From positions 1-54,943 of the forward strand of contig JBBDQU010000014.1 of NCBI GenBank assembly GCA_040905865.1: a stretch of DNA of 54,943 bases, read 5' to 3'. How positions within the stretch are numbered: the first letter of the stretch is position 1; every line of letters begins with the position of its first letter. The translations under genes and the position numbers were made by a program. This DNA is from Alphaproteobacteria bacterium (lineage in GTDB: Bacteria; Pseudomonadota; Alphaproteobacteria; UBA8366; GCA-2717185). The notes beneath the pieces were generated by a model. That model made no database searches. It was not told where the DNA came from and was given only the letters and a program-made list of their open reading frames with translations. Shown here in pieces: positions 1 through 54,943 of this stretch.

Positions 1-157
1 CGTTCTCCAGCACCAGATAGGCCCGGCACGCCGCGCCGTTCGGCTCCAGCTTGTTGAGCTCGATACGCACGGCGCCCTCAACGGCTAAGGCTCCCGTCGT
101 TGAAACACCAAGAAGGAGAAGGAAAGAGGCTAAAGTGGTGCGTCCGATATGGCTCAT
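1..157 (-). CDS. Small secreted protein of unknown function, partial (C-terminus outside window)
   Basis: Only the first 52 codons are present. The translation begins MSHIGRTTLASFLLLLG and continues through a hydrophobic stretch to a likely signal-peptidase site after ALA, so the product is probably exported. The mature part starts VEGAVRIELNKLEPNGAAC, a sequence type I associate from memory with short periplasmic proteins encoded next to TonB/PepSY iron genes, but no function is known to me. The ATG overlaps the stop codon of the upstream PepSY gene (ATGA at 154-157), which suggests translational coupling and membership of the same iron-type operon. The rest lies left of position 1. Confidence 0.7.
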   Translation of the reverse strand, partial: MSHIGRTTLASFLLLLGVSTTGALAVEGAVRIELNKLEPNGAACRAYLVLEN

Positions 158-1761
158 CGCTCTGAGTTCTCACGATTGTGTCGGAATAGAGCGGTGGTGC
201 GCGAGTTCCCCAAGGCGCGGCGAACGCCCCACCTCAACTGTGCCGGCTGCTGGCGCCTAACGGCGCGCATCAAGCTCAGGGCGGCAAGCAACTGAAGCGC
301 TGCCAGCCCGCCAAGAACCAATGTCACCTCATGAAACATTCCGCCTTGCGAGGCGAAACCGCCCGTTACGGCGGACATAGGCCAAGCGGCGATGGCAACC
401 GCGCCAGCGAAGAGACCGGCGCCGCAGAGCAAGGCTGCCCGCCACATCGAACGCGGCGATCGCGCCAGCCCAAAGCCGAGCGCACTTAGCATCCATAAAC
501 CGAGGAAGGCGCCAAGCACCGGCGCCGCTGAGCCATCGAATATCTGGCCCAACCGCATGCCCCCTGCGAAGGAAGGGCCAAGGCCAGTGCTAACCGCCAG
601 CGCCGGAAGTGCAAGTGTCGCTACGTAGCTACCTGCCATGGCGCCGCCGGTCACGCGATCGCCCACCGGTATCCCGGTATCCGGTTCCTGATATCGGAAG
701 CGCTCCCAGCGAAGGCTGGCGCCGACGGCCACAAGCGCTGCCGCAAACAGCCCCGATACCGCATAAAGAACCCGGACTCCGATCCCGGAAAAATCCCCAA
801 AATGCAGCGGCGCTGCCGCGAAATGCAGTCGAACCGCAGACGAAAGATCCCCCGGTGCATGGCGAGCCAGCGCGCGTCCCCGATCGTCAAAGACCGCGCC
901 GCCGACATGGCGACGGAACAGCGCGCCTCGAAGGTTGCCGGCAACAGTAAAGGCAGGCGCCCCGTCGATGTCGCGAAAATCGATGAAGACCGGCTCGAAA
1001 CCCGGCAGCAGGCTGCGCGCCCGCACGACTAGCCTGTCAAGGTTCGGACGTGATGTTCCGTTGCCTTGTGATGAATCGAACCGAAACAGACCCGCCGGCA
1101 CCGGCGCTTTTGCGGCTGCCGCCCGAATCAGCGCCTCATCGTTCACGAAGAGATTGGCGACGCCAAGCCATATCCCTGTAATCGCGATGACCGCCGTGAA
1201 CGGCAACGTCCATGATCCCAGCAGTTTGTGGAGATCGGACAGAAGAAGCCGCAGGCTGCGGCCCAAGCGGAGGCTGAACAACTGTCGAAGTATCTTGTGG
1301 TGGACGATCACCCCAGTGACCAACGACCCCAACATACCGATGCCGAGAATGCCGACGAGCCAACGGCCCTCACGTCCCAGAAACAGGCGTGTATGGTAGT
1401 TGACGAGGAAATCCGCAATGCCGCCCATCCCGTCGATCCGGATCGGGACACCGTCGGTGCCGACCGCAAAAATTCTGCCATCCTTGAGGCGCAAGGTTGG
1501 GCCCGGACATTCGTCATGCAACTCCAGGCGTCGCGCGCTCCATGAGCTGTCCGCTAACGTCTCGAACAGGCGCATTGCGTGTTCCGGCGTCCGTACAGTC
1601 GCCGAATCGCAGGTAATCCTGGCGGCAAGCGTCCATGTCTCAAGATCATCCTTGAATACGCTCATCGCGCCACTCAGGCTGAGCGTGAACACGATTGCTG
1701 CGAGAACGCCACCGAGCACGCGGTGCCATCGATAGGCGATCCCGACGGCGCGCGCCTTCAT
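154..1761 (-). CDS. PepSY-associated transmembrane protein (PiuB-like iron-regulated membrane protein)
   Basis: About 535 residues. The N-terminus has the family's W-H-R motif (YRWHRVLGG) leading into a first membrane helix, then a periplasmic PepSY-like region. A second helix region follows with the motif HKLLGSWTLPF, then several more hydrophobic helices in the C-terminal half. Such proteins are inner-membrane proteins often encoded with siderophore or haem receptors and are thought to help reduce or release iron in the periplasm. An ATG at 1761 is preferred; a GTG three codons upstream (1770) is possible. It lies 55 bases downstream of the TPR gene and overlaps the next gene by ATGA, so it is part of the fecI-fecR-receptor operon. 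The family call is solid; the substrate is unknown. Confidence 0.85.
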   Translation of the reverse strand: MKARAVGIAYRWHRVLGGVLAAIVFTLSLSGAMSVFKDDLETWTLAARITCDSATVRTPEHAMRLFETLADSSWSARRLELHDECPGPTLRLKDGRIFAVGTDGVPIRIDGMGGIADFLVNYHTRLFLGREGRWLVGILGIGMLGSLVTGVIVHHKILRQLFSLRLGRSLRLLLSDLHKLLGSWTLPFTAVIAITGIWLGVANLFVNDEALIRAAAAKAPVPAGLFRFDSSQGNGTSRPNLDRLVVRARSLLPGFEPVFIDFRDIDGAPAFTVAGNLRGALFRRHVGGAVFDDRGRALARHAPGDLSSAVRLHFAAAPLHFGDFSGIGVRVLYAVSGLFAAALVAVGASLRWERFRYQEPDTGIPVGDRVTGGAMAGSYVATLALPALAVSTGLGPSFAGGMRLGQIFDGSAAPVLGAFLGLWMLSALGFGLARSPRSMWRAALLCGAGLFAGAVAIAAWPMSAVTGGFASQGGMFHEVTLVLGGLAALQLLAALSLMRAVRRQQPAQLRWGVRRALGNSRTTALFRHNRENSER

Positions 1762-1815
1762 TGCCAGCACCCGCCGTCGCGCCTTCGGTGAGAAGCAAGC
1801 CGCGCGCAGTTACTC

Positions 1816-3024
1816 TCAGCCATCGAGCCGCCTTGCCGCCGCCAACGCCGCCCGCAGGGCCGCGACAGCCCGGTCCCGCATGTCGAGGGATATCCACTCG
1901 GAGGCGAGTTTGCGCAGGACGATGCCGCGCCGGTACGGATCGACGATCTCGCCTGTCAGCGCCTCGGTTCGGTCGAGTAGTGCGAGCGCATCCTCCCCCC
2001 GTTTCTGCCGATGCATGTTTTTTGCGATCCGAATATAGCCCTCGGCCCGGTGGTAAGGATCGGCAATCGCATCGGCGACTTCGATCCCGCGCTCGAAGCG
2101 ATAGCTCTGACCGAAGTTACGAGCGATTTCACTGAGGACGTCGTTGCGATCTTCGCCCGCCGGCACACGAAGCGCGGCCTCGACTCCCAGCTCCAGATCG
2201 CTTGCAGCGGCGTCACGGTCTCCTTTTTCCGCCTGCTCACCTCCCAGCATGGCCAAAAACCGGGCGCGATTGAGCGGATTCCCGATCTTGTTGATAAGAT
2301 CGCGGGAGCGCTCAAACACGCGCCGTGCGCGCTCCGTGTGTCCCACATCCATGAGGTTGGCGCCGATCTCGTTGAAGAACAGGCCGCGTTCGTACGGATC
2401 GGACAGCGCCTGCGCGATACCGTAAGCTTCATAAACGAACGGTACGCCTTCGCTGGGCTCGGTAAAGCGATGGTTCGCCCCGGTTCCGGCAAGAAGCTCC
2501 GCTCGTAGCTCCAGGTCGTCCTCTATCGGCAGGACTTCATCGATCATCCTCGCCAACATCGATCGGGCCGCGGCGATATCGCTCGCCTTGCCCAGCTTGT
2601 TGACAAGCTTCCAGCCAAGCTTGGTCCGAATCTCGATATCCTCAATGTGCGCATGGACCGCCAAAGCCCGTTCGAATCGATCCGTGGACGCGATTTCATT
2701 CGCCAGGTGGGCAAGCGCTTCATCGCGCAGCAGCGGCACATCGATTGTTTCCGCCAGGGCCTCCGCACGATTGATCAGGTCGCGCCCTTCGTCCCCATGG
2801 CCCAACACCACGAATTTGTGCCCGACCTGCGCGTAGATCTGGGATGCCTGGAAGCGGCTGCGGGCGCTTGGCTCCGCGGCCTCGACTGCGTCTTCGAGCC
2901 TCTCGTCCCGGTGAGCGAGGAGTATGGGGTTGTTCGGCATCGCCAGCGCCGCCGCCGGTGGCAACGCAACCGGGAGCAGAAAAGCGATCATCGCCAACCT
3001 GTTTGTGAACGCACCTGTCTTCAT
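1816..3024 (-). CDS. Secreted TPR-like helical repeat protein
   Basis: 402 residues starting MKTGAFTNRLAMIAFLLPV, a clear signal peptide ending near AALA. The mature protein is made of repeated helix pairs with the recurring pattern DPYxRGxxxxxIAxxxxxxGxxxxAxxxL (for example around DPYERGLFFNEIGANL, DPYHRAEGYIRIAKNM and DPYRRGIVLRKLASEW), typical of tetratricopeptide-like repeats. There are no catalytic motifs. An AGGA sequence lies about nine bases before the ATG. It sits between the TonB-dependent receptor and the PepSY gene, so a periplasmic scaffold or chaperone role in the uptake system is an inference from context. I do not recognise a named family. Confidence 0.75.
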   Translation of the reverse strand: MKTGAFTNRLAMIAFLLPVALPPAAALAMPNNPILLAHRDERLEDAVEAAEPSARSRFQASQIYAQVGHKFVVLGHGDEGRDLINRAEALAETIDVPLLRDEALAHLANEIASTDRFERALAVHAHIEDIEIRTKLGWKLVNKLGKASDIAAARSMLARMIDEVLPIEDDLELRAELLAGTGANHRFTEPSEGVPFVYEAYGIAQALSDPYERGLFFNEIGANLMDVGHTERARRVFERSRDLINKIGNPLNRARFLAMLGGEQAEKGDRDAAASDLELGVEAALRVPAGEDRNDVLSEIARNFGQSYRFERGIEVADAIADPYHRAEGYIRIAKNMHRQKRGEDALALLDRTEALTGEIVDPYRRGIVLRKLASEWISLDMRDRAVAALRAALAAARRLDG

Positions 3025-3105
3025 GGCTTCATGTCCTTTGCTGTACGGTCTCCGAGGCGCCTCGCCCCAAGCTGGGCGGCGAGTTCCGGAGAGGGTCCTG
3101 TCCGA

Positions 3106-5643
3106 TCAAAACTTCGCCTGTAACCCCAGGAAAAAGACGCGACCGGAGGTTTCGGAGTCGAATGTTGTGTCCGTTCCCTTGAAAAGGTTCTTGTCCTGAT
3201 CTGGATCGAATACGTTGATCACATCGAATGTAACGGTAATGTTCGGTGTTACGGTGTGGCGGAGGCCGACATCGATGAGCAGACGCGAGTCTTCGACTTC
3301 GCGCTCGTCGACAGCTTTTACCTTGGTCAGACTGCCAAGATATTTCGCGGCGATATTCAGTTTGGTTCGTTTGTCCGGGAACTGATAGTCAGCGCCGGCG
3401 TTCAGCAGAAATTTGCGCTGTTCGGCGAAGGGCTGCTTCTCTCCTGTGTCATCGAGTGTCAGCTCCGAGTCGTAGATGCCCTCATTTGCCCATAGAACGA
3501 GACCGTCCAGGTTCCCGTTAAACACCTGCATGTTGATCCGCTGTTCCAGCTCGAGTCCGTGAACCCACCCGTCGCCGACATTCTCGACCTGAAATACGTC
3601 CTTGCCATTCTTTTTCTCGTTTGTTTTCGTGATATCTATGACGTTCGATATCTCTTTGCGAAAGAGCAGCGCAGAGAAAAGATAAGATTTCGTGGCATGG
3701 GTTACCTCGAGATCGAAGTTCCACGCCTCCGCCGGTTGCACATCAGGATTACCGACCTCGAACCTGTCTCCTTTTTCCTTGCTAAAGGGAACAACCTCTT
3801 CGAACTTCGGCCGATTGAGCTTCTTCGAGACCGCCGCCTTGACGACGGTGTTCTGGTCCAGCGAATGACGGAACTGCAAGGACGGCAGAACATCGGTGCG
3901 GATAGTGGAACTGTTCGGACTTCCGGACGCTTCCGACAATCGCTGCAGAGTCTCCACGCGAACTCCCGGCTTAATGCTGGTGTTGTCGGAAAAAAAGAGC
4001 TCGGATTCGATGAATCCCGCATAAAGGCGCTCATCCACAGTAAAGCTGTCACCTGGTTCGGTCTTGTCGGTGACCGTTCCGTCCGCCTTGGTTTCGACCT
4101 TTGTTTTGCCCTGGTCACGAACCCTGTTCCGGAGCTGAAAGCCCGTGTGGAAATCCTGGGGCAGAATGTAGTCAATCGGGATTCTTGCCGACGAACGCAG
4201 CTGCACCTGATAGTCGTCGAGCTCGGAAACCTCCTCTTCCTGTTTATCGAATGTGTTTCCCTTGAAGACGCGCTTCAGCTTGTCTGCGTCCTCCGTCGTG
4301 AGGAACCCGCTCAAATCAGACTTTAGAAGCACCCCGCCGTTGAACTTGCGTTCATGCTCCAGCGTGGCTCCCGCGGTCATGTCGTCGCTCGATCCTGTTT
4401 CGAATTCCGTCTCCACGTCCTTGCCCGGCTTTATCTTGTCCTTTCGCTTGTCCTTCGCGCTTTCCTGGATGTTAATCTTCGGCTTCAGCCGGAAAGTATC
4501 GTCGCCGAGATACACAGCCAGTTGACCGCTTAGATTCAAGCTGTCTTCGATGACCGTTTCATCCTCGATTTCCTGCTCCTTAAAGGCGTTCGCCGCATCG
4601 AACGTGGTCTTGGTCTTGTCTTTCTCGCGGGGTGTTCGGGCCTGATCGATGAATATGTTGTATCCGTAGTTCTCGTTCGGACGATCTCCAACGGCGGCTC
4701 GAAACTGTCGGAACGAACCATCGAGGGTATCGACGCCTCCTCCGAGCGCTTCGAGTTCGAACTTCAGTTCATCCGGGATCGGCCGGGAAGTCGCCTCTAT
4801 CCGTCCGGCAATACCGTCGCCTTCGTAGGAGGCTCCGGGATTTCTGAGAATCTCGATGACGTCGATTTCCAGAGGAGACAGCCGGTTGACGCGGAAGTCG
4901 CGCTCGCCGGAAACGCCTGGAAGCTGGATTCCGTCGAGTTCGAAACGGTTGAATCCCTTATCCAGCCCCCGGAACTTGATATCGCGATTGACTCCGACCG
5001 GCCCGCGGAAGAACACCCCAGGCATGCGGTCCATAACATCGCTAAGGCGACGATCATTCGGGAGATCCCCGAACTGCTCCCGCGTCAGCCGGGATATCGG
5101 ATCGATCCGGTCATAACGTTCGGGGTCGTCCGCCTCCCCCACGCGCTTGGGCGTCACGATCACTGGCCTGAGCCATTTCGGATCGGGGCGTCCGGCGGCG
5201 CGCTCAATCGTCACCGCGTCGGCGCTTGCGTAACGATAGGTCATGCCGGTGCCGTCGAGCAGGCGCCGCAAGGCCTCTTCAGGCGTGTATTCTCCTTGCA
5301 CGCCTTGGGTCGCAAGTCCGGCCGTCATTTCTGCCGGGTAGAGAAGCTGCAGATCGACGGTCTGAGAGAAGGCGAGCAGCGCCGATTGCAAATCGCCTGC
5401 CGGGATGTCGAACCGGCGCGACTCGGCCATGGTGACCTGGGCGATCTGGATGGGGCCGAGATCGAAGGACGGAGCCGCCCCGGTTTCCATGTTGCGCAGG
5501 CGCTGCTGCCAATCCTCGGCCAAGGCCGGCGCTGCGGCCAGCGCCAGAAGCGAGACCCCCGCCAGCAGTGAGTGAGACCGGCGCCGGAAGGCGTCTTTGC
5601 ACGCGCCGATCCCGTTGTCGCCCGTGTTCGCTTGTCCGCTCAT
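3106..5643 (-). CDS. TonB-dependent outer-membrane receptor with N-terminal signalling (STN) domain, FecA-like
   Basis: About 845 residues. After a signal peptide (SLLAGVSLLALAAAPALA) comes a secretin/TonB short N-terminal domain (FDIPAGDLQSALLAFSQ through GMTYRYASADAVTI). A plug domain follows (VIVTPKRV through MPGVFFRGPVG with ELDGIQLPG), then a long beta-barrel ending in an aromatic strand, VFFLGLQAKF. The STN domain is the part that contacts a FecR-type anti-sigma factor when ligand is bound, which fits the fecR and fecI genes just upstream. An ATG at 5643 is preferred because GAGAGGA lies nine bases before it; an ATG at 5661 is in frame. The ligand (ferric siderophore, haem or another metal complex) cannot be read from the sequence. 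Confidence 0.9.
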   Translation of the reverse strand: MSGQANTGDNGIGACKDAFRRRSHSLLAGVSLLALAAAPALAEDWQQRLRNMETGAAPSFDLGPIQIAQVTMAESRRFDIPAGDLQSALLAFSQTVDLQLLYPAEMTAGLATQGVQGEYTPEEALRRLLDGTGMTYRYASADAVTIERAAGRPDPKWLRPVIVTPKRVGEADDPERYDRIDPISRLTREQFGDLPNDRRLSDVMDRMPGVFFRGPVGVNRDIKFRGLDKGFNRFELDGIQLPGVSGERDFRVNRLSPLEIDVIEILRNPGASYEGDGIAGRIEATSRPIPDELKFELEALGGGVDTLDGSFRQFRAAVGDRPNENYGYNIFIDQARTPREKDKTKTTFDAANAFKEQEIEDETVIEDSLNLSGQLAVYLGDDTFRLKPKINIQESAKDKRKDKIKPGKDVETEFETGSSDDMTAGATLEHERKFNGGVLLKSDLSGFLTTEDADKLKRVFKGNTFDKQEEEVSELDDYQVQLRSSARIPIDYILPQDFHTGFQLRNRVRDQGKTKVETKADGTVTDKTEPGDSFTVDERLYAGFIESELFFSDNTSIKPGVRVETLQRLSEASGSPNSSTIRTDVLPSLQFRHSLDQNTVVKAAVSKKLNRPKFEEVVPFSKEKGDRFEVGNPDVQPAEAWNFDLEVTHATKSYLFSALLFRKEISNVIDITKTNEKKNGKDVFQVENVGDGWVHGLELEQRINMQVFNGNLDGLVLWANEGIYDSELTLDDTGEKQPFAEQRKFLLNAGADYQFPDKRTKLNIAAKYLGSLTKVKAVDEREVEDSRLLIDVGLRHTVTPNITVTFDVINVFDPDQDKNLFKGTDTTFDSETSGRVFFLGLQAKF

Positions 5644-5812
5644 CAGCTTCAGTCCTCTCATCGATTTCGCCCCGCAGCGCGTGGCGGCAGGCCCGCCTCC
5701 GCGTCGGTTTCACAGGGTTAGACCGGTCGAGGGGCCGGACTCCTGATCTCCGAAAGCGAAAAAACTTTGCGAGGGAGCGAAAAAAGGCCCGAGACGCCGC
5801 GCGAGCGCCGCC

Positions 5813-6841
5813 TCAGCCGCGGGCGCGGAGCAGGGTGAGCCAGGGCGTGACGCGCACCACATCGATGGGCAGGGCCGCCTCGATGGCGGCGAGCGCCCGG
5901 TCCGTGTCGCCGAGCCCGAACACGCCGGTGAAGCGCTCGTCGGCTATACTCGAATCGAGAAACAGGATGGCGCCGGGGCGGTAACGGTCGAGCGCCGCCA
6001 CCACGTCGCGAAGGCGCCTGTCGGCGAAGACCAGCCGCCCCTGGCGCCAGGCGGTCAGCAGGCCCACGTCGGCGCGCCCCGTCTCGATGCCGCCCGCGGC
6101 GGCGTAGCGCGCCGTTTCGCCGGCCGCGAGCGTGACCCTGCCTGCCTCTCCGGATGCGGCGAGTTCGCCGGTCACGCGGACCCGTCCCTCGGCAACGGCC
6201 ACGGTGACGGTCTCGCCCGCCTCGCGCACGTTGAAGGCGGTGCCAAGCGCCTGCGACGCGCCGCCGCCGGCCGCCACCCGGAACGGGCGCTTCGGTTCGG
6301 GCGCCACGGTGAAGAACGCCTCGCCGCGCAATAGCCCGACGCAGCGGCAGTCGTCGCTCAGATCGACCGTGATCGCCGTGTCGGTGTTGAGATGAACGAC
6401 CGAGCCGTCGGCGAGCGTGATTTCCCTCGTCTCGCCCACCGCGGTCGCATGGTCGGCGCGTAGGCTATCCGTGCCGCCGACGAACCACAGGCCGACGACA
6501 GCGGCAAGCAGGAGCGAGGCGGCGGCCGCGGCATGGCGCAAGCGGCGACGCTGACGCGGACGGACCTTCACCTCGCGCCGGACCCGCTCGCCGGAGGGAT
6601 AGCCCTCGGCGCCGAAGCCGAGCCGCGGGTCCGGGATGCCGCCTATCGCGCCCCACAGCGCCTCGGCCTCGGTATAGGCCGCGCGGTGAGCAGGGTCGCG
6701 GTCGATCCAGGCGCGGAAGGCCCGGCGGTCCGCTTCGGTGACGAGGTCCGACGTCATGCGCACGAACCATGCGGTCGCCTCCTCGACGCGCGCCTCGTCG
6801 CAGGGGCCGGTCTTCGCGGAACGGTTCCTCGACCTCATCAT
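5813..6841 (-). CDS. FecR-family anti-sigma factor
   Basis: About 342 residues. The N-terminal cytoplasmic DUF4880 region (EEATAWFVRMTSDLVTEAD, then RAFRAWIDRDPAHRAAYTEAE) would hold the sigma factor. One membrane helix follows (AAAASLLLAAVVGLWFVGG), then a periplasmic FecR domain (ATAVGETREITLADGSVVHLNTDTAI) and a C-terminal STN-binding-like end. In known systems it relays receptor occupancy across the inner membrane to an ECF sigma factor. The start is uncertain: adjacent ATGs at 6841 and 6838, or an upstream in-frame GTG at 6877. It lies between fecI and the receptor, in the canonical order, on the same strand. Confidence 0.9.
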   Translation of the reverse strand: MMRSRNRSAKTGPCDEARVEEATAWFVRMTSDLVTEADRRAFRAWIDRDPAHRAAYTEAEALWGAIGGIPDPRLGFGAEGYPSGERVRREVKVRPRQRRRLRHAAAAASLLLAAVVGLWFVGGTDSLRADHATAVGETREITLADGSVVHLNTDTAITVDLSDDCRCVGLLRGEAFFTVAPEPKRPFRVAAGGGASQALGTAFNVREAGETVTVAVAEGRVRVTGELAASGEAGRVTLAAGETARYAAAGGIETGRADVGLLTAWRQGRLVFADRRLRDVVAALDRYRPGAILFLDSSIADERFTGVFGLGDTDRALAAIEAALPIDVVRVTPWLTLLRARG

Positions 6842-6966
6842 CCTGCCGTTTTGCCAACCATTCGCATGCCGGACCACCCCAGGGCCCGAAGCCCGGAGGG
6901 GCGCCAGCCCGTCTTACATTACCATAGACTGCCTGAAGGCGGCGACTCCTGACAGGGAAGATGCAA

Positions 6967-7485
6967 TTATTTTCCGGCGGCGTCGAGGCGACGGCGGCAG
7001 TGCAGCATGGCGCGGATGATGTGCTTTTCCACCATGTTGCGGGAGATGCCGAGCCGTGCGGCGATCTCGCCATTGGTGAGCCCGTCGAGCCGGCTCATCA
7101 AGAAGACCTCGCGGCAGCGCGGGGTCAGCTCGTCCACGGCATCGGCGAGCAGCGACAGGCGCTCCCGCGCAATCGCTGCGGTTTCGGCATCGGGTTCGGC
7201 GCACGGCGCCACCTCGGGCACCGGGCCGCCGTCGATAACCGACGTGCTCGTGCGGTCGCGCGCCATGCGGTCGCGGGCGGCGTTCGCCGCCACCTGGAAC
7301 AGGTAGGCGCGGGGCTCGTCCACGGTACGTCCCGGCGCCAAGCGGATCAGGCGCAGCCAGGCTTCCTGCGCCACCTCGGCCGCCGTCTCCTCGCAGCGGA
7401 GCATGCGCGCCAGGAACCGCCGCAGTGCCGCGTGATGCCGGAGGTAAAGCTCCTCCACTGCGAGGTTCTGTCCCGAGGCTCCCAT
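6967..7485 (-). CDS. FecI-type ECF RNA polymerase sigma factor
   Basis: 172 residues. Region 2 is seen at the N-terminus (LYLRHHAALRRFLARML, EVAQEAWLRLIRL, PRAYLFQVAANAARDRM) and region 4 at the C-terminus (LTPRCREVFLMSRLDGLTNGEIAARLGISRNMVEKHIIRAM), whose helix-turn-helix would bind the -35 element. This matches the iron-starvation FecI group. It is the promoter-proximal gene of the receptor operon and would be freed by the FecR protein encoded next to it. A 21-bp palindrome 112 bases before its ATG may be the iron-responsive operator. Confidence 0.93.
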   Translation of the reverse strand: MGASGQNLAVEELYLRHHAALRRFLARMLRCEETAAEVAQEAWLRLIRLAPGRTVDEPRAYLFQVAANAARDRMARDRTSTSVIDGGPVPEVAPCAEPDAETAAIARERLSLLADAVDELTPRCREVFLMSRLDGLTNGEIAARLGISRNMVEKHIIRAMLHCRRRLDAAGK

Positions 7486-7596
7486 TCGTCCATCCCGTCA
7501 TTATCCCGGCAACCCTTCGACGCGCCGCCTTCTCTGCTCGCGTCCTCAACGTCGCTATCGGAGGTACCGACCGTTTCGATCTGGCAGGCACGCTAC

Positions 7597-7617
7597 TGCG
7601 AATGCAATCCATTCGCA
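7597..7617. promoter_or_regulatory. Operator-like palindrome upstream of the fecI sigma gene
   Basis: Two perfect 8-bp arms, TGCGAATG and CATTCGCA, separated by five bases. The size and the GCGAAT/ATTCGC core resemble high-GC Fur-type boxes. Iron control of a fecI gene is expected, but the assignment to Fur rather than another regulator is inference. Confidence 0.45.
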
Positions 7618-7709
7618 ATGATAAATCTGCGTGTCGAGCAGGAAGATTCGGTCTCCACAGCGAAGACGACCGGTATCTCAGTGCTGGTTCGATTGTCGGT
7701 AATCCGGGT

Positions 7710-7850
7710 TTCGCGCGGGTGGTTGATGGCCGTCATGCACGCCCGCGTCTGCTTCCTCGCCACGTCGTAATCGGCGAGCAATTCGGCAATGGTCGATCCG
7801 TCCGGCAGCAGGTCGAGCTCATTGGCCGCCCGTCCCGTAATCATCCGGTG
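7710..7850 (-). pseudogene. Remnant of a DUF433 (VapB-like) antitoxin gene
   Basis: The minus-strand translation ANELDLLPDGSTIAELLAD followed by YDVARKQTRACMTA matches the C-terminal half of DUF433 antitoxins (pattern LLxxGxTxxELLADYxxxxxxxxxACL). No N-terminal half is present in the same frame: a stop lies just upstream of the ATG at 7844. After the conserved part the reading frame runs into unrelated sequence that ends inside the fecI operator. No DUF5615 toxin partner is recognisable. I read this as a decayed toxin-antitoxin fragment; the family call rests on a short match from memory. Confidence 0.35.
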
Positions 7851-8151
7851 AGCGATGCGGCGGCGGTTCTATAGGGGATGCAGGAGGCCGTCGGTTTCGA
7901 CGGTCTTCAAGGCCTCGGCCAGCGACAGGCTGCGATAGAGGCGGAACTATTTTCCGGTGCGCCATGCCACTGGATATCGGTCGCGGCTGACCCAGTCCAG
8001 GCGAGTGAACGGACTGTCGAACTCCTCTCCCAAATTCTCCGGAAACCCGGATATGTAACGTTGGAGGTAGACACAGCTAGGCCGCAACCTGTTACGGCAA
8101 TTTGAGATGACAGCAAGCCCCTGATTTGAAACTACAATGGCGATCTTTTAA

Positions 8152-8290
8152 TTCCCTGCTGTGCGCAAACCCTGCCTGATATCGATAGACCATTTCCCTG
8201 ATCCCGTATCCAGGGAAAATTTCCCTGTATGTTCCCTGTTTAACAGGGAAACTCATGCGGAGACGGGTTCGCACCAGACTGCGTCCACCA
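8152..8290. repeat. TTCCCTG/CAGGGAA repeat cluster (dispersed-element-like)
   Basis: TTCCCTG occurs at 8152-8158, 8194-8200, 8221-8227 and 8232-8238, and its reverse complement CAGGGAA at 8211-8217 and 8244-8250, so some copies face each other as possible small hairpins. The cluster is followed by the sequence GAGACGGGTTCGCACCAGAC, then GCGTCCACCACC. From memory, very similar TTCCCTG-rich blocks followed by this kind of tail are scattered in many alphaproteobacterial intergenic regions, often near integration sites; the function is unknown to me. Confidence 0.5.
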
Positions 8291-8339
8291 CCAAGCCTCC
8301 TTCTGGATGCTCTGATTCTACAACCGGGGCCCGATCCGG

Positions 8340-9179
8340 CTATCGCACCAGCAGCACCGGGCAGTCCAGCGAATCGAGGATTTCCGCGGCATTGCTGCGC
8401 GGCAGCAGGGGGCTGTCGGCGCCGAGAACGAGGAGGCCGGCTTTCTGGCCGTGCGCCGCCTCGCAAAGCGCCGGCAGCGACGCGGCCCTGAGCGTCCGGA
8501 AATGCGCCGCATTGCCGGCGGGGCCCAGAAGTTCCCTGGCGCGGGCCTCGAGCGCCTGCCGGTTTTCCGGATTGGCTTCGGGGAACAGAATCGTCAGCGC
8601 GTTATTGTCCGGCGTGAGGATGTCCGCCAATTGCAGCGCCTTTTCCCCGATTTCCGTGCCATCGAAGACGACCGCAACGGGGCCTGTCAGGTGGCGCCCG
8701 GCCCGCAGCACCAGCACCGGGCGCCGGAGGTTCTGGATCGTCGTTCTGGCCGGCAGGCCGAGCCGCGCCAGTACCGGTCCGCGATGCAGCCCGCCTTCGA
8801 CAATGACCAGGTCGACCGTTTCCGCGGCCGCCGCGACCTCCTGCGCGATCCGCCCCCTGACGATGCGGAACGACCACGGAACATGCCCGCGTTCCGCCGC
8901 CGCCGACAAGCGGCGCCGCGCGGCGCTGGCAAGCCGGGCCATCTGCAGTTCCAGGTCGGCGGATTCGAGCGGCAGGCTGCCGCCCGTCATAAGGTTCACC
9001 TGGGTCGTGAACGGCAGGGCGGCGACCTGCAACAGATCGCCATCCTCGACAAACAGCCCCTGCAGTTCCGCGCGCAACCGTCCGGCCAGTTCCGCGGCGA
9101 CCTCCAGGCCCGCCGACACGGTCGTACCGGAATCGAGCGCCACCAGGATCCGGCTGACCAGTATGCCGCGTTCGGTCAT
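8340..9179 (-). CDS. Universal stress protein (UspA family, tandem domains)
   Basis: 279 residues. The first half starts ILVSRILVALDSGTTVSAGLEVAAELAGRL, a typical Usp beta-alpha start, and ends near PARTTIQNLRRPVLVLRAG. The second half, from GPVAVVFDGTEIGEKAL to the C-terminal SLDCPVLLVR, repeats the fold, so the protein is a pseudo-dimer. Its ATG overlaps the stop of the Lon-like protease gene (ATGA, 9176-9179), so the two are translationally coupled. Usp proteins bind nucleotides and help survival under stress and oxygen limitation; pairing with a protease downstream of an oxidase operon suggests a low-oxygen stress role. Confidence 0.85.
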   Translation of the reverse strand: MTERGILVSRILVALDSGTTVSAGLEVAAELAGRLRAELQGLFVEDGDLLQVAALPFTTQVNLMTGGSLPLESADLELQMARLASAARRRLSAAAERGHVPWSFRIVRGRIAQEVAAAAETVDLVIVEGGLHRGPVLARLGLPARTTIQNLRRPVLVLRAGRHLTGPVAVVFDGTEIGEKALQLADILTPDNNALTILFPEANPENRQALEARARELLGPAGNAAHFRTLRAASLPALCEAAHGQKAGLLVLGADSPLLPRSNAAEILDSLDCPVLLVR

Positions 9180-11596
9180 CTGTCGCTCTCCGAATTGGCT
9201 TTCGCGTTGAACTTCCGGACCACGTCGGACAGTGTCTCAAGCTTCCGTTCTATGCGGCCATTGATGGTGTCGGCCGGATATTCGCCGGAGTCGTCCCGCG
9301 CGCCCGCCGGAACCCCGGTCAGTATTTCCATACCCTGATCGATCGTCTCGACAGGGAAAATCCGGAATTTGCCGTCTGTCGCGGCCTGCACCACATCGTG
9401 CCGCAGCATCAGGTGCTTCACGTTCGACGCCGGGATCATTACGCCCTGGTCGCCGGTCAGCCCGCCCTGCCGGCAAACATCGAAGAATCCCTCGATTTTT
9501 TCGTTCACGCCGCCGATGGCCTGCACCTGGCCGTGCTGGTTGACCGACCCTGTCACCGCGAAACCCTGCCGGATCGGCGTATCCGCGAGGGCCGAAAGCA
9601 GGGCGTAGAGCTCCGCCGAAGAGGCGCTGTCGCCGTCGACGCCGCCATAGGACTGTTCGAAGACCAGGCTGGCCTTCAGCGCGAGCGGCCGCGTCAGGCC
9701 GAACCGTTCGCCAAGAAAGCCGGACAGAATCAGCACGCCTTTCGAATGCAGCGGTCCGCCGAGTTCGACCTGCCGTTCGATATCGATCACGTCGCCCTTG
9801 CCAAGCTGCACGCTGGCGGTAATGCGCGATGGCTGGCCAAAGGCGAATCCGCCAAGCTGCAGGACGGAAAGCGCGTTGACCTGCCCGGCGCGCGCGCCCT
9901 TCGTATCGATCAGAATGGTGCCGCGCCGGATCGCCTCCTGGGTGCGTTCGCGGACCCTGTCGGCGCGATGGATCTGCGCGTCGATGGTCTGTTGAATATC
10001 CGCCGCCGTTACAATCGCCTTGCCCGACTGACCGGCCCGGTAATCGGCTTCGCAAAGGACATCGGTAATGCTTTGCGTGTGGCAGGATATCTTTTCGGCG
10101 TCTCCCGCCAGACGGACGGCATGATCGACGACCCGGGCGACCGCGCCGGCGTCAAGCGGTTTGAGGGATTCCTGCCTTGCGATCCCCGCCACGAACTGCG
10201 CGAACAGATCTGTCGTTTCCGGTGTCCGGTCGATTTCCTCTTCGATATCGACAGCGACCTTGAATATTTCCGGAAATTCCGGATCCAGCGCCGCGAGCAT
10301 GTAATAGAGGCGGCGGTCGCCCAGAAGAATCACCTTGACGTTCAGGGGGATCGGTTCGGGCTCAAGGGAAACCGTGCTGATCAGTCCCATCGCCTGGCCG
10401 GGGCTTTCGATCCGGATTTCCTGCGCCTTGATGGTTCGCTTCAGTTCCTCCCAGGCAAAGGGCTGCATCAGCACCTTCAGCGCATCCAGAATCAGATAGC
10501 CGCCGTTTGCCCGGTGCAGGGCGCCCGGCTTGATCAGCGTGAAATTCGTGCTCAGCGCGCCGAACTGGGCGATGTATTCAACCCGTCCCAGCAGATTGCC
10601 ATGCGTCGGATGGTTTTCGTAAATGACCGGCGCACCCGTCCGGTCGCCGGCATGGTTCCGCAGCAGGTTGACTTCATAGCGCTGGAACGAAGGGGGCCCT
10701 TTGGCGCCGTCCGGCTGGGCGGCGGCATCCGGTGGACTCTCCTGCAGAGCGGAAAGGAAATCGCCGGCATTTTCGACAATGTCCTGCTCGACCGCATCCA
10801 GGTGGGAAATTACCGCCGGGATATCCTGATATTTCTGCCGCAGTTCACCGATAATGTTGCTGACGGCGGACAGGGTGATTTCCTTTCCCAGGGCGCGTAC
10901 CCGATCGCGGTGCTCCTTGCCCCACCGAGGCACCTCGCGAAGGATGGCCTGCAATTCTTCCTGCAGGACATTTATATCCGCCTGAATGCGCTTCTGTTCG
11001 TCTTCGGGCAGTTTCTGGAATGCCTCGGGGCCCAGCACCTCGCCGTCGCGCATCGGCGCCAGCGCCATGCCGACCGGTGTACGGATCAGCGCGATGGATT
11101 TTTCCCGCGCCTTTTCCTGAAGCGCGCCGAACGCCTTTTCGCTGCGCTCGTTGAATTCCTCGCCCAGCGACTCGAAGCGCGACCGGGTATCGTCGCTTTC
11201 GAAAGTGGCGGGTATGGTCGTTTTCAACTCCTCGATAAGGCGATCCATGTCCTTCTGGAAAGGCATGCCTCGGCCGGAGGGCAGGTTGAGCGCGATCGGC
11301 TTGTAGGGTTCCGCGAAGTTCTGGATATAGCACCAGTCGTCCGGGGCTGGTTCTGTCGCCGCCTGTTCGTCGATAAATTTCCGGACGAGCCTGTGTTTGC
11401 CCGACCCGCTGGATCCGAGGGCGAACAGGTTGAAACCGGCGCGCTTCATGCCGATGCCGAACCGGACTGCGTCCACCGCGCGGGACTGGCCGAACCAGGC
11501 TTGCGATTCGTCCAGTTCCTCCGTCGATTTGAAGGTGAACATGGCAGGATCGGTTCGGCGGCTGAGAATATTCGCTGATATCGGTTCCGGTTGCAT
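9176..11596 (-). CDS. Lon-family AAA+ ATP-dependent protease (LonB-like, AAA_32 type)
   Basis: 806 residues. A Walker A motif is at 61-68 (GSSGSGKH). The middle carries the AAA_32-type region with coiled-coil segments, followed by the helical lid. The C-terminal peptidase domain has the Lon Ser-Lys dyad: Ser657 in DGDSAS and Lys700 in GGVNEKIEGFF, 43 residues apart as in E. coli Lon. There is no N-terminal LAN substrate domain, so this is the alternative Lon-like type and not the housekeeping Lon. The ATG at 11596 is chosen because AAAGGAAA lies just before it; the frame stays open further upstream but through non-conserved sequence. It is coupled to the usp gene downstream and has an FNR-like box about 58 bases upstream. 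Confidence 0.9.
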   Translation of the reverse strand: MQPEPISANILSRRTDPAMFTFKSTEELDESQAWFGQSRAVDAVRFGIGMKRAGFNLFALGSSGSGKHRLVRKFIDEQAATEPAPDDWCYIQNFAEPYKPIALNLPSGRGMPFQKDMDRLIEELKTTIPATFESDDTRSRFESLGEEFNERSEKAFGALQEKAREKSIALIRTPVGMALAPMRDGEVLGPEAFQKLPEDEQKRIQADINVLQEELQAILREVPRWGKEHRDRVRALGKEITLSAVSNIIGELRQKYQDIPAVISHLDAVEQDIVENAGDFLSALQESPPDAAAQPDGAKGPPSFQRYEVNLLRNHAGDRTGAPVIYENHPTHGNLLGRVEYIAQFGALSTNFTLIKPGALHRANGGYLILDALKVLMQPFAWEELKRTIKAQEIRIESPGQAMGLISTVSLEPEPIPLNVKVILLGDRRLYYMLAALDPEFPEIFKVAVDIEEEIDRTPETTDLFAQFVAGIARQESLKPLDAGAVARVVDHAVRLAGDAEKISCHTQSITDVLCEADYRAGQSGKAIVTAADIQQTIDAQIHRADRVRERTQEAIRRGTILIDTKGARAGQVNALSVLQLGGFAFGQPSRITASVQLGKGDVIDIERQVELGGPLHSKGVLILSGFLGERFGLTRPLALKASLVFEQSYGGVDGDSASSAELYALLSALADTPIRQGFAVTGSVNQHGQVQAIGGVNEKIEGFFDVCRQGGLTGDQGVMIPASNVKHLMLRHDVVQAATDGKFRIFPVETIDQGMEILTGVPAGARDDSGEYPADTINGRIERKLETLSDVVRKFNAKANSESDR

Positions 11597-11618
11597 GGGC
11601 GTTTCCTTTGATCGCAGC

Positions 11619-11667
11619 TTCATATTTTTTAGTCGACACCACGCTCCGGCGCTTTGATCTGGCTCAA
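11619..11667 (-). promoter_or_regulatory. FNR/FixK-type box and promoter for the lon-usp pair
   Basis: On the plus strand TTGAT-CTGG-CTCAA lies at 11654-11667, one mismatch from the FNR/FixK consensus TTGAT-N4-ATCAA. If its centre is placed at -41.5, the transcription start falls at 11619 and the -10 position (11631-11626) reads TAAAAA, a fair -10 element. The leader to the ATG would be 22 bases and include the ribosome binding site. This geometry is that of a class II activator site. Confidence 0.5.
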
Positions 11668-11739
11668 CCTCCGGGGAAGGCCGGTCGTGCCGAAACCATA
11701 CGCACCGACCAACGGACCGGTGTCGCGATAGTTCCGCAT

Positions 11740-11847
11740 TCAGACAAGGAACATCAGCCTGATAATATATCCGGCGATGCCCAGGGCAAGGACCCCCGCG
11801 ACCCAGAGAACGATAAACCACAGGAGGCGACGGGCGAAAGGCGTCAA
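11740..11847 (-). CDS. DUF2474 small membrane subunit of the cyanide-insensitive oxidase (CydX/CioS-like)
   Basis: 35 residues starting at a TTG: MTPFARRLLWFIVLWVAGVL, followed by ALGIAGYIIRLMFLV. It is a single membrane helix with the R-R-L-x-W-F-x-x-L-W start of the DUF2474 family. GGAGGG lies just upstream of the TTG, and the TTG overlaps the cydB stop codon (TTGA at 11844-11847). The position directly after cydB and the size match the small third subunits that stabilise bd-type oxidases. It is easily missed because of its length and non-ATG start. Confidence 0.8.
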   Translation of the reverse strand: MTPFARRLLWFIVLWVAGVLALGIAGYIIRLMFLV

Positions 11848-12848
11848 TGATATCCCTCCGAAGGATCGACCTTGCCACGGAATACCCAGTAATTGTGAGC
11901 GGTATAGATAAGGATTATCGGGATAAGAATCGCGGCGCCGACAAGCAGGAACAAAAGGCTGCTGTCGGGGGCGGCAGCCTGCCAGATCGTGACGCTGGTC
12001 GGCACGATGTAGGGATAGAAACTGATCCCGATACCCGCATAGCAAAGGAAGAAGAGACCCAGTGCTGCCAGGAAGGGCTGTGCATCGCGATTGTCGGCAA
12101 GGCCACGAAAAAGCGCCCAGGCGCAACCGATAACCAGTGCCGGGACAACCAGGCTGAACAAGACCGTCGGCCACGCGAACCAGCGTTCAAAATAGGCCGG
12201 GTTCAGGAACGGCGTCGCAAGGCTAACCGCCGCAATCAGAACGAGCGTGGCAACCCCCGTTATCCAGGCAAATTTCCGCGCGCGGTCCTGCAGGTCGCCC
12301 GCCGTCTTCATGACCAGCCAGGTCGCACCGAGCAGCGCGTAACCGATGACGAGCGCGATGCCGGTGAACAGGCTGAACGGCGTCAGCCAGTCCCACCAGC
12401 CGCCGGCATAGGCTCGGTCGACAACCTCAATGCCCTCCACCAGGGCGCCGAGGGTGATCCCCTGGGCGAAAGCAGCGACGAACGAGCCGCCTGCAAAGCC
12501 CCAGTCCCAGAGAAATTTGCCGCGTTTTGTGCGCCAGCGGTACTCGAAAGCGACGCCGCGGAAGATGAGACCGATCAGCATGGCGATTATCGGCGCATAG
12601 AGCGCGGGCAGGATAGTGGCGTAGGCGAGCGGAAAAACGGCGTAAAGCCCGCCACCGCCAAACACGAGCCAGGTCTCGTTTCCGTCCCAGACGGGCGCCA
12701 CGGAATTCATCGCGAGATCGCGATTTTGCTCGCTCCTGAAAAGCGGGAACAGCACGCCAATGCCGAGATCGAAGCCGTCCAGGATAACATAGGCAAGAAC
12801 AGCGAAGGCGATCAGCGCGGCCCAGATGAAGGGAAGGTCGAATTCCAT
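11844..12848 (-). CDS. cydB: Cytochrome bd-type (cyanide-insensitive) quinol oxidase subunit II
   Basis: 334 residues, almost entirely hydrophobic, with eight to nine predicted membrane helices. The N-terminus (LPFIWAALIAFAVLAYVILDGFDLGIGVL) carries the conserved LDGFDLG motif of CydB, and PVWDGNETWLVFGGGGLYAVFPLAYA is the strongly conserved second block. It lies four bases after cydA and its stop overlaps the start of the DUF2474 gene. The subunit partners CydA structurally and does not bind the catalytic haems itself. Confidence 0.95.
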   Translation of the reverse strand: MEFDLPFIWAALIAFAVLAYVILDGFDLGIGVLFPLFRSEQNRDLAMNSVAPVWDGNETWLVFGGGGLYAVFPLAYATILPALYAPIIAMLIGLIFRGVAFEYRWRTKRGKFLWDWGFAGGSFVAAFAQGITLGALVEGIEVVDRAYAGGWWDWLTPFSLFTGIALVIGYALLGATWLVMKTAGDLQDRARKFAWITGVATLVLIAAVSLATPFLNPAYFERWFAWPTVLFSLVVPALVIGCAWALFRGLADNRDAQPFLAALGLFFLCYAGIGISFYPYIVPTSVTIWQAAAPDSSLLFLLVGAAILIPIILIYTAHNYWVFRGKVDPSEGYH

Positions 12849-12852
12849 AGGC

Positions 12853-14286
12853 TCAGCTTTCTCGCTTGGCGGGATTTATCGTCCGGTCCGGGTCGACCGA
12901 AGGTGCGGGTGTAATTCCCGCCGACCGGATCGGACCGAGGACTTCGTCCAGCTCGTCGTCGGGTCGCTTCGACATCAGCCGCAATATGTATAACGTCCCT
13001 GCGCCAAAGACGGTAAGGTAGACGAGAATGAAGGCGATGAGAGACGCGCCGACGGCCGGCGCGTCGTGCGACGATACGGAATCGGCCGTTCTGAGCAGTC
13101 CGTACACGGTCCAGGGTTGCCGCCCTACTTCGGTCGTGACCCAGCCCGCCAGGACGGCCGCGAAGCCCGAGGGCGCCATGATGACAGCGGCGCGCTGCAG
13201 TCGTTTCGCGTCGTAGAGGCGGCGCCGGAACCGCGCCCATGCACTCCATAGTCCAAGGCCCACCATGGCGAACCCCAGGCCGACCATGATCCGGAAACTC
13301 CAGAACAGGATCTCTGCGGGCGGACGGTCCTCCCTGGGCCAGGACTTGAGGCCCTGAACCTCGCCGTCCCACGAATGCGTCAGGATCATGGAGCCAAGCC
13401 GGGGTATCTCCAGCGTATGGCGCATCTCCGCTGCTTCGTCGTCGGGCAGGCCAAGGAGAATCAGCGGTGCTCCCTTTTGCGTCTCGTAATGACCTTCCAT
13501 GGCCGCCACCTTCGCCGGCTGATGTTCAAGCGTATTCAGCCCGTGTAAATCGCCGGCGACAACCTGAAGCGGCGCCACAATCAGCGCCATCCACATCGCC
13601 ATCGAAAACATGATCCGCGCTCCGCGATCCTCCGGCGTGCGCAGGAGATGCCAGCCGCCGACGCCGCCAACCACAAGGGCGGTCGTGAGATAGGCGGCCA
13701 GCACCATGTGGACGAAGCGGTAAGGGAAGGAGGGATTGAAGATGACAACCCACCAGTCGTCGGGGACGAACTGGCCAGCGTCATTGATGGCAAAACCGAC
13801 CGGTGTATGCATCCACGAATTGACCGCGAGGATCCAGAACGCGGAGAAGAGTGTCCCGGCGGCGACCATCAGGGTCGCGAAGAAGTGCAGCCCGGGCCCG
13901 ACGCGATTCAAACCGAACAGCATCACGCCGAGAAAACCTGCTTCGAGGAAAAACGCCGAGAGTATCTCATAGCCCAACAGCGGCCCAAGAATCGGGCCGG
14001 TCCTGTCGGAGAAGACGCTCCAGTTGGTGCCTAACTGATAGCTCATGACGATACCGGAGACGACGCCCATGCCGAAGACGATGGCGAAGATAATCTTCCA
14101 GTAATGGAACGCCGCCAGGTATCTTTCGTCCCGGCGCCAGAGCCACAGGCCTTCCAGCACCGCGAGGTAGCTTGCGAGCCCGATTGAAAAGGCCGGAAAG
14201 ATTATGTGCGCTGAAATCGTGAAGGCGAACTGGAAACGCGCCAGAATTAATGCATCGGGGAATTCAGGCACTGGTGTCCTCTCCAT
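12853..14286 (-). CDS. cydA: Cytochrome bd-type (cyanide-insensitive, CioA-like) quinol oxidase subunit I
   Basis: 477 residues. Haem-ligand candidates are His27 (SAHIIFPAF) and His193 (YRFVHMVLAAYL), with the methionine ligand expected in the later helix region near RIMVGLGFAMVG. The conserved GRQPW motif is present. The quinol-binding Q-loop is short, which together with the DUF2474 partner points to the CioA/cyanide-insensitive branch and not E. coli-type CydA. It oxidises quinol and reduces oxygen to water at high affinity in the inner membrane. It is the first gene of the cydA-cydB-DUF2474 operon. No convincing FNR box was found in the 185 bases before it. Confidence 0.95.
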   Translation of the reverse strand: MERTPVPEFPDALILARFQFAFTISAHIIFPAFSIGLASYLAVLEGLWLWRRDERYLAAFHYWKIIFAIVFGMGVVSGIVMSYQLGTNWSVFSDRTGPILGPLLGYEILSAFFLEAGFLGVMLFGLNRVGPGLHFFATLMVAAGTLFSAFWILAVNSWMHTPVGFAINDAGQFVPDDWWVVIFNPSFPYRFVHMVLAAYLTTALVVGGVGGWHLLRTPEDRGARIMFSMAMWMALIVAPLQVVAGDLHGLNTLEHQPAKVAAMEGHYETQKGAPLILLGLPDDEAAEMRHTLEIPRLGSMILTHSWDGEVQGLKSWPREDRPPAEILFWSFRIMVGLGFAMVGLGLWSAWARFRRRLYDAKRLQRAAVIMAPSGFAAVLAGWVTTEVGRQPWTVYGLLRTADSVSSHDAPAVGASLIAFILVYLTVFGAGTLYILRLMSKRPDDELDEVLGPIRSAGITPAPSVDPDRTINPAKRES

Positions 14287-14470
14287 CTGCCCGGACCCGT
14301 CTCATCCGGAAGCGCCGGGAATTTTGAGTGCAGGCCAGTTTACCTGCCGCCCCGGTCCATCAACGCTTTTACAGTGCTTCTGTTCCGTTTATGGCCCTCC
14401 CGGGGCGGTTCAAACCGTCACGCTTGCGGATTTGGACGTTGCGGCAGGATAGGCGCAAACGATCGTGGTT

Positions 14471-14547
14471 TGGCTGGGGCGGGAGGATTCGAACCTCCGT
14501 ATGCCAGGATCAAAACCTGGTGCCTTAGGCCGCTTGGCTACGCCCCA
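14471..14547 (-). tRNA. tRNA-Gln (anticodon UUG), CCA encoded
   Basis: The minus strand begins TGGGGCGTAGCCAAGCGG and folds into a full cloverleaf. The acceptor stem pairs TGGGGCG with CGCCCCA. The anticodon stem CCAGG/CCTGG encloses the loop TTTTGAT with anticodon TTG (plus-strand bases 14511-14513). The T arm is GGAGG-TTCGAAT-CCTCC, and the gene ends with discriminator G and an encoded CCA. Confidence 0.96.
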
Positions 14548-14699
14548 CCATTCACAAATTGTTCCTGATTGCGCAACGGGAATGTATGCTCATCGCGGAA
14601 TGCCCGCAACCGCGAACAGATGCAAAATACCGAACCGCACCCGACCGTCCGGTCGGCGCTGATTATTTCGGGATTGTCGGATCGTGACAGTCTCCCGCT

Positions 14700-15959
14700 T
14701 TAATCCGATCCGCGCAGACGACGACCGAGGGCGCGAAACGGTCCGGAAATGCGCCAGGAATTGTCAGTCCGAAGGGCATCCAGATCCGCCCTTGCCGTCT
14801 CGGCCTCGCCTTTGGCAAGGTCGGTGATCGCCCTGGCCGCAATGGCCTCCGCCGTCGCCGCATCAGCGCGCTCCCTTGCTGCGCTTGCTTCCCGTTCGGC
14901 TGCTTTCGTCTCCGCACGGGCCGTCTCTATCTCCGCCCGAAGCGCCGTGGTCCGCAAGGCCACCTCTTTCTCGATGCATTCGCAGAGCAGGGCGTCACGG
15001 GTCAGAAGAGAGTCGATTGTCCCGTCATACCCGGCGACAGCTCGCCAGATAGCGGGGGACAGGCGCGGGTAGTTGATCTTCGAGTATACTTCGGGAAGGT
15101 TATATCCAAGCTTGCGGTAATCCTCCACGGCGGTTATCCCGCCTTCGGCCTTGAGGCACATTGCGAACAGGAACTTGTAGAAATCGGGCCAGGCGTCGAA
15201 CACTTCCTCTGGCGTATTGAGGTCCATGCCGCGCGATTTGGACCCGTAGCGCGGCTGGTTGAAGACGGTATCGAGGTAAGCCTCGGTCGGTTCGGGTTTC
15301 ATGTCGAAATAGCCGACTGACACCCGCGTATCGGGGTTGTCATACAGGCTGGCAGCATAGTCGGTGAAACGGCCGACAAGCATACGGAAGCATTGCGCGA
15401 AGTATTCGCGGTTCCTCGTCAGTTCCTCGAACCGGATAATGTTCTCAAGGGGCAGGTTGCGGATCGCGATCATGTCATATTTGACCGTGGGCGACGCCAT
15501 CATCAGGAATTCCCTGGAAAACGGTTTCAGCCGGAACGTCTGGTCCACGAGTTCCAGTTCCGCAAATTCGCTCATATCTTCACGAAACGGCCTGTACACG
15601 TCGGGTCCCTCAAGCCGGGCATCGGTCACGGTCGTTGCATAGTGACAATAGAGTCCGTGTATCCGCATGATTGGATGGCGAACTGCCGACGCGAAGGTTC
15701 CATTCCTTTCTTCGATGGCGGTCTTCATCGCAAGACCGTGAAAGCCGTTGGTCGCGCCGAATATTTTGGTATGCCGGCTGGTGCCCCATAGCTGATGGAG
15801 GCCCTCGGCGAACGCGTCCGGCTCCATGTCGGGCATGATTCCCGCCGGGTAGGGCGGGATGCTTCGGGTCCCCTGGAAACAGACAACTTCGGGATGCAAG
15901 GACATGGCGCGCGCGAACCAGCCCGATGCGGTGCCTCCCCAGGTCGATACGTAAAACAT
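14700..15959 (-). CDS. Sulfotransferase-like protein with C-terminal coiled coil
   Basis: 419 residues. The start MFYVSTWGGTASGWFARAM resembles the 5'-phosphosulfate loop of PAPS-dependent sulfotransferases, followed by LHPEVVCFQGTRS. A second region around RHPIMRIHGLYCHYATTV may be the 3'-phosphate loop. The last 90 residues (from ECIEKEVALRTTALRAEIE on) are rich in Ala, Glu, Arg and Lys in heptads and should form a long coiled coil, ending in SWRISGPFRALGRRL, a tail often seen on glycosyltransferases and sulfotransferases of surface polysaccharide systems. It is monocistronic. The acceptor is unknown, and the family assignment is by motif only. Confidence 0.6.
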   Translation of the reverse strand: MFYVSTWGGTASGWFARAMSLHPEVVCFQGTRSIPPYPAGIMPDMEPDAFAEGLHQLWGTSRHTKIFGATNGFHGLAMKTAIEERNGTFASAVRHPIMRIHGLYCHYATTVTDARLEGPDVYRPFREDMSEFAELELVDQTFRLKPFSREFLMMASPTVKYDMIAIRNLPLENIIRFEELTRNREYFAQCFRMLVGRFTDYAASLYDNPDTRVSVGYFDMKPEPTEAYLDTVFNQPRYGSKSRGMDLNTPEEVFDAWPDFYKFLFAMCLKAEGGITAVEDYRKLGYNLPEVYSKINYPRLSPAIWRAVAGYDGTIDSLLTRDALLCECIEKEVALRTTALRAEIETARAETKAAEREASAARERADAATAEAIAARAITDLAKGEAETARADLDALRTDNSWRISGPFRALGRRLRGSD

Positions 15960-16143
15960 ACGGCTATTGCCCTACCAGGTCGCGGACCCAATCGAGTCGC
16001 GATAACGGTTTGTTGCAGAAGCGGCTGTGAGAATAGTCTTCGGCCTCACAAATTCAAAATAAACACAGTGAAAAGTTGTTACTTTTTTTACCGGCAATTT
16101 CTGCAACCCGGTCAGACGTGGCGTGGACCGATACCGGGACGCG

Positions 16144-17025
16144 TCAGGCCGAATGGCTACCCGTCAGTTCCGTCGGCGCAACCCACCAGCCGTCATGCGG
16201 GATTGTCTCTGCGGCGCGTCTTGCCGCCGCCGCGTCCGCGAACAGGCCGAAGCAGGTGGCGCCGCTACCGGACATCTGGGCCAGCAGGCAACCCGGAGTC
16301 TTCTCTAGGGTCCTCAGTACGGTGCGGATCGCCGGGCATAGCTGTATGGCGCCATCCGTCAGGTCATTGCCCCGTTCCGCGAGCATGCTGGCCAGGCCGG
16401 CAATGTCCCCGGGAGAACGCTGCGGCCGGTTCAGCGGCGAAAAATCGCCCTTTCGCGCGCCGAAAACCGATGCGGTCGCAACCCCGATTCCCGGATTGAC
16501 GAGCAGGATACCGGCAGGCGGCAGCGCCGGGGCGTCTTCGAGCACCTCGCCGATACCGCCCGCGAACGCCGTGCGCGCCAGCAGACAGACGGGCAGGTCC
16601 GCGCCGAGCGCGAGGCCGATTTCGGGCAGATTCACTGCGCCATCGGGAATCCTCCAGAGCGAGGAAAGCCCCTTCATGGCGGCGGCGGCATCGCTGGAGC
16701 CGCCGCCGATCCCCGAGGCGACAGGCAGGTTTTTCGTAATGGCGATATGGGCGCGGGCGGAAACGCCGGCGGCATCCGCGAGACGCTGCGCAGCACGGTA
16801 CACCAGGTTCCGGTCGGGGGAAGGCATTTTTCCTGCGAAGGGGCCGTCGCAGACGACATCCAGCGAGTCGCTGTCGCAAATGGCGAGAACGTCGCCCAGC
16901 CGGGTGAATCCGATCAGGCTGTCGACCACGTGATAGCCGTCGGGGCGTTTCCCGATGACATTGAAGTAAAGATTGATTTTCGCAGGCGCCGAAACGACGG
17001 CCGTGCCTGCCGGATGGCCGCTCAT
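16144..17025 (-). CDS. ispE: 4-diphosphocytidyl-2-C-methyl-D-erythritol kinase
   Basis: 293 residues of the GHMP kinase superfamily. The substrate region SAPAKINLYFNVIGKRPDGYH with Lys16 is at the N-terminus, the ATP-binding loop LPVASGIGGGSSDAAAAM is near residue 105, and GADLPVCLL carries the catalytic-region Asp. QMSGSGATCFGLF is the third GHMP motif. It phosphorylates CDP-ME in the non-mevalonate isoprenoid pathway. The ATG overlaps the TPR gene's stop (ATGA at 17022-17025), so the two are cotranslated. Confidence 0.96.
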   Translation of the reverse strand: MSGHPAGTAVVSAPAKINLYFNVIGKRPDGYHVVDSLIGFTRLGDVLAICDSDSLDVVCDGPFAGKMPSPDRNLVYRAAQRLADAAGVSARAHIAITKNLPVASGIGGGSSDAAAAMKGLSSLWRIPDGAVNLPEIGLALGADLPVCLLARTAFAGGIGEVLEDAPALPPAGILLVNPGIGVATASVFGARKGDFSPLNRPQRSPGDIAGLASMLAERGNDLTDGAIQLCPAIRTVLRTLEKTPGCLLAQMSGSGATCFGLFADAAAARRAAETIPHDGWWVAPTELTGSHSA

Positions 17026-18716
17026 CCGCCCGAACTGTCTGCGTTCTCGTCATCCAGGCCGTTGGTCAGCTTGCGCTGGATCTTCTTGATTTCGGATTCC
17101 TCCGGATTCAGGTCCAACGCATGCTGCCACTGGAACCGCGCTTCGAGTTTCCGGCCGACCCGCCAATACGCATCGCCCAGGTGATCGTTGATGACCGGGT
17201 CGCTTGGCCGCAGCCGTACGGCCCGTTCAAGCTGCCTTACCGCTTCCGTGTAGTCGCCGAGGCGGTAAAGGACCCAGCCCAGGCTGTCGACAATGAAGCC
17301 GTCATTGCGGCGCAGTTCCACGGCTTTTTCGATCAGCGCGCGCGCCCGGTCCATATGCATGCCTTTTTCAGCCCAGGAATACCCCAGATAGTTCATGACA
17401 TAGGGTTGATCCGGTTGCAGCTCCAGCGCCTTCAGGAAATCCTTCTCGGCCCGTGGCCACAAATCCGACCGCTCCAGCGCAATGCCGCGGTTATAGTAAA
17501 AGAACCAGTCTCCTGAATCGGCCTCGGTGAAACGCGCAGCGGCCCGGTCGTATGCGCCGACCGCTTCTGCATAGCGTTCCTTGCTGCGCAGAATGCCGCC
17601 GAGCCGGATCAGCGCGTCGGTCCGTTCCATCCGCTCCGCCGCCATTTTTTCCAGGATCGACACGGCCTGATCCACGTCGCCCAAGTCAGCCAGATTATCG
17701 GCGATCCGCAGGCGCGCCGACCAGCCATAGGGCGACGACTGGTCGATTGACGCATAAATGGCGTTGGCGATTTCGGGCTGCTTTTCCTCATCCATCAATT
17801 CGCCGATCAGCAGCCGCGCCAGTTCGAATTCGGGTCGCAGGTACAGCGCGAGCCGCGCGTAAACGATGGCGATATTCCCGGCGCGGTCCCGCGGCAATGC
17901 GGAGGCTATATTGAACAGGCTTTCGGCCATGCCGTCGGCGGGACTGTCGACGAGCGGTGTTGCGGGACCACCCGCATTAAGCCGCTCAAGCTCCCCGCGG
18001 ATGACAAGGCTCCGCGGGTCGCGGCGCAGGTAGCCCTCGTAGATATTGCGTGCTTCCCCGGCGCGGCCGTTCCGTTCGAGGAAGGCGGCAACGGCCCGGA
18101 CAACCCGGATGGGGGCTGCGTCGAGAGGGTCGGCAATTTTTCGATACGCCGCTTCCGCCGCCGCATTCCGACCCGCAACCTCGCTGATCAGGGCGGTATG
18201 CAGGTCGCGCATGGCGTCGAAGCCGCTTTCCTTGTCCAGCGGCGCCAGCGCGGCCAGCGCCTGATCGACGGCCTGGAGCCCGACCAGGGACCAGGCCAGC
18301 GCGAGCGGCGCCGAATAGGTTGCTAGACCGTTGCGCGGCATGGCGTCGAACCTGTCGCGCGCGGCCTCAAAATTTCCCTGGCGGAGCAGTTCGACGCCGA
18401 GCAGCAGATCCGCGGTGGGCATTTGGCCGCCGGATTCGTCGATGCGTCTGGCCAGGGAAATCGCCAATTCCATCTGTCCCCCCGTCAGTGCGAGGACGAA
18501 GGTGCGGCGCAGCAGCTTCTGGTCGTCGGGGTTTTCCTCCAGGACATGCAGCAGGAAGCTTGCCGCGTTTTCGGTGTCCTGCAGTGCCTCCGCGTGCTGA
18601 CCGGCAAGGAATTTGCCAAATTCGGAATTCGACATTGCTGCGACGGGAATCAGGATGCTTCCGGCTGAAACCGCCGCCAGCAACCCGGTTCGAACCTTGC
18701 GAAATGTCATCGGCAT
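17022..18716 (-). CDS. Secreted TPR-repeat protein upstream of ispE
   Basis: About 564 residues. The N-terminus MPMTFRKVRTGLLAAVSAGS is a signal peptide. The rest is consecutive tetratricopeptide repeats, clearest in the C-terminal third (DWFFYYNRGIALERSDLWP, DQPYVMNYLGYSWAEKGMH, DGFIVDSLGWVLYRLGDYT, DPVINDHLGDAYWRVGRKL). The start at 18716 is chosen because GGAGAA precedes it. In alphaproteobacteria a TPR gene commonly sits next to ispE and ETF-QO. The product probably acts in the periplasm or at the outer membrane as an assembly factor; no precise role is known to me. Confidence 0.85.
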   Translation of the reverse strand: MPMTFRKVRTGLLAAVSAGSILIPVAAMSNSEFGKFLAGQHAEALQDTENAASFLLHVLEENPDDQKLLRRTFVLALTGGQMELAISLARRIDESGGQMPTADLLLGVELLRQGNFEAARDRFDAMPRNGLATYSAPLALAWSLVGLQAVDQALAALAPLDKESGFDAMRDLHTALISEVAGRNAAAEAAYRKIADPLDAAPIRVVRAVAAFLERNGRAGEARNIYEGYLRRDPRSLVIRGELERLNAGGPATPLVDSPADGMAESLFNIASALPRDRAGNIAIVYARLALYLRPEFELARLLIGELMDEEKQPEIANAIYASIDQSSPYGWSARLRIADNLADLGDVDQAVSILEKMAAERMERTDALIRLGGILRSKERYAEAVGAYDRAAARFTEADSGDWFFYYNRGIALERSDLWPRAEKDFLKALELQPDQPYVMNYLGYSWAEKGMHMDRARALIEKAVELRRNDGFIVDSLGWVLYRLGDYTEAVRQLERAVRLRPSDPVINDHLGDAYWRVGRKLEARFQWQHALDLNPEESEIKKIQRKLTNGLDDENADSSGG

Positions 18717-18811
18717 CGTGCGTTCTCCAATACTGACCCGGGTTCCGGTCCGGTCTGGCAGGTTAAAGATAGGCCTCCCGGGGCCGAATCCAATATAGAG
18801 GGTTTTGAGGG

Positions 18812-20461
18812 TCACATATTCGGATAATTCGGACCGCCGCCGCCTTCCGGGGTGACCCAGACGATGTTCTGTGTCGGATCCTTGATATCGCAGGTCTTGC
18901 AGTGAACGCAGTTCTGGGCGTTGATCTGCAGGCGCGGGTTGGAACCGTCGTCGTTCCGGATGATTTCATACACACCCGCCGGGCAGTATCGCTGTTCCGG
19001 CGCATCATAGAGCGCGAGGTTGACGTCCACCGGAATTGACGCATCCTTTAGCTTCAGGTGCCCTGGCTGGTCTTCTTCATGATTGGTGGCCGAAAACGCC
19101 AGGTTGGTAAGCCGGTCGAACGAAATGACGCCGTCGGGCTTCGGGTAGCCGATCGGCTGCGCGTCCGACGCCTTGATCAGCGTTTCGTGGTCGGCATGCC
19201 CATGCCTGAGCGTCCAGGGCGCCCGGCCGCGCAACACGACCTGGTCGATTCCGGTATATAGCGTCCCGCCGAGCAGCCCCCATTTGAACGCGGGCCGGCA
19301 GTTCCGGACCCGCGAGAGTTCCTCGTAAATCCAGGAATCGCGGAAGGCGTCCGCATAGGCGGTCAGTTCGTCATATCCCGCGTCTTCCTTGGCGAGCGCA
19401 TCGAATGCGGCCTCCGCGGCAAGCATGCCGCCCTTCATGGCCGTATGGCTGCCCTTGATCTTGAGAACATTGACCGTGCCGGCCTCGCAGCCGATCAGCA
19501 CGCCGCCGGGGAAGGTCAGTTTCGGCAGCGACTGCACGCCGCCTTCATTGATCGCGCGCGCGCCATAGGCAATCCGGCGGCCGCCTTCGAATGTTTCGCG
19601 GATTTTCGGATGCGTCTTGAAGCGCTGGAATTCCTCGTAGGGCGACAGGTAGGGGTTCTTGTAGTCAAGCCCGACGACATAGCCGACGGCAACCTGATTG
19701 TCCTCCAGGTGATACAGGAAGGACCCGCCATAGGTATCGGACGCCAGCGGCCAGCCGGCGGTATGAACCACCAGTCCCTGCTGGTGTTTTTCGGGCTCGA
19801 TTTCCCATAATTCCTTGAGGCCCAGCCCGAAGGTCTGGGGTTCGCAATCGGCCCGAAGATCGAACCTTGTCATGAGTTCCCTGCCCAGGCTGCCGCGGCA
19901 GCCTTCGGCGAAGAACGTGTATTTCGCGTGCAGTTCCATGCCCGGCTGGTAATTCGGGCCCTGTTCGCCTTCCTTTGTGATGCCCATGTCGCCGGTCGCG
20001 ACCCCGCGTACCGCGCCGTCGCCGGTATACAGAACCTCGGCGGCGGCAAAGCCGGGATATATCTCGACGCCCAGCGCCTCCGCCTGCTCACCCAGCCAGC
20101 GGCAAAGATTGCCCAGGCTGATGATATAGTTCCCGTGATTGTGCAGGACAGGCGGCAGCAGGGCGGTCGGCCAGGACAGGGCGCCGGTTTCGGTCAGGAA
20201 CATGAATTTTTCATCGGTGACCGGCGTGTTCAGCGGCGCGCCCATTTCCTTCCAGTCCGGAAACAGTTCGTTCAGGGCGCGCGGCTCCAGCACCGCGCCG
20301 GACATGATATGCGCGCCGACTTCCGATGCCTTTTCCAGGATGCAGACCTCGACGTCGCGTTCCTGCGCGGCCGCGAGCTGCTTCAGACGTATCGCTGCCG
20401 ACAGTCCGGCCGGTCCGGCGCCGACGATAACCACGTCGTACTCCATCGATTCGCGTTCCAT
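18812..20461 (-). CDS. Electron transfer flavoprotein-ubiquinone oxidoreductase
   Basis: About 549 residues. The FAD-binding Rossmann motif is at the start ([18 protein letters not shown]). The middle shows the conserved [19 protein letters not shown] block, and the C-terminus has the 4Fe-4S ferredoxin-like part with Cys in RYCPAGVYE and [19 protein letters not shown]. It passes electrons from ETF (fatty acid, amino acid and dimethylglycine oxidation) to ubiquinone at the inner membrane. The ATG at 20461 has AAGAGGA upstream. It is divergent from the uracil-DNA glycosylase gene, with about 100 bases between starts. Confidence 0.96.
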
Positions 20462-20564
20462 TTTCTGTCCTCTTGCCTGTTCCCGACTGTTACGCGCCAT
20501 TCTCTATATCAAAGTGGCGGGGTTTTGTAGACAATGTCGCACGAAACAAACAGGCTCGCTTGTC

Positions 20565-21392
20565 ATGCCAATGGGAACAATCTCGCCTCTGGATGCATTG
20601 CGCTGGTCGATAGCGATGGGCGCGGACGAAGCCGTGCTCGATGCGCCGGTCGACCGGTACGCCGAATCGGCGGCGCAGCTTGCCGCGCGACAGGCGCCTG
20701 CGCCGACCCTGCCTGTCCGGACTGCCAAACCGGTTGAGCCGACGGCGCGGCAATCCGCGCCGGCGCCGCTGGCGCCCAGCCAGGGCGTGGCGGAAAGCCG
20801 CAATGCCGCGGCAAAGGCGGGAAACCTGGCTGAATTGCGCGCCGCGGTCGCGGCGTTCGAGGGCTGCGCGCTCAAGCAGACCGCGACGAACATGGTGTTC
20901 GCCGACGGCAATCCGCAAGCGGATCTGATGATCATGGGGGAAGCCCCCGGCGCGGAGGAAGACCGGCAGGGCCTTCCCTTTGTCGGCGCCAGCGGAAAAC
21001 TGCTGGATCGCATGCTGGAAGCCATCGGCCGCGATCGCGCCAGCGCCTATATTTCGAATGTCCTGTTCTGGCGGCCCCCGGGCAACCGCAATCCGACCGA
21101 TGCGGAAGTGGCCGCCTGCATGCCCTTCGTGCAGCGCCATATCGCGCTGGTCCGGCCAAAGGTGCTGGTTTTCGTCGGCGGCGCTTCCGCCAAGGCGTTG
21201 CTCGGCCGCAAGGAAGGAATCATGCGTCTGCGCGGCAAGTGGTATGACTTCACCTGCCCGGGGCTGGAGACGCCGATTCCGGCGATGGCGACCTTCCACC
21301 CGGCCTATCTGTTGCGCTCTCCCGGCCAGAAACGCGAAGTGTGGCGCGACTTCCTGGCAATAAAGTCCCGGCTGGCGGGACCTGGCGCATAG
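20565..21392 (+). CDS. Uracil-DNA glycosylase, family-4-like, lacking the Fe-S cysteine set
   Basis: 275 residues. A 90-residue Ala/Pro-rich N-terminal region precedes the glycosylase domain. Motif A is [20 protein letters not shown] and motif B is [15 protein letters not shown], both as in family 4. However, family 4 normally has four cysteines for a 4Fe-4S cluster, and here the first CxxC reads CALK and the KCRPPGNR cysteine is replaced by Trp (LFWRPPGNR). Only single cysteines remain at CALK, AACMPF and DFTCPG. I recall this cluster-less form from other alphaproteobacteria. The role is base excision repair of deaminated cytosine. The start is ATG 20565 (or 20571). Confidence 0.9.
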
Positions 21393-21516
21393 GGACAGGT
21401 ATCGCGGATTTCCGGTTGCTTGCGGGTCTGAAAAAAAATCGTTAGGAAATATGGCATAATAATCAGAGTGTGGGGTCGCCGCGATATGCCTGCGGGCCGG
21501 CATTCCAAGGGGTGAA

Positions 21517-23346
21517 ATGATACGTTCCGGCGGTGGGTTTCGGCTTTTTTCGGTTGTGTTTCTCGGCCTGTTCACGGGCTGGGCGGCGCCGGTTACGGCG
21601 CAGAATCCGGCCGCGCTCGAAACCGCATCGCTGCCGCGCGGCGGTGACGGGCAGAATCCCGAAGCAACGGCGCCGCGGGTTATCGACCTTGCCGATACGG
21701 CGCGATACCAGGAAATTTTCCGGCTTCAGGAAGCCGGCAGATGGTCCGCTGCCGACAGACTTATCGCGCAACTGTCCGATAACCTTCTGATGGGGCATGT
21801 GCTGTATCAGCGATATATGCACCCCACCGCCTATCGCTCCAGATATGCCGAATTGAAAGGCTGGCTGGACAAATATGCCGATCATCCCGGCGCGCCGGCG
21901 ATCTATGCCCTGGCGCTCCGCCGCAAGCCGCAAAACTGGAAGGCCCCGAAGAAACCGGTGACGGTTTCCGTCAGCAGCGTGGCCGCCGCCGCCGCGACCG
22001 GAACCGCGGAACAGGATTCCAGGCGGCTAAGCCGGAAGCAGTACATCGCCATCCGGCAGGCGACGAACCGGATCAAGAGCCTCGTGCGGCGCGAACGGCC
22101 CAGCGCGGCGCTAAAGCTGGTTGAATCGAAGGAATTCCGGCGCATTCTCGATCCGGTAGGGTTCGATAACAATCTTGCGATAATCGCGCGCGGCTATTTT
22201 CATGCCGGCAAGAATGCTGACGCCCTGTCCCTTGCGGAACGGGCGGTCAAGCGGTCCGGCCTGTCCGTGCCCGATGGCTATTGGTGGGCCGGGCTGGCGG
22301 CCTGGCGGCTTGGGGAATACCAGACTGCGGCGACGCATTTTGCCGCGCTGGCGCAGGATAAGGGCGCCGGCGACGCATGGGCGCGTTCCGCGGCGGCTTT
22401 CTGGGCGTCGCGGGCATGGCTGCAGGCCCGTAAACCGGAAAACGTGACGCCTATGCTGCGCATTGCGGCGCAATTCCCGCAGACATTCTATGGCCTGCTG
22501 GCCATTCAGGCGCTCGATGACGCCGTTCCCTTCAACTGGAACCTGCCGACCCTGGGCGCTGTTGAAATAGACCTTTTGCAGCATATTCCGGCGGCGAAGC
22601 GCGCGCTTGCCCTGCTGGAAGTCGGTCAGTCGGTTCTGGCGGAAAGCGAATTGAAACGCCTGACCGGTGCGCCGTCACCCGAATTGTCGCGGGTTCTTCT
22701 GGCGCTGGTCGGCAAGGCGAACCTGCCCGATGTTTCCATCCGTCTCGGAAGCCGGATGCAGCGGAGCCAGGGCGAAACATATGACGCTGCCCTGTTCCCG
22801 GTGCCGGCCTGGCAACCGCAGGGCGGGTACGCGCTCGACAAGGCGCTGCTTTTGGCCTTCATGCGGCAGGAGTCGCGGTTCCGGACAAATGCCAGAAGCA
22901 GGGCGGGCGCGACGGGGCTGATGCAGTTGATGCCGGCGACGGCCCGGTTCATCGCCCGTGGCGACGCGGCATTTAGCGGGCGCCGTGACCTGTACGATCC
23001 GGAAACCAATATGTCGCTCGGTCAGAAATACATCCAGCACCTGATCGACGACCCCGCCATCGGCGACAATCTCTTCTACATGGCCACTGCCTATAATGCG
23101 GGGCCGGGCAATCTCCGCAAATGGCAGCGGCAGGTGGATTACCGCGATGACCCGCTGTTGTTCATCGAAAGCATCCGCGCCCGGGAAACGCGGAATTTTA
23201 TCGAGCGGGTTCTGACGAATTTCTGGGTCTACCGGCTGCGCCTCGGCCAGGACGTCCCGTCGCTGGAGGCGGTTGCCGCGGGCGAATGGCCGGTTTATAT
23301 CCCCTTTGACGAAGCAATAACCCAGAGCGAGAGCCATGCCGATTGA
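21517..23346 (+). CDS. slt: Soluble lytic murein transglycosylase
   Basis: 609 residues with a signal peptide (FSVVFLGLFTGWAAPVTA) and a helical superhelix region as in Slt70. The C-terminal SLT domain has the catalytic Glu452 in FMRQESRF, followed by the G-x-x-G-L-M-Q-L-M-P motif (AGATGLMQLMPATA) and AYNAGPGNLRKW. It cleaves peptidoglycan glycan strands with formation of 1,6-anhydro ends in the periplasm. Its last codons overlap moaB by 11 bases. Confidence 0.93.
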   Translation: MIRSGGGFRLFSVVFLGLFTGWAAPVTAQNPAALETASLPRGGDGQNPEATAPRVIDLADTARYQEIFRLQEAGRWSAADRLIAQLSDNLLMGHVLYQRYMHPTAYRSRYAELKGWLDKYADHPGAPAIYALALRRKPQNWKAPKKPVTVSVSSVAAAAATGTAEQDSRRLSRKQYIAIRQATNRIKSLVRRERPSAALKLVESKEFRRILDPVGFDNNLAIIARGYFHAGKNADALSLAERAVKRSGLSVPDGYWWAGLAAWRLGEYQTAATHFAALAQDKGAGDAWARSAAAFWASRAWLQARKPENVTPMLRIAAQFPQTFYGLLAIQALDDAVPFNWNLPTLGAVEIDLLQHIPAAKRALALLEVGQSVLAESELKRLTGAPSPELSRVLLALVGKANLPDVSIRLGSRMQRSQGETYDAALFPVPAWQPQGGYALDKALLLAFMRQESRFRTNARSRAGATGLMQLMPATARFIARGDAAFSGRRDLYDPETNMSLGQKYIQHLIDDPAIGDNLFYMATAYNAGPGNLRKWQRQVDYRDDPLLFIESIRARETRNFIERVLTNFWVYRLRLGQDVPSLEAVAAGEWPVYIPFDEAITQSESHAD

Positions 23347-23863
23347 CGAAAAGCGGCGCTTTCTGCCCGTATCCATCGCCATCCTGACGGTTTCCGATAC
23401 CCGGACCGAAGCGGACGACCGTTCGGGCGACACGCTGGTGGAGCGCCTGCAGCAGGCAGGGCACGTGCTGGCGGACCGGGCCATCGTGAAGGACGCCGCG
23501 GCGCTGATCGAGACCCGGTTCCGGGCCTGGATCGACAACCCCGAAATCGACTGCGTGATTTCCACGGGCGGCACCGGCGTCACCGGCCGCGACGTCACGC
23601 CGGAAGCGCTCGACCGGGTCTGTGAAAAGAAAATCCAGGGGTTCGGCGAACTGTTTCGCTGGATCAGCTACCAGAAGATCGGCAGTTCGACGATACAGAG
23701 CCGCGCCGATGCCGGGGTCGCAAAAGGCACCTATCTGTTCGTGCTGCCGGGATCGACCGGCGCCTGCCGCGACGGCTGGGATGAAATCCTGGCCAACCAG
23801 CTCGATAACCGCTTTCGTCCCTGTAACTTCGTCGAACTGATGCCCCGGTTGCAGGAACGTTAG
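23336..23863 (+). CDS. moaB: Molybdenum cofactor biosynthesis protein MoaB
   Basis: 175 residues of the MoaB/MogA fold. The signature ISTGGTGVTGRDVTPEA and ILTVSDTRTEADDRSGD are present, as is FVLPGSTGACRDGWDEIL near the end. The family adenylylates molybdopterin before metal insertion or is otherwise involved in cofactor maturation. It starts within the end of slt and meets the TIGR04282 gene tail to tail with a 4-base overlap. Confidence 0.93.
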   Translation: MPIDEKRRFLPVSIAILTVSDTRTEADDRSGDTLVERLQQAGHVLADRAIVKDAAALIETRFRAWIDNPEIDCVISTGGTGVTGRDVTPEALDRVCEKKIQGFGELFRWISYQKIGSSTIQSRADAGVAKGTYLFVLPGSTGACRDGWDEILANQLDNRFRPCNFVELMPRLQER

Positions 23864-24456
23864 TTTCGGCGGCTATGCGGTTTACGGTCCACGCGCCAGC
23901 GGTGCAGGGATCCGGCGTCGTCAATGTCGGGCAGGGTTTCCAGCAGATGGTGGCGTTGACGCTGGCCAAGCCGATCCAGCGAATCCGCAAGCGTGTGCCC
24001 GGTCGACCAGCGGATGCCCGTGAAGACTTTCGTCGATGCCGGCCGCCGCAATCCGACCAGCCAGTAGCCGCCATCCGCCGCCGGGCCGAACACCGCATCG
24101 TTCCGGCCCAGGGCGCTGAAGGCGTCGGCGATGTGATGCGGCGCGATATCCGGTACGTCGGTGCCGACCAGTACCACCGGCCCGGTTTCATGCCCGCGCA
24201 TCGCGTGGTGCATGCGCCGCCCCAGGTCGCCGCCGGTTTGCGTAATGCGGCGCAGGTTTGCGGGCCATCTTGCCGGGCCCCCTGTCTCCGCAATGACGCA
24301 GCGCCAGCGGCGGTCGCCGGAAAGCCGCCGAATAACCCGATCCAGCGCCCAGCACTGAAACCGCCAGGCGGCGACGGAACCAAGACCGGCGGCGAGCCGC
24401 CGCTTGCCCCGGCCGAGGCGCGGCGCCCGCGCGAATATGACCAGGGTCTTTTTCAC
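23860..24456 (-). CDS. TIGR04282-family (CofC-like) nucleotidyl/glycosyl transferase
   Basis: 198 residues. The start KTLVIFARAPRLGRGKRRLA is the N-terminal motif of this GT-A-like family, and VLVGTDVPDIAPHHIADAF, then DAVFGPAADGGYWLVGLR, are its other conserved blocks. The GTG start overlaps the stop of the TIGR04283 gene (GTGA at 24453-24456). The family is sometimes named for arsenosugar biosynthesis, but no arsenic gene is nearby, so the substrate is open. Confidence 0.85.
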   Translation of the reverse strand: MKKTLVIFARAPRLGRGKRRLAAGLGSVAAWRFQCWALDRVIRRLSGDRRWRCVIAETGGPARWPANLRRITQTGGDLGRRMHHAMRGHETGPVVLVGTDVPDIAPHHIADAFSALGRNDAVFGPAADGGYWLVGLRRPASTKVFTGIRWSTGHTLADSLDRLGQRQRHHLLETLPDIDDAGSLHRWRVDRKPHSRRN

Positions 24457-25139
24457 CCGTATATTCTGGCGATGACCCGCGGCGGCGTCCCCAGGAAAAA
24501 CAGAATCAGGCAGAGGAAATTCCGGATCGGCCGCAAAAAATATCCATCGCGCCTGTAGCGCTCCGCGGAGGTAACGGCGTCCGGCTTCAACGGCGACAGG
24601 TTACGGCGTCCGATGCGGCGGACCAGTGCCACGTCCTCCATCAGCGGGATTGCCTGGAATCCCCCGATCCGGCGATAATGGTCGCTGGAAATAAGCAATG
24701 CCTGGTCGCCATAGGGGAGTCCGAATACGCGCGCGCGCCAGGCCACGACCTTGGCCAGCAGGAAGGCACGCAGGCTGTCGTCATCAAGCCGGAAGCGAAA
24801 ATATCCGGCGCGGCGACTGTTCTCCGGCACCCCGACGAAATCCCGCACCGCTTCATGCCAGTTGGCGGCAAGGCGCGTATCCGCATGCAGGAACAACAGC
24901 CATCGCCCTTTCGCCATCGCAGCGCCGGCGGCAAGCTGCATGCCCCGGCCTTTTTCGGCATTCACGTGAATGGCGCCAATCGCTTCCGCAATTTCCGCCG
25001 TGTCATCGCCCGATCCGCCATCGGCGAAAATAACCTCATGGACCAGGTCGATTGCCTCAAACGCGGCAAGTGGCGGCAGGCTGTTCCGCAGGTGCGGCGC
25101 CGCATTCAGGGTTGGTATTATGATACTCAGTTCACCCAT
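24453..25139 (-). CDS. TIGR04283-family GT2 glycosyltransferase
   Basis: 228 residues of a GT2 glycosyltransferase. It begins LSIIIPTLNAAPHLRNSLP, has the nucleotide-sugar region EVIFADGGSGDDTAEIA, the metal-binding LLFLHADTRL and the later GDQALLISSDHYRRIGGF. It is paired with the TIGR04282 gene by a 4-base overlap, the usual arrangement. The C-terminal stretch FLCLILFFLGTPPRVIARI is hydrophobic and may anchor it to the membrane. The sugar and acceptor are not known. Confidence 0.87.
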   Translation of the reverse strand: MGELSIIIPTLNAAPHLRNSLPPLAAFEAIDLVHEVIFADGGSGDDTAEIAEAIGAIHVNAEKGRGMQLAAGAAMAKGRWLLFLHADTRLAANWHEAVRDFVGVPENSRRAGYFRFRLDDDSLRAFLLAKVVAWRARVFGLPYGDQALLISSDHYRRIGGFQAIPLMEDVALVRRIGRRNLSPLKPDAVTSAERYRRDGYFLRPIRNFLCLILFFLGTPPRVIARIYG

Positions 25140-25221
25140 GAGAAACCGTTATGACGCAATGCGGTACAAACGGCAATACAGAATCGCCTTGAAAAGTTCC
25201 TGTTTTGTTCCATAATGCCTC

Positions 25222-26301
25222 ATGGACTCGAAGATACCGGATATCCCTCGCAAGGGCCGTGGCGCGGTCTCCAACCGGACGCCGCGATTCGAGGCGCAGC
25301 AAAGGGTGGCAATCGACGATGGCTGGGACGGCGATGGCGACCCGTTGCCGCCGTTGCGCACGACTGTAGGGGTGGACGCGGCGCGGCGGATCATCGCGAC
25401 GAATGAATCGCCGGATATTCCCTTCGACCGCTCGATAAACCCGTATCGCGGTTGCGAACATGGCTGCATATACTGTTTTGCGCGGCCGACCCACGCCTAT
25501 TACGGCCTGTCGCCGGGCATCGATTTCGAAACGAAACTGTTCCAGAAGCCCGATGCGCCGCAATTGCTGGAGCAGGAATTGCGCAATCCACGCTATCGCC
25601 CGGCCGTCATCGTGCTGGGCGCGAATACGGATCCGTATCAGCCGATCGAAAAAGACCTGAAGCTGACGCGCCGCATCTTGCAGGTCCTGTCCGATTTCCA
25701 ACACCCGGTGGCAATCGTGACCAAATCCCCGCTGGTATTGCGCGACCTGGACATACTGGCGCCGATGGCCGGACAGTCGCTCGCCATGGTGACACTCTCC
25801 GTGACAACGCTCGACCGCACGCTGGCGCGGAAGATGGAGCCGCGGGCAGCGACGCCGGGTCGGCGGCTCGCCGCGATCAGGGCGCTCGGCGAAGCGGGCG
25901 TGCCGGTCGGCGTTCTTGCCGCGCCCATGATTCCGGCGCTGAACGATGCCGAACTGGAATCGATCCTTGCGGCAGCGGCGGAGGCCGGCGCGACCAGTGC
26001 GGGTTATACGCTGCTGCGCCTGCCACTGGAAATTCGCGACCTGTTTGTGGAATGGCTTGAGGCGCATTTTCCGGACCGCGCGGCGCGGGTGATGTCGCTG
26101 GTCCGCGATACCCGCGGCGGCGCCGATTACGATTCCCGGTGGGGTTTGCGGACGCGCGGTACCGGCGTCTATGCCGACCTGCTGGCGACACGGTTTCGAC
26201 TGGCGCGGCGCAAACTCGGCCTCGACAGGCGGCGTTTCGACCTCGATTCAAATCGGTTCCGGCCGCCGCCGGCGACGGGCGACCAGCTAACCCTGCTGTA
26301 G
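25222..26301 (+). CDS. PA0069-family radical SAM protein
   Basis: 359 residues. The radical SAM cluster motif is in the first quarter as C-x3-C-x2-C (YRGCEHGCIYCFARPTHAYY). Later blocks match the spore-photoproduct-lyase-like PA0069 group: PAVIVLGANTDPYQPIEK, VAIVTKSPLVLRDLDIL, MVTLSVTTLDRTLARKMEPR. The protein should cleave SAM to a 5'-deoxyadenosyl radical; its physiological substrate is not established. It is divergent from the TIGR04283 gene. Confidence 0.9.
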   Translation: MDSKIPDIPRKGRGAVSNRTPRFEAQQRVAIDDGWDGDGDPLPPLRTTVGVDAARRIIATNESPDIPFDRSINPYRGCEHGCIYCFARPTHAYYGLSPGIDFETKLFQKPDAPQLLEQELRNPRYRPAVIVLGANTDPYQPIEKDLKLTRRILQVLSDFQHPVAIVTKSPLVLRDLDILAPMAGQSLAMVTLSVTTLDRTLARKMEPRAATPGRRLAAIRALGEAGVPVGVLAAPMIPALNDAELESILAAAAEAGATSAGYTLLRLPLEIRDLFVEWLEAHFPDRAARVMSLVRDTRGGADYDSRWGLRTRGTGVYADLLATRFRLARRKLGLDRRRFDLDSNRFRPPPATGDQLTLL

Positions 26302-26409
26302 CGCGCGATTCGGCCGGCGGCCCCTGGCCGCGATGGGGCGTTGCATCATTTGTCTGAAACAGAAAGTGAAAATAATCCCTTACCAATCCGTTGCATGTAT
26401 AACGGTTCC

Positions 26410-27849
26410 ATGGATGCGGGACTTGAACTGACGGGGATTGCGGTCGTTGCCGGCGCGGCGACGCTTTGCGGCACGCTGATGACGCGCCTCGGCCAGCCTG
26501 CGATTGTCGGCTATATCCTTGCCGGAATCCTGCTCGGCCCTTCAGGGCTGCAACTGATATCGGACCGGACCCAGGTCGGGGCGCTGGCGGAACTCGGCGT
26601 GCTGATGCTGCTGTATTTCATCGGCATGGAAATGTCGCTGCGCAATTTCCGCCGCGCCTGGCGCATCGCCGTGTTCAGCGCGCTCATCCAGATCGGTGTC
26701 AGCGTGGGGCTGGTGCTGGCGCTGACCCGGTATTTCGGCTGGCCCGCGTCGCATGCGGTGCTGTTCGGCTTTGTGCTGGCGTTGAGCAGCACCGCCGTCG
26801 CGATCCGGATGCTGGATGAAATCGGTGAATTGCGAACCCGCGTCGGGCGTATCACGGTCGGTATCCTTGTCGCCCAGGATCTTGCGGTCGCGCCGATGCT
26901 GTTCGTGGTCGATGCGCTTGCCGGCGATAGCGATCCGGGCGCTGTCGTCTTCAAGATATCCCTGACCGTTGCCCTGCTGGCGGGCGCCACAATCTTTTTG
27001 AGTCGCCGCCGCAGGATCAACCTTCCGCTTGCCGCGGTCACCGCCGGCGGGATGGACCTGACGCCCGTGGCGGCGCTGACCTGGTGTTTCGCCTTTGCGG
27101 CAGTCGCCGGCCTGATCGGACTGTCGCCCGCCTTCGGCGCGTTTTTCGCCGGGCTGCTGGTCAGCAGCAGCCGCCAGCGCCACATTGTCAGCGAGTCGGC
27201 GCAACCGATTCAAAGCGTCCTGCTGATGGTGTTTTTCCTGTCGATCGGGTTGCTGATCGATCTGGAGTTTCTGTGGGAAAATATCTGGGTGGTGATCCTG
27301 GTTTGGCTGTTCATCGCCGGATTCAAGACGATCTTGAACACGCTTGTCCTGCGTTTCATGGGCGAACCGATCCAGCGGGCCTTTCTATCCAGTCTCGTTC
27401 TTGCGCAAATCGGCGAGTTTTCTTTTGTCATCGGCGGCGCGGCCATCAACCGCGATGTCATCAACACAGAAGTTTACCGCATGATTGTCGCGGTGACCGT
27501 ATTGTCGCTGGTGACCAGCCCCCTCTGGCTCGACGCGGCCCGGCGCCTGCACCATCGTGCGGCCCAGCGGCCCGTCGGCCTGCGCCGGTTGCTGCGGCTC
27601 ATCTATTTTCGCGAATGGCGGTTCACCAGACGGATCGGTGAAATCGTCGCCGCCGCCGTCGCCGGCGGCACGCAGTGGTTGTTCCATCGCAGGAGCGGTG
27701 CGAAAATCGCCGGTCAGGGCGAAACGGTCATTCCGGCGGCGCCGAAACCCGAAAACTCGTCGACGGTACCCCATTCGGACGGCGGCGAATCCGAAACGCC
27801 GGCCGGGACGCATGAGGAAGAGCGGGACAAACTGAAGGACGATGCCTGA
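26410..27849 (+). CDS. CPA2-family cation:proton antiporter (Kef/NapA-like, no TrkA-N domain)
   Basis: About 479 residues with 11-13 hydrophobic helices. GYILAGILLGPSGL, LLYFIGMEMSLRNFR and FALALSSTA-like FVLALSSTAVAIRML are family hallmarks. After the membrane part comes a 130-residue cytosolic tail rich in Pro, Glu and Arg with no recognisable NAD-binding domain, so ligand gating of the KefB/C type is absent. The start is uncertain: ATG at 26410 or 26395, neither with a strong ribosome binding site. Its stop overlaps the rnhB start. Confidence 0.85.
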   Translation: MDAGLELTGIAVVAGAATLCGTLMTRLGQPAIVGYILAGILLGPSGLQLISDRTQVGALAELGVLMLLYFIGMEMSLRNFRRAWRIAVFSALIQIGVSVGLVLALTRYFGWPASHAVLFGFVLALSSTAVAIRMLDEIGELRTRVGRITVGILVAQDLAVAPMLFVVDALAGDSDPGAVVFKISLTVALLAGATIFLSRRRRINLPLAAVTAGGMDLTPVAALTWCFAFAAVAGLIGLSPAFGAFFAGLLVSSSRQRHIVSESAQPIQSVLLMVFFLSIGLLIDLEFLWENIWVVILVWLFIAGFKTILNTLVLRFMGEPIQRAFLSSLVLAQIGEFSFVIGGAAINRDVINTEVYRMIVAVTVLSLVTSPLWLDAARRLHHRAAQRPVGLRRLLRLIYFREWRFTRRIGEIVAAAVAGGTQWLFHRRSGAKIAGQGETVIPAAPKPENSSTVPHSDGGESETPAGTHEEERDKLKDDA

Positions 27850-28444
27850 TCTGACTATGGAAGCCGCCGCAGGCGGCATTGTCGCGGGGGTGGACGAGGC
27901 CGGCCGTGGCCCCTGGGCCGGTCCTGTCGTTGCCGGCGTCGCAATTCTCGACCCCGCGACAATGCCGGGTGATCTTATCGATGGGCTCGACGATTCGAAG
28001 AAGTTGTCCGCCGCCGTCCGCGAAAGGCTTTTCGTCGGTCTGCTGCGCCATGCGACCATCGCGTTCGGCATCGCCAGCGTGGCGGAAATCGATGAACTCA
28101 ACATTCTGGGCGCAACAATGCTGGCGATGCGCCGCGCCGTCGGTGCGCTGGCGGCCCCGCCGCATATTGCCCTGGTTGACGGCAACCGCGCGCCGGACCT
28201 GATCTGTCCCGTGCGGACCGTCGTAATGGGCGATTCCCTGTCGTCATCCATCGCGGCGGCGTCGATTGTCGCGAAAGTGACGCGGGACCGTATCATGGCC
28301 GGACTTGCCGCGGATTTCCCCGGCTATGGCTGGGAAACCAACCAGGGATATGGCACGGCGGCGCATCGCGACGGTCTCGACCGGCTTGGCGTCACTATCC
28401 ACCATCGGCGCAGCTTCAAACCGATAGCGTCACGAATCAAGTAA
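27842..28444 (+). CDS. rnhB: Ribonuclease HII
   Basis: 200 residues. The active-site motif GVDEAGRGPWAGPVVA gives Asp18 and Glu19. LVDGNRAPDL and the later SSSIAAASIVAKVTRDRIM carry the other conserved residues, and YGWETNQGYGTAAH is the typical C-terminal block. It removes ribonucleotides and RNA from DNA hybrids. The ATG overlaps the antiporter stop (ATGCCTGA). It is followed by ccrM, as in many alphaproteobacteria. Confidence 0.96.
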   Translation: MPDLTMEAAAGGIVAGVDEAGRGPWAGPVVAGVAILDPATMPGDLIDGLDDSKKLSAAVRERLFVGLLRHATIAFGIASVAEIDELNILGATMLAMRRAVGALAAPPHIALVDGNRAPDLICPVRTVVMGDSLSSSIAAASIVAKVTRDRIMAGLAADFPGYGWETNQGYGTAAHRDGLDRLGVTIHHRRSFKPIASRIK

Positions 28445-30717
<2,273 letters not shown>

Positions 30718-30735
30718 GCGGCATAACTATAGTGG

Positions 30736-31287
30736 ATGGGCGTTGGTGGAAAGAACGTGAAGCAGCCAAAGACATCGGACCCGAAACCGCCGGAACGCAT
30801 CGGCCGGCCTCGTCCTGTCGCCGCGTCGCTGCAGAAACTGACGGCGAAGGCGATCGGCAGGCATGGGTTTAGCGAAGGGTCGCTGATCACCGACTGGCCC
30901 GCGATCGTCGGCCATGAACTTGCCGCCGTGTCGCAGCCCGAAAAACTGGCCTTTTCCCGCGGAGAACGCACGGGCGGCGTGCTGCATATCCGCGTACAAG
31001 GCGGGGTTGCAACGGAGCTGCAGCATCAGGAACCGCTGATCGTCGAGCGGATCAACAGCCATTTCGGATACGGCGCCGTCGCGCGCCTGCGGCTGGTGCA
31101 CGCGCCGATGAACCGGCGTCAGTCGCCCCGCCGGAAACCGGCAGTCATGGCCGTCCCGGATCCTGAGCTCAAGGCCGGTTTGCGCGAAGTCGTCGGCAAG
31201 GTGACGGACGACGAAACGCGCGCCGTGCTGGAACGGATCGGCATGGCCATTCTGCAGCGGGAAGCGGGCCGGAAAGACTCCGGCTAG
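30736..31287 (+). CDS. DciA-family (DUF721) protein, probable DnaB helicase-loading factor
   Basis: 183 residues. The DUF721 core runs from LQKLTAKAIGRHGFSEGSL through DWPAIVGHELAAVSQPEKL to VLHIRVQGGVATELQHQ and GYGAVARLRLVHAP. DciA proteins load or interact with the replicative helicase in bacteria lacking DnaC. Two starts fit: ATG 30736, or GTG 30757, which has GGTGGA six bases upstream and would leave more room for promoters between it and mutY. The order mutY-dciA-dsbA-smc is common in alphaproteobacteria. Confidence 0.85.
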   Translation: MGVGGKNVKQPKTSDPKPPERIGRPRPVAASLQKLTAKAIGRHGFSEGSLITDWPAIVGHELAAVSQPEKLAFSRGERTGGVLHIRVQGGVATELQHQEPLIVERINSHFGYGAVARLRLVHAPMNRRQSPRRKPAVMAVPDPELKAGLREVVGKVTDDETRAVLERIGMAILQREAGRKDSG

Positions 31288-31383
31288 CGCCGCATCACAA
31301 TCCCGTTGGCTTCCTTGATAGCGCCATATTTGCGCCTTTATACTCGCCCGCGATAAACAGGAATTTCCTAATGGGAGACCGAT

Positions 31384-31989
31384 TTGACCCGAATCCTCGC
31401 CAGCCTGGCCGGCATTGCGGCCCTCTTCCTCGTGGGGACGGCCCAGGCGGCGCCGCCGTCTGCGGCGGATGCGCTGAAAGACCGGATCCTGGGCGATCCG
31501 GATGCGCCCATAGAGATCATTGAATATGCGTCGCTGACATGTTCGCACTGCCGCGATTTTCATCTCGAAGTTTTGCCGGACCTGAAGGAAAATTACATCG
31601 ATACCGGCAAGGTGAAGCTGATCTACAGGGACTTTCCCTTCGATCAGCAGGGCCTCATGGCCTCCGTCCTGGCGCGTTGCGCCCCGCCAAACCGATATTT
31701 CCAGTTTCTCGACGTCCTGTTCCGGAATCAGGATAAATGGACCCAGGACCCGGACCCGTTCGGCGCATTGATGCGAATCGGCAAGCTCGGCGGGCTGAGC
31801 GGCGAGGATTTCAAGGCCTGCCTGGAAGACAAGGAACTTGTCGATGGCATGTTGCAGACCCGGTTGACGGCCAATCAGCAGTTCGACGTGAAGTCCACGC
31901 CGACATTTCTGATCGGCGACAATAATCGCATTGTCGGTAACCAGCCATATGAGGTATTTGACGACCTGTTGAAGAAACTTTCAGATTAG
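31384..31989 (+). CDS. DsbA-family periplasmic thiol-disulfide oxidoreductase
   Basis: 201 residues starting at TTG (GGGAGA upstream). The signal peptide ILASLAGIAALFLVGTAQA is followed by a thioredoxin fold with active site CSHC (EYASLTCSHCRDFHLEVL). The cis-Pro region is KSTPTFLIGDNN, giving a Thioredoxin_4/DsbA layout. It should introduce or shuffle disulfides in exported proteins. It lies just upstream of smc, with only 6 bases between, so the two are probably cotranscribed. Confidence 0.9.
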   Translation: MTRILASLAGIAALFLVGTAQAAPPSAADALKDRILGDPDAPIEIIEYASLTCSHCRDFHLEVLPDLKENYIDTGKVKLIYRDFPFDQQGLMASVLARCAPPNRYFQFLDVLFRNQDKWTQDPDPFGALMRIGKLGGLSGEDFKACLEDKELVDGMLQTRLTANQQFDVKSTPTFLIGDNNRIVGNQPYEVFDDLLKKLSD

Positions 31990-31995
31990 GTCTAC

Positions 31996-34900
31996 GTGCA
32001 TTTCAGCAAGCTCCAGCTAACGGGCTTCAAATCCTTCGTCGACCCGGCCGAGCTCCTGATCGAGCCCGGCATGACAGGTATTGTCGGGCCCAACGGTTGC
32101 GGCAAATCCAATGTCGTGGAAGCGCTGCGCTGGGTCATGGGCGAAACCTCCGCCAAGAGCATGCGCGGCGGCGAAATGGAAGACGTGATCTTTGGCGGCA
32201 CCACCACCCGCCCGTCGCGGAATATCGCCGAAGTCCTGTTACGCCTCGACAATTCGCGCCGCGACGCGCCGGCGGCCTACAACGAATTCGACGAAATCGA
32301 CATAACCCGCAAGATTGAACGCGGCCAGGGATCGCAATACCGGGTCAATGGCAAGGAAGTCCGCGCGCGAGATGTACAACTGCTGTTCGCGGATATCGCC
32401 AGCGGCGCGCATTCGACGGCGATGGTCAGCCAGGGGCGGATCGGCGCGCTGATCGGCTCGAAACCGACCGAACGCCGGGTTCTGCTGGAAGAAGCCGCCG
32501 GTATCCGGGGGCTGCATTCCCGCCGCCATGAAGCGGAATTGCGGCTGCGCGCGGCGGAAACCAACCTCGAACGGCTCGATGACGTGATCGAGGCGCTGGA
32601 CGGGCAGCTGGAAGCGCTGCGCCGGCAGTCGCGCCAGGCGGTCCGGTATCGCCGTCTGTCGGAAAATATCCGCTATCACGAAGCGATCCTGCTGCATCTG
32701 CGCTGGACGGCGGCCACCCGGGCGGTGGAGGCCGCGCGGGAATCGCTGCGCCTGACCGAACAGGCGGTCGCCGCACGGACCGAGGCGGCCGCCGCCGCGG
32801 CGACCCGGCAGGCGGAAATCGCCGCCGGTCTGCCGGCGCTTCGGCAGGCCGAGACCGAAGCGGCAGCCGAATTGCAGCGACTGCTGCTGGCGCGCGGCGA
32901 ACTGGAGCGCGAAGAGGAACGTCTCACCCAGGCGCGGGCCGAAACGACGCGGCGGGTGGAACAGGTCACCGCCGATATCGAACGCGAAGGCGCGCTTGCG
33001 GCGGATGCCGGCGCCGCCAATAAGCGGCTGACCGAGGAGGCCGTGCTCCTGGACGCGGCGCGGGACAGTGAGGCAACATCCGAATCGGAGGCGCAGGCGG
33101 CGCTGGAGAGCGCCACCGTACTTGTCGACGCCAAGGAAACCGAGCGCAACAACCTGGTGGCGGAAACCGCGGAAGCCGAAGCGCGGCGGGTGACCCTGGA
33201 ACGCCAGCGCGACCAGTTATCGGAACGGATCGAGCGGTTGAAACGGCGTGCGAACGAACTTGATGGGGAACGCATCGAACTCGCCGACAGCATCGCGGAC
33301 GATGCAGCGCTGAACGAGATCGAGGCGACGGTGAACGCAGCCGAAGAACGCGTCGCGACAGTGCGCGAGGCGGCGACCGCGGCGGAAGCGGCGCTGAAGG
33401 CGGCACGCGACGCGGAGAGCGAGGCGCGCGACCATGCCCGGGCATTCGACGCGGAGTGCGACCGCCTTGCGGCGGACATCCGGGCGCTGGCGGAACTGGT
33501 CGAGCCGGCGGAAGGCGACTTTTTTGCGCCGCTGATCGAAGCGATCACGGTGGAACCGGGCTACGAATCGGCGCTTGGCATTGCGCTGGGCGAGGATATC
33601 GAGGCGCCGGTGGAAACCGCGGCGCCGGTGCACTGGGCGGTCCTGCCGCCAATGGATATCTTGCAGGATCTTCCGACGGGCGTTGAACGGCTGTCGCGCT
33701 TCGCCCGCGCGCCGGAAGTCCTGCATCGCCGCCTTTCGCAGATCGGTGTCGTCACTGACGATGCCCAGGGGAATGCCCTGCATGCGGCGTTACGGCCGGG
33801 GCAGCGCCTGGTTTCGAAGGATGGCGCCTTATGGCGCTGGGATGGATTCCGGATTGCCGCCGGTGCGCCGACCCCGGCTGCAACGCGGCTTGGTCAGCGG
33901 AACCGGCTGGTCGCGCTGCGCGAAAAGCACGCGGGCATGGCGCCGGAACAGGCTGTGCGCCGGAAGGCGCTGGAAACGGCGCAGGCCGCGCGGGCCGTTG
34001 CCGAAACGACCGAACAGGAAACCCGCCGGGCGCAGAATTCCGCCTATGCCGCGCTGAACGAGGCGCGCCAGCAATTCGGCACCATGTCCAGCGCCGCCGC
34101 CGCCGCCCGGTCGCGGCTGACGGCGCTGGCCGATGCCGCGAATCAGACCAGCGTCGACCTGGAAGAGGCCGAGCTGCAATGGAAGGCGATCCGGCAGGCG
34201 GTGGACGGTCTCGAGGATCTCGCCGCGAAACGGGCCAGGGCCGAGGTGCTGCGCGCGGAGCTGGCTGAATTGCGGGCGGAGCAGTCCGAAAAGCGCAGCG
34301 CCTATGACCGGCTGAAACGGGAATCGCAGGACCGTATCGCCCGCCGGCGCGTCGTCGCCGGGGAAATCGAGGTCTGGCGCAGCCGGCTGGAGGGAACCGC
34401 GGCGCGTCTCGCGGATCTGGAGGAACGCCGCAGCGCTGCGGAAGCGATACGCGACGACCTGGCCAGGCGCCCGGCGGTGATCGCCGAACAGCGCGATGCG
34501 CTGCTGGGCAGCATTTCCGAATCGGAAGCGCGTCGCAGCGCCGCCGCCGACCGGCTGGCGGCAGGCGAGACCGCCCAGACCGAGGCTGACCGCGCGTTGC
34601 GCGCGGCGGAATCCAGCCTGGCGGAATGCCGCGAGCAGCGGGTGCGCAACGAGGCGCAGGTCGAACAGGCGGTCAGCGACCAGTCGGTGGTCCGGGAACG
34701 GATTGCCGAACGGCTGGGCTGCGCGCCGGGGGCTATCCTGCGCGAAGCCAATATCGACGCCGAATCGGTGCTGCCGGACCCCGAAGAGGTTGAGACGAAA
34801 CTGGACCGTTATATGCGCGAACGCGACAATATGGGTCCTGTAAACCTGCGCGCCGAACTCGAAGCCGAGGAACTGGAAGTGCAGATCGCCTCCATGCGCA

Positions 34901-35457
34901 GCGAACGCGACGATCTGCTGGCCGCGATCGGGCGGCTGCGGCAGGGAATTTCGCAACTGAACCGCGAAGGGCGCGAGCGCCTGCTGACGGCCTTTGAGAC
35001 GGTCAACGGCCATTTCCAGGAGCTGTTCGTCAAACTGTTCGGCGGCGGCAAGGCGTATCTGGAACTGACCGAAGCGGAGGATCCGCTGCAGTCGGGCCTC
35101 GAAATCATGGCGAGCCCGCCCGGCAAGAAACTGCAGGTGATGTCGCTTCTGTCAGGCGGGGAGCAGGCATTGACCGCGATTGCGCTTCTGTTTGCGGTGT
35201 TCCTGACCAACCCGGCGCCGATCTGCGTGCTGGATGAGGTCGATGCGCCGCTCGACGATGCGAATGTCGACCGGTTCTGCCTGTTGCTTGATGAAATCGC
35301 CTCGCACAGCGACACGCGGTTCCTGGTGATCACGCATCATCGGATCACCATGGCCCGGATGGATCGGCTGTTCGGCGTCACAATGGGTGAACGGGGGGTC
35401 AGCCAACTTGTCTCCGTGGATTTGCAGGGTGCGCAGGCGCTTCGTGCAATCGCCTGA
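31996..35457 (+). CDS. smc: Chromosome segregation ATPase SMC
   Basis: 1153 residues from a GTG start. The N-terminal head begins FSKLQLTGFKSFVDPAELLI with Walker A GPNGCGKSN. A long first coiled coil follows, then a hinge around residues 500-600 (DFFAPLIEAITVEPGYESAL). A second coil leads to the C-terminal head with signature SLLSGGEQALTAIALLFAVF and Walker B PICVLDEVDAPLDDANVDRF. The coil is Ala/Glu/Arg-rich. The single Smc of bacteria organises and separates chromosomes with ScpA/ScpB. A weak terminator-like hairpin follows the stop. Confidence 0.97.
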   Translation: MHFSKLQLTGFKSFVDPAELLIEPGMTGIVGPNGCGKSNVVEALRWVMGETSAKSMRGGEMEDVIFGGTTTRPSRNIAEVLLRLDNSRRDAPAAYNEFDEIDITRKIERGQGSQYRVNGKEVRARDVQLLFADIASGAHSTAMVSQGRIGALIGSKPTERRVLLEEAAGIRGLHSRRHEAELRLRAAETNLERLDDVIEALDGQLEALRRQSRQAVRYRRLSENIRYHEAILLHLRWTAATRAVEAARESLRLTEQAVAARTEAAAAAATRQAEIAAGLPALRQAETEAAAELQRLLLARGELEREEERLTQARAETTRRVEQVTADIEREGALAADAGAANKRLTEEAVLLDAARDSEATSESEAQAALESATVLVDAKETERNNLVAETAEAEARRVTLERQRDQLSERIERLKRRANELDGERIELADSIADDAALNEIEATVNAAEERVATVREAATAAEAALKAARDAESEARDHARAFDAECDRLAADIRALAELVEPAEGDFFAPLIEAITVEPGYESALGIALGEDIEAPVETAAPVHWAVLPPMDILQDLPTGVERLSRFARAPEVLHRRLSQIGVVTDDAQGNALHAALRPGQRLVSKDGALWRWDGFRIAAGAPTPAATRLGQRNRLVALREKHAGMAPEQAVRRKALETAQAARAVAETTEQETRRAQNSAYAALNEARQQFGTMSSAAAAARSRLTALADAANQTSVDLEEAELQWKAIRQAVDGLEDLAAKRARAEVLRAELAELRAEQSEKRSAYDRLKRESQDRIARRRVVAGEIEVWRSRLEGTAARLADLEERRSAAEAIRDDLARRPAVIAEQRDALLGSISESEARRSAAADRLAAGETAQTEADRALRAAESSLAECREQRVRNEAQVEQAVSDQSVVRERIAERLGCAPGAILREANIDAESVLPDPEEVETKLDRYMRERDNMGPVNLRAELEAEELEVQIASMRSERDDLLAAIGRLRQGISQLNREGRERLLTAFETVNGHFQELFVKLFGGGKAYLELTEAEDPLQSGLEIMASPPGKKLQVMSLLSGGEQALTAIALLFAVFLTNPAPICVLDEVDAPLDDANVDRFCLLLDEIASHSDTRFLVITHHRITMARMDRLFGVTMGERGVSQLVSVDLQGAQALRAIA

Positions 35458-35483
35458 CCGCGTGTTTGAAAGGCGCGGTTTTC
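35457..35483 (+). terminator. Possible intrinsic terminator after smc
   Basis: A 6-bp stem ACCGCG (35457-35462) pairs with CGCGGT (35474-35479) across an 11-base loop and is followed by a run of four T. It overlaps the smc stop codon. The stem is short, so termination may be partial. Confidence 0.4.
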
Positions 35484-35520
35484 TGCGGCTTTTGGACGCA
35501 TGTATCCAGTCCATTGCGCC

Positions 35521-35549
35521 TTGACTTCGACTTTTTCCGCCAGTATGGT
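35521..35549 (+). promoter_or_regulatory. Housekeeping sigma promoter for the F0 ATP synthase operon
   Basis: TTGACT at 35521-35526 and TATGGT at 35544-35549 are spaced by 17 bases, close to the sigma-70 consensus. They lie about 50 bases before the atpI ATG and after the smc terminator-like hairpin, so they are the best candidate promoter for atpIBEF'F. Confidence 0.6.
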
Positions 35550-35597
35550 GCGCGCGTTTTCAGCATGGCCTATGGCATTCGGGACAGGGACTGACCT

Positions 35598-35978
35598 ATG
35601 ACCGAGGATCCAAAACGGGCATCGCTGGGGGATCTGAAAGCGCGTTTGAGCGTCGCAAGAAACCAACACGACAAGGGTGACAGGGGAGAATCGGGCAAGG
35701 GCGGGAAGAAAAACGACCAGAACGGCCTTGGATTCGCGCTGCGAATCGGTACCGATCTGGTGGCGGCGCTGGTCGTCGGTGTTGGCATCGGTGTACTTCT
35801 TGATTACTGGCTTGAGACAAAACCCTGGTTTCTTATCGTGTTCTTCCTGCTTGGCGCGGCGGCGGGTTTTTTGAACATTTTCCGTCTGGTCAGCGGATAC
35901 GGCCTTGCTGCCGGTTACAAGAAGACCAACGATGACGACGGTGTTGAAGCCCCTAAGGGTTCGAAGGACGGAACATGA
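35598..35978 (+). CDS. atpI: ATP synthase protein I
   Basis: 126 residues. A charged Lys/Gly-rich N-terminal half (GDRGESGKGGKKNDQNGLGF) is followed by two membrane helices (DLVAALVVGVGIGVLLDYWL and WFLIVFFLLGAAAGFLNIFR). This is the AtpI/gene-1 family, which assists c-ring assembly and may carry magnesium. It is the first gene of the F0 operon, 28 bases before atpB. Confidence 0.9.
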   Translation: MTEDPKRASLGDLKARLSVARNQHDKGDRGESGKGGKKNDQNGLGFALRIGTDLVAALVVGVGIGVLLDYWLETKPWFLIVFFLLGAAAGFLNIFRLVSGYGLAAGYKKTNDDDGVEAPKGSKDGT

Positions 35979-36006
35979 TCGGAACGAAAAACGGCGGGGT
36001 TGAATA

Positions 36007-36729
36007 GTGGCGAGTCCGTTAGAGCAGTTCGAAATCAACCCGATCATTCCCCTGTACGCCTTCGGCGTGGATGTATCGTTCACCAATTCGTCGCTTTACA
36101 TGGTCGCCACCGTTGTCCTGTGCGCCGGTTTCCTGCTGCTGGGCACGCGGCGCAGCGCCGTGGTTCCGGGGCGGTTGCAGGCCGCTGTCGAAATTTCATA
36201 CGAATTCATCGCCAATCTGTTGCGCGATACGGTCGGCAGCCAGGGGCGCAGTTATTTCCCCTTCGTCTTCACGCTCTTCATATTCGTGCTGATTGGCAAC
36301 CTGCTGGGCATGACGCCATACAGCTTCACGTTCACCAGCCATATCATCGTGACCTTTGCGATGGCGGCGGTGGTTTTCATCGGCGTTACGATCCTGGGTT
36401 TCGTGAAGCACGGAATGCATTTCTTCAGCTTCTTTGTGCCGCCAGGCACGCCGCTGCCGCTGTATCCGCTCCTGATCCCGATTGAGGTGATTTCCTATCT
36501 TTCGCGGCCGATCAGCCTGTCGGTTCGTCTGTTCGCCAACATGCTGGCCGGGCATACACTGCTGAAGGTCATTGCCGGATTCATCGGGCTGCTGGGAGTC
36601 GCCGGGGTGGTGCCGCTCGTCTTCGTGGTGGCGCTGACCGGCCTGGAAATCCTGATTGCCTTCCTGCAGGCCTATGTCTTTGCGATCCTCACCTGCCTGT
36701 ATATCAATGACGCGCTGCATCTGCACTGA
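36007..36729 (+). CDS. atpB: F0 ATP synthase subunit a
   Basis: 240 residues from a GTG start (ASPLEQFEINPI). There are five to six membrane helices. The essential arginine of the proton channel is Arg174 in SLSVRLFANMLAGHTLL, and the last helix region AFLQAYVFAILTCLYINDAL is typical. It forms the half-channels next to the c-ring. Confidence 0.96.
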   Translation: MASPLEQFEINPIIPLYAFGVDVSFTNSSLYMVATVVLCAGFLLLGTRRSAVVPGRLQAAVEISYEFIANLLRDTVGSQGRSYFPFVFTLFIFVLIGNLLGMTPYSFTFTSHIIVTFAMAAVVFIGVTILGFVKHGMHFFSFFVPPGTPLPLYPLLIPIEVISYLSRPISLSVRLFANMLAGHTLLKVIAGFIGLLGVAGVVPLVFVVALTGLEILIAFLQAYVFAILTCLYINDALHLH

Positions 36730-36786
36730 CCGGCGCGCCTTCCCGTAAATCGAATTCAACACGACTTTGCAAAAAGGAAACTGACC

Positions 36787-37011
36787 ATGGACATTGAAGC
36801 TGCGAAACTTATTGGCGCCGGCCTCGCCGTTATCGGCATGATCGGTTCCGGTATCGGTATCGGCAATGTGTTCTCCTCCTTCATTCTCGCGGTTGGCCGC
36901 AATCCGGCCGCGCGCGGTGAAGTGTTCACGATGACGATGCTGGGCTTCGCCCTCGTCGAAGCTATCGCGCTGTTCGCGCTCGTTATCGCGCTGCTTATCC
37001 TGTTCGGTTAA
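36787..37011 (+). CDS. atpE: F0 ATP synthase subunit c
   Basis: 74 residues, two helices. The first carries the glycine pattern [14 protein letters not shown] and the loop [10 protein letters not shown]. The second carries the proton-binding Glu58 in [20 protein letters not shown]. No sodium-binding signature is evident, so a proton ring is likely. AAAGGAAA lies just upstream of the ATG. Confidence 0.97.
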
Positions 37012-37055
37012 GTCAGTCCGTCCCGTAGCGTTTCAACTGATCCAGCGGAGCATCC

Positions 37056-37547
37056 ATGCCGCAACTTGATCCGTCAGTCTTTGCCACCCAGTTGTTCTGG
37101 CTGGTGCTGACCTTCATCCCGCTCTACCTCATCCTCTGGAAGGTGGCGTTGCCGCGTATTACCGATATACGCGCCGCGCGGCGTGAGCGGATAGAGGACG
37201 ATCTGGAACGGGCCGAAACACTGCGGGCGGAAGCCGAAGCTGCGCTGGCGGAATACGAGGCGTCCATCGCGTCGGCGACGGCGCGGGCGCAGACGGCCAT
37301 TCGCGATGCGGCGCATGAAATGGCCGAAGAAGCGACCCGGCAGCGCGAGGCGCTCGCCGAGCGGCTGGCGGACGAAACCGCCGATGCGGAACAGCGGATC
37401 GCCGACGAGACCCGGCGTGTCGTTGCGGATATCGGTACGATGGCGGCTGATCTGGCGCTGATGGCGGCGGGCCGCCTGACCAGCGAACCGATCAGTCAGG
37501 AAGAAGCGAAAGCCGCGGTTGAAGCGGTGATGCGGGGCGGCCGCTGA
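37056..37547 (+). CDS. F0 ATP synthase subunit b'
   Basis: 163 residues: one N-terminal membrane helix (TQLFWLVLTFIPLYLILWKVALP), then a long charged coiled coil. The presence of two different b-type genes (b' here, b next) is typical of alphaproteobacteria, whose peripheral stalk is a b/b' heterodimer. Its stop overlaps the start of the next gene by one base. Confidence 0.92.
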   Translation: MPQLDPSVFATQLFWLVLTFIPLYLILWKVALPRITDIRAARRERIEDDLERAETLRAEAEAALAEYEASIASATARAQTAIRDAAHEMAEEATRQREALAERLADETADAEQRIADETRRVVADIGTMAADLALMAAGRLTSEPISQEEAKAAVEAVMRGGR

Positions 37548-38035
37548 TGGAACTTTTGAACGATCCCACTTTCTGGGTTGCCGTTGCCTTTCTGATATTT
37601 GTCGCGCTGGTGTTCAAGCCCGGCAAGAATGCGATTGGCGGCGCGCTGGACGACAAGATCGCCCAGATCCGCAATGAGGTGGAAGAAGCGCAGCGCCTGC
37701 GCGAGGAAGCCCAGGCGACGCTGGCGGCCTATCAGCGGCAGCAGCGGGATGCGGCGCAGGAGGCGGAAGCGCTGATGGCCCGCGCCCAGGCTGAAATAGA
37801 GTCCCATCGCCAACAGGCCACCGCACAGCTGAAGGCCGTACTGGAACGCCAGGAAGCGCTGGCGCGCGACAAGATTGCCCAGGCGGAAGCGGCCGCGGTG
37901 CTGGCGGTACAGCGCCGCGCGGTGGAAGTCGCGGTGTCCGCCACCGCGAATCTGCTGGAAGGCAAGCTGTCGGGCAGCGCCGGCGACGCCCTGATCGACG
38001 ATTCGATCCGCGCCCTGCCGGACCGTCTGCATTAA
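37547..38035 (+). CDS. atpF: F0 ATP synthase subunit b
   Basis: 162 residues: the membrane helix FWVAVAFLIFVALVFKPGKN, then a dimerising coiled coil (Ala/Glu/Gln/Arg heptads) and a C-terminal part that binds subunit delta. It is the last gene of the operon and is closed by an intrinsic terminator 30 bases downstream. The F1 genes are not in this window, as expected for the split alphaproteobacterial arrangement. Confidence 0.94.
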   Translation: MELLNDPTFWVAVAFLIFVALVFKPGKNAIGGALDDKIAQIRNEVEEAQRLREEAQATLAAYQRQQRDAAQEAEALMARAQAEIESHRQQATAQLKAVLERQEALARDKIAQAEAAAVLAVQRRAVEVAVSATANLLEGKLSGSAGDALIDDSIRALPDRLH

Positions 38036-38064
38036 GACGCAATGACAGGATTGCGTTGTGACGA

Positions 38065-38089
38065 AGCCGTCCCGGGGGCGGCTTTTTTT
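38065..38089 (+). terminator. Intrinsic terminator of the atpIBEF'F operon
   Basis: An 8-bp GC-rich stem (AGCCGTCC with GGGCGGCT, one G-T pair) with a 3-base loop is followed directly by seven T residues (38083-38089). It lies 30 bases after the atpF stop. Confidence 0.8.
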
Positions 38090-38226
38090 GTGCGCCTTTC
38101 CGCAAAGCGGGCCTGGAACGCGCCATGTACCCAACAGGCTGTCCGCCAGCGATACTGACATGTCCCGGATTGGCAAGGATGACTTTTTTGTCTGATGCGG
38201 ATCGGCGATAAAGCAAATCGTGATTA

Positions 38227-38300
38227 ATCGGAATCACCCGGGTGATTCCGATGAACCACGTGAATTTGCTTTTAATCCAAAAAAATAGAGCAGATTCACG
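38227..38300. promoter_or_regulatory. Operator-like palindromes upstream of the tartrate/malate dehydrogenase gene
   Basis: A perfect 26-bp palindrome (arms ATCGGAATCACCC and GGGTGATTCCGAT, 38227-38252, no spacer) is followed by an imperfect inverted repeat, CGTGAATTTGCT (38259-38270) and AGCAGATTCACG (38289-38300), 11 of 12 bases paired across 18 bases. The rest of the roughly 300-base gap after the atp terminator shows no gene. The palindrome ends 83 bases before the ATG and may be a repressor or activator site. Confidence 0.6.
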
Positions 38301-38334
38301 CCTTAGTCTCTGACCAGGAAAGGAAGCTTCGGAT

Positions 38335-39411
38335 ATGCGGCAATATAAAATCGCTTCAATACCCGGCGACGGGATCGGGCCGGAAGTCATCGGCGCCGGG
38401 TTGGAAGTGCTGAACGTGCTGCAGGAGCGTGCTGGCGATTTCCGCATCGACGTTACGCATTTCGACTGGGGCGCCGACCGCTATCGCCGGACGGGCGCCA
38501 TGATGCCGGAAGACGGCCTGGACCGGATCCGAAATTTCGATGCGATCTATTTCGGTTCGGCCGGCGATCCGGACGTTCCCGACCACATCACGCTGTGGGG
38601 CCTGCGGCTGGCGATATGCCAGGGCTTCGATCAATACGCCAATGTGCGACCGGCGCGGGTGCTGCCGGGCGTGACCTGCCCGCTGTCCGGATACGGTCCC
38701 GGCGATTTCGACTGGGTCATCGTGCGTGAAAACTCCGAAGGCGAATATGCCGGGGTCGGCGGGCGGGCGCATCGCGGCCATGCGGCGGAAGTCGGCATGG
38801 ATGTTGCCGTGTTTACCCGCACAGGCGTGGCGCGGATCATGCGCTTCGCCTTCGAACTGGCGCGGACGCGACCGCGCAAATTGCTGACCGTGGTGACGAA
38901 ATCCAACGCGCAGCGCCATGGCATGGTGATGTGGGACGATATATTCGCGGAAGTGAAGACCGAATACCCCGACGTGACCACCGACAAGATGCTGGTCGAC
39001 GCCATGACGACGCGCATGGTCCTGAATCCGAAGAGTATCGACGTCGTGGTGGCGAGTAATTTACATGCCGATGTGCTCAGCGACCTGGCGGCGGCGTTGT
39101 CGGGCAGTCTTGGCATCGCGCCGACCGCGAACCTGAACCCGGAACGGAAATTCCCTTCGATGTTCGAACCGATTCACGGTTCCGCATTCGATATCATGGG
39201 AAAGGGCGTTGCCGACCCCATTGGCAGCTTCTGGTCCGCGGTAATGCTGCTGGAGCACATTGGGGAGCCCGCGGCGGCGAAGCGCCTCATGCGGGCCATA
39301 GAGCGCGTTACGGCGGCCGGAGAGGTCATGCCGGCGGATCTCGGGGGCACGGCAACGACAGCCGATGTCACGGCGGCCGTATGCGATGCGATTCGGATCG
39401 AAAACCAGTAG
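38335..39411 (+). CDS. Tartrate/D-malate dehydrogenase-like decarboxylating dehydrogenase
   Basis: 358 residues of the isocitrate/isopropylmalate dehydrogenase family. The start IASIPGDGIGPEVIGAGL, the block HITLWGLRLAICQGFDQYAN then VRPARVLPG, and VIVRENSEGEYAGVGGR match the TtuC/DmlA (tartrate dehydrogenase, D-malate dehydrogenase) branch and not LeuB. Metal-binding aspartates lie in VDAMTTRMVLNPKSIDVVVA and LHADVLSDL. It oxidises and decarboxylates a 2-hydroxy acid using NAD and a divalent metal. AGGAAAGGAAG precedes the ATG. Exact substrate specificity cannot be read from the sequence. Confidence 0.85.
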   Translation: MRQYKIASIPGDGIGPEVIGAGLEVLNVLQERAGDFRIDVTHFDWGADRYRRTGAMMPEDGLDRIRNFDAIYFGSAGDPDVPDHITLWGLRLAICQGFDQYANVRPARVLPGVTCPLSGYGPGDFDWVIVRENSEGEYAGVGGRAHRGHAAEVGMDVAVFTRTGVARIMRFAFELARTRPRKLLTVVTKSNAQRHGMVMWDDIFAEVKTEYPDVTTDKMLVDAMTTRMVLNPKSIDVVVASNLHADVLSDLAAALSGSLGIAPTANLNPERKFPSMFEPIHGSAFDIMGKGVADPIGSFWSAVMLLEHIGEPAAAKRLMRAIERVTAAGEVMPADLGGTATTADVTAAVCDAIRIENQ

Positions 39412-39438
39412 ACGACGCGGAGCCGGACGGCGGGAAGC

Positions 39439-39774
39439 CTACCGCAGCGCCTTTGTAACCGGAATATCGCCCTGGGCGACATTGGCGAGTTGCGGCAGCA
39501 GGTTCAGGCGGGACTGGGTCATGAAGCGGTTAAAGAATGTGTTGCTGTCATCGCACCGGAATCGCCACAGGACCCTGCTGTTCTGTCCTGATCCGTCGTT
39601 TGACGGCAGTTCCACGGCGACAAAGACCGGTTCCTGGCGAGACCGCATGACCATCGCGGCGGAAATGAACAGGATGAGGGGCGAGAAATAAACGAGCAAC
39701 AGGAACCCTGCGGCGCGATTCGCGAAGGTTTCCGGTTTCAGGAAGGCGTTTGAATGTATGTCGTTGCTGGCCAT
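39439..39774 (-). CDS. Miniature sugar-transferase-like membrane protein, catalytic dyad missing
   Basis: 111 residues. It aligns by eye with bacterial polyprenyl-phosphate sugar transferases (PF02397): one membrane helix (AAGFLLLVYFSPLILFISAA, matching the usual LLLLSPLLL helix), then RSRQEPVFVAV and WRFRCDD (matching the GPVFF...KFRTM block), and SRLNLLPQLANVAQGDI (matching SLDELPQLLNVLKGDMS). The middle 60-80 residues are absent and the conserved Asp-Glu of the DELPQ motif is replaced by Asn-Leu, so it is probably not an enzyme. AGGGGA precedes the ATG. It is monocistronic, convergent with the dehydrogenase gene. Confidence 0.65.
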   Translation of the reverse strand: MASNDIHSNAFLKPETFANRAAGFLLLVYFSPLILFISAAMVMRSRQEPVFVAVELPSNDGSGQNSRVLWRFRCDDSNTFFNRFMTQSRLNLLPQLANVAQGDIPVTKALR

Positions 39775-39970
39775 CGCGGTTCCCCTGCATACGAATTCGG
39801 CACTCTTTGCGGTGCCGGCTCAATTGCGGGGGTGAATAAACAATTTTTTAACACGCAAATACGTCACCCAAATGGGTTGGCGACTGAATTTTTCATGGCC
39901 CGATGCGAAATTATCGCACATCGGGTTTCAAGGGAACCGCAACAGGCGATTCCAGCCAAGCACGATCCGC

Positions 39971-40300
39971 TCAATGCGAATTGCCGTGGCGGACCACGTA
40001 GCAACCGTCCTGCATACCCGAAAAAATCTCATTCACCTGCGGATGCGATACCGGATCGCCGGATTCGTCAAACAGCAGGTTCTGTTCGGAAACATAGGCA
40101 ATATAGGTCGTGTCCGAATTTTCCGCGAGAAGATGATAGAAGGGCTGGTCTTTCGACGGCCTGTTTTTCTCCGGAATCGAATCCCACCATTCGTCCGTAT
40201 TGGCAAATACGGGATCGACGTCAAATATGACGCCGCGGAACGAATGCACGCGATGGCGAACGATATGCCCAATACCGAATTTTGCGGTTCTTATGGTCAA
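39971..40300 (-). CDS. hspQ: HspQ-family heat-shock/DNA-binding protein
   Basis: 109 residues with a TTG start, beginning MTIRTAKFGIGHIVRHRVHS, then FRGVIFDVDPVFANTDEWW and KDQPFYHLLAENSDTTYIAY with VSEQNLL, the full HspQ (YccV) signature. In enterobacteria HspQ tunes Lon-dependent degradation and binds hemimethylated DNA. An in-frame ATG at 40345 would add 15 residues without family similarity, so the TTG is preferred. It is a single gene on the minus strand. Confidence 0.85.
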   Translation of the reverse strand: MTIRTAKFGIGHIVRHRVHSFRGVIFDVDPVFANTDEWWDSIPEKNRPSKDQPFYHLLAENSDTTYIAYVSEQNLLFDESGDPVSHPQVNEIFSGMQDGCYVVRHGNSH

Positions 40301-40426
40301 TTCGTGTAGTCCTGCAACGGATTGTGGGACCTGATTATACAACATTCTTGGGCTGTCAGGCCATATCCAACGGAATTCGAAGGTGAAAAACATGTGTGGC
40401 GTCATGACGCGGCGCCTGCACGCCGG

Positions 40427-41215
40427 TCAGCGGCCGGTAAATGCTGGTTTCCGTTTTCCGACAAAGGCGGCGATGCCTTCGCGGCCGTCATCGCTCCGCG
40501 CCATCTCCGCAATGGCGCGCGATTCGAGTTCCATCTGTGTTTCCAGCGGGTTGGTAAAACTTTCCACCAGCATTTTCTTCACCATGCCCAGCGCCTGTGT
40601 GGCGCCGCCTGCCAGGTACTCCACCAGGGACTCCGCTTCCTTCATCAGCGCGCCGTCGTCGACGACCCGGTTGACAAGGCCCCATTCCAGGGCTTCCCCG
40701 GCGCTGAGCATGCGGTTCGTCAGCATCAGTTCCTGGGTCCGCCGAAGGCCGATAAGCCGCGGCAGAAACCACGTCGAACCGCCGTCCGGGGAAAGTCCCG
40801 CCGCCGTGTAGGCCATCGTGAATCGCGCGCCGCGCGCCGCCAGCACCAGATCGCCGGATGCGGCGAGGCTCATCCCGGCGCCGGCCGCCATGCCGTTCAC
40901 CGCGATGACCAGCGGTGCGTCCATGCGGGTGAAACGGGATATCGCCGCATGGAAGCAGGTCGTGATTTCCTTCAGCCTGGCGCCCGTTTCCGTGCCGAAC
41001 CGGCTGAAGGTTTTCAGGTCGCCGCCGGCGCTGAACATTTTTCCGGCGCCGGTCAGCAGCACCGCGCGAATGGCAGGATCCTCGTCACACCGGATCGCCG
41101 CCAGCATCAGGTCCCGGGCCATGTCGTCGTTGAGGCTGTTGGCCGCATCGGGCCGGTTCAGCGTAATCCGCGCAACCTGCCCGGATATTTCGAACAACAG
41201 GGTATCGTAGGACAT
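40427..41215 (-). CDS. Enoyl-CoA hydratase/isomerase family protein
   Basis: 262 residues of the crotonase fold. ARITLNRPDAANSLNDDMARDL is the N-terminal block, AVLLTGAGKMFSAGGDLKTF the oxyanion-hole block, and PLVIAVNGMAAGAGMSLAAS the second. At the second catalytic position the segment AYTAAGLSPDGGSTWFLPRL has Asp (SPDGGST), as in isomerase or acyl-CoA members and not the Glu of true hydratases. The substrate is a CoA thioester of unknown chain. It is 30 bases downstream of the carboxymuconolactone decarboxylase-like gene on the same strand. Confidence 0.87.
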   Translation of the reverse strand: MSYDTLLFEISGQVARITLNRPDAANSLNDDMARDLMLAAIRCDEDPAIRAVLLTGAGKMFSAGGDLKTFSRFGTETGARLKEITTCFHAAISRFTRMDAPLVIAVNGMAAGAGMSLAASGDLVLAARGARFTMAYTAAGLSPDGGSTWFLPRLIGLRRTQELMLTNRMLSAGEALEWGLVNRVVDDGALMKEAESLVEYLAGGATQALGMVKKMLVESFTNPLETQMELESRAIAEMARSDDGREGIAAFVGKRKPAFTGR

Positions 41216-41245
41216 GGCCGGCGGCTTTCCAGTGGCGTCCGGGTC

Positions 41246-41626
41246 TTATTCGGCGTCGATTTCAGCGAAAACCTGCTTGGCGACGCTGGTTGCGTCGATT
41301 GCCGCCGGGGCGCCGCAATAGGGCAGGACATGCAGGAAGATTTCCTTGATTTCGTCGCGCGTCAGGCCGTTGTTCAGGGCGCCGCGGACATGCACGGCAA
41401 TTTCATGCGGCCGGTTCAGCGCCGCCAGCATGGCAAGGGTCATGAAACTGCGGGTCCGCCGGTCGATACCGGGGCGCGTCCATATCTGCCCCCAGGCGAA
41501 TTCCGTGGTCACCTCCATCATGGCGCGGCTGAAATCCGCCGGATCCTTCATTGTGGAATCGACGCGTTTGCTGCCCAGGACCTCGCGGCGGACCTGTTCG
41601 CCTTTCTTGTATGCTTCGCTCGTCAT
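41246..41626 (-). CDS. Carboxymuconolactone decarboxylase family protein (PcaC-like)
   Basis: 126 residues. RREVLGSKRVDSTMKDPADF then SRAMMEVTTEFAWGQIWTRP and LPYCGAPAAIDATSVAKQVF match gamma-carboxymuconolactone decarboxylases of the PcaC type. There is a single Cys in the PYCG motif and no CxxC, so it is not an AhpD-like peroxidase. It lies with the enoyl-CoA hydratase and N-formylglutamate amidohydrolase genes in one minus-strand group, but no other protocatechuate gene is near. Confidence 0.8.
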   Translation of the reverse strand: MTSEAYKKGEQVRREVLGSKRVDSTMKDPADFSRAMMEVTTEFAWGQIWTRPGIDRRTRSFMTLAMLAALNRPHEIAVHVRGALNNGLTRDEIKEIFLHVLPYCGAPAAIDATSVAKQVFAEIDAE

Positions 41627-41664
41627 GTGGATGTTCCTTTCACTCCTGGATGGTTGGGTTCAGC

Positions 41665-42468
41665 TTATCCGGCGCCATGGTCCCGGCCCCAGCGCAGCAT
41701 GGCCTCCAGAAACTGTTTGAGCACGGGACGAATGCCGTTGGCCAGATCTTCGCGAAACCTGTATGGCGGCTGCTCTTCCATATAGGTGATCTGCGACAGT
41801 TCCAACTGCATCGCGTGGATACCGTTCGACGGGTCGCCGTAATGGCGGGTAATATGGCCGCCCTTGAAGCGGCCGTTCAGGATGGCGCTGTAGCCGACGG
41901 CCCGTTCCGCGATCGCGACAAGCTCGGCTGCCAGGGCGCCGGCGCAGGCTGTTCCGTTGCCCGACCCCAGGTTGATGTCGGGAAGCCGGCCCTCGAAAAA
42001 GCGCGGCTCTACCGAGCGGATTGAATGCGCATCCCACAGCAGGGCATAGCCATGGGCATCGCGGATCTCCGCAAGGGTGTCGGAAAGCCTGTCATGATAG
42101 GGCTGCCAATAGGCATCGCGCCGCGCTGCGGTTTCCGCCTTGTCCGGCGCTGCCCCGGGCCGGTAAATCGGCGATTTGTCGAACTGCAGCAGCGGGCAGA
42201 GCTCCGTGACGTCCTGTCCCGGATACAGGGAACTGCCATCCGGCGGTCGGTTCAGGTCGACGACATAGCGCGAATGCGTTGCGACAATGAAGGATGCGTC
42301 GAGGTCATGTGCGAAATTGTACAGGCGATCGACATGCCAGTCGGCGTCGGGCGACGTCACCGCGGACGCCGTCATGCGGGCCGCCAAAGTTTCGGGAATA
42401 TGGGTGCCGGCATGCGGAACGCTGATCAGCAGGGGCGAACGACCCTTCGACGTTTCATAAAGTTTCAT
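41665..42468 (-). CDS. N-formylglutamate amidohydrolase (HutG-like)
   Basis: 267 residues. The family core is visible: LLISVPHAGTHIPETL with metal ligands, DWHVDRLYNFAHDLDASF, SRYVVDLNRPPDG, LLWDAHSIRS and LNGRFKGGHITRHYGDP. It hydrolyses N-formyl-L-glutamate to glutamate and formate at the end of histidine degradation, but no other hut gene is present. The ATG at 42468 (MKLYETSKGRSP) is chosen over an upstream in-frame start in Cys-rich, non-conserved sequence. Confidence 0.88.
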   Translation of the reverse strand: MKLYETSKGRSPLLISVPHAGTHIPETLAARMTASAVTSPDADWHVDRLYNFAHDLDASFIVATHSRYVVDLNRPPDGSSLYPGQDVTELCPLLQFDKSPIYRPGAAPDKAETAARRDAYWQPYHDRLSDTLAEIRDAHGYALLWDAHSIRSVEPRFFEGRLPDINLGSGNGTACAGALAAELVAIAERAVGYSAILNGRFKGGHITRHYGDPSNGIHAMQLELSQITYMEEQPPYRFREDLANGIRPVLKQFLEAMLRWGRDHGAG

Positions 42469-42694
42469 GCTGAATTGCTGCCATTCACAATACTGACGCC
42501 TGCTGCGACAGGTGCAGCATATCGGCAAATTTCCCGCGATGCACGATACGGCGATGAATTGCGGCGCATGTAATTTTCCCGCGAGACAAAATCATGGCGG
42601 AATGACCAGTTTTCCCTTGCAAACGAGCCAGCTTGACGGCATATAGCGCGGCTCTTGCGACGCCGGTTTCGCCATTGAGTAGGGAATGCGCCCG

Positions 42695-43153
42695 ATGACC
42701 GAAAACCTCACCGCCGAGTACCCTCTGGTATCGATGGATTCCGTCGATACGAACCCGGAGACGGCACCGAGCTTTACACCCAATACCGATCATTTCGTGG
42801 AAGAGGATGGTGTCCGATTCGCAGGAAAGCATCTGATTATCGACCTGTTCGGTGCAAAGCGGCTGGACGATATCAAATTCATCGACGCGACGTTGCGGGA
42901 TTGTATCAAGGTGTCGGGCGCCACCCTGCTGCATCTGCATTTGCATCATTTCACGGAAAACAGCGGCGTATCCGGCGTGGCCGTTCTGGCGGAATCCCAT
43001 ATCAGTATCCATAGCTGGCCGGAATACGGCTATGCGGCAATGGATGTGTTCATGTGCGGCGAAACGGAGCCGCATCTGGCTGTTGAAGTCCTGCGGCGCG
43101 CCTTCAAGCCGGAACGTATTGAAGTGGGGGAACATCGCCGGGGCAGGTTGTGA
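42695..43153 (+). CDS. speH: S-adenosylmethionine decarboxylase proenzyme
   Basis: 152 residues of the prokaryotic SAMDC type. The self-cleavage serine, which becomes the pyruvoyl group, lies in ESHISIHSWPEYGYAAMDVF. DLFGAKRLDDIKFIDATLRD is the N-terminal block. AGGGA is nine bases before ATG 42695; an ATG at 42686 directly abuts AGGGA and is less likely. The product supplies decarboxylated SAM to SpeE, whose GTG overlaps the speH stop (GTGA at 43150-43153). Confidence 0.93.
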   Translation: MTENLTAEYPLVSMDSVDTNPETAPSFTPNTDHFVEEDGVRFAGKHLIIDLFGAKRLDDIKFIDATLRDCIKVSGATLLHLHLHHFTENSGVSGVAVLAESHISIHSWPEYGYAAMDVFMCGETEPHLAVEVLRRAFKPERIEVGEHRRGRL

Positions 43154-44001
43154 GCGATGACTGGTTCGAGGAAACGCTCTACCCCGGCGTACATTCCCGG
43201 CTCCGTATAGACAGGCTGCTGTATCAGGGCGATAGCGAACACCAGCGCCTCGAACTGTTCGAAAATGATCGCTTCGGCCGGGTCTTGACGCTGAACGGCG
43301 TCGTCCAGACCACCGAAGCGGACGAATTTATCTATCATGAAATGCTGACCCATGTGCCGGTGCTGGCGCACGGGCAGGCGCGCGAGGTCATGGTCATCGG
43401 CGGCGGCGACGGCGGCATGATCGAGGAGGTCCTGAAGCATCGCACCGTCAGCCGCGTCACCCTGGTGGAAATCGATGCCGGGGTTATCGAGTTTTCTAAA
43501 AAATACCTCGGCGCGATCTGCGGCGATGCGTTTGACGATCCGCGCACCAGTATCGTCATCGCCGACGGGCTGTTTCACGCTGAAACGACCCATGACCGCT
43601 ATGACGTCATCATCGTCGATTCGACGGATCCCATCGGGCCGGGCGAGGCGCTTTTTTCCGATCGTTTTTACCGGGCCTGCCGGCGGTGTCTTGCGCCGGG
43701 CGGGGTGATGGTGACGCAGAACGGCGTACCCTTCATGCAGCCGGGAGAACTGGCGAAATCCGTGGCGGCGATGCGCGCCCTGTTCGCGGATGCCGGCTGC
43801 TATCTGGCGGCGGTTCCGACTTATATGGGCGGCAGCATGGCGTTCGGCTGGGCGACGGATGACACAGCGCTGCGCACCACCGGCCTGCCGCTACTGGAAT
43901 CGCGTTTCGAGGATGCCAGTATCGAAACACGCTATTATTGCCCTTCGGTTCATCAGGCGGCATTCGCCCTGCCGCGATATGTTCAGGATCTGATCGGCTG
44001 A
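43150..44001 (+). CDS. speE: Polyamine aminopropyltransferase (spermidine synthase)
   Basis: 283 residues from a GTG. The SAM-like binding site VMVIGGGDGGMIEEVLKH is near residue 80, VDSTDPIGPGEALFSDRFY is the catalytic-region block with Asp, and LNGVVQTTEADEFIYHEML is the N-terminal signature. It transfers aminopropyl from decarboxylated SAM to putrescine. It is coupled to speH by a GTGA overlap; the pair is a complete spermidine module. Confidence 0.95.
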   Translation: MSDDWFEETLYPGVHSRLRIDRLLYQGDSEHQRLELFENDRFGRVLTLNGVVQTTEADEFIYHEMLTHVPVLAHGQAREVMVIGGGDGGMIEEVLKHRTVSRVTLVEIDAGVIEFSKKYLGAICGDAFDDPRTSIVIADGLFHAETTHDRYDVIIVDSTDPIGPGEALFSDRFYRACRRCLAPGGVMVTQNGVPFMQPGELAKSVAAMRALFADAGCYLAAVPTYMGGSMAFGWATDDTALRTTGLPLLESRFEDASIETRYYCPSVHQAAFALPRYVQDLIG

Positions 44002-44203
44002 CATTACACCGGATGCATGTTTTCCATGCCGGTCGTGTTATGTAGAGACGATACCGGTACCGGGCGACAAAACGCAGACGTTCCTCCATCGCCGAAGTCT
44101 CTCTCCACGGCATCACACGTCCAGCCAAAAGCCAGAAGTGTTACCCATGCACTGAATAAACCAATATGGAACAGGGATGGTTCCGGACGCGCGTCCGCGC
44201 CGG

Positions 44204-45889
44204 TTATGCTACGGGTGCGGGGCCATCGCCGAGGACACTGCGTAATCCGGCAACGAATTCGGCCTTTTGGAACGGCTTTTCAAGAATCGTTGCGCCATTG
44301 TGCAAACCGCTGCGCTGCGCCGCGGCGGCCCGCGGGTAGCCGGACATGTATACGATTCTGATGTCCGGCTGGCGCCGGGCGGCCTCGGCGGCGAATTCCG
44401 GGCCGCTCATGCCGCCGGGCAGGACCACGTCGACCAGGACGATATCGACAGGCGCCGCCTGCGCGATTTTTTCGAGACCGGACACACCGTCATGCGCCGT
44501 CAGGACCCGGTAGCCCAGGTCGCGAAGCAACCGGGCGACGACATCCCTGTAGTTCAGGTCATCCTCGACGACCAGCACCGTTCCGCTTCCGATCTGCGGT
44601 CCTTCGCCCCGATCTTTCTCGACGGGTGCGTCCAGGCGGGTCGCGCGCGGCAGGTACAGTCTTACCGTCGTCCCCTGATCGGCCGCGCTGACGATCGCCG
44701 CATGGCCACCGGACTGGTTGGCGAAGCCGAACACCATGGAAAGTCCCAGTCCGCTGCCCTGGCCGACCGGCTTGGTCGTGAAAAACGGCTCGAAGGCGTG
44801 TTCCAGGACATCCGGCGCCATGCCGGTTCCGGTATCGGTTATTGTCATGACGACGTATTCGCCGGGGCGAAGATCCGCCGGCGCCGCCGTACCGGCGCCG
44901 TCATGCCGCAGGTTGGATGTCTCGACGGTCAGCTTCCCCCCCGCCGGCATGGCGTCGCGGGCATTGATGGCGAGGTTGAGCAGCGCGCTTTCCAGGTGAT
45001 GGGGGTCCACATAGGTCAGCCACAGTCCGTCATCCGGTTTCGCCTCGATCTCCACGGCGTTCCCGAGCGTGCGGTCCAGCATGCCCAGCATCGCCGAGAC
45101 GCCGTCGTTCAGGTTCAATACCTCGGGCATCAGCGCCTGCTTACTCGAAAAGGAAAGCAACTGACGGTTCAGCGCCGCGCCGCTGAGCGCCGCCCGCACC
45201 GCGGGTTCGATCAGCCCGTGGAGGTCGGAATCCTCCGCCAGCGCTTCCGACAGGTGATCGAGATTTCCGATGATGATACCCAGGATATTGTTGAAGTCAT
45301 GCGCAATACCGCCGGTCAGTTGCCCGACGGATTCCATCTTCTGGGCCTGGCGCAGCGAGGTTTCAAGTTCCCGGTGCGCCGTGATGTCGATGCCGATCGT
45401 TGCGACGCCAAAGAGCTTTCCGTCCCTGTCCATGGCCGGAAACTTGCTGACCGACCATATCTGGCGGGCGCCGTCATGGCGCTGCGCATCGCGTTCATAG
45501 GTTATGGCCCGGCGCTGTTGAATGACTTCGTTGTCATGGGCCCTGATCTTGTCCGCATCGCGCAGGTTTTCGACTTCCGATCCGGTCTTCCCGACGATCT
45601 GCGCGCCGTCGGTATTTAGCCATCTGGCATAGGCGTCATTGATGACGAGATAGCGTCCCTCGGTGTCCTTGACGGAGATGCACCAGGGCGAATTTTCGAC
45701 AATCGCCCGCAGATATGCCTCGCTGTCGCGCAGCGCCTTCTCGTCTGTCCATCGTCCGGGAGCAATCGCCAGGATATCGTCCGGGCTGGCGCACGGGCCG
45801 CAGTACGCCGCTTTCCCCGCGGACGGCATTGCCGAACTCTCCAGCGCCGTTACTCGCAGTTTCTGTTCTTCCGCGACGTCGTTCGCCAT
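44204..45889 (-). CDS. Hybrid PAS histidine kinase with C-terminal receiver domain
   Basis: 561 residues, no membrane helix, so probably cytosolic. A PAS domain lies at about 55-170 (LRAIVENSPWCISVKDTEGR to FGVATIGIDITAHRELE). The H-box is LTGGIAHDFNNILGIIIGNL, the N-box NLAINARDAMPAGGK, then G-boxes ITDTGTGMA and GQGSGLGLSMVFGF. The C-terminal receiver carries the phospho-acceptor Asp in DIVLVDVVLPGGMSGPE and Lys in ATILEKPFQK. The signal is unknown. Its kinase core is closely similar to the protein encoded at 51004-52584. No DNA-binding response regulator lies next to it. Confidence 0.93.
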   Translation of the reverse strand: MANDVAEEQKLRVTALESSAMPSAGKAAYCGPCASPDDILAIAPGRWTDEKALRDSEAYLRAIVENSPWCISVKDTEGRYLVINDAYARWLNTDGAQIVGKTGSEVENLRDADKIRAHDNEVIQQRRAITYERDAQRHDGARQIWSVSKFPAMDRDGKLFGVATIGIDITAHRELETSLRQAQKMESVGQLTGGIAHDFNNILGIIIGNLDHLSEALAEDSDLHGLIEPAVRAALSGAALNRQLLSFSSKQALMPEVLNLNDGVSAMLGMLDRTLGNAVEIEAKPDDGLWLTYVDPHHLESALLNLAINARDAMPAGGKLTVETSNLRHDGAGTAAPADLRPGEYVVMTITDTGTGMAPDVLEHAFEPFFTTKPVGQGSGLGLSMVFGFANQSGGHAAIVSAADQGTTVRLYLPRATRLDAPVEKDRGEGPQIGSGTVLVVEDDLNYRDVVARLLRDLGYRVLTAHDGVSGLEKIAQAAPVDIVLVDVVLPGGMSGPEFAAEAARRQPDIRIVYMSGYPRAAAAQRSGLHNGATILEKPFQKAEFVAGLRSVLGDGPAPVA

Positions 45890-46139
45890 GGGCTGGACTT
45901 TCCGTCAGGTGATCCAAACGCGTCAGAGTGGCGCCGATGCTCTTCAGCATGGATGCAGGCGCGGCAGATTATCAACTTTTAGTGCTAAAATATGGTTAAC
46001 ACTCGCGGCATGGCGAAAGATTCCGCAAATCCGGCAAATGTTTTGCAGTCATGACGGATGCCCGTTATAGGCGAGCGACGGTAGCGGCGGGGTTGCGTCC
46101 CTCCCGTCGCCGGAAAGAAGGACGGCGCATGACCGGCCG

Positions 46140-46955
46140 CTAAACCGTTTCCACCGTATCCTTCGTTTTGGCCGCGCCCGCGCCGGCGGCCTTGCGCAGG
46201 GCGTTCATTTCGTTCTGGATAATGCGCTGCAGCATCCGGCCGTCAGACGAATGAAGCACGAAACGCGCGCCCAGTTCGATCGCCTTGCTGGACGTTTCGA
46301 TCGTCTGCTGGTGGACCATGACCGGGATCGTGCGCGCCTCGCAGCGTTTGATGATATCCGCGACCACGTTGAGGTATTTTTTGTTCGAATAGTCGTCCGG
46401 CACCCCGAGCGAGGTGGACATGTCGTTCGGTCCGATGAACACGCCGTCGATGCCGCCGACATCGAGGATCGCATCGAGGTTCCGGTAGGCCGGTTCGGAT
46501 TCGATGCCGATGATGACGAAGGATTCCTTGCGCCGGTTGGTCAGGTACTTTTTCGTCTCCGGGCTGGGCAGGACGCCTTCCTCCACCGCGCGGCGCAGGT
46601 ATTCGCCTTTCAGCGGATGCCATTTCGCCGTGGCGACGACCGCCTGCACTTCTTCCACCGTTTCGCAATAGGGCACCAGCACGCCGGCGGCGCCCGCGTC
46701 CAGCGCCATGGCGACCCATTCCGATTTCGGGATCGGCACGCGGACAACCGGCGTGATATCCGCGCGGCGCAGCATCCCGCAGAGCTGCTGGATTTCGGCG
46801 CGGTCGCGCGAACCATGCTCGGAATCGATAATCGCGTAATCAAGCGTGCTGCCGGCCAGCACGGATTCGAACCGTGTCGACGCCATCTGGGACAGCATGC
46901 AGCCGAACACGCGGCCGCCTGATTTCAGGGTACGTCTGAGCTTCGTCGCGTTCAT
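46140..46955 (-). CDS. HpcH/HpaI-family aldolase (2-dehydro-3-deoxy-sugar-acid or citrate-lyase-like)
   Basis: 271 residues from ATG 46955 (GAGGTGA upstream). The TIM-barrel class II aldolase motifs are present: LDYAIIDSEHGSRDRAEI, VRVPIPKSEWVAMALDAGAA, FVIIGIESEPAYRNLDAIL and GIDGVFIGPNDMSTSLG, with the metal-binding Glu and Asp. Members cleave 2-keto-3-deoxy acids to pyruvate plus an aldehyde. The neighbours downstream on the other strand (cupin, dioxygenase, SDR) suggest a catabolic locus, but the substrate is not given by the sequence. Confidence 0.88.
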   Translation of the reverse strand: MNATKLRRTLKSGGRVFGCMLSQMASTRFESVLAGSTLDYAIIDSEHGSRDRAEIQQLCGMLRRADITPVVRVPIPKSEWVAMALDAGAAGVLVPYCETVEEVQAVVATAKWHPLKGEYLRRAVEEGVLPSPETKKYLTNRRKESFVIIGIESEPAYRNLDAILDVGGIDGVFIGPNDMSTSLGVPDDYSNKKYLNVVADIIKRCEARTIPVMVHQQTIETSSKAIELGARFVLHSSDGRMLQRIIQNEMNALRKAAGAGAAKTKDTVETV

Positions 46956-47565
46956 GGGGTCACCTCGTGTTGTCAAATGCGTTGGAAGGCAGGCCTGCGC
47001 CGGTCGTGCCGGATCGTTGCGTATCGAATTTTTCCTGCATGACGTTGCGGCGAAAATCGGGCCGAACCGGCTTCAACATTCGCGACCCGTTGCGTGTGTA
47101 AAACAAAAGCGCCGCGATTGTAGCGTAACGGCCCGCTGTAGCAAAAGCGGAAGCCGCGACACTGTCGCCTCCGGTAAAACGTCAAGAAAACTGTCATCTG
47201 CCTGTCACGAAAGAGTCACCGTCCGCGACAATGATAGCAGCGCCTGGGATAGCAGCGCCTGGGCCAACATTCCCGCCAAGCGCACCAGGAAGGAGACCTT
47301 CGCCTTCAGCAGGTGGCTCCACCGCCAGCGCAATCAGATCGATCGTTTCTTCGATAAATTCAAAATAGTTCCGGGTCATCACCACCCGTTATGACAAAAC
47401 CCGCTCATCTTCCTCGCCGCGGTGAAACTTGCGTCTTTACGGATTTGGCTGCGAAGTTATGACTATGGCCCAGATCAGATCGTGTCCGGTCGGAATCGCC
47501 TGTGGCGATCCAACAAACCTGTGAAGGTCCTGTAGGTGGCGTTAAAAATTGAAGGTTCGCAGTCA
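46956..47565. other. Intergenic stretch between aldolase and phnN genes
   Basis: About 610 bases with no recognised gene. It contains an exact 15-base tandem duplication (GATAGCAGCGCCTGG twice, 47233-47262) inside a possible minus-strand reading frame of 63 codons (47194-47385, beginning MVMTRNYFEFI), which has no family resemblance. No hairpin with a T-run was found. The region should carry the divergent promoters of the two flanking genes. Confidence 0.5.
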
Positions 47566-48129
47566 ATGTCCAAGGCCCGCAAACAGGGACCCCTGATCCT
47601 GGTCGTCGGACCCAGCGGCGTCGGCAAGGACACGCTGATCGCCGGGGCCCGCGCGCAGCTGGGCGATGCCGGCCGGTTCGTTTTTCCCCGGCGCTATATC
47701 ACGCGGCCCGCCGATTACGGCGGCGAGGATCATGTGCCGGTAACCCCGGAGGCATTCAATCTGATGCTGTCCGGCGGCGAATTCCTGCTGCACTGGTCGG
47801 CGCACGGGTTCCATTACGGCGTGCCCGGCGCCATTGTCGATGACCTTCGCAATGGCTGCGCCGTTGTCGTCAACGGGTCGCGCGGGGTTGTCGAGGATGC
47901 GCGCGCGCGGATCAGCCCGTTCCACGCGGTGCATGTCACCGCATCCCGCGACGTGATCGCCGAACGGCTGTCCAGCCGCGGGCGGGAATCGGCCGAACAG
48001 TCGCAGCGGCGGCTGGACCGTAAGGTGGCGTCGGCGGGCGTCGGCGATGTGGTATTTCGCAACGACCTGCCTGTGAAACAGGCGATCACCGCCTTCGCGG
48101 ATGTGCTGACGCGCCTTTCCCTCCGATAG
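47566..48129 (+). CDS. phnN: Ribose 1,5-bisphosphate phosphokinase
   Basis: 187 residues of guanylate-kinase fold. Walker A is VVGPSGVGKDTLI, and the substrate region FPRRYITRPADYGGEDHVPV and FLLHWSAHGFHYGVP match PhnN. It makes PRPP from ribose 1,5-bisphosphate, usually in phosphonate (C-P lyase) degradation. No other phn gene is nearby here. ATG 47566 is chosen; a GTG at 47536 is in frame but adds non-conserved residues. Confidence 0.88.
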   Translation: MSKARKQGPLILVVGPSGVGKDTLIAGARAQLGDAGRFVFPRRYITRPADYGGEDHVPVTPEAFNLMLSGGEFLLHWSAHGFHYGVPGAIVDDLRNGCAVVVNGSRGVVEDARARISPFHAVHVTASRDVIAERLSSRGRESAEQSQRRLDRKVASAGVGDVVFRNDLPVKQAITAFADVLTRLSLR

Positions 48130-48166
48130 CCGGAACAACTTCTTGCCATGCCGGCGCCTTTTTCGT

Positions 48167-48607
48167 TCAGATACCTTCCAGTTCGTAGTCGTGGTCCATG
48201 ACCACCAGGCGGTTCTGGAAGCGCCAGATCCCGTCCTCGCGCACAAGCGTGCAGTCGTAGCGGCCGGGGGCGAGCAGCCGGCTGGCCCCGTCCTTCACCA
48301 GGAACACCGCCAGGTAGCATTGCGCGCGGCCCGTATCGCCGGTCACGTCGATGATCATGTTGGTGATGAAATGGCGCAGGGCCGTGCCGCGCCGGCGGAA
48401 CCCGGCGAAGCGCGTCGCGAATTCGCGCAGCCCCGCCTGGCCGCTGTACCTGCCGACCGAGGGGCTTTCCAGCGAACCGTCCCGCGCGAAGCAGCCGATC
48501 ACGCCTTCCACATCGCCCGCGTCCAGCGCCCACATATAGCGCACGAACAGATCGTTGATCGCATTGCGGTCCTCGACCGACGGCGTCGCCATGACATTCT
48601 CCTGCAA
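48167..48607 (-). CDS. NTF2/SnoaL-like domain protein
   Basis: 146 residues. The alpha-beta cone of the SnoaL_4 type is indicated by DRNAINDLFVRYMWALDAGDVEGVIGCF, then FARDGSLESPSVGRY and DCTLVREDGIWRFQNRLVVM. These proteins often act as small hydratases, isomerases or polyketide cyclases in catabolism. It is divergent from the cupin-tauD genes (88 bases between starts), suggesting a shared control region and related function. Confidence 0.8.
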   Translation of the reverse strand: MQENVMATPSVEDRNAINDLFVRYMWALDAGDVEGVIGCFARDGSLESPSVGRYSGQAGLREFATRFAGFRRRGTALRHFITNMIIDVTGDTGRAQCYLAVFLVKDGASRLLAPGRYDCTLVREDGIWRFQNRLVVMDHDYELEGI

Positions 48608-48694
48608 TCAGGTTTAACAGCACGATGACACGCGCGGTTCGTTTGCGCTACTGTTGCGCGCAACGGCTAACAAAACCACAGGAGGGAATTCAAG

Positions 48695-49111
48695 ATGGAG
48701 CTTCACAGGGCCAATTCGCGCCAGACCAAGCAGGCCTCGGCGGACAATTTCACCGGCGTCGTGCTGCAGGATCCTGTCATCGTCGGCAAGGCGCCGTCGC
48801 GCATGAGGGCGACCAACGTATCCTTCACCCCCGGCGCACGCACCGCATGGCATTCGCACCCGGTGGGACAGACACTCTATGTTGTCTCCGGCGTCGGCCG
48901 GGTGCAGCTTGAAGGCGAGCAGGTGCAGGAACTGCATCCGGGCGACACCGCCGTGATTCCGCCCAACACGCGGCACTGGCACGGTTCGGCCGGCGACCGG
49001 CTGTTCACCCATCTGGCGATGTCCGAAATCGACGACCAGGGCAACGGCACCCAGTGGTTCGAGCATGTCAGCGATGAGGACTACAACGCCAAACCGGCGC
49101 CGGTCGCGTAG
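48695..49111 (+). CDS. Cupin domain protein
   Basis: 138 residues of a single cupin barrel. Motif 1 is FTPGARTAWHSHPVGQTLYVVSG, with two His and a later Glu/Gln, and motif 2 is LHPGDTAVIPPNTRHWHGSA with the third His. A metal site is therefore likely. Such proteins are typical small isomerases or sensors in sugar and aromatic catabolism. GGAGGGAA precedes the ATG. A GC-rich stem-loop separates it from tauD. Confidence 0.85.
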   Translation: MELHRANSRQTKQASADNFTGVVLQDPVIVGKAPSRMRATNVSFTPGARTAWHSHPVGQTLYVVSGVGRVQLEGEQVQELHPGDTAVIPPNTRHWHGSAGDRLFTHLAMSEIDDQGNGTQWFEHVSDEDYNAKPAPVA

Positions 49112-49122
49112 CGCCGCAAGAC

Positions 49123-49148
49123 CCGGGCGGGGTTACCACTCCGCCCGG
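49123..49148 (+). other. Intercistronic stem-loop between cupin and TauD-type genes
   Basis: CCGGGCGG (49123-49130) pairs perfectly with CCGCCCGG (49141-49148) across a 10-base loop. No T-run follows, so it is more likely an RNA-stability or processing element than a terminator. Confidence 0.5.
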
Positions 49149-49173
49149 CCCTTATCCCGGGAGGAAGAAGAAA

Positions 49174-50025
49174 ATGGACTTGACGGTAAACCGCCTGTCG
49201 GCGGTTCTGGGCGCGGAAGTCATCGGCGCCGACCTGTCGCGGCAGGAAGACGACGCGCAGGCGGCGGCGCTGCACCGGGCGCTGCTGGATAACGGCATCA
49301 TCGTGATCCGCGACCAGCATATCGCGCCGGACGATCATATTGCCTTCTCGAAACGATTCGGCGAATTGTCGGTCCATGTGCTGACCGATTTCCAGTTGCC
49401 CGGATACCCGGAAATCACCCGCATTTCCAACAAGCGCGAAAACGGCAAGGCCGTCGGCATCGCCGATGCGGGGCGGCACTGGCATTCCGACCAGGCCTAT
49501 GAACGCATCCCCGCCATGGGTTCGCTGCTGCACGCGCAGCAGATCCCCCCCGAAGGCGGCGACACCCTGTTCTGCAACATGTACGCGGTGCTGGAGGCGA
49601 TGCCGGAATCACTGCGCGCCCGGATCGAAGGGAAATATGCGGTCTTCAACTACCAGCGCGAATACAACCGCTTCAAATCCGGCAATGCCGACCGCAAGGC
49701 GCTGACCCCGGAACAGATCGCCCGCACCACGGGCGCCACCCACCCGATCATCCGCACCCATCCGGAAACCGGGCGCAAGGCGCTGTATGTGTCCGAAGGG
49801 CACACCGAATACGTCAAGGACATGGACCCGGAGGAAAGCGAGGCGCTGCTGCAGGAACTGTTCGAATTCAGCAAGCGGCCGGAATTCATCTACCGCCATG
49901 TCTGGCAGCCGCATGACCTGATCTTCTGGGACAACCGCTGCACCATGCACAACGCGGTGCCCTACAACCCGGCCTATACAAGGCACATGCACCGCACCAC
50001 GATCATCGGCGACGTGCCGGTCTGA
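49174..50025 (+). CDS. TauD/TfdA-family 2-oxoglutarate-dependent dioxygenase
   Basis: 283 residues. The iron-binding HxD motif is His104-Ser-Asp106 in RHWHSDQAYE. The distal His is likely His259 (RCTMHNAVPYN) and the 2-oxoglutarate-binding Arg is Arg274 in HRTTIIGD. This is the standard TauD/TfdA layout. Members hydroxylate sulfonates, aryloxyacetates or other small acids; the substrate here is unknown. GGGAGGAAGAAG precedes the ATG. It is in line with the cupin gene and convergent with the SDR gene. Confidence 0.9.
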   Translation: MDLTVNRLSAVLGAEVIGADLSRQEDDAQAAALHRALLDNGIIVIRDQHIAPDDHIAFSKRFGELSVHVLTDFQLPGYPEITRISNKRENGKAVGIADAGRHWHSDQAYERIPAMGSLLHAQQIPPEGGDTLFCNMYAVLEAMPESLRARIEGKYAVFNYQREYNRFKSGNADRKALTPEQIARTTGATHPIIRTHPETGRKALYVSEGHTEYVKDMDPEESEALLQELFEFSKRPEFIYRHVWQPHDLIFWDNRCTMHNAVPYNPAYTRHMHRTTIIGDVPV

Positions 50026-50038
50026 TTGTCGTCGGGTC

Positions 50039-50800
50039 CTAGAAGCTTTTCCCCGCCGTCCAGCCGCCATCGACCATCAGGGTCGTGCCGGTACAGAAGC
50101 CGGCGTCGTCGGAGGCGAGGAACAGGATCGCGCTGGCGATTTCATGCGGTTCGCCCCAGCGGTGCAGCGCGTGGATCGAGCGGATTTTTTCCGCGTCGTC
50201 GGCGTCCTGGAAATAGCGTTCGGTCATCGGCGTGCGGGTGACGCCGGGGCCGACCGCGTTCACGCGGATGCCCTGCCTGCCCAGTTCCATCGCCATTTCT
50301 TTCGTCAGCCCGACCACCGCATGCTTGGACGCGGTGTAGGCCGCGCGGTTCGGCGCCGCCGTCACGCCCAGCGTCGAGGCCAGGTTGACGATGGCCCCCT
50401 TGCGCCCGGCGGCGACCAGGTTGCGGGCAAACGCCTGGCAGGACAGGAACACCCCGGTCAGGTTCACGCCGATTACCCGGTTCCATTCCTCGAAGGACAG
50501 TTCCAGCACCGGCACGATCTCCCGCACGCCCGCATTGGCGACCAGCACGTCCAGCCCGCCGAAAGCGGCATCCGCATCGGCGATGAATCCGTCGACCGAA
50601 TCGGGGCTGGTCACATCGACCGCGAAGCCCTGCGCCGTGCCGCCCTCGCCGGTCACCGCCGCCGCGACCCGTTCCGCCATCGCGGTATCCAGGTCGCCGG
50701 CGGCCACCTTCGCGCCCTCGCGCGCAAACTGCAGGCAGACTTCCCGCCCGATCCCGCCGCCCGCCCCTGTGACGACGACCGTCCTGCCCCGAAACCGCAT
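50039..50800 (-). CDS. Short-chain dehydrogenase/reductase
   Basis: 253 residues, classical SDR. The NAD(P)-binding motif TGAGGGIGREV is at the N-terminus with an Asp after the second strand (AAGDLDTAMAE), suggesting NAD preference. VLVANAGV is the NAG motif and YTASKHA the catalytic YxxxK. The C-terminal SDDAGFCTGTTLMVDGGWTA is typical. It probably oxidises a secondary alcohol in the same catabolic locus as the aldolase, cupin and dioxygenase. Confidence 0.92.
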   Translation of the reverse strand: MRFRGRTVVVTGAGGGIGREVCLQFAREGAKVAAGDLDTAMAERVAAAVTGEGGTAQGFAVDVTSPDSVDGFIADADAAFGGLDVLVANAGVREIVPVLELSFEEWNRVIGVNLTGVFLSCQAFARNLVAAGRKGAIVNLASTLGVTAAPNRAAYTASKHAVVGLTKEMAMELGRQGIRVNAVGPGVTRTPMTERYFQDADDAEKIRSIHALHRWGEPHEIASAILFLASDDAGFCTGTTLMVDGGWTAGKSF

Positions 50801-50884
50801 GTTGTGTTCCTCCCTTGCGTGTCTGAGACGTCGACGGTAGCGGAGTGGGGCCGATAATGCGATAGTAGGCGCTGATCATCGCGG

Positions 50885-50980
50885 CATTCCCGGATCAAGG
50901 GAATGTTAACAAAAGGGGCCCATATTGCCCCTTTTTACAAAGCGACGATGGCTCCGTATCGCGGTATTTCAGGATACGGA
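50885..50980 (+). promoter_or_regulatory. Structured leader with three stem-loops before the second PAS kinase
   Basis: Three successive perfect stems: CATTCCC/GGGAATG (50885-50891 and 50899-50905); AAAAGGGGC/GCCCCTTTT (50911-50919 and 50927-50935), ending in a T-run like an intrinsic terminator; and TCCGTATC/GATACGGA (50953-50960 and 50973-50980). The last stem ends in GGAGGG. They lie between the divergent SDR and kinase genes, where no terminator is expected on the plus strand, so attenuation of the kinase gene is possible. Confidence 0.5.
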
Positions 50981-51003
50981 GGGCGCGTCTTGAAGGCTCC
51001 GGC

Positions 51004-52584
51004 ATGTCAGATGGCGTTCAACAGGTACCAGGAATTGGGGAAGCCGCGCTTGCGGCGCGCGACGCGCCGGCCCTGCATTCGCAACTGTCCGAGGGGATAG
51101 AGGCGCTGTCGGAAGGGCTTGCCATTTATGACACCGACGAGCGGTTGGTGTACTGCAACAGGGCCTACCGCGATTCGCTTCCCCGCCTGGCGGCGCTCGG
51201 CATCCTGCGGCCCGGGGTCAGTTTTTCCGAAATCCTGCGCGCCGGGATCGCACATGATTTCGTGCCGCCCGCCTATCGCGACGCCGATGATTTCTTCAAA
51301 AGAAGGCTGGACCGCTTCCGCAACCCCGCCGGCCGGTACGAATATGCCAGCACGGATGGCAAATGGTACCGGTGCGAGGAGCGGCGGACATCGAATGGCG
51401 GGACCGTCGCCATTCGCGCCGAAATCACGGATCGCAAGAGAGCCGAATTGTCGCTGGAGGAAAGCGAAGAGAATTTCCGCAATCTTGTCGAAGGGTCGCT
51501 GCAGGGCGTCAGCATCATCTCGCCGGCGCGCAAGCCGCTCTATGTCAACCAGGCCTATGCTGAAATATTCGGTTATGAATCGGCGGAGGCGGTGCTGGCA
51601 CTGGAAAGCACGGCGATCCTGGCGGCGCCGTATGACCGCGAGAGGCTGGCGGTTTACCGCATGGAACGGCTGCAGGGAAACGATGTCCCGACCCATTATG
51701 AATATGACGGTGTCCGCAGGGACGGCGAAATCGTGCATCTCCAGGCGATTTCCAGGTCCATCAGCTGGCGGGGCAGGAAAGCGGTCCAGGTGACGCTGCT
51801 GGATATCACCGAGCGCAGGAAAGCCGAGGCGCGGCAGCGGGAGCTGGAGGCTTCGCTGCGTCAGGCGCAGAAAATGGAAGTGGTCGGCCAGCTGACCGGC
51901 GGCATCGCGCATGACTTCAACAACCTGCTGGGGGTCATTATCGGGAATCTCGACTTTCTGGAAGAGGCGCTAAGGGACCGTCCCGACCTCCTTGCCCTGG
52001 TGGCGCCCGCGATGAAGGCGGCCCTTGGCGTCGCGTCGCTGAACCGGCAGTTGCTGTCCTTTGCCCGCCAGCAGCCCCTGTCGCCCGGGCCGGTGAACCT
52101 GAACGACAGTATCGCCGCAATGCTGGGCATGCTGCGCCGGACACTCGGGGACACGACGGAGATCCGGACGGAACCGGCGGACGGGCTGTGGCTGACGGAT
52201 GTGGATACATATTATCTGGAAAGCGCCGTGCTCAACCTGGCGGTCAATGCCCGGGACGCCATGCCGGACGGCGGAATGCTGACCCTGGCGACGTCCAATC
52301 TGCGCCTCGATACAGACGATCCGGCGGCGGATCCGGACCTGACCCGGGGCGACTATGTGCTGCTGGCGGTATCCGATACCGGTACGGGCATGGGGCGGGA
52401 AACGCTCGACCGCGCCTTCGAGCCGTTTTTCACGACCAGGGACGTCGGCCAGGGCAGCGGGCTCGGTCTGTCCATGGTGTTCGGCTTCGTCAAGCAGTCC
52501 GGCGGCCATGTGACGATCCGCAGCGCGGTCGGCCAGGGGACGACCGTGAACCTGTACCTGCCGCGCGCCATTCATCAATCCTGA
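51004..52584 (+). CDS. PAS-domain histidine kinase without receiver domain
   Basis: 526 residues, no membrane helix. The first PAS-type domain is LSEGLAIYDTDERLVYCNRA (about 35-140) and the second NFRNLVEGSLQGVSIISPAR (about 160-280). Then comes the H-box LTGGIAHDFNNLLGVIIGNL, N-box NLAVNARDAMPDGG and G-boxes VSDTGTGMG and GQGSGLGLSMVFGF. It stops after the ATPase domain, whereas its close paralogue at 44204-45889 continues into a receiver. Phosphotransfer must therefore go to a separate protein, possibly that receiver. The leader is structured. Confidence 0.93.
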   Translation: MSDGVQQVPGIGEAALAARDAPALHSQLSEGIEALSEGLAIYDTDERLVYCNRAYRDSLPRLAALGILRPGVSFSEILRAGIAHDFVPPAYRDADDFFKRRLDRFRNPAGRYEYASTDGKWYRCEERRTSNGGTVAIRAEITDRKRAELSLEESEENFRNLVEGSLQGVSIISPARKPLYVNQAYAEIFGYESAEAVLALESTAILAAPYDRERLAVYRMERLQGNDVPTHYEYDGVRRDGEIVHLQAISRSISWRGRKAVQVTLLDITERRKAEARQRELEASLRQAQKMEVVGQLTGGIAHDFNNLLGVIIGNLDFLEEALRDRPDLLALVAPAMKAALGVASLNRQLLSFARQQPLSPGPVNLNDSIAAMLGMLRRTLGDTTEIRTEPADGLWLTDVDTYYLESAVLNLAVNARDAMPDGGMLTLATSNLRLDTDDPAADPDLTRGDYVLLAVSDTGTGMGRETLDRAFEPFFTTRDVGQGSGLGLSMVFGFVKQSGGHVTIRSAVGQGTTVNLYLPRAIHQS

Positions 52585-52665
52585 TGACCGGTCCGGTATG
52601 CTTGCGTCCCCGCGCCGCTGTCGAGGCGCGTCGGCGGGTCATTTAAACGGCAAATCTGGTTTTTC

Positions 52666-52686
52666 CTACCTGGTAGTATATAATAC
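52666..52686 (+). promoter_or_regulatory. Promoter/operator of the parD antitoxin gene
   Basis: Two touching palindromes, CTACC-T-GGTAG (52666-52676) and GTAT-ATA-ATAC (52676-52686), overlay a consensus -10 hexamer TATAAT at 52679-52684, 27 bases before the ATG. This is the usual layout for autoregulation by a ribbon-helix-helix antitoxin. Confidence 0.55.
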
Positions 52687-52710
52687 GCCTATCACAGCGG
52701 GAGCCGCACA

Positions 52711-52977
52711 ATGTCCATGGTCAAGAAATGCATATCGGTCACGGACCGGCAGGATGCCAGGATCAAGGCGCAGATTGAGTCCGGCCATTACGGCAATGAA
52801 AGCGAGGTCTTCCGGGAACTGATCCGGGAACGGCAGATTCGCGAAGGGGAAGCGGCAGGCGAAATAGAGGCCATCCGCGCAGCCTTGATCGACGGCGAGC
52901 GCAGCGGTTTCAGTGACCGGACGGTGGACGAGATATGGGACGACGCACGCCAGCGCCACCGGGCGACGCGTGGCTGA
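52711..52977 (+). CDS. parD: ParD-family antitoxin (ribbon-helix-helix)
   Basis: 88 residues. KKCISVTDRQDARIKAQIES, then GHYGNESEVFRELIRERQIR form the RHH DNA-binding part, and the C-terminal SGFSDRTVDEIWDDARQRH is the toxin-binding tail of the ParD/CC2985 group. It is complete and preceded by an operator-like palindrome on its -10. Its partner toxin gene overlaps by eight bases but is broken, so the antitoxin is probably an orphan. Confidence 0.88.
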   Translation: MSMVKKCISVTDRQDARIKAQIESGHYGNESEVFRELIRERQIREGEAAGEIEAIRAALIDGERSGFSDRTVDEIWDDARQRHRATRG

Positions 52978-53200
52978 ATACCGGCTTGCCGGCCGGGCCG
53001 CGGAAGACTTGCGGGAGATCGCGCAATTTGGCGACGACCGTTTCGGCACGGTTCACTCGGATCGGCGCGGCGGTTCACGCGCTGGGGCTGTATATTTCGG
53101 TGGCGGCGGTTTCCGGATAAGGTCTTTGCGGAATTCGTTGATGACTGCTTTCTTGACGGGAGCCCTGCATAAATCAGGATCTGACCCCGCCTGGAGGTAG
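52970..53200 (+). pseudogene. parE: Truncated ParE toxin gene fused to repeat sequence
   Basis: It starts at the GTG overlapping the parD stop (GTGGCTGA). The first 27 residues (VAEYRLAGRAAEDLREIA, QFGDDRFGT) match the ParE N-terminus. At about 53058 the sequence switches to a 135-bp repeat also found at 54202-54336, and the frame continues with unrelated residues to a stop at 53198-53200, giving 76 residues in place of the usual 95-100. The catalytic and antitoxin-binding C-terminal part is missing, so no toxin is expected. Confidence 0.8.
53058..53192 (+). repeat. 135-bp direct repeat, copy A (carries the 3' end of a hicB gene)
   Basis: Bases 53058-53192 match 54202-54336 without gaps at 119 of 135 positions by my count. 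In one frame it reads RIGAAVHALGLYISVAAVSG then stop, the C-terminal end of a HicB-type antitoxin. The non-coding remainder ends in GATCTGACCCCGCCT. The junction with parE is abrupt. Confidence 0.8.
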
Positions 53201-53257
53201 TCGGTTTCGATCCGACACGACTGCCGTGTTTGGCCTTTCCATTGCCCGGAAGCGCGC

Positions 53258-54001
53258 ATGTTCGCCGACCTGTCCTGTTCCCAGTTGCTGATGGTCGCCG
53301 TCGCGGCCTTCGGCACACAGATCGTCGGCGGGATCGCCGGATACGGAACGGGGCTATTGATGCCGCTGATCCTCGTGCCGCTGATCGGAGCGGAGGCGGC
53401 GGTGCCGGTGATATCCCTCGCCGCGCTGATCAGCAACCCGACCCGCGCGATCACCTTCTGGAAGGATATCGACCGCCGCAAGGCGGTTATCGTCGTTCTC
53501 TGCGCCCTGCCGGCGACGGCGGCGGGGGCGTACTGGTTCACCCTGCTGACCGGCCGCGGCGCGCAGATACTGATCGGCTGCCTGTTGATTGTCATGGTGC
53601 CGCTGCGGTACCTGCTGCGGCGTTTGCGGGTGCGGCTGGCAGGCGCCGGATTTATCGGTGCGTCGTTCGGGTTCGGCTTCCTGATGGGCGCGACTCCGGG
53701 CACCGGCGTTGTCCTGCTGTCGATCCTGATGGCGGCGGGACTGGCCGGAACCCAGGTGATCGCCACCGACGCCGCCATTTCCGCCGTGCTGGGCGTCGTC
53801 CGCACGGGCATCTATGCCGGTTTCGGCGCGCTGCCATGGAACATGGTGCTGCTGGCGGTCCTGATCGGCGCAATGGCGACGCCGGGGACCCTGACCGCGC
53901 GCTGGATCAGCCGCCGTTTCACCGCGGAATTTCACAACGGCATCTTCGACGCCGCCATCGTCACCGGCGGTGTCGTCCTGTTGTGGCAGGCGTTCCACTG
54001 A
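53258..54001 (+). CDS. TauE/SafE (TSUP) family sulfite/anion exporter-like membrane protein
   Basis: 247 residues with about eight membrane helices. The first half starts LLMVAVAAFGTQIVGGIAGY with GTGLLMPLILVPL and the conserved P-A-V-P-V-I-S-L-like AAVPVISLAALISNPTRA. The second half, GAGFIGASFGFGFLMGATPG with TGVVLLSILMAAG, repeats the pattern. TSUP proteins export sulfite, sulfoacetate or related anions. It is bracketed by the two 135-bp repeats, so it looks like cargo inserted between hicB and parE fragments. Confidence 0.88.
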   Translation: MFADLSCSQLLMVAVAAFGTQIVGGIAGYGTGLLMPLILVPLIGAEAAVPVISLAALISNPTRAITFWKDIDRRKAVIVVLCALPATAAGAYWFTLLTGRGAQILIGCLLIVMVPLRYLLRRLRVRLAGAGFIGASFGFGFLMGATPGTGVVLLSILMAAGLAGTQVIATDAAISAVLGVVRTGIYAGFGALPWNMVLLAVLIGAMATPGTLTARWISRRFTAEFHNGIFDAAIVTGGVVLLWQAFH

Positions 54002-54027
54002 CGCATCCCGGGCGCAGGTCTTGATTT

Positions 54028-54264
54028 GTGCGGAACGTTCGGTCGCCGGTTGGAAGCCTTACCAATTCGCCGCGCGCATCGCCCACCCGGAATGCCATGC
54101 GCTGCGGCGGCGTCACCAGGGCCGAACTGGCGAAACGCCTGCACTGCCACGCCCCGCAGGTGGACCGCCTGCTCGACCTCAACCACGCGTCGCGCATGGA
54201 CCGGATCGACGCGGCGTTTCACGCGCTGGGGCAGCGGATTTCGGTGGCGGCGGTTTCGGGGTAA
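54028..54264 (+). pseudogene. Remnant of a hicB antitoxin gene (C-terminal HTH)
   Basis: From about 54104 the frame reads CGGVTRAELAKRLHCHAPQV then DRLLDLNHASRMDRIDAAFH and ALGQRISVAAVSG, the C-terminal DNA-binding helix-turn-helix of HicB antitoxins. The N-terminal partial RNase-H-like domain is missing; upstream residues (RNVRSPVGSLTNSPRAS) show no family match. No hicA toxin gene is visible. The tail of this fragment forms the first part of repeat copy B. Confidence 0.7.
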
Positions 54265-54336
54265 GGTTTTTGCCGAATTCGTTGATGACTACTTTTTTGA
54301 CGGGAGCCTTGCACAAAACAAGATCTGACCCCGCCT
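54202..54336 (+). repeat. 135-bp direct repeat, copy B (includes the native hicB tail)
   Basis: This is the copy in which the coding part is continuous with upstream HicB sequence, so it is probably the source of copy A at 53058-53192. The two differ by 16 substitutions and no indels, so the duplication is not recent. After the hicB stop come 73 non-coding bases ending GATCTGACCCCGCCT, conserved between copies. Confidence 0.8.
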
Positions 54337-54425
54337 ACGGAAGGCACTGGAGCGGACACCCAACTCAGCCTCTTGAAAGAAGTTATTTCGAGGTCCACAG
54401 TTCAGGTAACATAGGTGGAGGCAAA

Positions 54426-54943
54426 ATGCGCGATAGATTCCCTTGGTATTTTCTTGATCAGACAGATTACGATGCAGCTTGGGATAAAGGTATCCTCACC
54501 GTTGATACCAACGTGATGCTTGATCTCTACCGTTATAACAAATCGACGCGCGACGCGCTTTTGGCTGCGCTGGAGAGTTTCAACGGAAGGTTTTGGATAT
54601 CACACCAGACAGCCAAAGAGTTCGTGAAGAACCGACGCGTTGTCATTACTGACATGGAGAACGACTTCGACAAAGCCAAGAAACATGTCGAGGAAGTCGA
54701 AAAGGCGATGAGCACAGCTGTCAATGCTATTAGGGGCTGCCGGGTTGTCCCAAAAGAATTGATTGAGAATTTCGAGAAAGATATTCAGAAAGCGTGCGGG
54801 GATATCCGTGCAAAGATCGACAAAGAAAGAACAGTAATCCCTGACTACGAGAAGAATGACGATGTTGTGCAGCGGCTTGAAACAGCATTAGCAGGCTGCG
54901 GAAAAACGCAATGTTACGGCCCCTATCCGCTTGAGAGCAGGCT
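54426..54943 (+). CDS. PIN-like domain nuclease (PIN_8/DUF4935 type), partial
   Basis: The first 172 codons are present and the frame is open to the window edge. It begins MRDRFPWYFLDQTDYDAAWD, with the first acidic motif LTVDTNVMLDLYRYNKSTRD (Asp in VDTN) and the second conserved block RFWISHQTAKEFVKNRRVVI (Glu in AKEF). A charged coiled-coil-like stretch follows (KAKKHVEEVEKAMSTAV). This is the PIN_8 pattern of predicted metal-dependent RNases, often found in defence or accessory islands. GGTGGAGG precedes the ATG. Base composition is clearly lower in GC than in the rest of the window, suggesting horizontal transfer. Confidence 0.75.
   Translation, partial: MRDRFPWYFLDQTDYDAAWDKGILTVDTNVMLDLYRYNKSTRDALLAALESFNGRFWISHQTAKEFVKNRRVVITDMENDFDKAKKHVEEVEKAMSTAVNAIRGCRVVPKELIENFEKDIQKACGDIRAKIDKERTVIPDYEKNDDVVQRLETALAGCGKTQCYGPYPLESR

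Follow-up and report, generated by a model that had tools for sequence, protein, structure and literature searches.

Two direct repeats of 135 bases, each made of the tail of a hicB gene and the non-coding DNA behind it, stand on either side of a TauE/SafE-type permease gene near the right end of an alphaproteobacterial contig (JBBDQU010000014.1 of assembly GCA_040905865.1). The window is the whole of this stretch, with a length of 54,943 nucleotides, and its contig is termed C14. The left repeat lies exactly where a parE gene breaks off. How did the tail of one toxin-antitoxin gene come to be joined to the beginning of another, and was the gene between the repeats moved with them?

The repeat pair and the broken toxin-antitoxin genes

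The two repeats, termed copy A (left) and copy B (right), are directly oriented, 1144 bases apart and about 12% divergent, and they align without gaps (Table 1). The initial annotation of this locus was correct in their coordinates, their length and its hand count of identities. Both copies finish with GATCTGACCCCGCCT. The non-coding end was rightly described as the same in both, but it is 72 bases long and not 73, the stop codon occupying 54262-54264.

Table 1. Features at the right end of the window
Feature	Position	Strand	Remarks
parD antitoxin gene, 88 aa, intact frame	52711..52977	+	Pfam ParD_antitoxin, E 8.1e-10
parE 5′ fragment, codons 1-30 of about 95	52970..53059	+	cut at left border of copy A
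Copy A	53058..53192	+	hicB 3′ end (63 nt including stop) and 72 nt non-coding DNA ending in TIR; 119/135 identities to copy B
TIR of copy A	53167..53192	+	decayed; 3 mismatches in 18-mer
TauE/SafE-type permease gene, 247 aa	53258..54001	+	Pfam TauE, E 5.6e-18; synteny with G009
Inverted decayed TIR left of hicB remnant	54010..54031	-	3 substitutions in 22
hicB remnant, C-terminal HTH and stop codon, without N-terminal part	54094..54264	+	
Copy B	54202..54336	+	hicB 3′ end and non-coding DNA ending in TIR; conserved copy
TIR of copy B	54311..54336	+	exact match to 18-mer GCACAAAACAAGAYCTGA
PIN_8 gene, 5′ half	54426..54943	+	Pfam PIN_8 profile 2-139

At full length, the 135-base unit occurs at two places only in the 4.37-Mb, 85-contig assembly of its own genome (G000). 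A search of this genome with the 135 bases gives 43 matches at E up to 10, of which 41 are short, and several of the short ones cover the final 25 or so bases of the repeat. A dispersed 135-base family is thus ruled out. The initial annotation would have given up its mobile repeat if the genome had no further copies and a single tandem duplication accounted for the pair. The outcome is divided by half: a third full copy is absent, but copies of the terminal motif described below are many.

The hicAB and parDE loci are type II toxin-antitoxin loci, and remnants of both are found here, both broken. The parD gene is intact and also matches NCBIfam TIGR02606 (47.5 bits, cut-off 46.2), and the parE fragment overlaps it. 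With 30 codons, this fragment is too short for a Pfam match. Aligned to ParE-type proteins of three plasmids, it scores better than every one of 2000 shuffles in each case. One of these proteins, of 95 residues, is encoded on a Halioglobus plasmid behind the gene for a related ParD, and its residues 1-30 align with the fragment, which bears out the description of copy A as joined to the N-terminus of ParE. That parE is interrupted is accurate insofar as it is cut at copy A. The gene is truncated and not split, however, as codon 30 is followed by copy A in another frame and then by TauE.

Copy B is continuous with a HicB helix-turn-helix remnant, as first described: positions 54094-54261 match the PDB HicB chains 6hpb_B (E 8.3e-5) and 6u0i_A (E 9.6e-5). 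The remnant is 77% identical in DNA, over 170 columns, to an intact hicB gene of genome G010, the product of which matches PDB HicB at E 9.9e-13. The HicB sequences have no Pfam or NCBIfam match above cut-off. Further to the right, the window ends inside a PIN_8 gene, and the 3′ half of such a gene (profile 137-227) stands at one end of the G000 contig C70. Since the two contig ends (54943 and C70:79778) hold the halves of one PIN_8 gene, the contigs very likely adjoin. After the remainder of PIN_8, contig C70 carries a decayed inverted motif and then a GFA gene.

The permease gene and the two copies in related genomes

The neighborhood was compared among 11 genomes of the family, G000 included. 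Genome G009, of the same genus, is collinear with the window from 50049 to 52580 (SDR and kinase genes, 86.5%) and from 53214 to 53998 (TauE, 88.5%), and its TauE protein is 92% identical and encoded at the same place beside the same kinase. From this synteny, TauE keeps its place. Between kinase and TauE, G009 has different DNA, with an unrelated small gene where G000 has parD, the parE fragment and copy A; no match to the small gene was found in G000, in a search run without a positive control. A search of G009 with the 135 bases (E up to 0.001) gave no match, and the motif does not stand next to its TauE gene; the one motif-like place on the stretch compared adjoins the GFA gene. G010 lacks TauE at this locus and has, in order, SDR, small gene, intact hicB and GFA. 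TauE orthologs of another genus are found elsewhere (G004), and G002 and G003 match over TauE only. Judged by gene order, the TauE/SafE gene is probably a conserved neighbor of the upstream kinase and not cargo, and the repeats probably did not move it. The claim that the repeats had carried an exporter is not supported in view of G009, in which the gene is in place with neither repeat nor motif.

G010 also bears on the age of the two copies. When the non-coding tail of copy B is aligned to the DNA right behind the G010 hicB gene, the score is 20, with a shuffled mean of 7.1 and none of 2000 shuffles as good. The TIR alone scores 12 against 6.7 (4 of 2000 shuffles), and a reverse strand control scores 5 (1973 of 2000 shuffles). 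The intact hicB of G010 is thus followed by a decayed motif, and hicB probably already had a TIR behind it before G000 and G010 split.

The differences between copies A and B can be given a direction with G010 hicB as a single outgroup, in a comparison outside of which 3 of the 16 differences fall. All 11 resolved differences are derived in A: the 63 coding bases hold eight differences (seven in A, none in B, one either way), and the last 40 bases hold five (four in A, none in B, one either way). On this polarity, copy A is the changed copy, now decaying, and copy B has stayed conserved. That all of the differences lie on A means that copy B was conserved meanwhile, perhaps because hicB worked until recently; a simple copy of a dead gene would not predict this, which counts against the account preferred below. 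From the order in G000 and C70, copy B has its hicB remnant between TauE and GFA, the same interval in which the hicB gene of G010 precedes GFA. Copy B is, by inferred ancestry, the remnant of an ancestral hicB gene at or near its ancestral place.

The terminal motif and its transposases

The last 26 or so bases of the 135-base repeat belong to a dispersed motif, GCACAAAACAAGACCTGACCCC, referred to here as the TIR. Its 18-mer is found in G000 in eight exact copies, nine with one mismatch, two with two and 11 with three. This amounts to 17 places at up to one mismatch and 30 at up to three, compared to two for a reversed control pattern. Genomes G011 and G012 have 20 and 19 places at up to two mismatches, with none for the controls. 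Conservation among the 19 copies with up to two mismatches fades ahead of GCAC on one side and, on the other, no more than about five bases beyond CTGA. In the window, the only places with up to six substitutions in 22 bases are copies A and B and an inverted TIR that was absent from the initial annotation (54014-54031 in 18-mer terms, with two mismatches); the mean of 20 shuffles is 0.45.

An exact motif search of genome_contigs yielded 16 stretches, 10 from two Kiloniellaceae MAGs, two from one Acidobacteriota MAG, and one each from an alphaproteobacterium, a gammaproteobacterium, a Nitrospira and a Colwellia MAG. The motif also occurs in other arrangements. Tandem arrays with short spacers, of the type CCCCGGTTAACAAGACCTGACCCC, are present in a Kiloniellaceae MAG (L080:4813-4966, L083:4181-4352), as if the TIR end itself had been amplified. 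Palindrome-like inverted pairs about 40-70 bases apart, which resemble MITEs or REPINs, are found in Acidobacteriota, gammaproteobacterial and alphaproteobacterial MAGs (L082:5063-5118; L076:55-126 and 631-702; L075:7319-7373). At three G000 copies, GAGCTACCCCGG follows the motif core (C15:10644-10669 and C25:45535-45560, seen in L067 and L068; C48:70681). A longer string containing GAGCTACCCCGG is present at five G000 places, all near contig ends, including those of C38, C44 and C51, and looks like another multi-copy element that sits in the TIR and breaks the assembly.

G000 has three Y1_Tnp genes, on contigs C9, C45 and C81. The C45 gene, encoding a protein of 275 residues (E 3.5e-11), is flanked by inverted motif copies, one of which takes in the final codons and the stop of the gene, and a run of N separates its start from the upstream TIR. 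The motif therefore brackets one of the three genes, those on C9 and C81 not being bracketed at the stringency of the search, and the C81 gene has one motif copy about 900 bases away. In the Kiloniellaceae MAG G011 (L083), a 911-base unit of TIR, transposase gene and TIR is present at two loci, 97.7% identical and with different flanks, which means that this kind of element moves. The same genome has a 125-base solo copy of one end, at 98.4% identity. The C45 and G011 transposases are 73% identical and score 43.7 and 56 bits, respectively, for Y1_Tnp (cut-off 23). As a candidate for the HUH motif, an H-L-H stretch, DNHLHL, is visible by eye. C-terminal matches of the HTH_23, HTH_28 and ISL3 types (E 6.9e-5 to 6e-4 for C45, 2.7e-5 to 6.9e-5 for G011) are all below Pfam cut-offs, and all of the transposases are under the NCBIfam REP_Tyr_transpos cut-off (61-77 compared to 80).

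It has been reported that the TIRs of TIRtrons, or TIRYTs, share GGGGWSAS and that some overlap the 3′ end of the transposase gene (Di Nocera et al. 2013, PMC3733652). TIRYT denotes a TIR-associated tyrosine transposase, a kind linked to subclass 2.1 with a C-terminal HTH (PMC6006769). As far as these sources describe them, the features in common are a RAYT-like Y1 gene between GGGGWSAS inverted repeats (here GGGGTCAG, with one G011 end reading AGGGTCAG instead), a repeat that overlaps the 3′ end of the gene, and a family moderately repeated as singles, dimers and clusters. A C-terminal HTH may be in common as well, the matches here being weak and below Pfam cut-offs. The shared repeat tail thus fits the published description of the TIR of an IS200-like element of the TIRtron/TIRYT kind, as far as sequence comparison can tell. 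Single-end copies that include some 55-135 bases of interior DNA, one of them made of the tail of hicB, were not found in the parts of these descriptions consulted. REPtrons and the REP-RAYT system resemble the present elements in that their Y1 transposase is related, its gene is flanked by inverted repeats and copies are dispersed, but the motif here is without the GTAG/GTGG head. No hairpin better than those of shuffled sequences was found in either repeat tail (z -0.12 and 0.85), and a hairpin REP of the GTAG class is ruled out for lack of both head and fold. In the initial annotation, the non-coding end was proposed to be the end of a small RAYT-like mobile element, which agrees with the motif copies elsewhere in the genome and with the bracketed transposase gene. 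To call the repeat undescribed was too strong, as TIRtrons with GGGGWSAS TIRs had already been published (PMC3733652). Among the literature matches listed for the motif strings, no title concerned bacterial repeats.

Motif copies with up to one mismatch are found on seven G000 contigs, and on five of these a toxin-antitoxin or Fic gene is near: ParD and the HicB remnant on C14, TacA1 on C25, HigB on C45, ParD on C81 and Fic on C48. At 25 chance loci, 19 of 21 filtered short ORFs were scanned and none matched these families. The gene sets were picked differently and the ORFs at motif loci were scanned in part, so this company is a lead only. On C25, the TacA1 antitoxin gene (L068:1944-2773), which by eye adjoins a GNAT-like ORF, lies between TIRs of the same direction at C25:44370 and C25:45519, 1149 bases apart. 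A higBA-like pair (L065:1258-2085, equivalent to C45:24757-25584) is enclosed by TIR copies immediately next to the TIRtron transposase gene. The orphan parD of C81 was considered as another instance of a truncated parE and was not counted, as only about six ParE-like residues follow it.

Origin of copy A and its possible meaning

The sequences on both sides of the motif were compared for 23 copies in G000, 20 in G011 and 26 in G012, the last two genomes being represented by the loci of 15 of 20 and 15 of 19 listed places. A notable shared stretch was seen in 32 copy pairs, which are not independent of one another and include several G012 pairs only about 67-70% identical inward. In 25 of them, the shared stretch extends inward for 25-400 bases and outward for 14 at most. 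The other seven are reversed (17-84 bases outward, 16 at most inward) and comprise tandem arrays (L113, L129, L141), one L125/L129 pair and one C15/C25 pair, in which the same foreign DNA follows the motif. The pair in the window has 109 bases in common inward and eight outward. The right border of copy A is the end of the TIR, and sequence like that of G009 resumes within about 20 bases (53214, by eye).

These observations suggest a course of events in which the TIR of a TIRtron-kind, IS200-like element came to lie directly behind hicB. Copy B would be what is left of this hicB gene, with the TIR behind it since before G000 and G010 split. Copy A would be a second copy of the last 110 or so bases of the hicB locus and its TIR, placed between parD-parE and TauE; its insertion would have cut parE after codon 30 and left TauE unmoved. 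A Y1 transposase that acts at a single TIR may produce copies that stop precisely at the TIR on one side and raggedly on the inner side, where the break would fall in whatever DNA adjoins the TIR, in this case hicB. Copy A would since have been decaying. That the hicB tail with its TIRtron end was copied once nearby, by such one-ended Y1 copying, is the preferred account, and we give it about an even chance. The term “one-ended transposition” was not found among the literature matches listed.

Local recombination, by template switch, break-induced copying or unequal exchange, could have duplicated the hicB tail and left the same picture, the TIR being then a patch of homology or there by chance. 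The copies are close and of the same orientation, no third full copy is present in the genome, and tail and TIR are duplicated in tandem at C45 (72 and 99 bases apart) and C48 (90 apart), such as slippage could make. This course is plausible, if somewhat short of probable, as the right border coincides with an element end and the sharing is likewise one-sided among unlinked partial end copies in G011 and G012. It is this sharing among pairs, together with the solo end of G011, that favors one-ended copying at the TIR over plain local recombination, and neither is proven. No empty site with a clean junction is available for copy A, the corresponding interval of G009 being different DNA.

Alternatively, there may have been two distinct hicB loci, both carrying a TIR at the 3′ end, which were brought together here and left the tails of A and B. 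G010 hicB demonstrates that such a TIR is possible, and a separate, longer-dead locus would fit the placement of all polarized differences on A; nevertheless, the identity of 88% runs through non-coding DNA up to the end of the TIR, no other hicB-tail copy was found in G000 and only one among the 10 other family genomes, and we regard this origin as improbable. It is scarcely credible that the exporter was carried by a composite element bounded by copies A and B, as was first proposed. The repeats do bracket TauE in direct orientation, but their ends face the same way, they differ by 12%, and TauE of G009 has the same neighbor with no 135-base match or adjoining motif; on the last ground a composite transposon was rejected as a candidate.

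As the permease gene is not cargo, it would be wrong to record the locus as an exporter transposon. The earlier reading is partly supported: its cargo part fails, its RAYT-like part holds in the form of a TIRtron end, and the case is largely ordinary, a puzzling repeat explained by a published but little-studied kind of element. As a tentative generalization, one that we hold possible and somewhat doubtful, TIRYT-type transposases may work from a single TIR and disperse pieces of about 125-145 bases, composed of the TIR and about 100 inner bases, so that gene tails become their substrate; here, a hicB tail would have ended parE. If one-ended copying holds, wherever a TIR lies behind a gene, the tail of that gene would be copied too and could insert into another gene and terminate it. 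In this way, gene ends might be shuffled, and toxin genes broken beside their antitoxins, by a small single-strand transposase.
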